Assembly: GCA_002989075.1 (NCBI GenBank)
Contig: PSQN01000013.1
Location: forward strand, 1,212,379 to 1,276,378
DNA: 64,000 nt
From: Arthonia radiata
Lineage: Eukaryota; Ascomycota; Arthoniomycetes; Arthoniales; Arthoniaceae
Reading direction: 5' to 3'
Below the pieces are notes generated by a model. The model was not told the DNA's origin. It worked only from the letters and a program-made list of their open reading frames with translations, and did not search any database. The position numbers and the translations under genes were made by a program. Shown here piece after piece: positions 1 to 64,000 of this stretch; position 1 is the first letter of the stretch; every line of letters starts with the position of its first letter.

Positions 1-599
1 TCATCTCGTATTGGACTGCAATTACACAGCCAGGCTCACGACATAATGCAATGCTCCTTACGGAGTACCAGGCACGACGCATCCATGCGTGGCCCCAAGC
101 CTCGTATCCCTCCAGGCACCGGAATTGGCTCCATGGTGCGTGCATGCGGGATAGACAGGTAAACAAAAGCTCCTAGGGTCAGCAACCCTGTCCTCCCAGG
201 GTCCGCGGCTCCAAAATCCGGGGGCTCAAGTTGGGCTACGCTCGAGGCTGCCGACACCTATCCAGAAAGTTGTAAGCGCTTTTAGAGTCCTTCTCAAGAG
301 GCTGCCGTACGTACCCCTGCGTGCCCGCATCATCGAGCCACTTCCGGTGCCTGCAGGGATACGAGAATTTCACCAGGACGCGATTGTAAACCTGAGTCAA
401 CAGCTTGCAAAAAGGGCTGAATGATGACTTTCATCAGATACGTGTCTTTCTAAGCTCCTATGTTTCGTGTGTCGATATATGTTGTCGCACCTTGCTGAGC
501 GTTGTTCAGTCTCCATTGTAGCGTTTAAAATTAACCAAGCACGTTGTTCATACATACCTCAAAAACTCTGTAATAGCATACTCACAAACATTACTAAAG
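1..599. other. No gene recognised; promoter side of first small gene
   Basis: I see no supported coding region here. The last 230 bp are the upstream region of the gene starting at 600. They share short blocks, in the same order, with the region before the second copy at 2016: a CAACAGCTTGCAA block, an AGATACGTG block and a GTTCAGTC block. The duplication that made the two genes therefore included promoter DNA. Confidence 0.5.
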
Positions 600-1144
600 A
601 TGTTTGAAGTAGCGTCAACATCCGCTGCTCTCGACTTGCCCGCTGATATCAAGGCCATGGTCACGACAGATGAAGTCGATGCAGCCGAGGTCGAGCGAAT
701 GAGGGAGGACGCATCACTGCGAACTTGGGGAAAGGGCATAGAGGGTAGCAGAGCCTTGAAGGAGCACAACGGCAGGATTAGAAGTAACAAACAACGCGAA
801 AAAGATCTCGCGGCCCGCAGAGCACAGCTCACTGGCGAGAATGTAGGTACGCATGCCGCTTCGTCGGTTGAGTCGAGACTCATGCTGTCTAGGATCGACC
901 AGAACCAGATCCCCAGAATGATGGAGAGGCCAAAGAACAGGCGCGTGTGAAGGCAGAAGGCCTGTTAGGCAACTCCGGTTTAAACAAGTGGTGGAAGAAG
1001 GTCGGAAAAAAGGATGCGTTGACTGAGTTCAAGGATCATCCGGATGTGACGAAGCATCCAGAGGGCCCGTTAAGGACGAAAGCGATGCATCTGCTGCATT
1101 TAGACAAACATGTGCTGGAAAGCAAAGGTAAGGGAAAGGCGTAA
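600..1144 (+). CDS. Small hypothetical protein, copy A of a tandem pair
   Basis: I do not recognise this protein. Two exons, 600..842 and 893..1144, are joined across a 50-bp intron (GTAGGT donor, CTGTCTAG acceptor). The first exon holds exactly 81 codons, and the downstream reading frame only matches if this intron is removed. The predicted product is 164 residues, highly charged, with no signal peptide or membrane segment. The most distinctive part is near the C-terminus: a KWWKKVGKKDAL stretch followed by a D/N-HP-x-V-x-KHPEGP motif. The same motif occurs in the diverged copy at 2016..2535, which supports it as real coding sequence. The N-terminus shares an (L/I)PADI(K/Q)AM motif with that copy. 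Function unknown; it could be a lineage-specific cytosolic or nuclear protein. Confidence 0.65.
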
Positions 1145-2015
1145 CCTGGGCGTTAAAGACTGAGTGCAGGGAGGCGCCGGCAGTCCTGTAGATGCTGAAA
1201 CACACCACTGATTAGCCGTCAACATAAACAAAACTCGTCACGTTCAACACAGCGCGTTTGCAATGTGCATGGATACGAAAGCTGCTCACGGATCAGAACC
1301 TGAGTCGGCAACCGATCCTGATATCTACTATGCTAAAAGTGGCCTTAGCACATGATGCACGTGAGCGTTCATACTGTGCCTTTCGGTTGCCGAGCATTCA
1401 ACAACAGAATCATTCATCGTCGCCAGAGTCTTGACGTCCTCCGAGCAACGTCTCCAGCTCCAGCAAAGTCGGCTTCGCCAGTCCTTCGACGTTGCCATGG
1501 CTAGTTCAAAAGCACAATCGTTCCTGCGTACGTGCTCCACATATTGGACGTCCGGATGACAATTGTGCCAGCGCTTCCGTCCTCCAGCAGTCGGACACGC
1601 ATCTTGTAGGTTTGCAGGACCCCTTATGCGCACGATGCCACCGGAGTCATGTTCTTACAGCAAGGCTCGCAATATGAGTGCATTGTTCGTGAATAGGTAC
1701 GACTCGTCGGTGCATGGCCCACATCAAATACCATTGTGCGACCCGCACCGTATGCAAGAACGTGTTCTCATTATGCCCTGTAAACTCGCCACAATCTCAA
1801 GCCAACAGCTTGCAATTAAAAGTGCACGATCTCTATTTCTATAAGATACGTGCAGCCCCAAGGTCGCTACTTCGTTTGCTGCTATTCTTGTTCAGTCATA
1901 CCCCCAGCGTTGTTTCGTTATTTGATCCAAAAGTCACATCTTTCGCCATACCACACTTCAAGGGTTATTCAGAAGCCCAAAAGCTGCTTCTTTACAGCCC
2001 ATCGCAGTACTCAAG
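1145..2015. other. Spacer between the two small paralogues
   Basis: No coding region is supported. The last 230 bp resemble the promoter of copy A in short ordered blocks, as expected of a duplicated upstream region. Open frames here are short and out of register with both paralogues. Confidence 0.5.
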
Positions 2016-2535
2016 ATGTCTAGCATACCCGCTGATATCCAGGCTATGACCACGCAATCTGAAATCGAGACAGCCCTGACAGAGAACAACGCGACATACG
2101 TTGCGCTTGGAAGGACCGTACATGGGAGATCTGCCACGAACTCGAACGAGAAGCTTTACGATCGACGACAACTAAAGACATAGCGAACCGCCAGAAGTGG
2201 CTCCTTGCACGCGATAAGGAAATTGCGGAGGGCCTGGTACGTACCTAGGTCTAGGCGCCGTCCAAACCGAGGCTAATACTGTCTGGGTCGGGAAGACATC
2301 AGACCCCAGAGACGACGGGGATGCCAAAGACCAGGCGCGCGATGAAGCCAGAAGTCATTTCGGAGAAGAGAGAGCATGGAAGAAATGGTGGAAGAAAGCT
2401 ATCGGAAAGGACGCTCTGAAAGACTTTGAGAATCACCCGGAAGTTTTGAAACATCCGGAGGGCCCAAGAAGAACTAAGGAGAAGATTCTACAGCATGCGA
2501 GGAGACATCTTGGGCAAGACAAGGAGACGGCGTAG
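2016..2535 (+). pseudogene. Diverged copy B of the small hypothetical gene, apparently decayed
   Basis: This is a second copy of the gene at 600..1144, offset by 1416 bp. It begins with an ATG and an IPADIQAM motif that matches copy A. The initial frame runs into a TAG at 2181..2183, while the rest of the homology (an NRQKWLLARDKE region) continues in another frame, so there is a frame shift in between. A donor-like GTACGT lies at about 2230, but the equivalent of the copy A acceptor reads CTGTCTGG instead of CTGTCTAG, so the splice site is lost or has moved downstream. The C-terminal part is well kept: KKWWKKAIGKDAL, a HPEVLKHPEGP motif and a TAG stop. A rescued splicing pattern is possible; a decaying duplicate is the simpler reading. 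Confidence 0.55.
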
Positions 2536-3039
2536 TTGGGGCTATCAAAGACACGCGAAGGGATCTCGTAGAGGGAGGCCTGTAAACACTCAACGTCTAC
2601 GACGGGGCCCTACCCTGAAGTGACTGTAAACGGTAAACATGCCTTTGGGTTTCGTCTATGACTCTATCTCAAGTGACCGGGACGATGTTCGCAAGGATCT
2701 CTGCATCACATCTATTGAACTCACACAATCTCAACATAGTGAAACACGTGTCAGAAGATACCGGTGCTGGGCAAGTGCACCAGAAAGACAACATTGTGAC
2801 CCCTTGAAGTACGCAGTAATATATTTAAACATGGATCCCTGGGCAAAAAATGAGTGTATAGAGGTAAGACTGACCAATGAAGCAAAACATCAATGCAGAA
2901 ACTCCGCAGCGCCAGTGTGTCTTCTCAGCCCCGCAACCCAATCCTCTTGGCTACGATCCGCTTCCAGTCACAACGCCGCAGTCCAAACGGCAACCTGTAC
3001 ATCTCTCCCCAACTCAAAGCTCTGCAGCTTGCGGGCTCT
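2536..3039. other. Intergenic, nothing recognised
   Basis: Open frames here are short and overlap on both strands without conserved features. This is probably 3' flank for the genes on either side. Confidence 0.4.
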
Positions 3040-3321
3040 TCAGGTACACTTCACCGACTTGAACCCACCCTCCACCGTATGCGTGTCCATCTGCGTATCG
3101 AAAGAGGACATCAAGCCTTCGCAGTTGTCATCCCCAAAGGTCTGCATCTTGCAGCCGGCCCCGCTGGTGTACCAGAAGTCGGTAGCCCGAAATCCATGGC
3201 AGTGGTTGCCAGTCTCGAAGTTGCTCCGGCCAAGGTTGTTGGTACTGCAGTCGAGGTTGGCGATGACGAAGCCGTGGCTGAAGGATGCCATGAAGAGCGC
3301 GACGAGGTTGATGGCGAGCAT
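3040..3321 (-). CDS. Small secreted cysteine-containing protein (effector-like)
   Basis: The protein has 93 residues, starting at the ATG at 3319..3321. The open frame extends further upstream, but only this start puts a good signal peptide at the N-terminus: MLAINLVALFMASFSHGF, with likely cleavage near residue 18. The mature part is about 75 residues with five cysteines (about positions 25, 41, 57, 67 and 92), rich in Gly, Asn, Asp and aromatic residues, and it ends KSVKCT. Small size, a signal peptide and paired cysteines are what is expected of fungal secreted effectors or surface proteins. I recognise no family. The isolated position in a gene-poor stretch fits that class. Expression is unproven, and an upstream intron cannot be excluded. 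Confidence 0.6.
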   Translation of the reverse strand: MLAINLVALFMASFSHGFVIANLDCSTNNLGRSNFETGNHCHGFRATDFWYTSGAGCKMQTFGDDNCEGLMSSFDTQMDTHTVEGGFKSVKCT

Positions 3322-4795
3322 GATGGGTCGTGGTATGCGATGTTGCCTCTGATTCAGAGACATAAAGTGCCGACGAGCTGCTGCACGTGTAGGCTTGAGT
3401 GCTGTTGGCGTTGAAGGACACTGTATTGGAGTGGGGGAGAATTTCTGATGGTGCACTTGTAACAAGATTGTTCGTGAAGGAAGCGCTGGTTGAGGGGTTT
3501 CTATACCAGCGACAGCGGACACAGGTCGTTTACGTGTCTTCGCCTTCGCGAGCATGCTTCGTTATTTCGGCTCGGTCTCACCGCGCGCACATACTGTGCT
3601 ACTTGTTCTGTTTCGTGTGAAGCAATACGTCGAATGAAGACATGCAGGCGTTGCAAGCCGGCACTTCTGGGATGCAAGCAGTCACTTTGTGCCTCGATGC
3701 TGCTAGTAAGTGGAGAGATGCGCTGACATGAGCCCGAGGAGACATCGCAAGGCCGCGATGAGATATCGAGACTTGGTTTGATTGCTGTCCCAAGCTGCGT
3801 CAAAGCGAGTAGCTTCTATTGAGTTAGATCTACGTAGCTCGTACCGCCTTCGCCAACGCGCGTTGATTGCACCTGAATTTACAGCTCGCCCGGGCCAAGA
3901 TTACCCCCAGGAGCGCTGTACTCTTATCTTACACGAGCATGCCATCTTCACAGGTCCGCCAAAAGTCGAGCATGACAATCCTTGCAATTAGTTCCAGAAT
4001 AGCGGCAAGGCACGCTGTGTGAGATCTATTGAGGATGCAAGAGTCCAGAAGCGATGGCATAAAGCGCGGCACCGAAACCGCCCATATCAGGCTGCCACAT
4101 CCCCTGATACTTCTGCGAGCCCATCACCACCATCAGCGCATATGCAAGGAGAGATGTTCGCGTCAGAAATGATTGTGTAGAGTACCTGCCTCTATCTATT
4201 GGCGTGCGTCCTCGCCGGCCGAAGCGCCTAAATCCACGCATCTACTGGCTCCTGCCTTCATCGACTACCTCAAATGTTCTTGACACTTGGTTCTTTTGTT
4301 CACGCCTGTCAGTCTTAGAACCGTAGAACTTGACTTCAAATGTGTTGCTAGGTGCCGATGTTAGCTGCATACTTTGTGTTCGTACCTATACTGGCTGCAG
4401 AGACTTGATTAGTTGAAAAAGGGGGGACGACTGTTGGTACATACGCCTGCTTATGCGTCACATGAGCGTGGGTTCCACCTGTCGGCGCGATCAATCTGGC
4501 CGCTTGTTCTGACCCCGCCTTGTGGGTATCAGACCGTACACCCATCTCGATGTAGGCGACGGGTGAGAACTCTATGTCCAGGGACATACTTTTATAATGG
4601 GACGCTGGAGATTGTAAGCGATAGGTGGGACTAGAGACGAGCTGTTCGAGCTGTTGGTATTGATTGTTGGTTGTCAGGTAAGAATACTTCTTTGGTTCTG
4701 TGCTTCTGTCTGGGACCTGCATGATCGACAGTAGGTCGGCGGCTTTCTTTTATATATTCGCCTTCTAAATATTCGGGATGTGGGCTGTACATGTA
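3322..4795. other. Gene-poor stretch
   Basis: Many short overlapping frames occur on both strands, none with recognisable domains. A 71-residue frame on the minus strand (4026..4241) has a hydrophobic centre but no other support. Confidence 0.4.
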
Positions 4796-5027
4796 CTCCG
4801 TGGCATCTTTCGTTATCATGTGGCCAGGCTCAAACACGAAAGCGACACAACTTGATAGCTGTTCAAGAGCCAGGAAACACCTCGATCCGCGGGGACGCAT
4901 AGCATCCTGTTCTCCGTAGCGAGTTACGTTTTCATGTACCCACACTCAAACGTGAGTAGGACACATGTTGATAGCTCTTAACGAGCCCCCAACCACACCT
5001 CTCCGCGGGGAAGCACATCCTCATGTA
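4796..5027 (+). repeat. Tandem duplication, two diverged 116-bp units
   Basis: Unit 1 starts with CTCCGTGGCATC at 4796 and unit 2 with CTCCGTAGCGAG at 4912. Both then run through the same ordered blocks: TCATGT, an ACTCAAAC-like block, ACACA-x-TTGATAGCT, ACACCTC and CCGCGGGGA. The copies differ at many positions, so the duplication is old. No gene is associated. Confidence 0.65.
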
Positions 5028-7832
5028 CGCCTGTTTCGCCGGAAAGCTCAAAAAGATTCGTGTTGTCTCTACCGAACTCGGCCTACGTGTCAACTCAATG
5101 CTAGTGACTGCACTGCCAGACAGGAGAGCATCTGGACCGGGAGACGTTGTGAACATGATTCAATCCATCCGTGGCAGAAAACGGCACACGGGCCACCTGT
5201 CACGTGTATCCGTCCCGCACAGACTAGAGCGTGTTCTTCCATGTCACCATGTGTAATATTATCTATCATTTTGCGCTCCGATTTAGGGACGTATCAAAGA
5301 CATTTGATTCCATGGTGAGTGAATCCCACACTTAGATGCGATTGCATTGGCCATTGCTACTACGGAGGAAAAGTAGCTGGTAGACGGGTTTGGCAGCTCC
5401 GTGGCGCCTAAGCCGCCGCCGCAGGCGGTAGTTTCGCGTTCCTCGTACGAGGGTAGAGGCAAAGGATCGAAGTGGAGGAAGGTCTCGCTCCATAATAAGA
5501 GCCTAGCTGATGCTAGCAAGGGTTGGGAGACAGCGTCAGACAGCGTGACAGCTGGCGAGGGCTCGGCTGCTGCTATGCGTCCTTCCACACATTTGAATGC
5601 TAGAAAACAAAGGCATTATAGTCTATGGACGTGAGGGGACCGGGAACACAGTAGACTTGCCTAGAAAATGAACGTTATGGCGTTTTGTCATTAAGAGCGC
5701 CCGCACTGAGGGCATCTGGGTCTCGACCTACGCTCGTTGAACCAACGACAGGGCCTTTGCTGCCACGTGCCACAAATTGGAAACCGAAACGCCACTCACG
5801 GGTGCTGCGGAACTTACCTTGGGATTTACTAAGCGTACGTTGGCCACTACGCTTCATTGACGGAGGGGCGACACGGAGATACCGATCAGGGAGATTCGTA
5901 CTCAATCCAGTCTCAGCTAGATGCAGGATAATACGATGCCTCCCAACATAATGTGGGATCTTGAACATATCCGAGCAGTCTGCGGCAAGTGGGATGATGT
6001 GAGCAGCGTCTCGTCTTAATGTAGCTCGCGAGCCCATGTGACTTGCTTCTCAACGCGGCAGACGCGTTCGAAACAGCTCGATTGAATGGGATGTCGATTC
6101 TTGGAGAGGGCGCTTGACTTCCAAACAGGTCGGGCCGAATAGTGATGGTCGATGTTTATTAAGGAGCGTTGAAAGGAGGGCTAGCATAAGGTCGCTCATC
6201 TACAAGCTCGCCGAGCAGTACTTCGAATAGCTACCATTGTGAAGGCTTCCGTGCCCGTTCATCAGCGATAGCAGTGGTTTTCCAGCATACAGCTTGAGGC
6301 CTTGCGGCTTTCACCTTGATGGCATCGGTTCAAGTCGACGGCGGTATGGTTGGTGAGGCTTGCGACATTGCTATTGACGTGGGCGTTGAGCATCTCTAGT
6401 GGCGAGAATATGGATGTTGTTCGACAAATGGAAATTAGCCGCCACGTATTCTTGTCTCTCAAGAGAAGGAACAGGAAATGAGTATATTGATCTTGACCGC
6501 TTGTTCGCCTCGTTGACCGCTCAATCTCTTCCGTGACCGCTTCGTCCTTTTGCGCTTGATCGCTTTCGGTATCGATTTGTCACCTCCCTGGACTTCATGC
6601 CTCGAAGTCTTGGACCTTAAGACGCGAACGACGACACAACTGTTCATTGAATCGTCCCCCTTCTTCGGTATGACCGTCATTCTTTCTGAGCGTAAAGGCA
6701 AGACGTGCAAAGTCTTCTGCATCAGTCGACGAGTGTTGCAACCTGAGATAAGACTCTTTAGCAAGCCATGCAGTCGCAACGTTTCCCAGGCGATGGTCTA
6801 GCTGTGTGCTTCGTCTGCACAGATATTACGGGTACCACAGCTCTCAGCACAGCCGCCGCACCCTCCACGTGTGTTCCTGCGGCATTCATGTCCTTACGAC
6901 TGCAGAAAGAGTCCATAAGCACAGCCAAGAAAGGGCTGACAAACTTGATGCTATGGACAGCGAGCTCAGGCTGGTATGTCCGATGTCTTGAGCTAATGAG
7001 CAAGATTTTCCAGTCAAGAGCTGCATCCACTCAAGCATCCGCTCACGTCACAGAAATCGCCTCCTCTTGCGCGAACCATGAGCCCTTCTGCATGCGCAGT
7101 CCTCTGCCGACCATTCGCTTGGGTAGATGGACCTGTTTCTTGCTCGGCCAGTCTCTCATCAACAGATGGCGCACACTTCCCAACTGAACTGACGCGTCGC
7201 AAGTCTAACCTCCTCTGCTCGGTATTGAAGTCAAAATGTTTTGTACGTCGAGCTTATAATGACTGTCCGCGAAGCAAAAGGTAGCCATGTGGCGCTGCCT
7301 ACTTGACTTGATGCTCTATGAGAAGATACATTAATACCACTCACCTCTGCTGTGCCGCACATGACCTTTCTGTCTTGGGTCCGTGAAAAGCGCTTCGCTC
7401 AATTTTTTGCCGCCAATCCTTTTGCAAAAGACGCACAGAATGAAGCTCGTTGCAGAATGCAAAAAATTGTGAGCGATTGACAAGTCAGGGGAAAGATTTT
7501 GTGTCGCAAAACCAAGCCTACCACTTCCTATTCCTGTACTTGGGCAGGCGATCTTCTTGCACGGGATGGGGTAACTGCCTGAAGTGTCGAGTTGAGATTA
7601 AGCCTCTCGTAACATCGGGCTGCCGATATGAGGTTTGTAATGCCCACTTTCATCCCTAAAAGTCGCAAGAGTATTCCCAAAGCAAGTTCCATCGAGGCAA
7701 AAAAACCAAGAAAGAAGTGCCTTCTTGAGTTTGTAGGAATAGATTCGAAGGGACAAGTTGGAGCATGGCGAAGAAAGAAAAAGAAGAAGACACTCCTTCG
7801 AAGCGGGAAAGCCTGGAGAATGTTGAAAGATG
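5028..7832. other. Gene-poor stretch
   Basis: No gene is supported. Around 6790-7080 there is a plausible splice unit on the plus strand: a frame with a CSCG motif, a GTATGT donor at 6973, a GCTAATG branch-like box and a TTTTCCAG acceptor about 45 bp on. I cannot find a start or a longer coding context, so it is only noted. The segment 7628..7885 is an open frame that runs into the tRNA gene and is not coding. Confidence 0.35.
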
Positions 7833-7844
7833 AAAAAAATAAAA
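7833..7844 (-). terminator. RNA polymerase III terminator of tRNA-Gln
   Basis: On the minus strand a run of T, one A, then seven T lies directly downstream of the tRNA 3' end. This is the usual fungal Pol III stop and supports the tRNA being a transcription unit. Confidence 0.75.
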
Positions 7845-7850
7845 GATTGC

Positions 7851-7992
7851 AGGTCTTGCCAGGACTCGAACCTTCTCAAGGTTAGCTTCAAGTATTTGAA
7901 GGTAAGCGAAGCGGATTTGACGAACCTGGGTTAGCGGAAGAATCGTGATTCGAGATCAGAATCCGCTGTGATAACCACTACACTACAAAACC
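7851..7992 (-). tRNA. tRNA-Gln (anticodon CUG) with a normal intron and an extra 54-nt insert in the T arm
   Basis: On the minus strand the 5' acceptor strand GGTTTTG (7992..7986) pairs over seven positions with CAAGACC at the 3' end (one G-U). The D arm is GTG-TAGTGGTTAT-CAC. The anticodon stem GCGGA/TCCGC encloses TTCTGA, giving anticodon CTG. A normal tRNA intron of about 16 nt follows position 37. The T arm should read CCAGG-TTCGAGT-CCTGG, but it is split: CCAG, then 54 nt (7872..7925), then GTTCGAGTCCTGG. Removing those 54 nt gives a complete cloverleaf of ordinary length. The A box, the B box downstream of the insert and a T-run terminator are present. Total length 142 nt, against about 88 expected with one intron. 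It could be an inactivated gene, but every stem is intact. Confidence 0.85.
7872..7925 (-). other. Intron-like 54-nt insert inside tRNA-Gln
   Basis: Read on the minus strand, the insert starts GTTCGT, has GCTAAC nine nt before its end, and ends GAGAAG, so it is bounded by GT and AG with a fungal-type branch box. The exon junction is CCAG|GTTCG, a classic AG|GT site. Seven bases (AGGTTCG) are repeated at the two ends, so the exact boundary can slide. Inside is a perfect hairpin, CTTCAA-ATAC-TTGAAG. It contains no TTTT run, so Pol III could read through it. Confidence 0.75.
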
Positions 7993-8538
7993 GGTCTGAG
8001 GCTTGCCCCAGAACACATTAAACAATATAATCTAATTAAGTGCTCACCCTCGTAGACTTAATCCAGTCGTGCTGATGATTATGTGATTAAGGTCTCACTC
8101 TTTTGATTCTCGTTTCTGGAGGGTAAATAGCACCGGATCGTCATCATATTTAATGTCTAATTTATGACACGCTACGGAGCGGTTGCTAATTTGGGATCCC
8201 ACTATCCAAAAATCACCGGCTAACACCGGGCGCATCGCTCCGCATTCCATGTACGCCGTTACATGCTCATTCGCCAAAGCTTCGCAAGGCGCGCAGTCAA
8301 AGTGCTGAGACTTAAGTCTTTTGCAAGCTAACTGCAGGGCGGTCAAGATACAGGACGCTTGCCTGCCCGTGTAAGCTGCATCGATAGCAAGAGTAAGCTC
8401 GAAGCCGCGGAGCACGCCTCGCGTCAATCTCCATTAACAACGTCCCTCAAAGCGGACTATTTCATGTTCCCACTTTTCTCTCTACTTTGTCCTCATACTT
8501 TGCGTAGAAACTGTCCAACTGCTATATAGCCACTATCG
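7993..8538. other. Intergenic between tRNA-Gln and annexin
   Basis: A minus-strand open frame at 8095..8427 has no ATG near its start and no recognisable domain. The rest is the upstream region of the annexin gene. Confidence 0.4.
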
Positions 8539-10687
8539 ATGTCGCTGCGCCCAGATAGCGGCAGAACCTCAGGTAGGTCGCCCTCACGATCAAGGGACGA
8601 TCGCGACAGGTCGCACAGCACCGTTCCCTTTGATTCGAACGCCGAGACTGCCACAAAGCCAAAATCTAAAAAGTCGGCTCGATTCGCTGACGAAGACGAC
8701 GACGACGATGATGAAGACGATGGCCCTCCAGGCGTATCGATGCCATCAATACCTGGAGCGTCGGAAGCAGGGACGCTGAAGCCTCGTGTCACAGACGTTA
8801 GGCGACCAACACAGAGCGGTGACGACGATGACAGCTTTCCCGATAGTCAGAGTGACAGCGATAGCGAGTCATATCCCCCACATCAGGCAACCAGGCAGCA
8901 TGGTCATAGCAAGGGTAGCAATGATGTTCGCGCGCCCTCACTGACGGAGCCGCCGAAGAGCAAAGCGGGCTCACACTTGTCCGATGATCTAGCTTACGGC
9001 GAGAGCTCACACAGCAAGAGCTCTTCAAGAATGCCTTATCCTGAGGGAGATTCTTTTGGTCTCCAGTACCCTGATGACGACGCAGGACCTACTTCTCCGA
9101 GGATGAGAATGCCGTCGGTTACAGGTTTTGCATACGCGAACCCGGAGCAATACAAATATGCAGAGCCACCAGAGAATTTGACGTATACTGCCAAGCCGAG
9201 TGAAGTCAAGGAATACCGGCAGACTGCTGAACCGCAAGGCCAACCAATGCCATTTCGGAACGTGTCATTTTCTGAGCCAAAGTATGATGTGCGAGAGATA
9301 AAGCCAAGAGAAGAGCGCAAGTCAAGTCGCTCAAATCGGCTGTCCGTCGACGAGCCAAGCCAGAAGCGTGCGTCATCACCAGCAGGGCGTTTATCCACGG
9401 GAATGAACCGGCTTTCCGTGAACATAGGCCATTCTGATGAGAACCAGCATAAGATTGGGAAGCCACCTGCAAGCCCGCTGCTTGACGCATATCACGGGAC
9501 ATACCAATCAATCTCTCCCATGCCAAGCCCGATCATGCTTCCTCAGCACGAAGACGCCGGGGACCTTGACTCGGCTGATTCAATATCTGACGCAGATCTG
9601 GACAAAGAAGACATTAAGCAGTTGTCGAAAGGCAAGAGCAAGCTTGCAGCAAGAGCAGCCAAAAAGCGCGTAAAGCTCTACGATGCTGAAGGTGACGCCG
9701 AGAAGCTAGCGGCCGCCCTGAATCACCACGAGGCAAGGCCAGGCCCCCTGATAGATATCCTACCGGAGCTCACACATGACCAACTCCTCGCCCTTCGCAA
9801 CGAGTACAAGAAGCGGGTCAAGGTCCAAGGGCGGGGCGTGAACATTGCAAAGCAGATCAAAGCCCTCACGAACGGCAACTTCAGCAAAGTTACTTATGCA
9901 ACCGCACTCGGTCGTTGGGAGTCGGAAGCTTACTGGGCAAATTTCTGGTATCAGGCGAGGTCGGCGAACCGCGAGCTCCTGATTGAAGCATTAATGGGCC
10001 GCTCCAATGCCGATATCCGCGAAATCAAAGACGGCTTCCGTGACAAACGGTATCATGATGATTTGAGCCTTTGCATGGAGCGAGAATTGAAGCCTGACAA
10101 GTTTCGCCAAGCGGTTTTGCTGGCGCTTGAGGGAGACCGGCAGGAAGACACGGAGGTCTTGCCACCTGAATACCGCGACCGAGACGTGGAGAAGCTGCAT
10201 CGCGCGTTGAAGAGCCGCGAGGGTGGCGAGACGGCGATCATGGAGATTGTGGTGACGCGCAGTAACAATCACCTAAGAGATGTGCTGCGGACGTTTGAAA
10301 AGGTGCACAAAGAAAACCTGGCGCGAGCGGCACTGAAGAAGAGCACGAACTTGGTGGTGAGTATCTGCTCCTCAACCAGATGCGCAACTAAGCTGATTAT
10401 CTGAACAGGGCGAAGTCATTGCGCACATTCTGAACGGCGTCATCAATCGTCCAGCGCGCGACAGTCTTCTTCTACGGCACGCTATTAACGACGTGACGTC
10501 CAAGGAAGGGGATCTGAGATACGAACTGCTAATGTCTAGATTGATACGGCTTCACTGGGATCGTTCTCACTTGTCGAAAGTGAAGGAAGAGTATGAGCAC
10601 AAATACAAGGAGACGCTGGAACGCAGCGTCAAGAAGGCGACAAAGGGTGATTTTGGCGCATTTTGCGTGAGGCTATGCGAGACGTGA
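8539..10687 (+). CDS. Annexin-like protein with a long disordered N-terminal region
   Basis: Exons 8539..10356 and 10409..10687 are joined across a 52-bp intron (GTGAGT donor, CTGAACAG acceptor), giving 698 residues. The first 370 or so residues are low-complexity: Ser, Pro, Asp and Arg rich, with an acidic run of Asp and Glu near residues 54-62 and several RRP, SRS and SPxR motifs. From about residue 380 to the end there are four helical annexin repeats, the first starting GDAEKLAAAL. Annexins bind acidic membranes, normally through calcium held by GxGT loops. I do not see a clean KGxGT loop in any repeat, so calcium binding may be weak or altered. Filamentous fungi are known to have annexins with such N-terminal extensions, proposed to act in membrane trafficking at growing tips. 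The family assignment is firm; the role is inference. Confidence 0.85.
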
Positions 10688-11343
10688 GGATGATGATGAT
10701 GTTTGACTGCTGATGTTGACGACGGACGGTTAACGACGATTTACGGCTTTGTAATGAGCTATTACCCATGATTCAAACAGCTGGAAAGCGGATCTCCAGG
10801 AGCCGAAACGGGTTCCTGGCAGTAGCTTGGTTATTGTCGGAGCTGGAGAGGTCTGGTGTGGACACTGGCCCACTGGGAGCGGAATAATCAACTTGTTACT
10901 TGGCTGCAGAGAGTGACCTGAGCTAGTGAAGATCATCTCATTTGGGCGATCCAGCCACGCGCTCCTTGACTTCTACCTTTTCTCCGCATTCACTGCCCAC
11001 GTAATCATTCTCTTCTTGCCTTTCGCTGCGTGCTTCCTGGCTTTGCTGTATATAAGCTTGTACATAACCCACACGCGACACACACAACCATTGCGCAACA
11101 CAACGGGTCGCACAAGACACTATCGATCGAGCAGGCAAGCTTCATGCGACACCAACCCTGGTCTGGCGCTTGCTTCTGAAACAGCCTCTTTCTCCTCACC
11201 TAAAAGCGACTCACTCTGTCCCAGGTGTCGGCTCTCTCAAACGTGCTGTTGCGCTTCGCGCCGGGCTTCAAATCTCCGAAGCTGTACAGCTGTCATCTTC
11301 CTTAAATTGCTGTTAAGTGCGCGTGAGATCGCGTCAGTCCGAC
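10688..11343. other. Intergenic, aspE upstream region
   Basis: No gene is supported. The second half is pyrimidine-rich, as is usual before transcription starts in filamentous fungi. A TATA-like TGTATATAAGC lies near 11047, about 300 bp before the septin ATG. Confidence 0.45.
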
Positions 11344-13900
11344 ATGGCGGAAGCACACAATTCGAGTGAGAGTCGAAGTGATACGCAAGCTGGCCAATCC
11401 CACCTCCCGTCGCAGCTTTCCTCTCATCAGCAAGTGCCCACCGTCTCCGAAGCTCATCCATCGCAAAACGGCCCCGCGACCTCAAACGTCAACAACTCTA
11501 CCTCTGAACCATCTGAAACACCAAACAGTCCACAACACCCCCGCTCGCGTCGTGGCAGCTTCTCCTTCCTGCGAAGGACAAAGTCGCGCGAATACTCCGA
11601 GACGCGCAAAGAGTCGGGTGGAGGGCCGCGGAAGTTGTCGCGAAGGAAGAAAGATCGAGGGGTGTCGAAAGAGGAAGCCACGGCCCAGCTCAAGATGGCG
11701 CCGCAGCTTCCCAGTTACCACAACCTGCCACAGATGAACACACCTTTCGTCGACGGCTCTGCCCAGAATTCCTCCTCCCAGTCCCCACCAACCACCACCG
11801 GGCAGTATCCCGTCTTTCCAAACGCCCAAGAGAGGCCAGCCAGTAAGACTGGATACGATCCGAACGCTTTCTACCGGCGTCATCTCGGAATGGCTGATCG
11901 CACGACACCGCCGACTCAGGCGGCGAGAAACACCACGCCCACAACCGCTGGCAGTTCTCCGCAGGCAACCGCTCAAGACCCGTATCCACGGACCGATAGG
12001 TACGTCAGACCCCTCAGCTGTCACGTGAAGGATCTTTCTGAACTCGCAACATCCGTGAGATTTCCACTTGCACGCACTGGAGCCCACGCTCATTGCGTGC
12101 TCGCTCCGAAGATACTGAAGACATCCATATCGGGTTGAGAGCACACCTTCAACACGCTTACAGTCAAGGCAAATTCGCTGACATTTTCCTATCTAGCATC
12201 ACAAACCGGGGCCGGTATAGCTATGCCAACCAGTCCGGCAACGGCAACGTTAACAGCCCACGCAGAGTCCGCAGGAGGAAAGATCCCACGCCCTTCAAGT
12301 ACGTTCTCATACCTTTGAGACATCCTCTAGTCCCGTGAAGACAACCCGTGACTGACCCTGCTTCTACAGTGTCCTGGTCGTTGGCTCCAAAGGCGCCGGA
12401 AAGACTTCCTTCGTCGACTTCCTCTGCCATGCGCTTGCTCAGCCTTCCCGCTCCTCACGTGTGAAAGGCGCAGTGTCCACGCCAAAGCCCGAGACCAAGA
12501 AGGAGCAAGGCTCGCCGTTCTCATCACACTATCTGGAGTCAGAAGTTGAAGGAGAACGCATTGGCGTGACCATTTACGACTCCAACGGTCTTGAGAAGCA
12601 CCTCATCGACTTGCAGCTTAGAGAGTTCTCATATTTCGTCGAATCAAAATTTCAGGAGACTTTCAGAGAAGAGCAAAAAGTCATGCGATCTGCAGGCGTG
12701 CGAGATCCCCACATCCACTGCGTCTTTGTGATCCTGGATCCCTCAAGACTTGACAACAACATCTCTGCAGCGACTCCGCAGAACCAAAAGAACGGAGACC
12801 TCATCAACAAGCCCCGGGTTGTCGGCGCGTTCGACCAAGACATTGATGTCGATCTATTCAAGGCGTTGGATGGCAAGACAACGGTTGTGCCGGTCATTAG
12901 CAAAGCGGACACAGTCACGACTGCTCACATGACCTATCTGAAGCGCGTGGTCTGGGACAGCATGAAGAAGCTGAAGATCGATCCGCTGCAGGTCTTGAAC
13001 ATGGAGTCTGACGATGAGGCTGATGAGACCCAGCCTACGTCTGCTGCTATCGAAGAGAAAGACGAAGCGGCAACAGAGCTCAAGCCGAATGATCGGTCTC
13101 GTCCGGCTGCTTCTGAGACCTCAGTGTACGACTCTGCCTCAGAAGGGGACTCGGACGGTGATGACAGTGATTCAACGGTCAGTAAAGGCCAACCCAAGTC
13201 AAAATCGCTCCACGCTCCTGGCACCAATGGCACCACCGGCAGCACCTTGAAGCCACGTTATGACGAGATCAAGGTGTCCACGATGTCTGAGAATGTCGAC
13301 CTCCCTATGCTGCCTCTCAGCATCATCTCACCTGACATGCACGATCCCACCGTTATTGGTCGGCGATTCCCGTGGGGCATGGCAGACCCATACGATGCCG
13401 AGCATTGCGACTTCACACGACTGCTCGACAACGTCTTCAGCGAGTGGCGTGAAGACTTTCGAGAGGCAGCACGTGAACGCTGGTATGAAGGCTGGCGAAC
13501 GAACCGACTACGCACTCGCGGGACTGTTTCCTCCCCAGCTAACAACATCCGAGCGACTTCCGGTGGTACTCCTGGCCAAGGACGGGCAGTCAGCGGTGCA
13601 TCAGCTTACGGTGGCAGAGTGAGTCTAGTCGAAGCACTGAAGACCATCGATAAGCCGCAGCCGGCCACCCGACAAAAGTTTTGAGCCACGTTACTAACTA
13701 TGGTATCGGCACAGGGTCCTGAAACAGCCCTTTTGGCACCAAGCGCATCTGGAGGGAGCAGCACATCAGCCAGTCGGGCGGTTTCGGCGACTGACATTGG
13801 TGTTGCTGTAAGCTCTCCTGGTGCTCCTCCGACCTTGCCCAAAAGCATCTCCATGCCACTACAATCACAATCCAGTTATCGTGGTCTTGGTACATACTGA
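11344..13900 (+). CDS. aspE: Septin, AspE type (group 5)
   Basis: Four exons: 11344..11999, 12197..12298, 12370..13618 and 13715..13900, giving 730 residues. All junctions keep frame; the last intron has a TTACTAAC branch site. Residues 1-250 are disordered and Ser/Pro rich. A basic RRVRRRKDPTPFN segment then leads straight into the GTPase fold: VLVVGSKGAGKTS is the P-loop, DSNG replaces the usual DTPG switch II motif, and SKAD supplies the guanine-specificity motif. An acidic insert (about residues 470-540, many Asp, Glu and Ser) follows, then WGMADPYDAEHCDFTRLL, a typical septin C-terminal G-domain element. There is no long C-terminal coiled coil. AspE septins occur in filamentous fungi but not in budding yeast; they assist septin ring and filament assembly during septation. 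The altered switch II suggests reduced GTP hydrolysis (inference). Confidence 0.88.
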
Positions 13901-14448
13901 CCTGCATGAATAGAGCAAGAAGAAGCTGTAAATATGCGACATGTGTTTATACGACAAAATGACGAGACATGGTATCAAGAGCGTTCTATGGCGGCTAATG
14001 GTCTGACGAGCATGATTGACACTGATTGATGGAGATGCGGGTTTATATCAGTGGTGGACTGGGATGGCAATTCGAGACGAGAGAGTTTGCAGTGCAGATG
14101 GAGGTGATTCGAATGGGCAGACGTCAAGACAGCGTCTTGGCCACGTTTTTATATACCCCTGATTACTTTGTATGAATATCTTTGACAGTACGCGCTCGTC
14201 TTATGATTTTTGTTCATGAGCTTCACGAGCTGCGCAGGCGTGTTGAATACTTTTCATCAATTGTAAACCATCGAATATCGGACAGCAGTCAGTATTCACC
14301 TAAGCGTGCCAAGACAGGCGAATGTCCAGGCAGGTTAACACGTCACTCGCAATTCCGTCCGACCTCTTATCTCTGTTTCGACACCTACATCAACGCCGTT
14401 CACGATTCTAACAACCCTTTTCACATCTCAACCATCAAAACCGCCATC
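13901..14448. other. Intergenic between aspE and RPN10
   Basis: It holds the 3' flank of the septin gene and the promoter and leader of RPN10. No coding region is supported; the frame before 14449 is open by chance. Confidence 0.5.
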
Positions 14449-15549
14449 ATGCCACTCGAAGCCACTATAATCATGTACGTTCCTCCCCCCCACCCTACCA
14501 CCACCCAAGCTAACCCCCACCCCACCAGCGTCGACAACTCCGAACCCTCCCGCAACGGCGACTACCTCCCCACCCGCTACGACGCCCAATCCGACGCCGT
14601 GCACCTCCTCTTCCAAGCCAAAAGCGGCGCAAACCCCGAGTCCGCCGTCGGCCTCATGTCCTCCGCCGGCTCGTCCCCCCAGGTTCTGACAACCCTGACG
14701 ACCGACGAAGGCCGCTTCGCGCACGGCTTGTCGACCACGGCTGTCGGCGGCACCGCGAAGGTTGCGACGGCGCTTAATATCGCGATTCTGGCGCTGAAGC
14801 ACCGGCAGAATAAGAGTCAGCATCCGAGGGTTGTGGTGTTTAGTTGCAGTGAAGTGAGGGAGGGCGTGGAGGAGATGAGGAGGTTGGGGCGGAAGTTGAA
14901 GAAGGGGGGGGTTTGTGTTGATGTTGTTGTTTTGGGGGATGCGGCGCTTGAACCTGTTGGTGAGGATGAGGCGGGTGAGGGTGGGAGTGGTGAGGCTGCA
15001 CCAGCCGCACCAAGCCAACAGAACGGCGAGACGGCGACGAATGGCGATAGACACGGTGATGGCGAGGAGACCACAAGGTCCAAATGGACCGCCTTCCACA
15101 ACGCCATCAAAGGCCCGCAAGACGCAGAACACCAGTCACATCTCGCTGTCGTTCCGCCCGGTCCGGCGATCTTGTCGGACGCGCTGTTGAGTACGGCGAT
15201 CATGGAGGGGAGTGGGATGGGCGGTGGGTTTGAGCAGGGGGGTGGGGAAGGCGGAGAAGGTGGTGCAGGGAGTTTCGAGGAGTTTGGGGGGATCGATCCG
15301 AATGCGGATCCGGAGTTGGCGTTGGCGTTGCGGATGAGTATGGAGGAGGAGGAGCGGCGGCAGGCGGCGAGGCAGAGGGAGGAGGGCGCTGGGGGTACGG
15401 AGTTGGAGACGGTGATGGAGACGGAGGAGGTGAGGGATGAGGGGAAGGGTGATGAGCCAGGGAAGAAGGATGGAGAGGGTGGTGAGGGTGGTGAGGGTGG
15501 GGAGGGGAGTGCTGGTGGCGCTGCGGGCGAGAAGATGGACACGACGTGA
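14449..15549 (+). CDS. RPN10: 26S proteasome regulatory subunit Rpn10 (ubiquitin receptor)
   Basis: Exons 14449..14474 and 14529..15549 give 348 residues. After removal of the 54-bp intron (GTACGT donor, GCTAAC branch site, CACCAG acceptor) the N-terminus reads MPLEATIIIVDNSE, the hallmark start of the Rpn10 von Willebrand A domain. That domain (about residues 1-190) docks Rpn10 onto the 19S regulatory particle and carries the DNSE metal-site-like motif. A ubiquitin-interacting motif, DPELALALRMSMEEEE, lies near residues 268-283, with the conserved acidic patch, Ala and Ser. The tail is Gly/Glu rich, which is unusual in composition but fits fungal orthologues with low-complexity ends. The intron is a multiple of three without stops, so unspliced RNA would stay in frame. 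The start was chosen because only it gives the conserved N-terminus. Confidence 0.93.
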   Translation: MPLEATIIMYVPPPHPTTTQANPHPTSVDNSEPSRNGDYLPTRYDAQSDAVHLLFQAKSGANPESAVGLMSSAGSSPQVLTTLTTDEGRFAHGLSTTAVGGTAKVATALNIAILALKHRQNKSQHPRVVVFSCSEVREGVEEMRRLGRKLKKGGVCVDVVVLGDAALEPVGEDEAGEGGSGEAAPAAPSQQNGETATNGDRHGDGEETTRSKWTAFHNAIKGPQDAEHQSHLAVVPPGPAILSDALLSTAIMEGSGMGGGFEQGGGEGGEGGAGSFEEFGGIDPNADPELALALRMSMEEEERRQAARQREEGAGGTELETVMETEEVRDEGKGDEPGKKDGEGGEGGEGGEGSAGGAAGEKMDTT

Positions 15550-16445
15550 GCTTTTCCAAACGATAGAGCGAAAGAGATAAGAGCATCTGCATGGCGAGGC
15601 GTTCGAGCGCATAGAGCTCAATTCAACGACTATAGTGCACTTTTCTCGTTGCTTTCCTTGTTTGTGGCCTGCCCACTACCACCCACGCTCTTCTCATTGC
15701 CCTCTTCATGTTCGTCACATTGAGGTGCTCGCCCAACAGCATCTAAACTCTTCTCACCACTCTCCCCTCCTGCCCTCCGTCCCCCATCTCCCTCCTCCCA
15801 GATCGCACAGCAGCACATCAATCTCCAAACCCTTTCTGCGACCAATCCCCTCGTATGTTCCTCAACCTTCTCGTATTCAGAAGGTCCGTAGATATTGGTC
15901 TACTCGAGCAGCGGATGATTATCGAGTTCACGCTGCTTGCTGATTATATCCAACGCTGCTTCCGTAAAGGTTAGCAAGCGATACTGTCAACGTAGGCGCC
16001 GTCCGGGTTCATGACGCGGGTCCACACCTGAGTCTACATTGCTTTTCTGCTGCCATGACGGCGAAGATCCCTGCGTTATACAGACGGCTGAACATGATGC
16101 TGGAGAACGTTGTTGTTGTCGGGTCTCTTCGCGTTTTGGTAGGCTGCGGCGTGTGCGCCGAGTCGAGCTTGTTGCGCGGACGCTGTGGAAAGACAGAACG
16201 GGATTGATGTGTCGTAGTTGGACAGGAGACTTTTGGTCTGTCACGTACGATGAACATGGCATAGCATTGAAGCTGCTGCAATTCTTCTTGATCGTATAGG
16301 CATTATCAGCAGCTGCTATCGACTAGCCGCGGTTGACCGTCTGCTCACGCTATCTTCGTCGTCCAATTATCGGGGTCAATCGCCTGCTTTGATGCCTCGA
16401 CTACCTCATACAATGCTGACGCAGGATCATGTTGTAGATGTCGTG
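15550..16445. other. Intergenic between RPN10 and tRNA-His
   Basis: No gene is supported. The first 350 bp are pyrimidine-rich on the plus strand; the rest is unremarkable. Confidence 0.45.
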
Positions 16446-16606
16446 GGTGGTATGGTGTAGGGGTAGCATAACACGTTGTATGTCTCCCTCATCGGCTCTT
16501 CATCATCGCTGGCACCGCATCCAATTGCTATGCTAACGTTGCTGCTTCAGGTGGTTCATTTCGCCTCAAGACCGTGTTGACGCGAGTTCGATTCTCGCTG
16601 CCGCCA
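16446..16606 (+). tRNA. tRNA-His (anticodon GUG) with a normal intron and an extra 73-nt insert before the anticodon
   Basis: Acceptor strands GGTGGTA (16446..16452) and TGCCGCC (16599..16605) pair over seven positions, with A as discriminator. The D arm is GTGT-AGGGGTA-GCAT. The anticodon stem ACACG (16471..16475) pairs perfectly with CGTGT (16573..16577). The T arm GCGAG-TTCGATT-CTCGC is perfect. The loop between the anticodon strands is 97 nt. It reads TT, then a 73-nt insert (16478..16550), then GTGG, then a 17-nt segment placed exactly where tRNA introns sit (after position 37), then C. Without both inserts the loop is TTGTGGC, the standard tRNA-His loop, and the tRNA is 71 nt. With the 73-nt insert in place there is no sensible anticodon. 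The A box (TGGTGTAGGGG) is good, the B box near consensus, and a T5 terminator lies 43 nt downstream. Confidence 0.88.
16478..16550 (+). other. Spliceosomal-type intron-like insert inside tRNA-His
   Basis: This 73-nt insert starts with a perfect fungal donor GTATGT, has TGCTAAC 13 nt before its end and finishes GCTGCTTCAG, so all three signals of a fungal mRNA intron are present at normal spacing. It lies between U33 and the first anticodon base. It has no TTTT run that would stop Pol III. It is only four bases upstream of the canonical 17-nt tRNA intron (16555..16571), so two introns of different kinds flank the anticodon. Confidence 0.8.
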
Positions 16607-16648
16607 GTTGTGCTGGGTGTGAGAAATGCCTTTGAGAAATGGATCTTC

Positions 16649-16653
16649 TTTTT
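16649..16653 (+). terminator. RNA polymerase III T-run after tRNA-His
   Basis: Five consecutive T, the first such run downstream of the tRNA-His 3' end, at 43 nt distance. This is within the range used by fungal Pol III. Confidence 0.5.
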
Positions 16654-17244
16654 ATTCTGTGCGAGTGATCTTTGTGGTAGGGTGCCGGGGTTCCTTGGAG
16701 GTATCGTTGTCATGGTGAGGGTACGACGGTGATGGCGATCATGATCATTCTTTTTTGAATAGAATATGAGAAGAGAAATTGATATAGTGTGTAGTCATTA
16801 GACGTCAGGTGAAAGCAATGACGTGCTCGTCTTTCGCGAATGACTGGACACGAAGATGTTGTATGGCCTTAACAGCCATGCCTTCCCTGGCTTCCACTTA
16901 CAAGGGTCTTGCGTGCCTGGTCGAGGGTGCTGGCATTCCCCGTTGTACTCACACCTTGATCCTGCCGTCCAATACAAGCGGAGCTTCCACCTCCTCGATG
17001 CCTCGAGGGGTTTGTGCTATTGGCGTCGGACCGCTACCTCTCATTTACTCTCGTAGGTGACTTTCCCGCAGGGTCTTGGACTGCCTCCTGCGTTCCGAGC
17101 GCTTTCCTGCCAACATCTCCAAGCGATTGTCGCCAGCATGCCGCATCAGTGGTTTTGGTACCCGCAGAGCCGAAGCGGTCTTCCTGGAGTCGATGTACCC
17201 GTGTCCTCAAGTCTAGTTTGGCGGTCGCAGCTCTTGCTCTTACC
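16654..17244. other. Intergenic downstream of tRNA-His and TRS23
   Basis: I see no supported gene. Open frames here are short and lack conserved features. Most of it is probably the 3' flank of TRS23. Confidence 0.4.
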
Positions 17245-17694
17245 CTACCTGACAGCTACCCAGCCATTCACCGCCCTCTCGAATTTATCACATCGTATCG
17301 GCATCTCGAGCGCATAGAATGGATTGCGCATCACGAAGTCCGCATACAATTCATAGCATTTGCTCAGCACTTGGCCAGCTCTCTCCCTCTCCATGTTTGG
17401 CTCCGTAAACAGCAGAAACTTCAAGCCTGTAGGACTCTGGAAGCAGCTCATGAGAAAGCGACTCGTCTGGAGCGATTCAATGCCCGTTCCTTGAGGGAGC
17501 GGAAAGGTGCCGGGTGGGCGCGGGGGAGGTGGGAGAGGGTTTAGAGTGCGGGATATAGCGTGAATGCCGTGAAAGGTGCCCGCGAGATTGAGGAGATTGT
17601 TGACGGAGAGGTTTGAGAGGGGCGAGTCGCGGAAAGTTCGGTTATAGATCAGGCCGCCGGCTTTGGAGATGATGAGGAGGGCGTAGACGACCAT
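17245..17694 (-). CDS. TRS23: TRAPP complex subunit Trs23 (TRAPPC4, sybindin family)
   Basis: A single exon of 149 residues. It begins MVVYALLIISKAGGLIYNR, the typical first strand and turn of the longin-like fold of TRAPP small subunits. It then has a short proline-rich loop (about residues 50-60) and continues with GLKFLLFTEPN, YELYADFVMRNPFY and EMPIRCDKFERA, all characteristic of Trs23/TRAPPC4. Trs23 is a core subunit of the TRAPP complexes that activate Ypt1/Rab1 for ER-to-Golgi and autophagy transport. Yeast Trs23 is longer, mainly because of an internal insertion. The last residues (NGWVAVR) are not conserved, and donor-like sequences follow, so a short final exon further downstream cannot be excluded. 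It is divergent from the E2 gene at 18168 with a shared 0.47-kb upstream region. Confidence 0.85.
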   Translation of the reverse strand: MVVYALLIISKAGGLIYNRTFRDSPLSNLSVNNLLNLAGTFHGIHAISRTLNPLPPPPRPPGTFPLPQGTGIESLQTSRFLMSCFQSPTGLKFLLFTEPNMERERAGQVLSKCYELYADFVMRNPFYALEMPIRCDKFERAVNGWVAVR

Positions 17695-18167
17695 TGCGGC
17701 GGGTGTGGTTGCGCGGATGGCGCGGAGGTGAAGTTTAGGATGTGCTACGATTCAGAACCTCTCCGCGCATGGCCACTGTTATGTCGCAGTCCCGTTGAAG
17801 ACGTTGACGGCGTGCATGAAGTGATATCTGCGCCAGTATCACTTGTTACTTTGCTGTGTCCGCAATGTGGATGTTTCGATTCAGGTGAAACAGGCCTATG
17901 CACTAGTCCATGTACAGCTAGCTCTTCGATTCCATTATCGATAACGAGGCAGCTTCGAAGCTCCCTCTGTCACGCTAAAGCATGTGGTGCAGCGAGCCTC
18001 ATTGCGGCTCTTCTTCCAAGGCGGCTGCTTGCTTTCTGCCTCACGCTATCTTCTCTCTCTTCTTCGCCTTCACCACGTCGTTATATGCTTGACGGCCGCA
18101 CCATTCGCTCATTGATGCACTCATCAAACATAGGCATCCCATTGAAGCCCCGCTATCCAACCTAGCT
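17695..18167. other. Divergent promoter region TRS23 / E2 gene
   Basis: No coding sequence is supported. It holds both promoters; the half nearest the E2 gene is pyrimidine-rich. Confidence 0.45.
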
Positions 18168-19584
18168 ATGGCCAGCCAATCCATCCTTCGTATTACTAAG
18201 GTACGTCATGCTCAAGCCTGTCAAAGCTGCTCTGATTGCCTAACATCACCAATAATGCCCGGAGAGAGAGGACTGACTGACCATCTTCATGCAGGAAATC
18301 ACCTCGCTCCAGCGTGGTCCCGATCTCTCTCTTGCCGTCGCCCACAAAGACGAAGACGTCCGCCGCGTCCATGCCCTCATCATCGGTCCTTCCGACACCC
18401 CCTACGAATTTGGCTTCTTCGAATTCTCCGTTCACTTCCACAAAGATTACCCCACCACCGCACCGCACGTCAAAGCTCTCACCACCAACTGCGGCCAAAC
18501 CCGCTTCAACCCCAACATCTACGCCGATGGGAAGGTCTGCCTATCCATCCTCGGCACCTGGCGCGGTGAGAGCGGCGAGCAGTGGAGCTCTGCCCAGGGT
18601 CTAGAATCTGTCCTCATCTCAATCCAGTCCCTCATGAGCAGCAATCCCTACGAGAACGAGCCTGGCTTCGAAACCGCGAAAAGCGAATCCGACAAGAAAG
18701 AAGCCGTGCTATACGGCCTTAAGATTCGCCACGAGACTCTCCGCCTATCCGTCGTCGAGCCGCTCGAAGCCCTTCTCGGCGTCGATGTGGCTTTGAGAAA
18801 AGCCGACAACAACCCCGCGCACTTCAACCTCGATGCGGATCTCGACCTAGAAGCCTTTCGCCCCTTCGACGACCTCATGAAGCGACGCTTCCTCTGGTAT
18901 TACCATGCCTTCCTCAACTCCATTGATATCGACCACGCGAAAGATGAGTGCAAAGACGGCGCGAAGTTCCAGATCATGCCCTTCGAGAATCGACCAAATC
19001 AAATGTCGGGTTCGTTCCAGTATACAGAGCTGCGAAAGCGGCTAGAGAAGCTACGAGAGAAGGTCGAGGCGGAGACAGAGCGCTGGGAGAGCGAGGGCAA
19101 GGCCGCCCTGCGGAATGAGAACCCCGTGGCGCTCGCGTTTCAGAACCGCTTCAAACACGTCGTGGCTGCCCACAAGAAGTCCGACACACCCGCGGACTTC
19201 GAGCTGATCGACGGGAACCCCTTCGCGTGGCGGTTGACGTACTTCGGGCGGCCTGGGTCTAATCTCGAAGGCGGTGTGTTCAACATCAAGATCGTGATCC
19301 CCGTGGACTTTCCGGCGAGACATCCAAGGGTGAAGGTGGAGACGAAGATCTATCATCAGCGCGTGAGCCCGGGTGGAGTGCTGTGCTACTTCGCGGCGAA
19401 GAGTGAGGATTTCGAGAGTCATGTTGCGGGCGTGATTGAGGCGATCGAGGAGGAGGCGCCACCGTACGATCCGCGCACAGTAGTGCACAAGGAGGCCGCG
19501 AAGCTGTGTTGGGGGAGCCCGGACGAGCGAAAGCAGTACAAGCGGAAGCTGAGGCGGAGTGCGCAGGATAGCATGGAAGGTTGA
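18168..19584 (+). CDS. Ubiquitin-conjugating enzyme E2, UBE2Z-like, with a second UBC-like domain
   Basis: Exons 18168..18200 and 18295..19584 are joined across a 94-bp intron with a CTGACTGAC branch region, giving 440 residues. The first exon (MASQSILRITK) continues directly into EITSLQRGPDLSLAV, the first helix of the E2 fold. The first domain (about 5-160) has a PYEFGFFEF strand, RFNPNIYADGKVCLSILGTW with the catalytic Cys at residue 93, and the downstream QSLMSSNPYENEPG loop. This extended layout is that of UBE2Z, the E2 that can be loaded by UBA6 in animals. Residues about 320-425 form a second UBC-like module (PFAWRLTYFGRPGSNLEGG, then IPVDFPARHPRVKVETKIYH) with VSPGGVLCYF at the place of the active-site loop. 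Two tandem E2 folds in one fungal protein are uncommon; whether the second is active is open. Confidence 0.85.
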
Positions 19585-20153
19585 GAGTCCGGTTCATCGC
19601 CTGTGAAGCGAGAGGGAGCGGGAATGGGGCGCGAAATATTCATGATGTCCACGGTCTTTGCTTTTGAACTAGCGAGGAGTTGGCAACGGTCCGGCGTTTG
19701 CAATGCTCAATGTGGGTGGGGCTTTTGACGATGTAGCAACGGCGTTCGACGGAGTAGGGAAAGACTCAGATACCCATTCTTTAGATCTGGCTGCTCCAAA
19801 TGAATGAAGTGGCCAACATCTATTGTCGTATATTCAAAAGGCTGATTCAACACACTCTCAAAGATGACATGAGAGCAACTTCATACCTTTTATACAATGC
19901 CCGTATCAGATTTTTGAACATCGCCAGCGCCTTGCGATGCAGATAGATTAATCGTGCCTTGGACCGTATACGTCCTCGTACTGAAACAATTCGGAAGACT
20001 AGTCCGAACCGGCTGTTACCCGTCGATGTTGCCCAAAACTCGCAGGGCTTTTCGATACGATCATAAGCACGCCCTTTGGATCTTCACACGCCAGGTTACG
20101 CCGAAACCTCCTACTGTCCGCACTGCCTGAGCAACGTCTTCCCGAAGAATCAA
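19585..20153. other. Convergent 3' region between the E2 gene and ERG26
   Basis: No gene is supported in this 0.57-kb stretch. It holds the 3' ends of both transcripts. Confidence 0.5.
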
Positions 20154-21470
20154 TTACTGACCCTTCTTCGCTTCTTGCTCCGCCACCTCCTCTCGTCGTC
20201 TTTCCGCCCACCACGCGCTCGTCCTGTCCACACCCTCCCAAATCTCCCACACAGGCGTATACCCCAACAACGCCTGCGCCTTTGCAACCTTATAATACCG
20301 CGTCATACAACTATACCGCACCCTCGCCGTATCCAACTTCGGCGTCCCCAGCCGCAACAGCCAGAACACCCACCCAGCGAGCGTGGCGAGCGTGATGGCA
20401 AGCGAAAACGGCATCTTCTTCACCTTGCTCACAGGCACAGGTTGTGGTCCAGGTAATGCAGGAGGTGCAGAGGTCTTCGACGGATGCGACGCCGACGTCG
20501 CGAGCGCATTGTGATAGCTGAACCAAAGCGAGCGGGCGAAGTCCCAGAAATAAACAGGCGCAGCGTTGGTGATGAAAAAGGCTTGGCCGTCGACGCGGGC
20601 TTCGACTTCTTGCGGGAGGACGCCGCCGCCGACCGCGACTTTTTTGATCGCTTTCTCACCGTCCGCGCCGTCGCCGCCCTCGGGTCGCGGATTCGAGCTG
20701 TACTCGTCCCATGCCTCCAGTAAGCGCTGCGCGGCCAAAATGTGTGCGTGCGCCACGTTGCCGACGTATGTGAAATCGAATAGATTTTGGTTGTCCCCGA
20801 ATTGCCACCCCGTCTGCCCTCGATGATACGCCCCGATCATGCCTGGACATAATTGATTGTCGCCCTCACCGAAGATGCCAGACGGTCTCAGCGCGACCGT
20901 TAGTAACCTACCCTCTTCATCCCCGCCCTTGGAGGGCGGCGCATTCTGCTCCAACACCCACTCCTCCGCCTCGGCCTTCGTATCGCTGTAATACTCCCTC
21001 TGCATATCCCCCCGAATGATCAACCACCGCTCATCCGCATTCACCAGATCCTGCCTTGTATCGCTCACCACGCTCGCGGAGCTCGTGTGCACGAACGCCT
21101 TGACGCAACCTAGCCTCTTGCACTCTTCTACTAGCACCTGCGTGCCGTCGACGTTGACTTTTTTCATGATCTCCAGACTTTTCTGCGTCCCCGAGCTGAA
21201 GACGGGGGACGCGGTGTGGATTACCACATCTGGGCGGACCTTTTCGAGGATTGGGCGCACAGAGGACGCAGACGTGAGGTCGCCGGTGTGGTAGGTGGTC
21301 TGCGGGTGGGGGTTTCGTGTGTGTAGATCAAGGACGTGGATCTGGGTGGAGGCGGAGGTTTGCGCGGTGTAGTCGTGGATGAGCTTGACGATGTGGCCGC
21401 CGAGGAAGCCGCAGCCGCCGGTTATGAGGACGGTGCCGAGGGAGGTTTGAGGATTGTTTTCGGCGGCCAT
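20154..21470 (-). CDS. ERG26: Sterol-4-alpha-carboxylate 3-dehydrogenase (Erg26)
   Basis: A single exon of 438 residues from the ATG at 21468..21470. The protein is a short-chain dehydrogenase of the 3-beta-HSD/Erg26 family. TGGCGFLGG (residues 17-25) binds NAD, and Y161-SDT-K165 is the catalytic YxxxK. RPSGIFGEGDNQL and DFTYVGNVAHAHILAA are family signatures. A hydrophobic segment near residues 375-395 is the expected membrane anchor, followed by YYKVAKAQALLGYTP. Erg26 removes the C-4 carboxyl group after C-4 methyl oxidation by Erg25, working with Erg27 and Erg28 at the ER membrane in ergosterol synthesis. The frame is open further upstream to an ATG at 21659, adding 63 poorly conserved residues. 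I prefer the inner ATG because it has an excellent context (ACAATGGCC) and lies just before the conserved fold. Confidence 0.9.
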   Translation of the reverse strand: MAAENNPQTSLGTVLITGGCGFLGGHIVKLIHDYTAQTSASTQIHVLDLHTRNPHPQTTYHTGDLTSASSVRPILEKVRPDVVIHTASPVFSSGTQKSLEIMKKVNVDGTQVLVEECKRLGCVKAFVHTSSASVVSDTRQDLVNADERWLIIRGDMQREYYSDTKAEAEEWVLEQNAPPSKGGDEEGRLLTVALRPSGIFGEGDNQLCPGMIGAYHRGQTGWQFGDNQNLFDFTYVGNVAHAHILAAQRLLEAWDEYSSNPRPEGGDGADGEKAIKKVAVGGGVLPQEVEARVDGQAFFITNAAPVYFWDFARSLWFSYHNALATSASHPSKTSAPPALPGPQPVPVSKVKKMPFSLAITLATLAGWVFWLLRLGTPKLDTARVRYSCMTRYYKVAKAQALLGYTPVWEIWEGVDRTSAWWAERRREEVAEQEAKKGQ

Positions 21471-21659
21471 TGTTTGTGTTGTGGAGTCGTGTGGTGGAAT
21501 TGAGAGGGACGTGGGTGATCTGGTCATTGGAGCGCTTGGTCGAGGCTTGAATAGGTGAGTTTCTGGAGATGGCTTGGCAGGGGCCGGAAACCTCCCCTTT
21601 CCATTTGCTTCACCATGATTTGTGCTGACCACCCCCAGCATCGGTTTGCTCAACGTCAT

Positions 21660-24600
21660 GATTGAGGGCTTGAAAGTACCGCAACATGTATAGTTTGGCT
21701 CCCGATTTCTAATAATGTAAGTTTCATATCTATCAGAGGTCGTTCAAAAATCGCGCTAGCTGGTTCGAATTATTGAAAAGAATTTCAAGTTTATTTCACG
21801 CGAATGAAACTTTCCAATGAAGCCATCATGAGGCTAAGACTAGTATCATTCAATTTTTTGCGACTCACTGTATCATGTGGTCCAATTCTCATTGAGATCC
21901 GAGCAGGTTCAAGCATTTCTGTTCCGGGCTGTCCTGGTGGCGTGTTATACCACAAACCAGCCCACCGCCCAGATACAGCTCCGTGACTTTTGCGCTCGCC
22001 GCCTGCCGATTGGCACATCACGTACAAAAGCGTGCGCTCTATCGTATCCTACCAAGGTCGGCCTGCTCAAACGCCTTCCAAAGATGGTCCACGCTCCCTT
22101 CGATACAACGACACCCAGTTCGACACCATGCTTTCAAGGGTCGTTAGTTTGAATGTTTTGTCAAGTCCGTCGTAATTCCTAGCAGTGGATAGCGCTGGAC
22201 CCACTGTATCGTGTGAGGCTTTTCTCATGACAACCGGAGGGAAGCAAGTAGATTGTGCGGTGAAGTTCAGTCCTCCTCAGGGGTGCCATTCACGACCCTC
22301 CTATGGATTTTCCAACTTTTCCGTTCTTGCTTTCATGTTCCCCAAACTTACACACCAAACACACTTTTTGGCGCTGAATCTGATGATACCAAAAACATCG
22401 GCGTGAGATACCGTTTGAAAAACGACCCAAGCGGAATTCTCACCGGGGAACGGCGGGGCCACAACCGGATAGCGACCGGTCGAGTTGTTCCAATTCTGCA
22501 ACTGTCCTGTATACAGCGCAAACTATGTTCATTAGATGCTCCTATCATCGCTGAATCGTGCGGCATTGTTTTCTTCCAAGTCTGAGCCAAAACGAGGGCG
22601 CTTATCCACGGCAATCTTGTCGCGTGAGCGCCTATATACCCTCCGTCTTGCATCACAACTTTCAACTTCTCCACGCCTTCAGCTACGGCCGTGAAAATAG
22701 CGCAACATGTACAAAATGAGCAGGCGCATTTGCTCATATACATTTGCTGTCTATCTGCGGCCTTTCAAAAATCGACCAACGGACCTCGAGACTGAAGCCA
22801 TGATATTGCAACGCGAGGACCCCAAATGTTGAACGACCTGTATTCTAATCAAAGAATGTATTGATCGAACAAGCTCATCTAGGCGAGCATGTTGTGGTAG
22901 TATTATCACTGAAACCGTAGTGTTGGATGAGAAATCCTTGGAGGCAATTTTTGGGGATTGCAGTGTAGTTGCAACGCGAGTACATTGAATCTGAAGCCGC
23001 TGTTAATTAGTGCAAAAAGCACACGCTAAAGAAGAGCTCGCTTTTCTGTACGTGCTGTAGTAATATAAAGACTGTACGAGCATCGTCGAGTTTGCAATTA
23101 CCCTTCATGTTGTCTTCCTAGATGGGGGTGAGATCTCACCTCGATATTTGTACAATCTTCCAAAGTTCTTCCACCGTTTCAAAGGGTGGATCGAACTAGA
23201 TTGTAGTTAAAGCCTCATAGTATGCGTGTATCAATTTTGTAGCTGTATTAAAGCTCTTGAGACCGACTTGAAAAATTGCCTCTCTTCACCACCCCTAACA
23301 CCGCCAGACACCAAATGCAAGAAAACACCAGCCTTGCTCTACAGACTTGAAACTACCACAACATACACATTGAAGCGCCCTCTCTCCGACGCAGCTAACA
23401 TTAGCAAGAAAGAAGACCGTTCAAAAATCTCGACTGCTACCTCATTCCTTTTATCAATTAAAGACAATTTGGGCAGAATTGAATTTTTTTTAACTCCTCA
23501 GATCTTCCTGCAATCACCTGCGATCGTACCGAGACACGATTGTAAAGATTGTGCCGGACACGCAAGCTGATTCCGATGCATTTGAAGAATTCGAGGATGG
23601 CCATGTGGTGACCACTCCTTGGTCTCCAGCACCGAGAAAGTGAAGTGCTCGAATGTACGCCTACGAACTTGAGAATAGCACAGCATAGGCAGAATCGCGC
23701 GCTCCTTTGCATCATATAATCACCAAGTTAAATCCATGTCTCTTCAAAAATCGTGAAAATTGCCTCGAATTTCAAAACCCAAAGCAGGACCACCCTCGCT
23801 CAAATTCCGATTTCTCGGAACTGCCCGCATCCTTCCGCAATAACTTGTCTTACCACGAGACAGTCTACGACATGCGTGTGCCAAATTTACACGTTGACGT
23901 GGGCCCAAATGGCTGATCCGGTATCCCACCTCTTCACCAGTGCCTGACCCCTCATTGCCCAAACCCTGAATTCCTCAGATGAACGCCGACAAGCCTAAGA
24001 ATGCCACAACACGTACAACTCGCTGTGCGCTTTCGAATGATACTAGAAACTACAGGAAGTTGCGCCGTTGAAAAATTGCGATGTCTTCCTCAAACTCTCG
24101 AAAAACTCGAAAAACTCGAAACTCCCGAACGGTCACCACCACCAGGAAACCGAGATTTTCAAAAATGGTCGTAGGACTTTGTCAAAGCCCGCATCAATAC
24201 GAGAACGCCTACCAGATACGTGTGCCAAACTTAGAAGCTCATGCGAGCTCAACTGGCTGACCTGACTTTCCGCCTCTTTGCCACCCTCCACCCCTTCACA
24301 CCCAAAACCCAAAATCTGCAAACGAACCCGGACGAGCTTGAAAAGTGCACAACATATACAGTTTCGCGTCTTCTTTCGAACGGTACCAAAAACTCCAAGA
24401 AGTTACGCCATTGAAAAATCGCGATGTCTTCTTCAAATCTCGAAAAACTCTAAAACTCTCAAACCTCCCGAACAGTCACCACCACCAAAAGATGAATATT
24501 TTGAGAAATGGTCGTATGGCTTTGAGAATACATGTGTTCGACTCGGTCAATGCGTGGCATGCGCGTGTGCAAGTTAGAGCTTCGTCGGACACAAAATCAG

Positions 24601-24760
24601 ATATCGTCGTCGCCGTCGCGTGTATGGGCGTAGGTCAAGGGGTCTATTGGTCACAAATCTTGCCACAGAGCTCCAGAATGACTTACGATGAGCAGCGACG
24701 ATGCGAGTGAAGAGCATGTAAGTAGTCGGGATTGATTTGCGCCAGCATGATGAGACAAAT
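21660..24760 (+). repeat. Degenerate tandem array, period about 330 bp, roughly nine units
   Basis: A diagnostic block, GAAAxTxxCxCAACATxTACA, followed after some 60-90 bp by TTCAAAAATCG, recurs near 21672, 22693, 23349, 23673, 24001 and 24340, with weaker matches near 22010, 22350 and 23010. The spacings are 324-340 bp or close to two or three times that. In the last three units other blocks also repeat in order: CGTGTGCCAAA, a CTGACC block, a CACCC-AAAACCC-AAA block and an AACGxxGACxAGC block. The units differ strongly from each other, and no reading frame is preserved between them, so the array is non-coding by appearance. It fills the whole interval between ERG26 and the next gene. Nothing marks it as a known transposon: no terminal repeats and no transposase. 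Confidence 0.7.
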
Positions 24761-25101
24761 TTGCACCATACGAGCATCTTTCGTCAACTAAAGGCCAGCT
24801 CTAAAGGCCAACGATAAGCGTGAAACGCAATTTTCTAGTGAAATTTGAGCGGTAATATGGACCTAGGAAATCAATTCTTCCTCTATATGATTCACTGAAC
24901 GACCTGGTCCAGAGGATACTATGCAGAAGTGGATGATTTGCTTAGCAGATACGCCCGCCGCAAGCGCATGGGCTAGCATTTTCAGACGCGCAGGTGTACT
25001 GAGGATAATACGTTTGCTCAAGCTCAAGACAAGACGGGGGTGGAAGATCGTAGGTGTAGAGGCTCTCATCCATTCGTCATATCATTAAGAGCTATGACAT
25101 C
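24761..25101. other. Intergenic, 3' flank of hypothetical gene
   Basis: Nothing recognisable. The tandem array ends shortly before this stretch. Confidence 0.4.
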
Positions 25102-25890
25102 TCAAAGCTCACTCTTCTCACGTCGACCACGGAACGGGAACTGGTACTCCACTCCTTCCATGGGCTTGGGACCCAATCCGCCAGCTGTGTATGTCCCTTC
25201 GCAGAAACCAGAGTCACAACGGCTGCGTGGATACACATCCACCGAACTGTGTCCGCCACGCAAATAGCTTTCCCCTAAGTTCTGGCCAGCACGCTTGTAG
25301 CTCTCCCCTGAGGTACGACTGGCTCGCGGATAGCTGTCACCCAGTCCACACCCAAAGTATGAGCAGCGTTTGTCGGAGCTTGTTGAAGAGTTTGACGCCC
25401 ACTTAGATGCTCCAAGTCCAGCCGAGGGCCAATCGTAGTGCCCAGGCAATGCTGGAGAGGGGGTCAGCTACTGATACTATAGTTGTAGGTCATATATGGA
25501 ACTCTTTAGCAAGCTAAATTTGCCAAGGCGATAGACTGACCTGGAAATGCTGAGAGAACAGGTGCAGGCGGCGCTGGGGTAGGAGGAGGTGTCAAAAGGC
25601 CGTTCTGCACAAGGCACGTCAGCCTTCTTCTGTCAGGCGACAGCAACTTGTCCCAGGCTCACATGGTGGTGCGAAAAAGCATGGTCAGGAAAGTTTGCAA
25701 CATTTGTGTCGATTTGGAGATCAGATCGTCGACGCCTGGAATTCCGAGCTTCGGCAGGTTGGGGTGTAGGCGGGCGATTCGCTGCAGTACTGGGCTGCAT
25801 AAATTGTGTGCTGAAGGTCAAAGTGGCTGAATCAGTCGTGATAGAGCCGTGATTGCCGGGTATCGTGACGATCACATTTCCAGTAGACAT
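25102..25890 (-). CDS. Hypothetical protein, Ser/Gly/Tyr-rich
   Basis: Three exons on the minus strand: 25890..25663, 25604..25541 and 25451..25102, giving 213 residues. The introns are 58 and 89 bp, with GTGAGC and GTCAGT donors and CTGAC boxes near the acceptors; all junctions keep frame. The N-terminus (MSTGNVIVTIPGNHGSIT) has a beta-rich look. The middle is proline-rich (NGLLTPPPTPAPPAP). The C-terminal 115 residues contain four short imperfect repeats of the form G-(D/E)-S-Y-x-R (GDSYPR, GESYKR, GESYLR, VDVYPR). No domain or signal peptide is seen. The neighbouring NSA2 gene lies 255 bp upstream on the same strand. Splice logic and codon continuity make it a likely gene; the function is unknown. 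Confidence 0.6.
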
Positions 25891-26145
25891 TTTGGCGTTG
25901 ATGATAGAGCGAAAGACTTGAGTCTGAACGAATTAAGTCTGAACAGTAGACTACAGATGACTTGTCTGCGCTGTCGATGATGATCGCTGCCAATGAGTCT
26001 AAAAATGGTTGGAGGAGAAAGGAAAGCAAGAGAGCATCGAGAGGAGCTTTCTGTTGACACTGCTTGCCCTGATACGGCCATGGTCCGGAAGGCGCACCTT
26101 CAACACCGCACACTAGGAAGGAGCAGTTGACTGCTGACATTTTAC

Positions 26146-26982
26146 TCATACCAGTAAAACCCTACGAGATGTTAGCGTCGTATAATGAAATTGCGAAGAA
26201 CAGACATACGCATTGACGCAACCATCGTTCTCAGGCGTGTTCATCACCTGCGCCCATCTTCCCCACACGACTTTGCCTCCGGTGGTCACCATTCCCAGCT
26301 CCGAAACGTTGACCTCAATCACCGTCCCCCGCGTGAGCACGCCCAGCTGAGTATACATCGGCGACTGAGGGTTCTTCTTGACCCCAAGAATGGGAAGCTG
26401 GACCGTCACCTTCAGTTCAGGATGGGTGACGTGAGCTTTCTTATATCTGAGACCCATCGGCCGTATGAAGCGCTCATATTTCACCGGCCGTCTTGTAAAA
26501 TCTGGTCCAACAAACGTCGGCTTCGTGATCATCCGCTTCCAGCTCTTCTTCTGTGTCTTCTTTCCAGTCTTGATCGCTTTGAACATCTCCTCCTCGGAGA
26601 TGCCCTTGACCTTCGGCAACGGCACACTGAACTTGGCCGCCTTGTCCTTCCTCTTGTCCTTGATAGCCGATGACAACGCCTTCGCCTGTCCTGGATTTGA
26701 TCGATCAAGCAAATACTGCGGCAATGGCTCGCCCGTGGGCTCAGCTTCATTAGGCGTCTTTACGTTCTTCTCCTCATGCTGTCTGATCTTCTGCTTCATC
26801 TGGATCTTCTCCTTGTGCCGCTTCTGCTGGTGCATCTTCGCGCGCAGACCACGCAGATTCTGCGCTTTCTCGGAGGCCCCATGAGCAGCTTCACGGGCGG
26901 CGCGTTTGCGCGTGCGCTCTTCGTGATCGAGGCGCTTGCCATGCTGCTTTTGAAAGCGCTCGATATACTCGTTCTGAGGCAT
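26146..26982 (-). CDS. NSA2: Ribosome biogenesis protein Nsa2
   Basis: Exons 26982..26210 and 26161..26146 are separated by a 48-bp intron (GTATGT, GCTAAC, CGTAG), giving 262 residues, almost exactly the length of yeast Nsa2 (261). It begins [20 protein letters not shown] and contains [61 protein letters not shown] and [20 protein letters not shown], all near-invariant in Nsa2. The tiny last exon supplies the conserved end NAVLLV; without the splice the protein would carry an unrelated tail. Nsa2 is a nucleolar/nuclear assembly factor of pre-60S particles needed for 27S pre-rRNA processing, and its C-terminal half resembles ribosomal protein eS8. It is divergent from the bL21m gene with about 200 bp between the two starts. 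Confidence 0.95.
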
Positions 26983-27183
26983 GATAGCGCGAAGGGGCGA
27001 ATGCAGAGCTTGATGCGGAGTGGGAGGATGATGACTGAGGTTTGCAACTCAGACTCGTGGGCGATTTTGACACGAAATCTTGGCACTTAGAATTGCCGTT
27101 TAAAGACTGTTCGTATACCGTTCTCTACAATGCTTGAGACGAGATGGTCTTCGATAGCTTCCTTGTATCTAACATCCGCAACT
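26983..27183. promoter_or_regulatory. Divergent promoter NSA2 / mitochondrial bL21m
   Basis: About 200 bp separate the two start codons, so a cytosolic ribosome-assembly factor and a mitochondrial ribosomal protein share one upstream region. I see no recognisable regulatory motif; co-regulation is inference from the layout. Confidence 0.5.
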
Positions 27184-28167
27184 ATGCCTCCAAGAATACC
27201 ATTACAGAATAGAACGACCGGCTGGACGCCTACTCTCACATTTCGAAGCCGACCTCGCCACCCGATCTCCCCACAATGTCCCTTCCGCAACCTCCAAACC
27301 ACCACCCCCATCATCGACCCCGAACGGCCCATAGAACCCCTCGGCATACCCTCCCACGTCTCCCGCCCAAGCCACTACAAGAAACCTGATCCACACCTCC
27401 CATACAGCCTCCAGCCCTCTAGATCAAAACCACCACCAGCACACTCACCCCAATACAACACCAAGCGCGCTCCTCCCAAGCCCTCAAAAGACCAGCCCCG
27501 ACCGCCTCTCACCCTCACACCTTCGCTCCGCGAGCAGCTACCATTACTAGCCTCACAACCACCGTTCTATGCGACGATACACATCCACGGCAAACCCTAC
27601 CTCATCACACAAGGCGACACAATCCGCCTTCCCTTTCTAATGCACGGCGTCAAGCCAGGAGACGTTCTGCGCTTAAACCGCGCAACATCCCTCGGATCGC
27701 GCGATTTTACGCTGCTCGGTGGTGCGCGACGAAATACCTCCATTCACGCCCCTGAAGAAGCGACAGCAGAGCCTCCGACTATCACGACGGAGCCCATCGT
27801 AGGCCGCACGGATGGTCTCGAAACCACGCCGTATCCCGCCAGCTCGACGGACGCCGCTGGGGAGACTGTAGGGTTAAAGAAAAAGGGACCGCCGGCGTAT
27901 CTGGATGACAGGTTATTCGTGTGCAGAGCCACGGTCATGGGCACGGAGGCGGAGCCGATGCGGATTAAAGAGAAGACGAAACGGAGGCAGAGGCATGTGA
28001 AGATGGTGAGGAGTAAGCATAAGTTTACGGTTGTGAGGGTTAGGGAGTTGGCGGTGACGCCGGTGAGTGAGTCGGTGGGTGAGGCGGAGTGGGTGAGAGG
28101 AGACGAGGCGCAGGACACTGGTGTGGGCAGAGAGGGAGAGGTGGTGCAACAGTCTGCGAGTGTGTGA
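27184..28167 (+). CDS. MRPL49: Mitochondrial large-subunit ribosomal protein bL21m
   Basis: A single exon of 327 residues from the ATG at 27184. An in-frame ATG at 27130 would add 18 residues. I chose the inner one because MPPRIPLQNRTTGW begins a typical mitochondrial presequence (Arg, Thr and Ser rich, no acids until about residue 43). The bL21 domain follows after a proline-rich linker. PPFYATIHIHGKPYLITQGDTIRLPF and GVKPGDVLRLNRATSLGSRDFTLLG match the first strands of bacterial L21. After an insert of about 80 residues come LDDRLFVCRATVMGTE and KTKRRQRHVKMVRSKHKFTVVRV, the RNA-binding end of the fold. It is part of the mitochondrial large subunit; the yeast orthologue is Mrpl49. The insert between the two halves of the domain is a fungal feature. 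Confidence 0.88.
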   Translation: MPPRIPLQNRTTGWTPTLTFRSRPRHPISPQCPFRNLQTTTPIIDPERPIEPLGIPSHVSRPSHYKKPDPHLPYSLQPSRSKPPPAHSPQYNTKRAPPKPSKDQPRPPLTLTPSLREQLPLLASQPPFYATIHIHGKPYLITQGDTIRLPFLMHGVKPGDVLRLNRATSLGSRDFTLLGGARRNTSIHAPEEATAEPPTITTEPIVGRTDGLETTPYPASSTDAAGETVGLKKKGPPAYLDDRLFVCRATVMGTEAEPMRIKEKTKRRQRHVKMVRSKHKFTVVRVRELAVTPVSESVGEAEWVRGDEAQDTGVGREGEVVQQSASV

Positions 28168-28483
28168 ACAGAGACTTAGGGAGAGGCGTATGAAAAGTGT
28201 GTATGCATAGGATTCATGTCTATATTGGTAGACAAGTTGCATACCATATGCTCTGTGCTATGTGCTATATGCTATAAATTTTGTGTAGGCAATGCACAAT
28301 ACTGAAGTGTCCTCCCATCGTACGATTGTACTGTTCGTAACAACGTCGTCAGATGGGTCGTGAGCTTACCGGAACCGCGCGGAGGTGTGCTTCCCGTATC
28401 AGGTGTCCTTCTCTCCTTCGGCTTGGTCTCGAGCTCGTTATATCGGCGCTCTCATGTCATCCTCGATCGAACAAACGACCCAA
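28168..28483. other. Convergent 3' region
   Basis: This separates the 3' ends of bL21m and the dehydrogenase gene. It contains a short run of related CTATGTG and CTATATG steps near 28250-28275 but nothing else of note. Confidence 0.45.
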
Positions 28484-29618
28484 TCACTGCTGCGCCGGCG
28501 ACACCGTCAAATTCCCTCCATCTGGGAACAGCACCTGCTGATTATAAAACGCGCCGCCCTTCCCCGCCAGAAACAGAATCGTCGCCGCCATATCCTCCTC
28601 TTTCCCCTTGCGTCCCGCGGGATTACTACTCCGCATATCCAGATCCTTGGTCTTCCCATCGTCATCCGAACTCCCCGTCGGACTCGTCATCTCACTTGGA
28701 AACATCCCCGGCGCAATCCCATTCACCCTCACCCGCGTCTGCGCAAACGTCGTCGCCAGCATCCGCGTCAAATGCGTAAACGCGGCCTTACTCGCCGCGT
28801 AGCTGAACTGCCCGCCACTCGAGCTCTTTAACGCCCCGGATATCGAACTCACGTTCACCACACTGCTTGTAATCCCCTCCTCTTTCAGCGCCGGCGCCTC
28901 CTGCCCCCGCGCTAGCAGCGGCAGAAACGCCATACTCATGAAGTACCCCGCCGTCACGTTCGTTCGGAACGTATCTTCCCACTGCTGCGGCTCACTCCGT
29001 AGGAAGTGCTCGGAGATCGCGACGGGGTCGTCCATCTTCGGCGGCTTGTTCTTGCTGAAGCGCGTGTTGTCGTCGCGCGCGATGCCCGCGTTGTTGACGA
29101 GGAGGTTTATGCCGGCCGGGGAGCGGCGCGCGACTTCTGTGGCGAGGCGGATGGTCTCGGGTTTCTGGGAGATGTCGCCGGGGAGGGCGATGATTTTGCC
29201 GGGGCCGCGCGAGGGGGAGTAGAGGTCGACGACGCGGGAGAGCGCGTCGGGGCGTCGGCCGGTGATGTAGACTGTGGCGCCGTTTTGGGCGAGGGCGGAG
29301 GTGATCATCTGGTGGTGGTGTTAGTGTGGGGGTGGATGAGCGGGGTGTGTGTGAAGACTGCGCAGTGGAGGAGAGGGTGTTGATGAGCATTGTGGGTTGG
29401 GGCATTCGTACCAAGCCAATGCCAGTTCCTCCGCCTGTCACTACGGCCGTCAGATGGGAGACATCGAATAGAGCGGGTTGCTTGACGCTGTCGACGTCCG
29501 CCTGGCTTGTCGACGTGCTTGAGAGGAGACGGGAGCCGCCTGCGGCTAATGCTCTTGAGGTTGCAAGGTTCTTGCCGGGCGCATTGAAGACTCCTCGTCG
29601 AGTAAAGAGGCGAAGCAT
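28484..29618 (-). CDS. Short-chain dehydrogenase/reductase, probably mitochondrial
   Basis: Exons 29618..29412 and 29308..28484 are joined across a 103-bp intron (GTACGA donor, CACCAG acceptor), giving 343 residues. The intron interrupts the cofactor-binding turn. Exon 1 ends VTGGGTGIGL (TGxxxGxG motif) and exon 2 continues MITSALAQNGATVYITGRR. Further motifs are NNAGIA, SSVVNVSSISG (catalytic Ser) and the YxxxK motif in FSYAASKAAF. The first 40 residues (MLRLFTRRGVFNAPGKNL, then Arg/Ser rich) look like a mitochondrial presequence. It is related to fungal proteins often labelled rhamnolipid-biosynthesis-type 3-oxoacyl reductases; the substrate cannot be read from the sequence. The open frame upstream of 29618 has no ATG, which fixes the start. 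Confidence 0.85.
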
Positions 29619-32600
29619 GACTAGGATTGAAGATTGAATGAGACGGATGCAAGACACGCGACAGCATAGATCGTCATAGTGAAGATCGGCCGCAGCTCTG
29701 GGATACCTGTTTGGGGCAGGTGACGATATGGCGGGCTCGGTGTCACGTGCCGTCGAGACGAGGCCAGCAAGATCTGCTCTCCGGCGAACATAAATTCAAT
29801 GGTGCACAAATTGCTTTCCGCTTGTAAGCAAGAGTAATGATGGGGGTAGCGCCGTACAATCAAGAAATAAATGTCTGATCTTCATTGCTTATGGTCGCGC
29901 TCAAGAAGCCACGCCTAGATTGAATCTACTCAACCAATTAAGTCTACCGATGAGAATGCAAAGCTCTCGGATGGTGAGTCGCTCGTAAACATACGTGGAG
30001 AGTGACAAGTGCTTGTGCTGTATCGAAGGAGCGAGTAAAGGCTTGCACGCACACTCTGCCGGAGCAGCTCACCCCTGGTTCTGCCGTTCATATTATGCTG
30101 CGCTCCAAGAATGCCTCCACCATGCGTTGTGAACTTTGCTCTGCTGGATCAGGACCACTCCAAATGCGACGTTATACGCAGCCAGGCTAAACAGAGGCAT
30201 ACGCTGCAAACGCCCCGGTTTAGTCATCTAAGCGCGGCTCCGTGAGCATCGACCCGTTTGGAATCATGTAGCGACACCAGCGATCCATACATGACGACTA
30301 CTGTAGACTACTGTACCACCAATGCGAAAGCTTACCGTCAGTTGGGCTCGCGTTATGCATCGCGTTGAGGCATTGCCTGAGATCAGTATCGTTAGTAATC
30401 GTTCAGTACTGCCTCGTTTAAGGACTTTGCTAGCAACAATCTCGAAGCAGCAGGTAGCAAACAGCTGTGTTCGATTGTCCTTTTTCACAAGCTCGGCAGA
30501 GTAATCAGCTTGTCTCTTTCTGCGCATGTGTTCTTGTCCGCGAAGGCCCGTTCAGACACAGTCTACTTTAAGAAGGCTCGTGCTGCATTTTGAAAAGACC
30601 GTGAAGGGTGTTCCATTTTCCGGGGGACGGCACCAATGATTTGGAGGCGGTGTTACATTTCATTTGCCAAATTGGCTTGTCTCTGATTTGTCCGTGTTAG
30701 GCGTTCTGGAGGCTGTTTACGACACTGGGGCGACGTTGATTGCTCGTGATCTTTGATAGTGTCATATAGGCTTACACCGTACGTGTCGGGCCCGAGAGAA
30801 CGGTCTCATCTGCTTCACGGTGTACAAGTAACTTGCAACCGAGCTATTCGAGTTTCTTCAACTGTTACATTGTAAAACTTTTCTGTCATGGAGCCTGCGC
30901 ATACGAAAGGAGCTGGAGTTGGAAGCAAAGTGCTCACTTTGCACTACTGTGCAATACTTGATCGACGGGCACGAGCCATAGTTCGCAGACCCGCAATATC
31001 CGTCTTACATGGCATACATAACAGTCGATGCTTGACGATGCATGACTACGCCCTTGTAGGTAATTGCATGCTGACACGGCTGGACTAGGGATTAAGAAGC
31101 GGGGTGAGCCTCGTGCGAGATCTGGGTCGGATTGTTATACCTGACTGGCTCGCATAGCAATTTTCCACCCTAGTCAGCAAGGCATTGTCAGCAGCTACTG
31201 CGGACGGCTGACCAAGATCACCTGTTGCATGAAACCAGTAAAAGGTCTGCGGAAGCAGTTGTGAGTACACGGAGTTCTCGGCCTTGCTCAGATAGTGAAG
31301 CGCTGTGATGGTCAGCAGACAGGCATTACCAGGCATCATAATTACGAGCAATAATGCGAGCGTGTCCGAAACGAAGTCAAGGCTGACTCACCTGTTACAC
31401 GCTCCTGGACAGTCTGACCAGATCCTCAAAGAGCTATTTCGGACGTATGAAGCCCCCGTGCGTACATGAAGCATATTAAGGTCAGAGAAGCGGTATAGGC
31501 GAGAAGTAGGATGGCGAGGGCGATCATACTGCCATCATACAGTAGCCCCTCGCAGGTAGTTTCGAGTTGAGATGAGGCCGGAAGGAGCATGGGAAGGCCA
31601 TGGAGGAGCCACCGAGCGGGCGCGCAAGGGCTGCCAAAAGGCCAAGTGGCTGGACTGCATTTAGGTAGAGGGGCTAAGGTTCCTGTTCGCGTAATTGGGC
31701 GTTATACGAGCCCAATGCGTAAAAGTCGCCCATCGCAGTAAGATGCCGCCCGATTCCGTACTCCGCTCACGCTTATGCGACTCTGCGAGCCGTACTGGGC
31801 CAGAATGAGGAAAGCAATGCGATGTCGACCCGAGCAGGTTGATGATGTGATCCACGACTGCCGCCGAACATGCCCCTACCCGGCAGACCAGGGTGGTTGG
31901 ATGGACCCCGTGTTTGAAGCCAACAGTGCTGCGTTTGATGCACTTCCCTTGTTGGATTTGTGCCTCGCACGGACACGAGTCAAAAGCTTGTGCGAGGGAG
32001 CCATGGAGCCATGGAAAGCCGCGGCAATAAGGGAGATCCGCTGTGTAGAAGGATGGTCATACTGGAAAGCATGATCTGTCATCATTGTTTGGGACATGAG
32101 CGTTTCGCAGTATTATTTCAGAGTGCGAGTGGATTCGGCGCCAAGTCTCACGGCATTAACGGGTGCGCTGTGATAATTGGGTGGAGCAGAGATGCCTGTC
32201 TTGCGAGGCGTAATACAACAATCAGCGTAAAGGAGATAAGCGGCGCTTGCATGTACAGCGTACAACGCCCCGAAAAGTGGTTAGGTTAGGGCAAGCGGCA
32301 GGCTCGTAAGCGGAAGTGCAGGGTCAGCAGCAGTCACCCGGATGCTTTTGTAGGACTGTATTGTGTGCTCAGCCTATTTACAAAGGGCGCGGGTCTAGCC
32401 GCACGCCTTTCTCACACATTCACCAAATGGGGCGCTCGGCGCCGGGCGAAACGAGCCTATCTTGCGAGGCAAGATGACATGATGTGGTGGTGATACGACA
32501 TCGCAAAGGAAGCGTCAGCACGCCAACGTCTTGGGCGCGAGCGAGCGAGCGAGGAGAGCACTCAGTGGACAATGATTCATGCTCGTACTTTATCGCTCGC

Positions 32601-33497
32601 TGTATGTACTGTGTGTAGAGGAGCAGAGCCGGGCTAGCGCGCGTTGTGTGTGCTACAACAGGGGAAGCTGGATCCATGTATCGTAATGTCTTGAAACAGG
32701 TCGAATGGGCGAGGTGTTCATGCATCCATCCCCGCGCGGATAAGGTCCTCCCAGCTGCAGGCTTACGGATTTGGTAGTCGAAGGGCAGAACGTTGGCGGG
32801 CGATGAGTTGGCTCTCGTCTGTATCACCAGAACTCACAGGCGAATGATCATGCTCGGGTAGGCGTCGGCCCGGAAGAGGCAAGGGGTGCTCTGTCCTTTC
32901 TGTTGAAGGTCGTTTGTACGATCGGCGCGAAGGTGGTTCGTGGAGGGAGCGAATCAAGAGAGGGAATTGCCGACGTTTGCTGGATAGGCTTCGCGAGTCG
33001 CCTACTTGAACTAGCTTTTATTCATACATACATGACGCGTCCGTGCTCGTTAGGTACGCATTTATTATCCGTGGATTCCTTATTCCTCTTGGAGTAGTGG
33101 GTCGAGAGATGATGTCTGTATTTGCTCCCATGAGGCAACCTGCTTGAGGAAGCTTTTTTCTGCCCTGCTTCCCCTTGCGTCTTCTCGCTTCCTCTCTCGT
33201 CTGCCCTTCTTTTAATTCCTCGCCCGACCGTGTGGTGCAGCTCTCATCTCGTGTGCACACCACGCTCGCCTACTTCTTACACGCTTGTCCATCTGACACG
33301 CGGCTCGTCCTTCTTACAGCACTTTGAGTTTGCTGTTACACAATCCATTTTCCATTTACCACTTTGTTTGCTTCAACAGTACAAATCGTCCAGCCTCAGC
33401 ATCTGCTGCCCACTCCTTCCTCGCCACTCCCACACGACCAGTTTCCTTCAACACTCTCGTCACTGTACACTGCCTGGTGTCGCGCGCGCGGTCTCAG
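29619..33497. other. Gene-poor stretch of 3.9 kb
   Basis: No gene is supported. The longest sensible ATG frame (31775..32074 +, 99 codons) has no recognisable domain and overlaps frames of equal length on the other strand. Isolated splice-like signals occur near 31380 but build no coherent model. The last 350 bp are strongly pyrimidine-rich and are probably the promoter and leader of the gene at 33498. Confidence 0.45.
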
Positions 33498-36400
33498 ATG
33501 CCTAATGTAAGATTCAATGAATCATACACACCATCGCATCCACCAAAGAACGTCCGCCCACATCTGGCAGCCACCCTCACCAGCGAAACGGCGACGGATT
33601 TGAGTCGATCAAGCTTTGCGCCAGTAACCTCCGAATTCGAAATCCACCGCAATATGAGTATGCAGCAACCGCCTACCTCTAGCTCATCCACCATCCGCCG
33701 CAGCGCGGCACTCTCGATTCCTCCACGCAATGGGCATTGCGCCAAATGCAACCATCCATTTGGCAAGATCGGCAACAAGTTCGAGAAAGTCACTGGATCC
33801 TACTATCAATACCTCGACGACTACGCCATCAGTCGCATCGATCTCAATCCGGACGGAGCCACCAAAGAACTAGGTCCGAAAAATCAGGTGCTCCAAGGCT
33901 GGTAAGTTCAATGTTTCTATTCTTCTCGTCATTTCAAGATACCTACGCCTTGCGTATTGCACACATTGGTGGATGCGGGCGGGCAACTGCTGCATTCGGC
34001 AATCAGTTGCTGTTTTAGTGCGAAGTCGCAGTGCGGACACGACACACGGATCAGCACGGGAAGCGTAAAAGAAGGCCGACACTCGGTAAAGTGCTTCTTC
34101 AGTGCTGCCTAGTACGCCCTGTCTTTTACGCCAAATCCGCTGACTACCGTGCGGTCCTGCTGCGACCGTCCTGACATGTTGTTCATGCCGGGCCCGTTAC
34201 ACACACTCGCACACACTCTCTCGTTTCAGACTGGGGCCATTGTTGCGATGCCCTGGCCCATGCACACTTACCCTTCGCGTTGCATACGTCCTTTGCGAGC
34301 ATCACTGAGCACTAGGCCCCGTAGCGTGCTATTCGCTGCTCTTTTCATCCATTCCCCAATCCGAGCCTACCCGCTCTGTCAAAAGCCGTCCCTATCCCCC
34401 ACCGCCCCAAGCCACCACTACCCACCTTTACCTATGATGAGTGAACTCTCCTAAAGCGTACTTGCTATATCTTCGCATTCGGCCCCTTCATACTTCAGAT
34501 CTACCAACTTTAAATGCAACTCGCTTACAACCTGAGGCTGACTGCTCTATCCTTCAAGTACTGTCCAAGCTCTCGCTTGTAACTCTTGTGGAGACCGCTT
34601 CGCATTTCAATGTGTCAGCACTCCAAACGACAAGGTCTCATTCAAGTAAGTGGTTACTCCACTACCCAACCCCATACGTTTCATGTGGCATCCCTCGCTA
34701 TACTGCCCGCAACGACTAATGCAAATATCTGTAGACACCGCCTATTCTTCAAGCTCGACCACATAAACATTGTTGACAAAGACACGGGCACGGACGAACA
34801 ACCATTGATTCTGTCCGGCCTTACTCTGCCTGCGCACGTCACAACTGGCTCACCGAAGCACGAAGACACGCTTTCTCCTCCACCATCAGCGCAGTCAGAC
34901 ATGCCCTCAGTAGACCATCCTGACTATGAAGCAGCACGTGGCATCATGGTAAGTCCAAAGCAAACAAATTGACTACACCTATACTAAAGCATTTGCTAGG
35001 CCAAAGAGCCGTGGAGCGCGGTGCATGAACAGTGGGAGCGAAGAACCCATGAGCGTTTGTCACCGAGCACATTTGGAAAGCGAATCTTACCCGTGGTTCA
35101 TGAAATCCAGAGCGCCCAAAAGCGAGACTTCCGATCGCATTCTAGAGAGTCGTCTGAGGTGCGACCGATTGCGAATGGTCGGTCTATCCCGCAAGCAAAA
35201 GGGTTCAATCAAGCAGAAAATACTCGGCCCCGGTACCCGGATTCACTCGAATCTCAGCGTGCTGACATCAATCGCATTGACGCTGCACTCGCTAGCGTTC
35301 AATCCGAGATGGGTCAACTTCGAGGCTTGATGGCTCAGATGCGTTACGAAATTCAATGCGAGCCCCGCCGCTCAAGTATTGCAGGTGCTGAAGACGCTGC
35401 GACAATAGACTCGCTTGCGGAGACTGTCAGTCGGGTTGCATCTCGGACCGGCGAGCTGGACGGCATGCGCTTTGAGTTGACCACCCTTAAGGGCAAGATC
35501 AACCGCATGCAGGAGACTCAAGGTATTCCAAGCACACCATCGCAAAGCGTACGGAAACTTCCACGGTCGGAGCCTCCAGTGCAACCACCACCCAGCCGGC
35601 ATCAGGAAATAGCACCACGAGGATGGAATGCGGTTAACACTAACAAGAGAAAGTCCATGGACGGCAGTCCAGCGTTCGCCGAAGCTAAGCGACCGAGGAC
35701 TGACTATCGGGCCACGAACGGAGAGACTGCTCCGAGCTACGCACCACACGTGGCGCCAGCACCCCCACAACCTACGCTCGCGCCCATCCGGTCGACTTCC
35801 CAGGACTCTTGGCAGTCTGATGCTCAGCGTCTTCCCTCGATCCGAGGCATGCATCATGGCCCCAGAGGTGGTAGTGCCAGACCACACTCTCGTATCCACC
35901 CCTCACAGGACTACGGCACGGCAGACTGGGACCGTGAATCTTGGGAGAACAGCCGTGTCGATGACGGCTACTATCGCCCGCTCGGTGGTATCCCTGGTAC
36001 ACCGTTGAGTCCGGGTGCTGCCAAGCGTGGCAATTTGATTCGACGAGGCACTTCGGGGGGAGGAGCTCCATTACAGTATATCGACCCGGGTCCAACAAAA
36101 CGCACTCGCCAGAGACCTGTGCGCAATGAGCAAGGCATTCTCATCCGCAAGGACGGCAAGCCTGACCAGCGATCCATCAGCAGCCCCCAGAATCTGCGCA
36201 AGGTCCATGAGAGACGCATGGCCGAACAAGAAGGCCGCAGTCAAGGTAGCCCTGAAGACCCGTTAAGCCCAGCTGACACTGACGCGCCACGATCAATGGC
36301 CGATCCGAACTCAGTCATGGGTTCGTCAGGGTCGGGCTCACCAGCGATGGACCAGCAATCGCCCTTGGAAGCTCCCGACAGCCGTCCACCGAGCGCGTCC

Positions 36401-36892
36401 AACTCACGGCCAACGTCGAAGCACGACAAGGTCATGCACAAGATGTTCCCTCACGGTCTCGTCAACGGCGCTCAGCGAATGAACCACGCTGCTCACATCT
36501 TCGACCACAACAGCCATGAGCATCACCGAGCAGAGCTGCGTCGCGACATGGAGAGGCGAGAGGCGCGTGATTACGAACAAGCCTACAGAGGTCGCATGGA
36601 GATCGACGAGACTCAATATGAGCGGACGAGAGATGAAGAGGAGGAGGAGAAACCAAACGGCGTGGCCTATGAGCCTTCGCAATCACAGACGCAGCAAGAC
36701 GAGTCGAAGCGAGACGTTGTTCCGGACTCTGTCGACCCCTCGAATGCCATTGAAGGCAAAGGAAACGACTCTGTGGTGCAGGAGTCTGACAATCGCCCGC
36801 TGAGGGTCCGAGAGCTTGCCGAGCCTACTGCGGAACAGCAGGCCAGTGGCTCTGTCTACGAGCCGTCGCCGGAGGAGACGAGCACAGCCTAG
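33498..36892 (+). CDS. Mis18/Yippee-fold zinc-binding protein with a long disordered tail
   Basis: Four exons: 33498..33901, 34559..34645, 34735..34948 and 35000..36892, giving 865 residues; all junctions keep frame. The first intron is 657 bp, very long for this window. The zinc-binding beta-tent domain is spread over exons 1-3. CAKC (Cys81, Cys84) starts it in exon 1, and GPKNQVLQGC ends exon 1 across the splice. TVQALACNSCGDRFAFQC (Cys142, Cys145) is in the 87-bp exon 2, and KHRLFFKLDHI is in exon 3. This two-CxxC layout with the QGC step is typical of Mis18/Yippee/cereblon folds. A short coiled coil follows (about residues 320-355, LASVQSEMGQLRGLMAQ), then 500 residues of basic, Pro/Ser-rich disorder. 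Mis18 acts in CENP-A loading at centromeres; that role is only a suggestion here, since Yippee-type proteins share the fold. Confidence 0.75.
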
Positions 36893-37361
36893 CATGTGTA
36901 TGAGCGTTTCAATGGGAGCGTTAGCGAATGTTTAGAGTCTAGATCTGGTGATTTGAGCATTGCTGTATACTTCTGGTAGAGCAGAAAAACGCAATAGACT
37001 TGTACTATCTCTATTTTGATTGTGTGGAATGAGCCGAAACAGCGAAGTCGTTCAAGGCTCTGCTGCTGGTGTATCTCTGCAGGTAAGCGTCGGTCTTCGT
37101 CCTTCGCTCGGTATCGCCATCGACTTAACGAAGTTCCCTTGTACATATCGTTGCCGGCAGACTCCAACACTTCGTGACCGACCCTGCCTGCTAGTGTTGG
37201 GCTGTTTCGGTGGACTAAGACCGAGGGATTCAATAACACCTTCCACTCTGGATGAAGCTCTGAACATCATCTTTCCGGTCCACAATGACAATAACGCGCC
37301 CTTCCAGATAACGCTCTCCAAACAAGACGCTCTACCACCGCACAGATATTTCTTCGAATAT
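36893..37361. other. Intergenic, upstream of threonine aldolase
   Basis: The frame of the aldolase is open through most of this stretch, but the encoded residues look random, so I treat it as promoter and leader. Confidence 0.45.
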
Positions 37362-38888
37362 ATGAGTAAGCTTCGTTGTACATCACACAATAACGCCACT
37401 TCACTGAACTATCCGACTCTGTCTTACGCCGCGCGTCCCGCTGTGTTATTGCGTTGTAGCAAGACACGCTATAGATCTTACTCCATAACAAGTACTGCTA
37501 ACGTCCACAATAACTGGAATTACAGTTTCATCACTGGGCAAAATTCGGTCGTACGTCCATTGTCAAGTAACATAACAAGCATGATGCCATCATCGTCTCA
37601 TACCAACGGCAACGCTCACGCTTCTCCACCGACTTCCCTCTCCAAAAAGTCCCTTGAGTCTGAGGCCCAACGCCATGCCTCCTCCACTGCACCGCCGACA
37701 GCGTGGGACTCTCCCGGTCCCGCCGCATGCGACTTCCGCTCTGACACGATCACCACCCCCACAGCATCGATGCTCAAGTCTATTGCTGCCACTTCACTCC
37801 TCGATGATGTGTTTCTCGAAGATCCCACGACTAACGATCTTCAATCTTTCATATGCTCTTTGACAGGCCATGAAGCCAGCCTATTAGTAACATCAGGTAC
37901 CCAAGGAAACCAGCTCGCGATCCGCTCCCACCTCAACTCCGCCCCTCCGTACGGTATCCTAGTTGACGCGCGTTCTCACATCTATGGTTGGGAAGCAGGC
38001 GGCGCTAGCTGGATATCAGGCGCCCTCGTGCGGCCTGTACATCCCAAAGGCGGTAAACACCTTACCCTTGACGACATAAAGGAGAACACGATAATATCCG
38101 ATGATGTTCACGCAACCACTACGAAGATGATTTGTCTAGAAAACACGCTTGCAGGTACATTGCTGCCCTTGGATGAGATCAGACGCATATCCGCATTCGC
38201 ACGAGAGCACAAGATACCACTTCATTGCGATGGCGCGCGGTTATGGGAAGCTGTCGCCGCCGATGTTGCCGAGTCGCATTCCACAACATCATTAGCAGCA
38301 TCAGATTTGCGTGGAGTACTGAGAGAAAGACTGGTTCAGTATGCAGAGCAGTTTGATAGCATCTCGCTCTGCTTTTCAAAAGGCCTTGGCGCCCCCATCG
38401 GCTCGATACTGACTGGCTCCTCTCTTTTCATCGCTCGAGCCCGTCACGCTCGGAAATCCTTCGGCGGTGGGATGCGACAGGCTGGTATCATTGCTGCGCC
38501 TGCTCGCGTAGCAGTCGAAGAGACATTCCTCTCAGGTGCACTGGCATCCGGTCACAAGCGCGCACGTAAGGTCGCGAGAATCTGGCAAGAGACAGCAGGT
38601 GGCAAGCTGCAAGAAGGTAAAGATGTACAGACCAACATGGTGTGGTGTGATCTTGAATCCGTTGGTGTCGACGCAGAGGAATTTGTTAGGACCTGCAAGG
38701 ATGAGGGGCTCAGAGTCATGGGTGGTAGGCTGGTTGTGCATTACCAGATCTCGCAGGAAGCTATTAATGGTTGGCGAAGGGTCTGCGAAAAGCTGGGTAA
38801 AGGGCGCGGTGCCAAACATGCTGATGGCGATACTAATGAGCATGGTGAGGGCAGGGAAGCGAAGAAGATGAAGCTCAACGTTGAGTGA
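37362..38888 (+). CDS. GLY1: Threonine aldolase (PLP-dependent)
   Basis: A single exon; the start at 37362 gives 508 residues. The catalytic fold begins near residue 125 with CDFRSDTITTPT and continues through DDVFLEDPTTNDLQ, LVTSGTQGNQLAIRSHL, ARSHIYGWEAGGASWISGA, ENTLAGTLLP and LHCDGARLWEA. The PLP lysine sits in SLCFSKGLGAPIGS (about residue 339). The enzyme cleaves threonine or allo-threonine to glycine and acetaldehyde and is a main glycine source in fungi. From 37362 the N-terminus is Arg/Ser/Tyr rich without acids (RYRSYSITSTA), like a mitochondrial presequence. Internal ATGs at 37581 and 37584 would give a cytosolic form. The frame is open further up to an ATG at 37029, but that part looks non-coding. 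The basic tail (GREAKKMKLNVE) is unusual. Confidence 0.88.
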   Translation: MSKLRCTSHNNATSLNYPTLSYAARPAVLLRCSKTRYRSYSITSTANVHNNWNYSFITGQNSVVRPLSSNITSMMPSSSHTNGNAHASPPTSLSKKSLESEAQRHASSTAPPTAWDSPGPAACDFRSDTITTPTASMLKSIAATSLLDDVFLEDPTTNDLQSFICSLTGHEASLLVTSGTQGNQLAIRSHLNSAPPYGILVDARSHIYGWEAGGASWISGALVRPVHPKGGKHLTLDDIKENTIISDDVHATTTKMICLENTLAGTLLPLDEIRRISAFAREHKIPLHCDGARLWEAVAADVAESHSTTSLAASDLRGVLRERLVQYAEQFDSISLCFSKGLGAPIGSILTGSSLFIARARHARKSFGGGMRQAGIIAAPARVAVEETFLSGALASGHKRARKVARIWQETAGGKLQEGKDVQTNMVWCDLESVGVDAEEFVRTCKDEGLRVMGGRLVVHYQISQEAINGWRRVCEKLGKGRGAKHADGDTNEHGEGREAKKMKLNVE

Positions 38889-41562
38889 GCTACTGCATTG
38901 TTGGCGGTGCTGAGCATGGCGATCGAGTTCACTAAAAGGAGGGCGGAAACGGGCATGATGAGTAAACAAGAGGGCACTGCTGTGACGATGAATTGGCTCG
39001 TGGCTTCGCCGGCATGGGAAACGCTGGAGCATAGCTCATGCGGACCCTACGATTTCGTATCAGGCGGCCAACCACGCGTGGACAATAGAGATGATGGGCT
39101 CTCATTCCAGAAAGCTGTGCAAAAGACAGGTCCTCGATCCTTCACAGCACCACCGCTCGACGGCAGAACGCCTCGCCATCATTCATCGCCATCATACTAT
39201 CCAGAGAGTCAATCTGGCAGGTATGAGCTATAGGAAGAACGCCTCCACGCCATGACCGGAGCTCAATGACACGAAATTACCAGATCTACCACTGCGTTTA
39301 CAACGAACAGACCTTGAAGAACATATCTCGAACACATCATGAACATACCAAACTGACTTGAAGGCATTGAAACTGCTATGAACAGTATTGGTCAATACCG
39401 ATAAAGTTTGTATGGCAGGCAACATGACGCCCCAAGACGTACCAGAAACGTTCTGATGTCCGAATTACCAAGGTATCTCTATCAATCTGCTGCATGGAGC
39501 AGCATTTACTGGCCAACTCCAAAGCATGCTTCCACGTCGACAACTACATCGTGACTCAAGCCCGACAGGTTGCGGATGGCCATGACTTTGTAATGCTTTG
39601 CTATCATCTATTCAGTCATTAGAAGGCAACCCCCCCGGCTCACCATCATCGCACAATGATCTCCTCAAACTCTCATACATCAGTGAATGGCAGCAACACT
39701 GCAACCTGCAACTGTTGCTACTACCTCCACCGGTTGCCTCTCTACTGACGGCACATCCCCGTACACTCACTCGACATCTCAGCTTCGCCAACACACGTTT
39801 CAAAGGCACCTCTCGCACACTCCAACCGTTGCGAATGGATCATCACCTGCGACGCTCTCATCTCACTCTCTTCAAGCATTCCATACCGTCTCGCACAAAC
39901 CTCGGATCCTGCCGCAAGACATCCACCTATTCCCTCGAACGCTTGCCTGATCAGGCATATCCAGCGAGCCACCTGACATGTAAACTGTACAATACTCTAT
40001 CGATCCCTGCCGCAGCGCTTATAGGAGATCTCGCGAGCGATCGCGCGTGCGAGCCGTGGTGCTCGTTGGTTATGTCTCAGAATGCTCGTTATACAGGAGG
40101 TGTCTTATAGGCGCTCTTGCGAGTGCTTGCCAGTGCGAGCCGGTTCTTTTGTTGGTGTCTCACGCGTGTCTCGACCTCTACGTTTCACCACATATAACGT
40201 AGCATTCGGCACAGGGCCGGTAATAAGGCGCGATTGGGCTCGTTGCGAGCGCTGAGACCTTGGGCTTTGTGCTCTCACGCTGTAACTGGTGGTGCGACGC
40301 GCTGCGAGCCTTCGACCGCATTCGCATATTCCACGCGGCGCAGTGTGGTTTCGGTATGAGCGGCATCGAGCACAGAATTTGAAAAGATGAATCAGCGAGG
40401 ATCGTTGCTGTTAGATCCGACACGCAAGACTGCAGGCGTATCAATACCTACATCTTGCCATACAATACCATACGCGACATTGCAGCTCTCGCCAGTATCC
40501 GAACAGGCATACTTGCCAGCATACTCACCCTCATTATGGTGCACACACTCCCCAGAATCCTCATCACCACGCTTACCGGCAGCTTAGCCACTCTCAAAAA
40601 TGCGCTGACTGCCCACAATCGACACGCAACACTATAGTCATCGTCTGAACGCCTCTGAGCAGCTACCTGCCAGCTTCTTCACTTTCAAAACATCTGTTCC
40701 ATCCCGTCTTCAAAAGCTCGTCTCTCTCAGCCAAATGGGATGCCTCACATGCACTCTTCATTATCCTTTTTTGCTTGTTCGGCAACAATGACTCCTCCTC
40801 TTCCGCTTCCTCTCCTGTGATTACTTCCATTTTCTCATGTGGCGACAGCACCAAGACCGCCCACATGCTAGTGAATTGTTTGAAATCTAGAGCGGAGCTC
40901 AGCGAAATGCAAAGGGGGCTACGAGTACAGAGATTACGGTACATCATCCGCCATTGTTGTTGAAATATTCGCCCACGGTGTCAGCATGGCCTGAAGTAGT
41001 GGCGGCTCTGTTAATGGTCGTAGTCAGGGACGTTCGAGAAACGTCGAGAACAGAATTGATACGCCGTGCGTCTGATGGATGCAATACCTGCTGTGGCTCG
41101 CAGTGTCTCTCATCGGGTGAAACTTCATGTGCTACTGAGTCGGCTGGCTTTGCGGTTTACATCTCATATCGCGGGTCTATACCATGTAGATCTCCGTTTG
41201 ATCGAATAGCAAAGCCAGATCAGGCAACAATATCTGCATCATGTCCACAACAACGTGTCGAAGATCATCGAGAGTGTCACCGCAGCTGAAACATTTCGCA
41301 GTCGATACACCTTATGAGTCTCAATCACCAGTCCAGCTGAACGTTGCCTCCACGGTATTCAGGTATCGTCGACTCTGGCGGAACAAGAGCATGACGCAGC
41401 ATCAGCAGCTGACCAAAACCGTCTGCCCGGCGACTCGACCACTCGAAAATGCTCGCATCTCTTCAACGACACAACGAGCCTCTTGTTCCAAATCCCGAGT
41501 CGACATCCTCCCTGACCATACCTAAGCATAAAGTCCCATCCCCTCGCTCACCTCAAACCCAC
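38889..41562. other. Gene-poor stretch of 2.7 kb
   Basis: No gene is supported. Near 40040-40160 a short segment (GCGAGCCG, then TTGGT and GTCTCA blocks) appears twice about 95 bp apart. The minus-strand frame 40663..40947 ends in a Glu/Lys-rich stretch but shows no family signature. Confidence 0.4.
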
Positions 41563-42435
41563 CTACTCATACCTCATCCCCTTCCCCCCACCCATAAACT
41601 TCACAAACCCCAACCCCCTCCCCTCCCTAAACAAACTAACGAACCAAACCGCCACGCCCCTGATATCTCCTCCCAAACAAAAACGCACAACCCACGGCAC
41701 GAAGAACGGCACAGCGGGAAAACCATCCCCCTCGAAGTCCCGGTCCGCGGTCCCAAACACAAGCGGCCCGATGCGGTACTGGTGGTGTACCTACTCCGCA
41801 TGTTTGGAGATAAGGTCAGTGTGAGTGGGTGAAGGGGAATTGACATCATCCATCCTCCTCACCAACGCCTAAACCCTCACGCCTCCCACACCCCACTATC
41901 ATACCTCCCCAGCACACAGGCCGGAATCTCGTTGCAGATGCCTCGCCAGACTCTCCGCGAAATCCTCAACAAGCCCTACGGCGTGGTCCCATCGTACCAA
42001 GTAGGCGGACAAACTTCCACATACGCCCGAAAGGATCAAACCCGGCGTGAAGCCGCGGTGTTACTCGACATTGTCTGCAGTCATCCCCTCGGTGCCGTTG
42101 ATCTTCTCGATGGTCGGGAAGAGTCGCCCTTCCTCGCGGTCGCGGTGGCGGTGGTCGCGGTGGCGGTCGTGGTCGTGGTCGCGGTCGTGAAGCTGCGTAC
42201 CCTCAGCCCAGCACTGGCAGTAAATATCGAACTCTAGGATTACGTCCAGGTCTGCAGGTAGATTGCCGACGCCGCGAAGGATGCCGACGCCGCGGATGAT
42301 ACCATAGCCCGCGAGCGCCCAGGAACAAAACGTCAGCAAGCCCCTCCTGGCATTCTGGTTCAAACAGAGCATTAGAGTTGCGAGACGACGCCGGCGCTGT
42401 TGCCTGGGGATGGATACGAAAGCGGAGGATGGCAT
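41563..42435 (-). CDS. Possible multi-exon gene, unrecognised
   Basis: Three minus-strand fragments look coding but I cannot join them reliably. The first (from the ATG at 42435) is basic, then hydrophobic around GLLTFCSWALAGYGIIRG, and reaches LDVILEFDIYCQCWAEG just before a GTACGC donor. A middle one (about 42010-41890) reads AYLVRWDHAVGLVEDFAES. The last (41760..41563) reads FGTADRDFEGDGFPAVPFF, VPWVVRFCLGGDIRGVAVW and FVKFMGGGKGM before a TAG. The last fragment has the best coding look. Acceptor choices between fragments either leave stops or break frame, so the exon borders are unresolved. I recognise no family; hydrophobic segments suggest a membrane protein. It could also be a decayed gene. 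Confidence 0.3.
42133..42190. repeat. Short GTGGTCGCG-type microsatellite-like repeat
   Basis: About 58 bp consist of permutations of GGTCGCGGTGGC and GTGGTC. Read on the minus strand they give alternating Arg, Asp and His codons. It lies in the region of the uncertain gene and probably falls in its intron. Confidence 0.6.
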
Positions 42436-43386
42436 GGGGATGCTGTTCGTGTTGGTATTTCTGGCGGGATGTTGGCGATGGGGTGGCGGTGTGGGAGAAC
42501 TAGGGGGGAGGTGAGTGCGTGTTTTATACCGTGTGGTTGTTTGTGGGTGAAGTGGTTGACGGAACTACTATGCATGCAACGGCTCGATCTACGCCGCACT
42601 ACAGCCTTGGTTACGGAGTCAGGTGTGAGCACTCTCGTCAACGCCCGCCGCACCGAAACAACACCGCAACTCGCTCCAGGTGAGTCTCACTACGATAGGC
42701 AGTCTCGCAAGCCGCGGAAAAGGGCCTGCACATCACAATACCGGATAGATAAATATCACCACCCTGTCTCTTCCCATTTGTCCCAAGCTTGCCGGACAAT
42801 TAGAGACTCCTCCCATCGCAGCGATCTCGTCTTAGATACCGCACATCCACATTGTATCATCTAAAGCGGCACAAATTGCAAGAGAGACTGTCGAATAGGC
42901 CGAGCGACCGGTCGCACTAGCCCAAATAGAGACGTTTGGCGAAGCCTCGGGGCGAAAAGCTCCTGCCTAATTGTCCGGCGAGCTAGGTATCTTGATGTTT
43001 GTCATCAACGAGCACAGCAGACGGCGTTGTAAAACGGAGGCCTCAGACATACTCTTCATGGAATAACTCAGTGTGCGCCGACGGGTTGCTCATACTGATG
43101 CCTGCAACCTCGAGGCTTTCAGCCGCGGGTCAATATACCAGGTCCCCTCGCCGCGCAACGGCGTCGTTATCCCGAGTGCTTTAGTGTCGGCGCTGGCGGG
43201 TCTTCTGCTCCTGCTTGATACATCATCGGTTCGACAGTGGAATTATATAGTGACTGCACCACCATTGCACATTACCTTTCGGTACGATACGTAGTGTCAT
43301 TGAACAGTAATAACAGAACCACCCACTCCCCTTTACCGCAGTAATCAAATCCATCCCACACCACAGCACCCAACTCACCACCCACG
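42436..43386. other. Intergenic
   Basis: I see no supported gene. The last 100 bp are the upstream region of the NmrA-like gene. Confidence 0.4.
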
Positions 43387-44254
43387 ATGGAAGTCCTCCT
43401 CCTCGGCGCAACCGGCAACCTAGGCTCCCGCCTCATCCCCGCACTGCTCACATACCACAACACCGTCGTCGCATACGTCCGCTCCCCCTCGAAACTCGAG
43501 TCCCTCCTCCCAGGCCCCGTATACCAGCAGATCACCGTCATCCAAGGCGACGCCACAGACGCCACCTCCGTCAAGGACGCCATCCTAGACGCCACCTGCG
43601 ACGCCGTGATCAACACCGCTGGTGTGGCAGCTGCGGCGCCCTGGGGAAAAAGCGACTTGCCCACGATATTCCGCGCGGTGCTGGAGGGTGTGAAGGCAGC
43701 GGGCGTGGAGAGAGGACGGCCGCTGCGGATTTGGTTCTTGGGTGGGCAGAGCGTGCTGTTTTACCCCGGGACGGAAACGATGCTGTCGAATTAGTACGTG
43801 TACCCCGTGGCGCCTCCATCTCACACAGACAAAATGCACTGCTTTGAGCAGCGCAGCTGAGACTCAATGGTTACCTCAAATACCAACAGCAGCAGCATCC
43901 CCATCTTCCGCGAGCACCGCCAGAACCTCGAACTCCTGAGATCGCTTCCACCGGATACGGTCAACTGGTCCATGCTGTGTCCGCAGACCATGACGCCCGA
44001 GTCTTCGGACTTCAGCGTGCCGACGAAGACGTCGCGAGGGAAGTTGGTCGCTAATGCCGGTAGTCCCCCATTGTGGCAGGGCTCGTGGATGGGATCGATT
44101 CCGCTACTGGGAAGGGCGACGGTGATCGGGATGAATTGCAAGCCGCTACGGGACTACGCTGGAGCAGAATGCGGAGTTCATTGCGAGCGACCTTGCCGAG
44201 TCCGAGAGCCAATGGGTTGGAACGACGGTGGGAGTGATTAGTCCGGCGAAGTGA
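43387..44254 (+). pseudogene. NmrA-like NAD(P)-binding protein, frameshifted
   Basis: Exon 1 (43387..43793) encodes MEVLLLGATGNLGSRLIPAL, an NAD(P)-binding GxxGxxG start, and runs to GTETMLSN. A GTACGT donor follows at 43794. The acceptor lies in a CAGCAGCAG cluster at 43887..43895, any member of which keeps frame, and leads to IPIFREHRQNLELLRSLPP and TVNWSMLCPQTMTPE, conserved in this fungal NmrA/SDR-like family. Near 44142..44144 the frame must shift: the open frame ends in an unrelated tail, while the next frame reads RYGTTLEQNAEFIASDLAES and ends properly at 44252..44254. One extra base in a GCC run would explain it. So the gene carries a one-base frameshift, by true mutation or by sequencing error. 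Intact, it would encode an atypical NAD(P)-binding protein of about 250 residues, function unknown. Confidence 0.7.
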
Positions 44255-44777
44255 AGTTGTTGCTGATGGAGGACGTTGAGATTCACGGCGGATTGTGCTC
44301 CGTAGCTGTGATTAGTAATTCATCTGTGCGTGCAGGATCTTGACTCTTCCATGCCATCATCGAGTTGCTTCTCAGATTAAATCGCACTAGTATCTGGGAG
44401 CGCTTGAAGTATCGACTAAGCCTCACAGCTGGTTTGATAAGCCGTTGGTAGATGTGCGAAATAGAGTTGCTTCAGCGTGCTGAGCATTAGGAAGACGGCG
44501 TCGCTCCAGCTGCGCGTGGCTCAATCAGCCTGTCGAGCAGGTGTTTGGCTGTTGTGATCGCGTTTAAGAGTCTCTCCAAGTTTGAGAGCAGAAGTAGAGA
44601 CGAGGTTGCTGTCATATAGACAGCCCGTACGACTACAAGTCTGCAATGAGACGCATATTTTGGTCCGTCTTCGCGATGGATTTAATTATGCCTTTGATCG
44701 AACAATCGTGGACGTGTAATGTATGAGGTCTCGTCTGCATGACTATGGCGGGCGCTTCTCTGCGTGCAAGTTGTCTT
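44255..44777. other. Convergent 3' region
   Basis: It holds the 3' flanks of the NmrA-like gene and the phosphodiesterase gene. No coding region is seen. Confidence 0.45.
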
Positions 44778-46993
44778 TCACCTATTAAGATAGTTAGTCA
44801 AGCGCTCGTAAAGCTTGCCCATATTCGTGAAGGGGACGACGCGGTTCTCGAGATGCACCGAGTCCTCCGAAATAGAACGATCGTTAGACTTACCCATTGA
44901 GCGAAATCCTGCATAGAGTCCTTGACCTGCATAGAGTCAGTGACGTCAAATCCAATGCCCAGTAGGTTGGCGAGGCTCACCCATGCCCAATACTTATCCG
45001 CCTGCTCCTTCGCGCTCGGCCTACCCTCCGCATCCGCCTCCTCATCCGCCAAATTCACATCAGTATCCAATTGATGCCCCTCTATGCCCGTCGCCTCGGC
45101 AGCCTCTGTCGTCGTAGTCGGCTCGGCCACATACATCTCCTCTTCATCATCATCATTCTCATCTCCATGCACACCCACCGGCTTCAACGGCAGCCTCATC
45201 GTCCCATTATTAGCATGTGGCTCCAGCCCCAGCGAATCACACACAATATTATACACCTCGATATTCTGAAACGGCTGCAGCCTGCTTCCGGGCTCATGCG
45301 GGAACGCCGGTCCTCTTGCTACGAAAATGGCGCGCATCAGCGGGTCTTCATTATCATACCCGTGAATACCGCGCGGGTGGTAGACTTCGCCAGTCGCTTT
45401 GCCCTCAGCAACATCATACTCATCCTTGGTCGCGATCGCCCAGCCCGTATGCACGATTAGCCAAATGGGCGCGATGCGATCGTTATCCTGGAAGTGAAAG
45501 CGCGCCGGGATCTCTTCGCGGAGGTACACATCGAAGCCGTCGCGCTTTTTGGCTTCTTCAGCGAGCTTGTGGTGGATCGTGGGGACATCGTCGGCATTCT
45601 TGGGGCGCAGGCCATAGTGCGGCCAGCCGTCGACGTGCTCGATCAGGTTGGGGTCGATGATGTCTTCGAATTGGACGAGGCGGGAGAAGTCGGTCGTCGC
45701 CATGCCGTGATCCGAAACGATGACGATGTTCGCGATGTTGGTGAGGTTGCGGGCGTCGAGGCCGGTGAAGAGGTTGTGCAGCATGGTGTCGACTTGCGTG
45801 ATGGTGGTGTTGACTTCAGTGCTGTTTGGGCCGTATTTGTGGCCGTTGGCGTCGACGTTGGGGACGTATGCTGCAATGAGCTGGGGGCGCGGTTGGTCGA
45901 GTTGCGCGCCATCGTCGAGGGGCCCCGGCTTGTCGAGGAGTTCAAGGATGCGGTTGGCTTTCTTGTCGAGGACTTCGGAGCCGTTGTATTTGTCGATGTA
46001 GCTGGGTTCGATGTCGCCGACATGTGCTTCGCTGCCGGGCCACATATGAATTGCTGCTGGGACGCCCTGTCGTTCTGCTGTCTCCCACATCGGGTTCTGA
46101 TTCCACCATTTGGATTGCATGCTGTGCTCCTTATTCGTATACACAAACTCTTCCCGGAAGCGATCATCCCAGAAGGTGTTCGCAACGATGCCGTGAGATT
46201 CTGGATAGAGGCCTGTGACCAGCGTGTAGTGATTGGGGAAGGTGAGACTTGGGAAGGAAGGGGTCATGTATTTCGGCGACACGCCCTGCTTGATGAAGGA
46301 CGATAAGGTCGGCGACAAGCCACGTGAAATATAGTCCGCGCGAAAGCCATCGAGAGAAATGAATATCGTCGTAGGTCCGAAGAAGGACGTCCCATTCGAC
46401 ATCATGCTCTTCTCATCAGGTCTTTGCCTCGTGCTCTGCGACGCTCGATATGCGCCGAATGCAATGACCACAAACAGAACAGCGATGAGGATATGAATGA
46501 CCGTGAACCCGAATATGCGTCTCCTTCGTGAAGTCTAAAGTATTCGTCAACGGTGTCCCAGCAGCTCGATCCGCAGCGATCTTACCTTCTTCCGCGCCAG
46601 CACCGCGCCCATCTTCTCTCTGTCCAGCTCTGAAGAACCCTCTGATGAGTCCGACAAAGGCGAATCGCCCCGTGACCCACCCTCCTCGATCTTGTGTATG
46701 AGTTCTCGCCTGCCATTCCGCCTCCTGGCTGATCCGCCGCCTCTTTGCTGTCGCGTTTGCGGTGTCGCGAGCTCAGAGGGTGGACCTCCACCACGCGGTA
46801 TCACTCGGCTGAGGAGGCCTCTTGCGAGTTCTTCTTCCTGTGAGAGTAGCCGCTCCTGCTCCTGCTCCTCTTCCAGCCATTCCTGATCGTGTCGCGCAGA
46901 GTCGGAGGAAAGCCGCGTGTCGTCTGCAGTTTCCGAGTCTGAAGGCGGCGCGTCGTAGGAGATTTGCGGCTCGCGCGCTTTTCGTTCCATCAT
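44778..46993 (-). CDS. Membrane-bound nucleotide pyrophosphatase/phosphodiesterase (NPP family)
   Basis: Four exons on the minus strand: 46993..46586, 46534..44981, 44926..44894 and 44846..44778, giving 687 residues. The introns are 51, 54 and 47 bp. Residues 1-136 are a charged cytosolic domain rich in Glu, Arg and Ser. TSRRRRIFGFTVIHILIAVLF then provides the stop-transfer and single membrane span (about 144-163), a type II topology. The catalytic domain has FISLDGFRADYI (metal-binding Asp), PSFPSLTFPNHYTLVTGLYP with the nucleophile Thr in TFPN, IVIVSDHGM and HGYDNEDPLM. NPP enzymes hydrolyse nucleotide pyrophosphate and phosphodiester bonds outside the cell or in the vacuole lumen. The acidic linker (about 600-640) and last exons end in FTNMGKLYERLTNY. 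The upstream frame before 46993 lacks an ATG. The 54-bp intron is stop-free and in frame. Confidence 0.9.
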
Positions 46994-47898
46994 AAACCAG
47001 ATGAATGTAGAGAAATGAGAGTAAAGAATGGTAGGCACAAGGGCTACATCGAAAAAGGTGTGAGCCGGCGTTTACATTCTTCTTCAGCGACAAAGCCAGG
47101 CCAGCAAGGCAACTTATGAGACCTACACTACAACCGTGCAAATTCGCAAGCACGTGTAGATAGGCATGGAATAGTAACCATCCAAGCAAAAAGTTTGGAG
47201 TAAGAGTGAGCGTCAGTGGAGGTATGCGAGCCCGTGGAGGGTGCCCGGTCCGCACTTGAAAATGACAGGTCGAATCTCCCCAGAATAATGTGAGCTTCAC
47301 ACATGAATGCAAAGTCGAAGCGATAGCAAAACCTAGCAACCCGGCTTCCCTTTGATTTCATTTGAATAAAAGTATTCACAAACGAGCTAAAGAATGGATC
47401 GATCATATGGTTAATTCTCGGAGCAAGGTTACTATCAAGATGCTCTCTATCTAAAACTTCCGCACCATTGACTCGTTCCTGAGTGCTCTCCTCGCGTCAC
47501 TTCCTACTCCCGATCCTTCGAGGGTCGTACCACCGAGCATCGGACCTTCCACCAGCGCCTATGCCTCATTACCATCGTCAACATAAAGAAACCCACGTGT
47601 AGCCACGCGTTGTTAGCCGCTCTTTCCGCGTTGAAAAAGCCATGTCTGCGTGCTGTCCCTCTCTTCTCTTTCCTCTCATACGAGCAGAATCGCTGACAGA
47701 AAAAAGTGGAGCCTCCCAAAAATCCCTTCATATCGTTACAACCTCAACAAATGAAACGGCCTGGAGATCCCTGGGTATAAGGTGGTGACTTTGGAAAAGC
47801 TGCCAGCTGCCCGCCCGTCCGTCCGTGAACACCGTAAGTCTGAAGCACACTAGTCATACAGTCGGAGAATGCAGACATGCAGTGGAAAACATGAGCGC
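46994..47898. other. Intergenic, phosphodiesterase promoter and bHLH 3' flank
   Basis: No gene is supported. Frames here are short and overlapping. Confidence 0.45.
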
Positions 47899-49402
47899 TC
47901 AGCGGCGGTCGTATCCATACTCAACACCTTGCATAGGCGCGTATGGCTGGTGGCCACCGTTCCGATGTTGCTGTTGTGGCGGCGCCGGCGGTTGTCGATC
48001 TTGCTCCGCAAAATGAGCGGTGCGCTGACCAAAGATCTTGTGGCCATTGGGATCAAGCCTACAAATTTGCTGATACATGAGCGTGATCTCACTATTCAGT
48101 CTTTCGTTGTCCTCGGCAGTGGCCCGAGCTTGCTCGAGTTCACGGCGCAACTGATCGTTTTCTTGATTGGTCTTTAGGTGTGAATGCTTAAGGGCATCGA
48201 TGTACTCAACAGCTATGTGGTTGTCAGGACTTGATTTCAGAAAGAGGAGCGTTGCTTCTTACCTTTGCTGAGCACTTCCCATTTGCTCGACTTGTTTCCG
48301 GGTGAGTTGGGCAAGATCCGGTTGAGATTGTCGAACAGATCTTTCATCTCACTTCGACGTTTCCGCTCTGCCAATTTGTGGCTGACACGAAGCTCCGGCG
48401 TCCTGCTGTAGTTACCAGCAGCCAGCAGGTCTGGACCGGAAAGACTAGCCAAGGGCTTGTGCGGTAGCGTGTGGTGTGATGTAGCATGTCGGAGGCCGTA
48501 GGCGTTGGACTCGAGATTACTAATCGTAGCAGACGCCATGCTGCCTTGACGAGATGACTCTGGTGTGATCGAATCTGCCATTTCATCCTCTTCTTTGGTA
48601 TCCGGGAAAGCCCATGCATGACCTTTGGTTGGCTGCGATGCATTGGGGTTGACACCCATCTGGCGCGGATGAGGAGCAATGGCAGGCGCTCTTTTCGGAG
48701 CAGCACCACCACTCGTGACTGGCCGCCTAGGCACTGGACCCGATGGACCGCTGCTCTTAGGAATCGGTGGTGGTTGAGGGTGGGATGTGCGTGCTTGTTG
48801 CTGGTAGCTGGATGCCAGTGAGGCCTCAGAAGCACGGTGTGAAGGGTTGTGACTATCATATGGCGAAGCCGGGTTGATGTTCAGGCTGTCCATATTCACA
48901 TTGGATCTGCTGTCGATACTACTCCGTCTTGAATCGATGAAAAAGGTGTTGTTGGCGTCAATGGACGCTCTTGGGTTGTTGTCGTGCGTCAATGAACGGT
49001 TGAGGGCAGGCAGAGGGTGGCTTTGATAGGACATGCGAGCAGATGCTGGTGTATTGGCAGATGTAGCAGAGGCTGAAGAGAAGCGGTGACGGGAGTCGTC
49101 AGAGTTGAGGATGGTCTGTAGTTGGAGCCCGCCATTGCTGGACATGGTTGAGTAGGCGCTAGAGATGGTAGAAGAGTCTATACAAGCTCCGTTAGCTAAA
49201 TTGCTCGGGTCTGAAGCTGGAGTGGTAGGAACGTACGCTTGCTAGGAGACTGCATTGACCACATGCCCGAGTCACGCATCATCTCGTGAGGCACACTGTT
49301 GTGTTTTGGTGACTTGTCTTGGGGCATGTCTCGAGTCATTTGTGCAATGGGAGGGAGGGTGAAAGGGCCCGGCTGGCGCCGTTCATCCCGTGGAGAGGTC
49401 AT
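47899..49402 (-). CDS. Basic helix-loop-helix transcription factor
   Basis: Three exons on the minus strand: 49402..49237, 49177..48263 and 48212..47899, giving 464 residues. The introns are 59 and 50 bp and keep frame. Residues 1-310 are disordered (Ser, Pro, Asn and Gln rich), as in many fungal regulators. The bHLH domain (about 315-372) reads VSHKLAERKRRSEMKDLFDN, LNRILPNS, then KSSKWEVLSKAVEYIDALK. Its basic region has the His-Glu-Arg pattern that contacts E-box DNA (CANNTG). The intron falls between helix residues K and A of the second helix, so the spliced product is needed for the domain. A leucine/glutamate-rich coiled coil (ENDQLRRELEQARATAEDN) follows, then a Gln/Pro-rich end. It resembles the fungal Esc1/DevR-type bHLH group, but I am not certain of the orthologue. 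A gene-free stretch of about 4.5 kb lies upstream. Confidence 0.88.
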
Positions 49403-52400
49403 GGCTGAAGGGAGCGAGGGAGTGACGTGACTGAGGTCAAGATGGTGTTGAGCCCGGTAGTGTGTAGGAACGATGTGAAGATCTCCTCAACCAGGAGGAA
49501 GTTAAGTCTTCTGCAACTTCCTTCTTGGCAGAGTCGAAGCTCGAGTGAGGAAGGAGCGCCCCAGGTAGTAACTTGACAACTAGTAGATCGAATTAGCTAC
49601 GGTCCTAGATTGCGAATAGCCCCGAGATGAGCTGTGTGACCCTGCTCAGGACATTGGATGAACGCGCATACGCTGCAGCCGCCGGATGTAGCGTTAGGGC
49701 CTTCGCCAACTTGCAAGTCGTCGGCAAGGTCATGTGCCAACCATTGGAGGTGGATGGTAGAGCTTTAGACCGGCGACGAGATAGGAAGGGGCTGACAGAG
49801 AGCTCGAGAGCACAAGCAAAGAATTACTTCAAGACTTACCCTTGAACAACGAAATGACAGACGCTGGCTGAAACACTGTGTAGTAGCCGCTGCAGACTCT
49901 CCTAAAAGTAGGGGAATCCAAGATTGAGTAACGCGGATGATGCGCAGTATTGGTGCGAGAGTCGAGGTGAGCAGCCTTCCAGTCAAGATGAAAAGAGCAC
50001 GGCGCTCGATATGCGAGGGAGCCGTGGTGCGACAGCGAGTATCGAACCAGATGCCGAGGGTTCGGTGTGACAGGACAGTCGAAAGCCAGTTGACTGTGGG
50101 GACGTTGAAGGCAAGGGATGGGTCCAGAAGTCTGCTGTGACGCGCTGAGGGTGGTCGCACAAGAGGATGTCCGTATCCAAACAGGGCAGAATTGAAATGG
50201 AGGCAGGTGAAAGGGATGAGTGTCGCGAGAGGGAGAGCAGTTGACCAGAGCGACGACGTCGACACACCACGCTGACACACACAGAGACCTGATGGTATGT
50301 TGTCTTTCAGGGCGAGGGTGGAAAGGGGGGGAAAGAAGAGGAGAATTCAAGCGAGCGAAGAGAGAGCCAGCAACAGCGAGAGCAGAGAACAGAGATGGGA
50401 CAGGACGGAGACAAGAGGGTCGCGGGCGGCGCGCAGTAGAGGAAGGGACGGGAAGAGGGAGAGTCTCAGACTCAAGCAACTGAAGATTGTCGGCTCTCGC
50501 TCGCGTGGTTCTCTCGCGCTAGGCCCAAGTGGATCCCACACTCCCGCCCATTGCAACCTCTCGAGCCTCTGATTGCTCCGCCCGCTGCCCGTGAGCGACC
50601 GCCCACATTCTGACCATGCTCCCCAATCCCCAAACATCCATCCTTGTCCACCGTCGCAATCCCCCTCAGCTCAGAGACACGCCCGCCACGAGGCCCCGGC
50701 GCGTAGTTGTTCATCCATCGCCAGCGCCAGACAAAGGAGGCAGGCTGCCACTGACAAAGAAATGAGCAGCTCGGGGTCGGCCGCATGTGCATGGAAATTA
50801 GCAGTGCGTCTGCATCATCACGTTCGGCTTGTGGACTGTGCGTTCCTGCCGCGTCGCCTCCTTGGTGTGGTGTCGTAGAAGCTGTCGCATGGACTGCACG
50901 TGGAGCGGCCTGCTTTTAGTCGCACCTGAGGCCTCGTCCAATCACCGACGCGCCCCTGCCGTTTCCCGACCAAGTCCTGCCAGCCACCAACCCCCATCTT
51001 CTCTCCCTCCACGCTTCTTCTGCCCTCTTTCAGCCTTGCCCGCTAATTCCATCTCTTTGCACGGCCCGTGTGTGCGACTCGCTCTCCTCCGACTTTTGGC
51101 AGCCAGCGTCGGATGTATGTGGACGGGGAAGCTGGCCGTGTTATGAACGGAGGGGTATCATTCTGCTCCAGCAGAAACCCGCGTCGGAGAGAGAGGTACA
51201 AGGAGCACCAAGGTACGGATGCGCTGGTAGCTGGATGCATCTGACACGGGTATGCTGACGGCCTGCACGCGCATCGGTTCTTTTTCCTTGCAATCGTGTT
51301 TCTTTGTCAGCGCGCAGCTGCACAAAGCAAGAATGTAGCTATTGCGCCCCTCAACGCGGCGTCCCGAGGTCCACAAAAGACCCTGCGCCTGTACATGTCT
51401 TGAGCAATCTTCCTCTTGGGTCTGTCTGTCTTGAGTGAATAATTTGGCAATGGCATTATTTCTTCATCAGAGATTCGTTTTTGGTGACGTGTCGCATCAG
51501 CAGCGCATCGCGCACCCGTAGAACCCGTCAAAGCACACGCCGGCTGCCTGCCGCCTCTCGCCCACGTGGTGCTACTTCAGACCGGGTGCACGCAGAGCCA
51601 AGCCCGCTGAAACTCAAATCTTTTCTGTCGTCGCACGCTTCTTCACGTTTCTATCGACAGGCTCAACGCTGATGTTCGATTGTTTGCAGTCCAGGCGCAT
51701 GCACATCAGCTACCATGTATCGAGGCAGCTGTCCTGATCCTGGATTGACAGCTGCAAAGAGCAAAGTGTATTGCTGATCTCAGGACCTGCGTCGTCGATC
51801 ATGCTGATTGCTGCAGCGGAGACGCACATCGGCATCCCAGAGCCTCTGATATTTTTGTGATCGTAGAGGATCTGCGTGAGTGTCCACCACGCTTCCTTAC
51901 ACCAGGTCGGGCTCGCAGAGTTTGGAACGGCATCACACGTACCTGAGCTCACGAGACGATCGACTGTGGATCATTATCGAAAACCACTTGCTCTCTTGCC
52001 GCCGGGAAGCCCCGCGTTCGTTCATGGGATAATGTCAGCCTGGCGAACGCAAAGCTGCCTCCGACATCGTCGTCGAGGAGTGTGCTAAATGCTTCTTCAC
52101 CCACAAAAAGCCAACAAGTGGATTCCATGCACTGCTACACACGAGACCTTTTCGTTCACACCTCCGGGAAGCCGGTGGTAGCGTGCAGATAAGGTCCGAT
52201 GCGTCCTCCGAAAGTATCCGCGCGTGTCAAGTACTGATAAATCGTTCTCTCGAGCCCTCGCTACTGATTTACCGTAACGCCCTTGATCACGTCCCAAACG
52301 CATCAACGATCTTTAGAGTTACCACCATTATTCCCCGCTCACACGTGCTCAACCCGCACTAGGGCGGCTCCAACCGCTCTTCAGCCGCTCGTCATCTCAC

Positions 52401-53926
52401 CACGCGAGTCCATGGAGATTTTCCAGAAGGAAATCGTTCGATCCATCAATCTCACTGGCGCGTTACTCGTGCCGTGTCGGCGCACCGGCCACCTTTGAAA
52501 CATGTTCCGTTTCGAGTCTGGCGGTCGGTGACTGCGAGCCTTAGGGTTGCGTGTATGCGTTGTTGGTGCGTTTTGCCGTCCTTCAGGTAAAATCCTTTGA
52601 AAGGAATCGGAGAATTCTACGTTCGTGGTAATGCAGTCGTAGAAGGAAGTCACTATTGACTCGTCGTGTGTGACTGCGGAGTATTGCTTACCACTCTGGC
52701 GCTTCGCTGCGAGGGCGGTTAATGCTGACATCTTGCTGTGCCGCCTTCGCAAAATATGCAGCTCGAGGGTTACGTGACGGGCTGAGGACCTGAAGTGGCT
52801 TTCCGTAGCTTAATTTTATGGTCGTGGTGACGTGCATGGCTGTTTTGAACATCTTCGTCGTCGTTGTGGATGTTATGCGCTGGGTGTCGACGACTGATGA
52901 CCCTCACTCTTGAGCAGCGCGTGCTCGACTCAACAATCCGTGCGTTACGCGCTGCTGTCCTGGCTCGATAAAAGCAAATTCTGACTGTTCCCCTACCCGA
53001 GCGTCTGCGTGCGCTGGGTCACCGGGATAGAAGTGCAGCTAGTAGACTCAGTAAACATGGTAGTTACTGTCGACTCAGAAATCCCAGCAGAATCACGCAC
53101 AACCTAGTATGCTCGAACCCATCATCGTGCGCTAGATTTAGCACTCTCCCAGCTCTGCGTGCCACAACGACCGAGTGTACCATCTTGTCAAGTCCTCCCA
53201 CGCACGCGAGTAGCCGCGTACCGACTGGCAGCATTGAGACGAGGAATTTAGCAACAGTCGAGGTGTCCTCGCTATCAGCAGAAGTCGAAATGATTGGTGA
53301 GCCAGTCTGATGTGACACGCCCGCGACATGGCTGCGGGTATGCAGGCAGGCTGACGGATGTCGGCGAGCACGGCATTGAGGCATTCGTTACTGTGTGACT
53401 TTGAGCAAGGAAGGCGTGCGTCTCCGATGACGGCGGTGCTGTCTGTGGAAATATTTGTCATCTTCATGCCGAAGATGCTGGTGAATTAGGCTGAGGCTTT
53501 TGGGGGATGTTCACGGAAGACCGCTATGCGTTGACGGGCGATTCTTGTTCTGTGAAGGGCTGAGGGGATAACAGAGGAGAGAAGATTGATCTGAAACTGC
53601 CTCTTATGTTTAGGCTGAGCAGGGTATTGATGCAAGACACCAGAAGTGGGTGACCAGTTCATTGAAGAAGGAGCGGTCAGCAATTCCACCTTGCCTCGCG
53701 CGAGTAAAGACGAGAGAGCCATGGTCAGCATGGACACGTAGTCACAAATCGTTGGTTGTATAAAAGATTGCGCCAGACGTCCGCTAAGTTCAATATCAGA
53801 TACTACCATGCTGCAAGTCTCGCGCTATACTCGTACACTTTTGCCACTGTTTCGCAATGATGCTGCTTTTCCTGTGCTGTCTCTCTTGCCCTTCACTTGA
53901 ATTTCGACCTTGGGCTGACGATCCGT
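49403..53926. other. Gene-poor 4.5-kb stretch upstream of the bHLH gene
   Basis: No gene is supported on either strand. About 50240-50480 is a strong purine block on the plus strand (pyrimidine on the minus strand), as expected near the start of a long minus-strand leader of the bHLH gene. 50940-51060 is pyrimidine-rich on the plus strand, so a plus-strand transcript start is also possible there. Large regulatory intergenic regions are common before developmental regulators. Confidence 0.45.
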
Positions 53927-56283
53927 TTATTTCGCAAAATGCAGATCGTAGCCCAGCCACTTCCTTCTCAAAACCGCAGGTACGTCTAAGCCTGGGCTAC
54001 CGTACGTCAAAGGCGCAAAGAAAATGAACGCTCCTACCAAGCCAGCAATGATTAGGCCCGCTGCAGCCCACACGACCAGCAAATTCTGACTGCTAGCTAG
54101 GCTCTCACGAACCGGTTTTTTGTTTTTCGTGCTACCTTCTCTGAACGTGCTCGGCTCTGTCGCAAATACAAACTCCACAAGGGCGCCGCCCACCAAAGCC
54201 GAAGCAAGATGTGCTGGCAGGTAGTGGTGCAAGAAGAGCTGACGACCCATGATGTAGAAGGGAATGTAATGAGCGGCCCAAAGGAGGAAAAAGAAACCTG
54301 TTGAGTTGTAGAGGCGGGAGCGCGTGCGAGTCTCGAGGGCGTCAATGCCTCGTCGCAGGCTCAGCTGGTCAGCACCCAATAGACCAGCGAAGACGGCGAG
54401 CAGTGATGAAGCGAACCACCATCCGATGGGATTACCGAGGAAGTAGATCTGCTCGCGAGTGTCGTTGTTGGTCCAGAAAGAGACACCGCGCAACAGGAAT
54501 GGCCACTGAATGGGCAGCGATGCATAGGGATGGGATGATGTAAGCGCATTGTTGTGATAGAACATGGTGCGTTGGAGTTCGATGTATTTTCTGAGAAAGG
54601 GTATGGTCTTGACTTTGCGCTCCTCGTGTTGTAGGCGAGGCGAGTCCTCAGGTACGTATGGCAACTCTTCAGCATACCAAACGTTGCTTGACTGTAGTGT
54701 ATTCTTGTTTCCGTTGATCTCGGCTTGTTTGAATGCCCACTCCGGCAGAGGAGTCGTGTGCGTCCACATAGCAACACGCGTAGGCACGTGGATGAGCTTG
54801 AAGTGTGAGGCCTTTGTTCGCATCTCTTGACCTTCCTTCCCATTCTCAATGCGCATCTCAAACATGGTATCGTTGTAGCGCTCGCTATCTGCGAACTCTT
54901 TTGCGACTGTGGTGAACTCCTGGTTGGTAGGATAGTAGGGAGAAGCCACATCATGAGTAAGGAGGTAGGTATCTGTCACGAGGTGGCGGAGCTTGACGAT
55001 ATCGCCATTGTGAACAGGATGCGGTTGGTCTAAATCTTCGAATGGTGTGATAGGCATGATTTGCCATTGGTTGTTCGTGTCGTTATGGGGGTAACCTGTA
55101 ACTTGCTGACCCTGAGACGAGATACGCCCGTCGTCGTAGCGTAACGGATATACCTCCGTGTGCGAGTGAAGATAAACCTTGGTTTCCTTGTGACGGATGG
55201 TCATTGCGTCGTAATATTGAATGCCGACAGATTGGGAGGTCATGAGATTGTCTGAGAGTGTCTCTTGAAATTCAGGCGTCATGAACTCATCGCCAGGACC
55301 ACTACGTGTCAGGATCGCAAAGTGGACCTGGAACCAGAAGAGATAGACAAGGAACGGCACCACGATAAGGCCAGTCATGCGTGCTGTGAAGTGCTTGCCA
55401 AATTCTCGAAGCGTAAGAGACCCCTGTGGTCGGTTGATGTCTAGGAGAGACCACAGATCGATCATGACCGGCACGCCTATCGAAAAGAACGTGAAGACGC
55501 CCACGTACTTCGTGCTGATGACACACGAGAGCGCGAGCCCCGTAGTGAGTAGCCACTTCCACCATTTGCGACCAAAAGGCACGTGTCGTTGCTTGTAGAA
55601 CTTGACGTAGCTGAGGATGGACAAGGCCATGAATATGACCAAAGTAGCATCCAGTAGTATAAGGCGGGTCTGCCCGATGTGTGCGTTGTCGAAGAGGACC
55701 AAGGCAGTCGCGACGAGGCAAGCCGGCAACGTGTAGCCAGATTCCCACATGATCAGAAAAACGACGGGCACTGTCAGCGCGCCTAGAGTAGCAGGCATCG
55801 ACCTGTACGCAATGTATGGAACCTTGTTCGTGATGTAGGAATCGCCGATGTTTTCGAAAAGGAATTCGCCATTGTAGCCCACCAGCCAGCCAGCGAGGGC
55901 GAATAGAAGCTTGCCAAAGGGCGGGTGGACATCGAAGAAATAGGTTCGCTGGAGGTAGTACGACGCGAACTTGCGTGCAGTTAGCCAGATGCTTGGTTGC
56001 GCAAGAGTTGACAACGTGAAGATACCTTGCCGAAGTGGACCTCATCAAATACCACCTCATTGGGATATGAGATGCCCCAGAATCGTGTAGCGAAGGCCAG
56101 GACGGTGACCAGTACAAGAGCGGCCTTGTATTCCCACTGATTGGACACCGCTGCCTTGGTCTTTTCTGTAACCTTGCTGACAGTGTCCGTGCTGCCATTG
56201 GAATATTCATCGGACGTAGGCGTCGTTGGGCGCTTGCCCTTACCTGCGCGCTGGCGGACTTGGGATGGGGAGGATGTGGACAT
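53927..56283 (-). CDS. PMT4: Dolichyl-phosphate-mannose-protein O-mannosyltransferase, Pmt4 type
   Basis: Exons 56283..56026 and 55969..53927 are separated by a 56-bp intron (GTATCT donor, GGCTAAC branch box, CGCAAG acceptor), giving 766 residues, close to yeast Pmt4 (762). The splice restores VVFDEVHFGKFASYYLQRTYFF, the lumenal loop with the essential Asp-Glu pair. DVHPPFGKLLFALAGWL, LILLDATLVIFMA, KYVGVFTFFSIG and LFWFQVHFAILTRSGPGDEFM mark the membrane core. The lumenal MIR region (about 300-500) shows HSHTEVYPLRYDDGRISS and QQVTGYPHNDTNNQW. The C-terminal segment has FLHHYLPAHL and ends WLGYDLHFAK, like the WFDIELNFSK end of yeast Pmt4, which decides the subfamily over Pmt1 and Pmt2. Pmt4 acts as a homodimer in the ER membrane, transferring mannose to Ser/Thr of membrane-anchored wall proteins. 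LRG1 lies upstream on the same strand. Confidence 0.93.
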
Positions 56284-57189
56284 GGTTACGGCAGTACTTC
56301 CAGATTGAAGCGGAACACGCGATTAGGGTCGTACTGAAGACGATGCTGGGTGAAGAGTTCAGTCTCAAGCCATCTAAGACATTGAGATTGCAAAACAAGT
56401 GCAGAGGAGCAAGTCTGGGCAGCGCTGACGGAGAGCTGGTATTGTGAATATTCAAACAGAACTCCCGTCGAACGATCACATAAATTTGGTCAGCCTTTCC
56501 CCTGGACCCCTGTTCTCCCGCCCGTAGGGCTGAAACGTCAGCTAAGCTCGGACCAACGACTTCAGGCCAGAAAGCTTAGCATATCTCTGCTCGAAATATT
56601 CTCTTCCTCTCTCTCGTCCAGCTTGTGCAACACAAGCGACAGTACTCATCAACGGAATACAGACATCCTCCATCATCATGACTGTGAGCAGTAACGGTGA
56701 TCCTCGTATCAACAGGATTGCGTCCTGGTGCAGGCACGGCAACCCTTCCCTTTGCGTCACCGTCTTCCTTCCCATCCAATTGGACCTTCTCATACGTAAC
56801 CATTGCAGAACTTGTTGTCGACAGCCTAACCTGTCAGCGGCTGTCCTGTCTGCAACCTTTCGGCCGCTCTCGATGATCCCGCCGATTAGTACAAAAGAAA
56901 CTCGTAAACGCAGGTCAAGTGTCGACTCAATCCTCTCCATCCTCCGATGATGCTGTTCGTGCTTCCAGTGCTCTGCACTTGGCCAACTCTCCAACGCTAG
57001 CGTTCAGTTCCGCTGTCCAAATGACCGCCCAGCCTATCAATCAAAAACGCCATTGCCATGCCATATCCAGTGTTCCACCCAAAACGCCAGACTGAATGTA
57101 TACATGAGGCGATCACGGCGGATGTGTAGGTCTCACAAGAACGACAAACAATCGCATACCTTTGAGACCAACAAATCTCAACGCTCGCT
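56284..57189. other. Intergenic between LRG1 and PMT4
   Basis: It is the PMT4 promoter plus the LRG1 3' flank. Minus-strand frames at 56542..56994 and 56576..56803 overlap in different phases, and neither has a recognised motif, so I do not call a gene. Confidence 0.4.
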
Positions 57190-60100
57190 TCATGTCGCGA
57201 CATGTCTTCCTCCCGGATGCCTGCTTGGGCTGCCATTCGCACCAAAGGAGTCACGACTCCCATAGTGGCTATTTGGAGCCCGGTAGAAACCGTTCTGGTT
57301 CGGAGCGGGGGGTGTGGCGTATGTGCCAGGACCGCCGGGCGGTGGTGGGGCTCGGACTTGTGTTTCGGCGTGCCACGGGGCGGCTGCGTTGTTCACGGAC
57401 TGAACCACTGGATTCGAACCGTGACTGCCATGTGTTCGAGAACTATCCTGTCCCATGCCTGCTGTACCGCCAGTTCCCGCTGCGGCTATTCCGCCTTTCT
57501 TCCCGAAGTCTGCATATCGCTTCAGTATCTCCTTTGTAGTTAGATCAGCAGTACCGCCAAAGACAGTTGAGTCATTCAATATGGTTTGAATGTCTTCTGG
57601 CACTTCTGCCATTAGTTCGTTGTAGGAAATGAGAGTCGATACAGTCTCAATAGCGTAGAAGGAGTCTTCCATCGTCTCCTGCTTTGCATTGGAGAAGAGA
57701 ATGTTCGGAGCAATGACTGTGGCAAGGTTGTGAATGTCCATCTTTGAGCCGGACTCTTCATCGACAACCGAGAACGAAGCCGCCCACTGCAGGAAGCAGA
57801 AGAGCACTTCCATGGTGTCGCGGTGGGACTTTGGTAGAAGGCAGCATGCGAGGTGGAGGATGCGCAGACGAGCTTGCTCATCTTGGATCTCTGCAAAAGG
57901 TCAGAAATTTCCGGAAAAGATGTGGTGTGTGCTGAGGGGGAGATGACTTACTCTGCGTCGTGATGAACAAGCGATGGAGCTTGTAGGTCAGGACTGGGTC
58001 GGGTAGATGCCTCAGAAAGCGCTTGAGCAAGGCTGCAACCTGCACCGGGGATTCTGTGTTCAGATCAACAGCTTCGCTTGAGCCTTTCAAATCCATCGCC
58101 TCTTCCATCTGCTTGAGACGCTTGATATTACCGTTCTTGCGGAAGACCCCCTCGATGGACATATCCATCGTCTTCATGGCTGCAATGGCGTCTTGCACGA
58201 CTGCTGGGATCTTGAGTGGGTTCGGGCCGACGCCGTCGCTGCACTCTTCACCGTCACGCTCGACGAGGATCTCAAGTGGAATGCTGAAGACGCCTTTCTT
58301 GCGCACATTCTTGGGCTTTTCGTCCTTCTTTTGGAACGCTTTGCCAAATTTACCCCAGAAGGTCGGCTTTCGCATCTCGATGAGGTCGAGCAGCTCCTCT
58401 TGGTTGTACTGGCCTTCGAGTAGCGGCTCCATTGCCAGTACGGCCACATGACGGACAATGAAATACTCCAGCGCAGTAAGCTCGGAGAAGTACTTCTTCT
58501 GCCGATTGCCCTCAGGACCAAGCTTGTCAAGCTCCTGACCGCCAGAGGTGTCTCGTCTGTGAGACACAAGCCTCGCTTGTGGTTCTTGCTGGCCTAGACC
58601 ACCTCGCGCAAACTTGCTCGCGTTGGGTCGTTGCTCTTTGGCTTGCTCCGCCGCAACGAGACGAGGAATGTCATCTAAGCGAATGGAGTCTTGAGCACCG
58701 AAAGCGATTCGTGGAGCATCTTTGCCAGCCTGATCTCGGTCCTGCACGACTCGAAAGCCTGGCCTGTTCTCGCCTTCAGCATCTCCGGCAGATCCAGGAC
58801 GAAGTCCGCCCGGCCCATCAATCACCTTCGACTCGCGGCCCCGTTGCGTAGCAGCGTTGGACAGGTGCTTGTCCATACGAGTTGATCTCAGTCGTCGAAT
58901 GTCTGACAGTGTATTCTCGTAAGAGCTCGTCTGCTCTTCGTTGGACCCACGACCGGCGTATGACTTAGATCGCGATCCAGCGCGAAGCAGAGGTGGCTGT
59001 GCACCCTCAGTGCGATGCCCTGAATGAGAGTCATACTTTTCGAGATTTGGATCGTCTTGAAATCTTGTCAGCACCAAAACTTAGCCTGCTTGTTGAAAGC
59101 TCCATACCTGAGGTGTGCGGAAGAGCACCGCTTGTGCGAAGATTGGCCAACAGGCGCGCATGTGCCACGCGCAGTAGGTGTACATACTGCTGCAACCTCG
59201 TCACCGGTATGAAACCATGCAGGCCGTAGCTGGTGTCTTCGATGCACCCGTCGCAAAGCAGTCTCTCATCTCGATTGTCCCAGTTCGCAAGCTGACAATC
59301 TTGGACAAGGTCTCGCTGGCAACTTTCGCATTTCATGCAGGAGTAGTGGAAGACATTATTAGAATGTCTGAAGCAGCGATCCTCGACCGGCTTCGTGCAG
59401 ATCGGGCATGTGTCAGCGGTAACGTGGACGTAGTTTGTGGTGTCGCGAGACTCGTTGAGCTCGTCATTCTCAAGTTTCGCATCCAGCGCGTCGACTTTGT
59501 TGAGGAAGACGCGAAGGCTATCTTCGCTGTGAGTATCTCGCTCGAATCGAAGCGATCCTTGAAGGCAGATGCGGATCAGTAGCTTGAGATAGTGGGCCAA
59601 GCCAGTGACCAGAGATAGCAGCTCCTGCGTTACGCCTAGTCGTCTGACGCCAGTGTCTTGAGACTGCGCCAGCAAAGTGAAGAAGGCGACCACTTTCTTG
59701 CACAAGAGCTTTGCCTCACGAGAATAAGACAGGCCTAGCAGGCACGATTAGCATACTATCAAAACTTTCAGAGTCAGTACTCACCCTTGGACGTCTGTGT
59801 TGTGAGCAGTTTGTCGAGATCATCCGCAGCGTTGAAAAGTAGTTCGACATGCAAGATGAACTTCTTAGCGGCCATGACACCGTCCACATATGCGCCGTTG
59901 CTGACGTGGAGAAGCATGTCTGATATGCAAGTTGCCGACTTCTCTTCATAACCAGATAGAGTTCTCCAGATCCACAACACCTTTTGCTCGATTCGCTCCT
60001 CATCTTGTCGAACCCGTTTTCGACCCGCTTCGTCTGCGTTGGCATTCAAAGCTCGCTCGTCGCCTTGAGAGTCTCCGGGCTGAGCTAGTCGAACGTTCCA

Positions 60101-60768
60101 ATACTTGTGGATCATGTAGCACTCTGGGTGCCAGTGTTGGTTTTCCCCATTACGGTAAATCTCGACAAACTGTTTCAGAATGGCAGTCTGGCAGCCATTG
60201 CACTTCTGCGCAAATCGGGTCGAGTAGTGGTAGTGACAATAGACCATGCCATCATGCTCGTAGTAGCTGTCAGACGCGCCAAAGACTGTGGGGCACATTG
60301 AACACGTAAAATGTTCCACATGGTACTTGCGATCCAGCGCAGTGATGTATGATCCTCGAAGAGCGTTGCCACACGCATGGCATAGTAGATTCAGGCGCTT
60401 GAAATAGTCTCTTTCACATAGAGGGTATTGCGCGGGTCCGGATTCAGGGTAAGGAAAGAATTTCGAAGCAACTGTCTCCCCGCAATCCTGTCTTCAAGTC
60501 AGCTAGGGTCCATTCTTATGGAAGGTGATGTCAAAACTCATACCTGACATGTGAAGCAATCTAAATGGAACGTGCCTGCGAGTGCTCTCACAAACTGTCC
60601 TGAAAGTGGCTGCCCACATTTGCCGCAGACTCTGGTGGTAGCGCTTGGTCTTCGGGCGGCGTCATAGCCCTTGTCTTTGGGAGGCGCTGGAGGAGCACGA
60701 AGGCGATCATCGCTGTGTCGGGGCTGTTCGTCGCTGGTGCGTAGTTGTTGGCGCCAGTTGGGATCCAT
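57190..60768 (-). CDS. LRG1: LIM-domain Rho GTPase-activating protein, Lrg1 type
   Basis: Five exons on the minus strand: 60768..60544, 60487..59785, 59734..59108, 59055..57952 and 57890..57190, giving 1119 residues. The introns are 50-61 bp and all junctions keep frame. LIM1 begins CGKCGQPLSGQFVRALAGTF in exon 1 and is completed in exon 2 by DCGETVASKFFPYP. LIM2 (CHACGNALRGSYITALDRKY, CSMC) and a further CNGCQTAI unit follow. LIM3 is in exon 3 (CPICTKPVEDRCFRHSN, CESCQRDL). A disordered linker leads to the RhoGAP domain (about 760-960) with FSIPLEILVERDG and SIEGVFRKNGNIKRL, whose Arg is the catalytic finger. The tail is Gly/Pro/Ser rich. Three LIM domains plus RhoGAP is the layout of yeast Lrg1 and Neurospora LRG-1, negative regulators of Rho1 in wall synthesis and hyphal tip growth. 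Yeast Lrg1 is of similar size. Confidence 0.92.
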
Positions 60769-62187
60769 TTCTCAGTCTCTTACACAAAGCAACCGGCACA
60801 CACCCTTTTGTGAACCATTGACAGTATTACGCACAGCGAGCTATTATGAAAGATGTGAGATTGCGCCAAATGTCATTCCTCTTTGGCGCGGTTCTCAGTC
60901 GCTATGCTTGGTGACCGCGTTTAGCTTCGCTTTCCTGGGGGCGGTGCTGTTGCTGTTCCGCGGCTGAATTGCGCGGTGCATGTATTCTTGGGCACAATGG
61001 TAACGAAGACAATTGGGTCTGAGCCGCGAGTAACAATGGGCGAGTGGCGTGTAGAGCTTAGACTTGTTTCGTAATTATGGGGTAGCTATTGACATTCGTG
61101 CTTGGAGATGTAGCGACTCGGCTGGCGATACGATTGACAAGGAGTAACGAATGGAGGGCTCAGTTTCGGGCGAAAATCGGTTGTGGCGTTGTTTCTGAGG
61201 AATTGCGATGCCGGTAGATTAGTGAAGGCTACGGTGGGGACGTGTTGATGAGGAGGTAGAGGTTCAGATGGTGGCGCTTGGAGGTAGTCGGTAGTCGTGC
61301 GGAGGTACCAGATGAAGCTCTCATCCGAGAGATGAGATGGTATGAGCTGTTACGACCTGATCGGAATGAAGCGTAGGTCAGTAAGATCGGGGAAATTGAC
61401 TAGCCGCGAGCTTGGGGAATATGCCTGTGCTGATTGTTACTGAGGTGCAATGCTCTTGTCACGACAACTTGGAGAGAGTGGAAGATGCCAAGACAGAAAA
61501 ACAGCCCCACAAGGCTGCCACAGTCGGTGTGCTACATGCCAACCTGCAGTGCTGCAGTACGCGTTCATTCATCTGCCTGACTACATGCAATACTTTCGTG
61601 GTTCTCCCACCTGAGATGCGATGCTGATCCCGATACTTATGTGGAACAACCAGGGCATACTAATCTAAGGAAGCGTCATGTTTCTCGGATTGTTGCGCCT
61701 ATATTTACTCCATCATTTGTCGGTAGAGGGTTAGCTGAAGCAGTAGCTATGTCCAGGAGAGGATGCTCACCGCTGGGTGCTATCCGACGCCTTGATTAGT
61801 GGTACACCATGCACCGTAAGTCTGAGGTACACCAAGGCGCCTTTCTTTCGGTCTTCGGCGAGCCAGAAGAGGGGGTTATCTGGCTTGTATTGGGGTTTAG
61901 GGATCTCAGACGGCGCAATCTGTTGCTCGTCGCTCCGCCTCTTTCTCTTTCTTGATGCGTTGTCTATCTTCTTCACCACCTCCGACAGCTCCCCTCTGTT
62001 AAAAGGTTGAATCGATGAAGGAGAAAGATGGCAGGATACCACCAAGCCTTGTGCCAGCCATCCTATTTTTCAACAGTCAGTGGGGCATCACTCAATCCTC
62101 CAAGTGTCGTCGTTAACTTGCGTGATCCATAGACCGTTGCTGTGGTATAGTGCGACCGGATTCCATGACGAAAGAAGACCATCTCTG
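60769..62187. other. Intergenic, with one doubtful reading frame
   Basis: A minus-strand frame at 61767..62045 encodes a basic stretch (SRKRKRRSDEQQ) and PDNPLFWLAEDRKKGALVYL but has no ATG. A TTTTAACAG acceptor-like site precedes its best part, so it could be a last exon of an unseen gene. The rest is the LRG1 upstream region, in which I see nothing. Confidence 0.4.
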
Positions 62188-63828
62188 CTATACCATTGTA
62201 TAGGATATACATATAGCCTTTAGGATACAAAACGGTAATAATATAACTACTTTGAAATGTCGCGCGCCGACGGCATTCCAGCAGAAAGACGGGGGATGGC
62301 GCACAGATCTCTGAATGGACAAGAGTGAAAATATAGAATCAGGGTTTTGACCTGCGAGCCGCAACGGGAGGTTTTCATCCCTACCGACGATGCTCCGGAA
62401 CTGCCGCAGGCTTGCTCGTTCGCCTTCGCTACACGTCGTGACCTTGCTGACAGCACGGAGCATACAACCTTCCACCATGGGTGGAGGGGAGTTAGCTGCC
62501 AACATGGCCGCAAACGCACAAGCAGTCAGTTGCGCAACAGCATCGCGCTCCGTGTCAAACATGTGCTGTACCAGAATGAATAGCAGCTCAGCGTCTCTGG
62601 TGTTCTTGATATACTCGCTAGCATGCTTCGTGAGATGCACCAGCAAACCTGCACTCGGGGTCTGTCGAAGAGCGAGTCCGAGATATATAGTAGTTCGTAA
62701 ACCAACAGGAACCTAGCAAACACCGTCAACGTTATTAGCGAAGCAAATCTTGATGATTGCTGATGGGGTTGCTTTAGCTTCTGGAGCGTTTTAGAAGTGC
62801 AGGAGGGTAAGTAGGGACTCTTTGGTTGTGGCGGACATCACTGTGTTGCAGTAAGCGTCGACAGCAATCTTGCCAAGGATACCGTCTGCGTCTCGGCGAA
62901 GGTTCTTATGTATGTTTCGATGAGAAACCGTCTGCTCGCGGTCTCTCTTTGCTTGTTGAAGTCGATCTTGCAGCAAGATGACGGTCCGCTGCAGCTCTGG
63001 AGCGAATGTTGAGCCACTTGACAGATCCACCTTCTCGCCTTGGTCGTCGAGCAGCTTCTGCAGTGTGTCCAAGACTCCAGGATCGAGATCAGAAGCGTTG
63101 GTCTGGGACACCACATCGGCACAGGCACGTGTGGTCTTCTATAACCTAACGTCTTGAGCAGAGGCATATCTGTTTTGAGCGTACCCAAGCTCTCGCTCCT
63201 GATCAACCATCTCCTGCTTAGCGGTCGTGAGCTCCTCCTTCACGACATCCAGCTGAGCCTTGATTTGTTCTATCACAAACCATGGTTCCTTCACTACGGC
63301 TTCTGCGCTGTGCTTCGACAGTCGCACGACTCTTGGCTGTTCCTCCGTCCGCCCTTGCTGTTGTTTCAGGGTCTGTATGGTGGCGGCATATTGTGTACTC
63401 GATATCGAGACGTTGTTGAAGTTCTGGCGCAGGGCCTGCAAGTCATTCCCGGACTTCTTGACTGCCTCTTCGCATTTCCTGGCAAACTCCTCAGCTTTCT
63501 CACATCGTGCCTTGTGATCGTCTCTTTCCCCAGTCAACTGCTTCTTCTCTGCCTCCCAGCTAATCTTCTCCTGACCAAGCTCACGGCATCTCTGCTACAT
63601 ACTTCCCAATTGGTCTTGGAGACTTTGATTGGTGGACGTGAGTGTATCTGTGTTGGCCGCTGGTGCGGCCGACACTTGCGAGTGTGCGCATTTCTTGAAA
63701 GCATCGACAATGTCGACGGTCTTCCACAAACCGGTCGGTCCCGGGCTCGCGGGCACTTGCATCTGCAGCAGGAATGTCGCTTCAGCTGGTGAGCGAGGCT
63801 TGTAGCTACGGGCAAAGCCTGTCAGCAT
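62188..63828 (-). CDS. Coiled-coil protein of unknown function
   Basis: Working model of four exons on the minus strand: 63828..63603, 63548..63151, 63102..62842 and 62712..62188, giving 469 residues. The first intron (54 bp) has a perfect GTATGT donor. The second (48 bp, GTTAGG donor) and third (129 bp, GTGATG donor, TTGAC box and TTTGCTAG acceptor) are weaker. All three are multiples of three and contain the in-frame stops that would otherwise break the gene. Residues about 75-210 are a strong coiled coil (GERDDHKARCEKAEEFARKC, then QIKAQLDVVKEELTTAKQEM). A helical segment follows with KNTRDAELLFILVQHMFDTE and QLTACAFAAMLAA. I recognise no family. The 5' end is uncertain: an ATG-led exon at 63981..63954 with a GTAAGT donor may lie upstream, and the gene may extend past the window edge. 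Confidence 0.45.
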
Positions 63829-64000
63829 AGGCAAAAAACCTTCAGTGGCTCCATCACCTGCAAGCCTGCTTTGCCGGCGTTGGAGACGTCTTCAACACGT
63901 AGCGGAACTATACAGGTCCGTGTGACTGGTTCGGGGTCTGGGTTCTGACTTACAGCTGATGCTGGGGATGCAGACCGGCATGATCGTGATAACATCGATC
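63829..64000 (-). other. Possible upstream exons of the coiled-coil gene
   Basis: On the minus strand an ATG at 63981 opens MPVCIPSIS, then a GTAAGT donor at 63953 and a TATAG acceptor 46 bp later continue FPLRVEDVSNAGKAGLQ in frame. I could not join this to the next segment in the right phase, so its relation to the gene at 63828 is open. Confidence 0.3.

Follow-up and report, generated by a model that had tools for sequence, protein, structure and literature searches.

Lichen-forming ascomycetes are known to have spliceosomal introns in their rDNA (Bhattacharya et al. 2000, cited in PMC8527467), and yeast spliceosomes excise a lichen intron from an rRNA transcript made by Pol I (PMC8527467). 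Introns of the mRNA type are also known in the U6 snRNA of fungi (Tani and Ohshima 1989; Canzler et al. 2016; cited in PMC5832005) and in their U3 snoRNA (PMC5832005). These two were considered in 2017 to be the only small structured RNAs in which introns were known to be frequent, tRNAs going unnamed in that passage (PMC5832005). Non-canonical multiple tRNA introns have been described in archaea, nucleomorphs and Cyanidioschyzon merolae, where they are linked to BHB-like motifs and the tRNA endonuclease (PMC4090602). Eukaryotic tRNA genes with an insertion in the D or T arm are usually taken as pseudogenes (PMC4090602).

A tRNA-His(GUG) gene of Arthonia radiata, located in an analysed stretch of 64,000 nt (hereafter the window), is best explained, with a probability of about 90%, as a functional nuclear gene that carries a U2-type spliceosomal intron between positions 33 and 34 as well as a canonical SEN intron at 37/38, and as one of many tRNA genes apparently colonised by spliceosomal introns. 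Similar to the rDNA of lichens, mRNA-type introns reside here in genes of structured non-coding RNAs and would be removed from transcripts not made by Pol II, but the lichen cases, exemplified by Cladonia grayi, concern rRNA and Pol I, whereas the present genes encode tRNAs, are presumably transcribed by Pol III, have very small exons and often yield transcripts with an additional intron of the SEN type (compare PMC8527467). The fungal U6 and U3 introns described so far (PMC5832005) share the same three signals, and U6 is likewise a Pol III gene, as seen in three U6 genes of this genome; however, U6 has one fixed intron site here and the tRNA intron sites are scattered. The tRNAs of archaea, nucleomorphs and Cyanidioschyzon merolae resemble the present ones in having introns in the D arm, T arm, variable loop and acceptor stem, with several per tRNA, but the tRNA introns of the Guillardia nucleomorph measure 3–24 nt, in contrast to the elements of 49–73 nt with GT, branch point and AG found here (PMC4090602). 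Compared with canonical eukaryotic tRNA introns, the 17-nt segment of tRNA-His is alike in its position and the 73-nt segment differs in both its position and its mRNA-intron signals.

An earlier reading of the window from its sequence alone (the sequence-only reading) knew of no described class of this kind. Among the open-licence PMC papers listed by full-text searches, none announces spliceosomal introns of tRNA genes in its title or in the opening of its abstract. The available portions of PMC6652019, PMC11782384 and PMC6461891 contain no such case either. These comparisons suggest that the known occurrence of mRNA-type introns in structured RNA genes may extend to tRNAs, and on a genome-wide scale.

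Structure of the tRNA-His(GUG) gene

The four stems of the gene are all paired: the acceptor stem is GGTGGTA/TGCCGCC with two G-T pairs, the D arm GTGT-AGGGGTA-GCAT, the anticodon stem ACACG/CGTGT, and the T stem GCGAG/CTCGC, followed by the discriminator A73 at 16606. The 73-nt insert opens with GTATGT, a GTRNGT-like 5' splice site as in U2-type introns, and contains TGCTAAC, after which 13 nt lead to its end, TTCAG. Its excision restores the anticodon loop TTGTGG and yields a cloverleaf with the GUG anticodon and A73. The coordinates of the features are collected in Table 1.

Table 1. Features located in the window, with their positions, strands and characteristics
Feature	Position	Strand	Characteristics
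tRNA-His exon 1	16446..16477	+	Positions 1-33, comprising the 5' acceptor strand, the D arm, the 5' strand of the anticodon stem and U32 U33
Spliceosomal-type intron, 73 nt, U33/G34	16478..16550	+	GTATGT...CTAAC-13 nt-CAG
Micro-exon GTGG, four bases	16551..16554	+	Anticodon GUG and G37
Canonical (SEN-type) intron, 17 nt, 37/38	16555..16571	+	Called i(36,17) by ARAGORN once the 73 nt are cut out in silico
tRNA-His 3' exon	16572..16606	+	Position 38, 3' strand of anticodon stem, variable loop, T arm, acceptor 3' strand, A73
Probable Pol III terminator (T5)	16649..16653	+	First T5 run 3' of tRNA-His
tRNA-Gln(CUG), second tRNA gene of the window	7852..7992	-	54-nt spliceosomal-type intron in T stem at 7872-7925, GTTCGT...CTAAC-9 nt-AAG
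mRNA intron of septin-like gene, 71 nt	12299..12369	+	GTACGT...CTGAC...CAG

As it stands, the gene is reported neither by Rfam at the gathering score nor by ARAGORN, and the latter calls it tRNA-His (gtg) i(36,17) once the 73 nt are removed in silico. The position 33/34 lies outside the canonical SEN site, where the 17-nt insert is found. A splice-aware finder that demands an intact T arm and permits up to two introns gave this gene as its sole solution in the window on both strands. In a structural search with free borders, four other registers scored slightly above the GT/AG one (59.4 versus 58.4), indicating that the borders are set by the GT, branch-point and AG signals and not by the cloverleaf alone. 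No TTTT occurs inside the gene, and no TATA-like match lies at -48 to -18.

The sequence-only reading had placed a 73-nt insert with these three signals between U33 and G34 of a tRNA-His with intact stems, stated that its removal restores the His loop and leaves a 17-nt canonical intron, and noted the lack of an internal TTTT; all of this was recovered when coordinates and signals were recomputed, the first T5 run lying downstream at 16649. Its further proposal, that the insert is an intron of the spliceosomal type, agrees with the sequence properties and with the occurrence of the same signals in 22 of 35 tRNA genes, as described below. The genome-wide extent and the presence of such introns in U6 of this fungus were unknown to that reading.

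Interrupted tRNA genes across the genome

The genome searched amounts to 33.5 Mb in 16 contigs. Arthoniomycetes, the class that includes Coniocarpon, Alyxoria and Chrysothrix, consists largely of lichen-forming ascomycetes. The best named matches of an Erg26-like protein encoded in the window come from Coniocarpon cinnabarinum (59% identity), Chrysothrix (49%) and Alyxoria varia (48%), and two other matches were higher (64 and 61%); by this one protein, the host most likely belongs to that class.

Candidates for tRNA genes were drawn from Rfam, from T-loop patterns and from a His pattern, and the resulting loci were passed through the splice-aware finder, which permits deletions of the form GT...branch point...AG, requires a YTNAY branch point and allows 3–26 nt from it to the AG. 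Scoring by the Rfam tRNA family covered 63 of 1065 candidates. All 70 sites of the first T-loop pattern were taken as loci, and 19 of the 46 sites of the second were fetched, the rest being mispaired or already included. For the third, 100 of 225 sites were examined and two new ones fetched; the fourth gave 48 sites, none newly fetched. The others among these 100 and 48 sites were already included or mispaired by eye, and both patterns reached position 74, one base too far, so that fewer true sites matched. Sixteen of the 48 matches of the fourth pattern had the look of one dispersed repeat that contains CCTTAGTTCGATTCT..TAGCGACCGG and a B-box-like core, on contigs C1, C2, C4, C9 and C11–C16. 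Finder solutions below 40 were left out (L085 at 33.4, L008 at 31.3). A later finder run contributed six of its 11 rows (L082, L097, L122, L021, L114 and L074), and the rows for L056 and L072 as well as three alternatives of L005 were dropped, since they differed only in trading the final bases of the acceptor for an AG further downstream. After removal of one duplicate from 36, the catalogue holds 35 genes and is incomplete, with Gly, Asn and Phe unrepresented; introns in the T arm were detectable solely in loci already included on other grounds.

In total, 22 of the 35 genes bear 33 spliceosomal-type introns, 11 of them having two each. The introns are 49–61 nt long in 32 of the 33 cases, the 73-nt intron of tRNA-His being the outlier. 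Group I and group II introns are much longer than this, and both were ruled out because 49–73 nt is far too short. The sites are spread over the D loop (7), the 5' strand of the anticodon stem (6), the variable loop (4), the D stem (4), the anticodon loop (3), the 5' strand of the T stem (3), the T loop (2), the acceptor stem (2), the junction between positions 9 and 10 (1) and the 3' strand of the T stem (1). Exons enclosed by two such introns are as short as 6 nt (L074) or 8 nt (L053, L072 and L078). Among the 5' splice sites, GTATGT (7), GTGAGT (4), GTACGT (3) and GTTAGT (3) recur beside 16 others, and the branch points are CTAAC (10), CTGAC (10), CTAAT (4), CTGAT (3) and others (6). The 3' ends read CAG (18), AAG (7), TAG (7) or GAG (1), the GT-AG ends of the 32 introns other than that of tRNA-His being given by construction of the search. 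Canonical introns could additionally be placed, by the present authors' own reading, in 26 of the 35 genes.

The tRNA-Gln(CUG) gene of the window also contains a 16-nt canonical intron, and Rfam reports it with an extra insert. In the tRNA-Leu(CAG) gene of locus L022, the acceptor stem is split by an intron; a poly-C tract of 34 bases (L022:213-246, contig C14 ~197,510-197,550) lies about 125 bases upstream of it. The anticodon of L103 is TCA according to the finder and may by eye be Val-CAC.

Several loci drew attention for other features. Two tRNA genes on the minus strand of contig C7 (416249-416544), L016 and L008, are three bases apart, and each has a GC-rich anticodon-loop insert of about 70 nt without clear GT, branch-point and AG signals. 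An Ala-like tRNA on the minus strand of contig C9 (L111, ~2,197,200-2,197,700) resembles this pair, with a GC-rich insert of about 100 nt in the anticodon region that likewise lacks clear spliceosomal signals. The pair and L111 stand outside the 35 genes. On contig C3 (815151-815302), a tandem of Trp(CCA) and Met(CAT) genes (L014/L006), seven bases apart, is without spliceosomal introns.

Specificity of the intron assignments

The genes were found partly by assuming GT-AG introns and a branch-point motif, with the stems being part of the finder score, and one may ask whether so permissive a search could have picked up the inserts by chance. Reversed loci gave no gene with the same finder. When all 256 pairs of border dinucleotides were applied to the same loci with the same scoring, GT..AG completed 14 genes, the next pair completed 8, and 208 of the 256 pairs completed 0–2. 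ARAGORN, which has no model of spliceosomal introns, detected 4 of the 22 interrupted genes uncut and all 22 once the GT-AG introns had been cut out in silico, compared with a mean of 5.7 and a maximum of 11 of 22 rescued by random deletions of equal length (50 rounds); the uninterrupted genes were found in 13 of 13 cases. For three genes (L056, L098 and L022), its anticodon reading differs from that of the finder. The distance from branch point to AG falls within 9–14 nt in 32 of 33 introns, though the finder allowed 3–26. The up to 8 genes completed by decoy borders and the up to 11 rescued by random deletions speak for a chance contribution, but together with the empty reversed loci, the single solution in the window, the full recovery by ARAGORN and the clustered branch-point distance, the probability that chance accounts for the inserts appears practically negligible.

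A structure-only border search covered 30 introns, three of L022 and L123 having come later, and placed the GT..AG register among the best solutions in 17 of the 30 and not in 13, tRNA-His included. Runs of T4 within the introns numbered 3 against 5.7 expected, a depletion that is not significant (P 0.17). An introner-type family of shared mobile elements was rejected, since an all-against-all BLASTN comparison of the 33 introns at E 0.01 returned one pair with a 12-base match.

Integrity of the interrupted genes

A further explanation is that the interrupted genes are dead copies hit by intron-like insertions while intact tRNA genes elsewhere do the work. The sequence-only reading had named an insert-free tRNA-His(GUG) gene elsewhere, together with a lack of RNA from this locus, as the mark of a pseudogene here. 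Genome-wide, the His pattern (TTGTGG, then GTTCRANYC at 14–44 nt) matched 34 sites, against 31 for a reversed-pattern control, and inspection of the stems at all 34 (31 rows in 30 stretches, plus L122, L023 and L103) disclosed no insert-free tRNA-His, bearing in mind that a His gene whose base 37 or T loop departs from the norm would escape the pattern. The only tRNA-His-like site, L023 on contig C1 (~54,300), has a fully paired T stem and 4 of 5 pairs in the anticodon stem, and this second tRNA-His gene carries its own 54-nt spliceosomal-type intron in the D loop. Among the remaining sites, L103 alone shows full pairing of the T stem, and there TTGTGG belongs to the canonical intron of another tRNA. 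Used as a DNA query, the spliced tRNA-His of L023 matched L023 alone and missed even the window copy, so this search is too blunt to speak for absence.

Every gene found for Thr (AGT, TGT and CGT), Glu (TTC and CTC; two genes), Tyr (one gene) and Ser (GCT; one gene) is interrupted by spliceosomal-type introns, and an uninterrupted gene was found for some amino acids, such as Met, Arg, Cys and Trp. Mismatches affect 7 of 440 stem pairs in the 22 interrupted genes and 3 of 260 in the uninterrupted ones, pairing having been part of gene selection. The 100 nt downstream include a run of at least five T (T5) for 21 of the 22 interrupted genes and for 12 of the 13 uninterrupted ones, and the interior of all 35 is free of such runs. 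The decayed stems expected of pseudogenes are not seen in the 22 interrupted genes, and for His no intact copy elsewhere turned up at the 34 pattern sites. The usual verdict on eukaryotic tRNA genes with insertions in the D or T arm (PMC4090602), the incomplete catalogue with its three missing amino acids and the uninterrupted genes for some amino acids lend the idea of dead copies some plausibility, but it is very unlikely in view of the lack of an insert-free His gene at the 34 pattern sites, the isotypes found only as interrupted genes and the stems and terminators retained as in uninterrupted genes; moreover, decay would hardly be expected to leave 32 of 33 inserts with such an even distance from branch point to AG.

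Related introns in U6 snRNA and mRNA

Three U6 snRNA genes score above the Rfam cut-off (L119, L120 and L121 on contigs C12, C14 and C2), and all are interrupted at one site by mRNA-type introns (51, 55 and 56 nt) that follow the grammar of the tRNA introns. A T run follows each of the three, and a TATA-like element is located upstream of two. Considering that U6 is essential, its introns must presumably be spliced, and since they share this grammar, transcripts of Pol III are very probably spliced in this fungus.

The size and signals of the tRNA introns also match those of an intron in a septin-like gene of the window, the one mRNA intron delimited. With this intron taken out, the reading frame is joined to give a P-loop (VLVVGSKGAGKTS), and in the unspliced frames stops intervene or the P-loop is lost. 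A pattern-only scan of the window for mRNA introns produced no clear excess over decoys, and the septin intron was therefore delimited by its reading frame.

The long inserts could alternatively be cut by the tRNA endonuclease at BHB-like sites in non-canonical positions, as in Crenarchaeota, nucleomorphs and Cyanidioschyzon, with the GT-AG ends being incidental. Non-canonical multiple tRNA introns are indeed known (PMC4090602), and the genome holds two genes with the catalytic domain of the endonuclease (PF01974), through which the canonical introns have their enzyme. Two is the number expected for Sen2 and Sen34, without any expansion; moreover, the inserts share their grammar with the U6 introns and the septin mRNA intron of the same genome, and their branch-point spacing is constant to a few bases. 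Removal of the long inserts by the endonuclease is accordingly regarded as very unlikely.

Transcription and processing

The A or B box is split by an intron in the DNA of 10 of the 22 interrupted genes, by which TFIIIC should be hindered. In Schizosaccharomyces pombe, upstream TATA-like elements have promoter function, and elements of this kind may carry it here where the boxes are split. They precede 7 of the 10 genes with a split box and 13 of the 25 others and are not clearly commoner in the former. For the tRNA set as a whole, the AT fraction at -50 to -20 is 0.62–0.68, compared with about 0.5 further up. The seven 5S matches are all uninterrupted, indicating that not every Pol III gene is affected.

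With spliceosomal removal as the preferred reading, a pathway can be proposed for tRNA-His. Pol III would transcribe the gene through both introns to the downstream T run, as suggested by the terminators found across the set and by the AT-rich DNA upstream of these genes. The major (U2-type) spliceosome would then remove the 73-nt GU-AG intron in the nucleus, a step to which its signals and the U6 introns point, and SEN together with tRNA ligase would subsequently remove the 17-nt intron, in keeping with its position and the two genes for the catalytic domain. SEN is cytoplasmic in yeasts, and on this ground the spliceosome would act first.

The scattered sites and unrelated sequences of the tRNA introns make it seem that they arrived separately. 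The pattern would fit many separate gains, for instance by reverse splicing, which has reportedly been suggested as a route of intron gain for the rDNA of lichens. Intron gain is visible in tRNA genes because the cloverleaf fixes both the exon sequence and the site.

Implications

Introns of tRNAs and spliceosomal introns are usually treated as separate worlds, and in tRNA-His both kinds stand four bases apart. If the proposed reading is true, the spliceosome can act on Pol III transcripts that are very short, structured and presumably uncapped and that contain micro-exons. Such genes escape ordinary tRNA searches, and other genomes may therefore hide the same. A tie may exist to the proposal that the rRNA introns of lichens slow growth and aid desiccation tolerance (PMC8527467).

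Judging from the genome, it is fairly likely that the spliceosome is essential for translation in this fungus in a new way: His, Glu, Thr and Tyr at least appear to be served only by interrupted genes, and the nuclear removal of U2-type introns from Pol III transcripts, whose exons can be as short as 4–8 nt, would be an obligatory step of tRNA synthesis ahead of SEN splicing. Several genes without an intact internal promoter box in the DNA would have to be transcribed from upstream TATA-like elements. The machine that splices mRNA would then be needed to make the tRNAs of this fungus.
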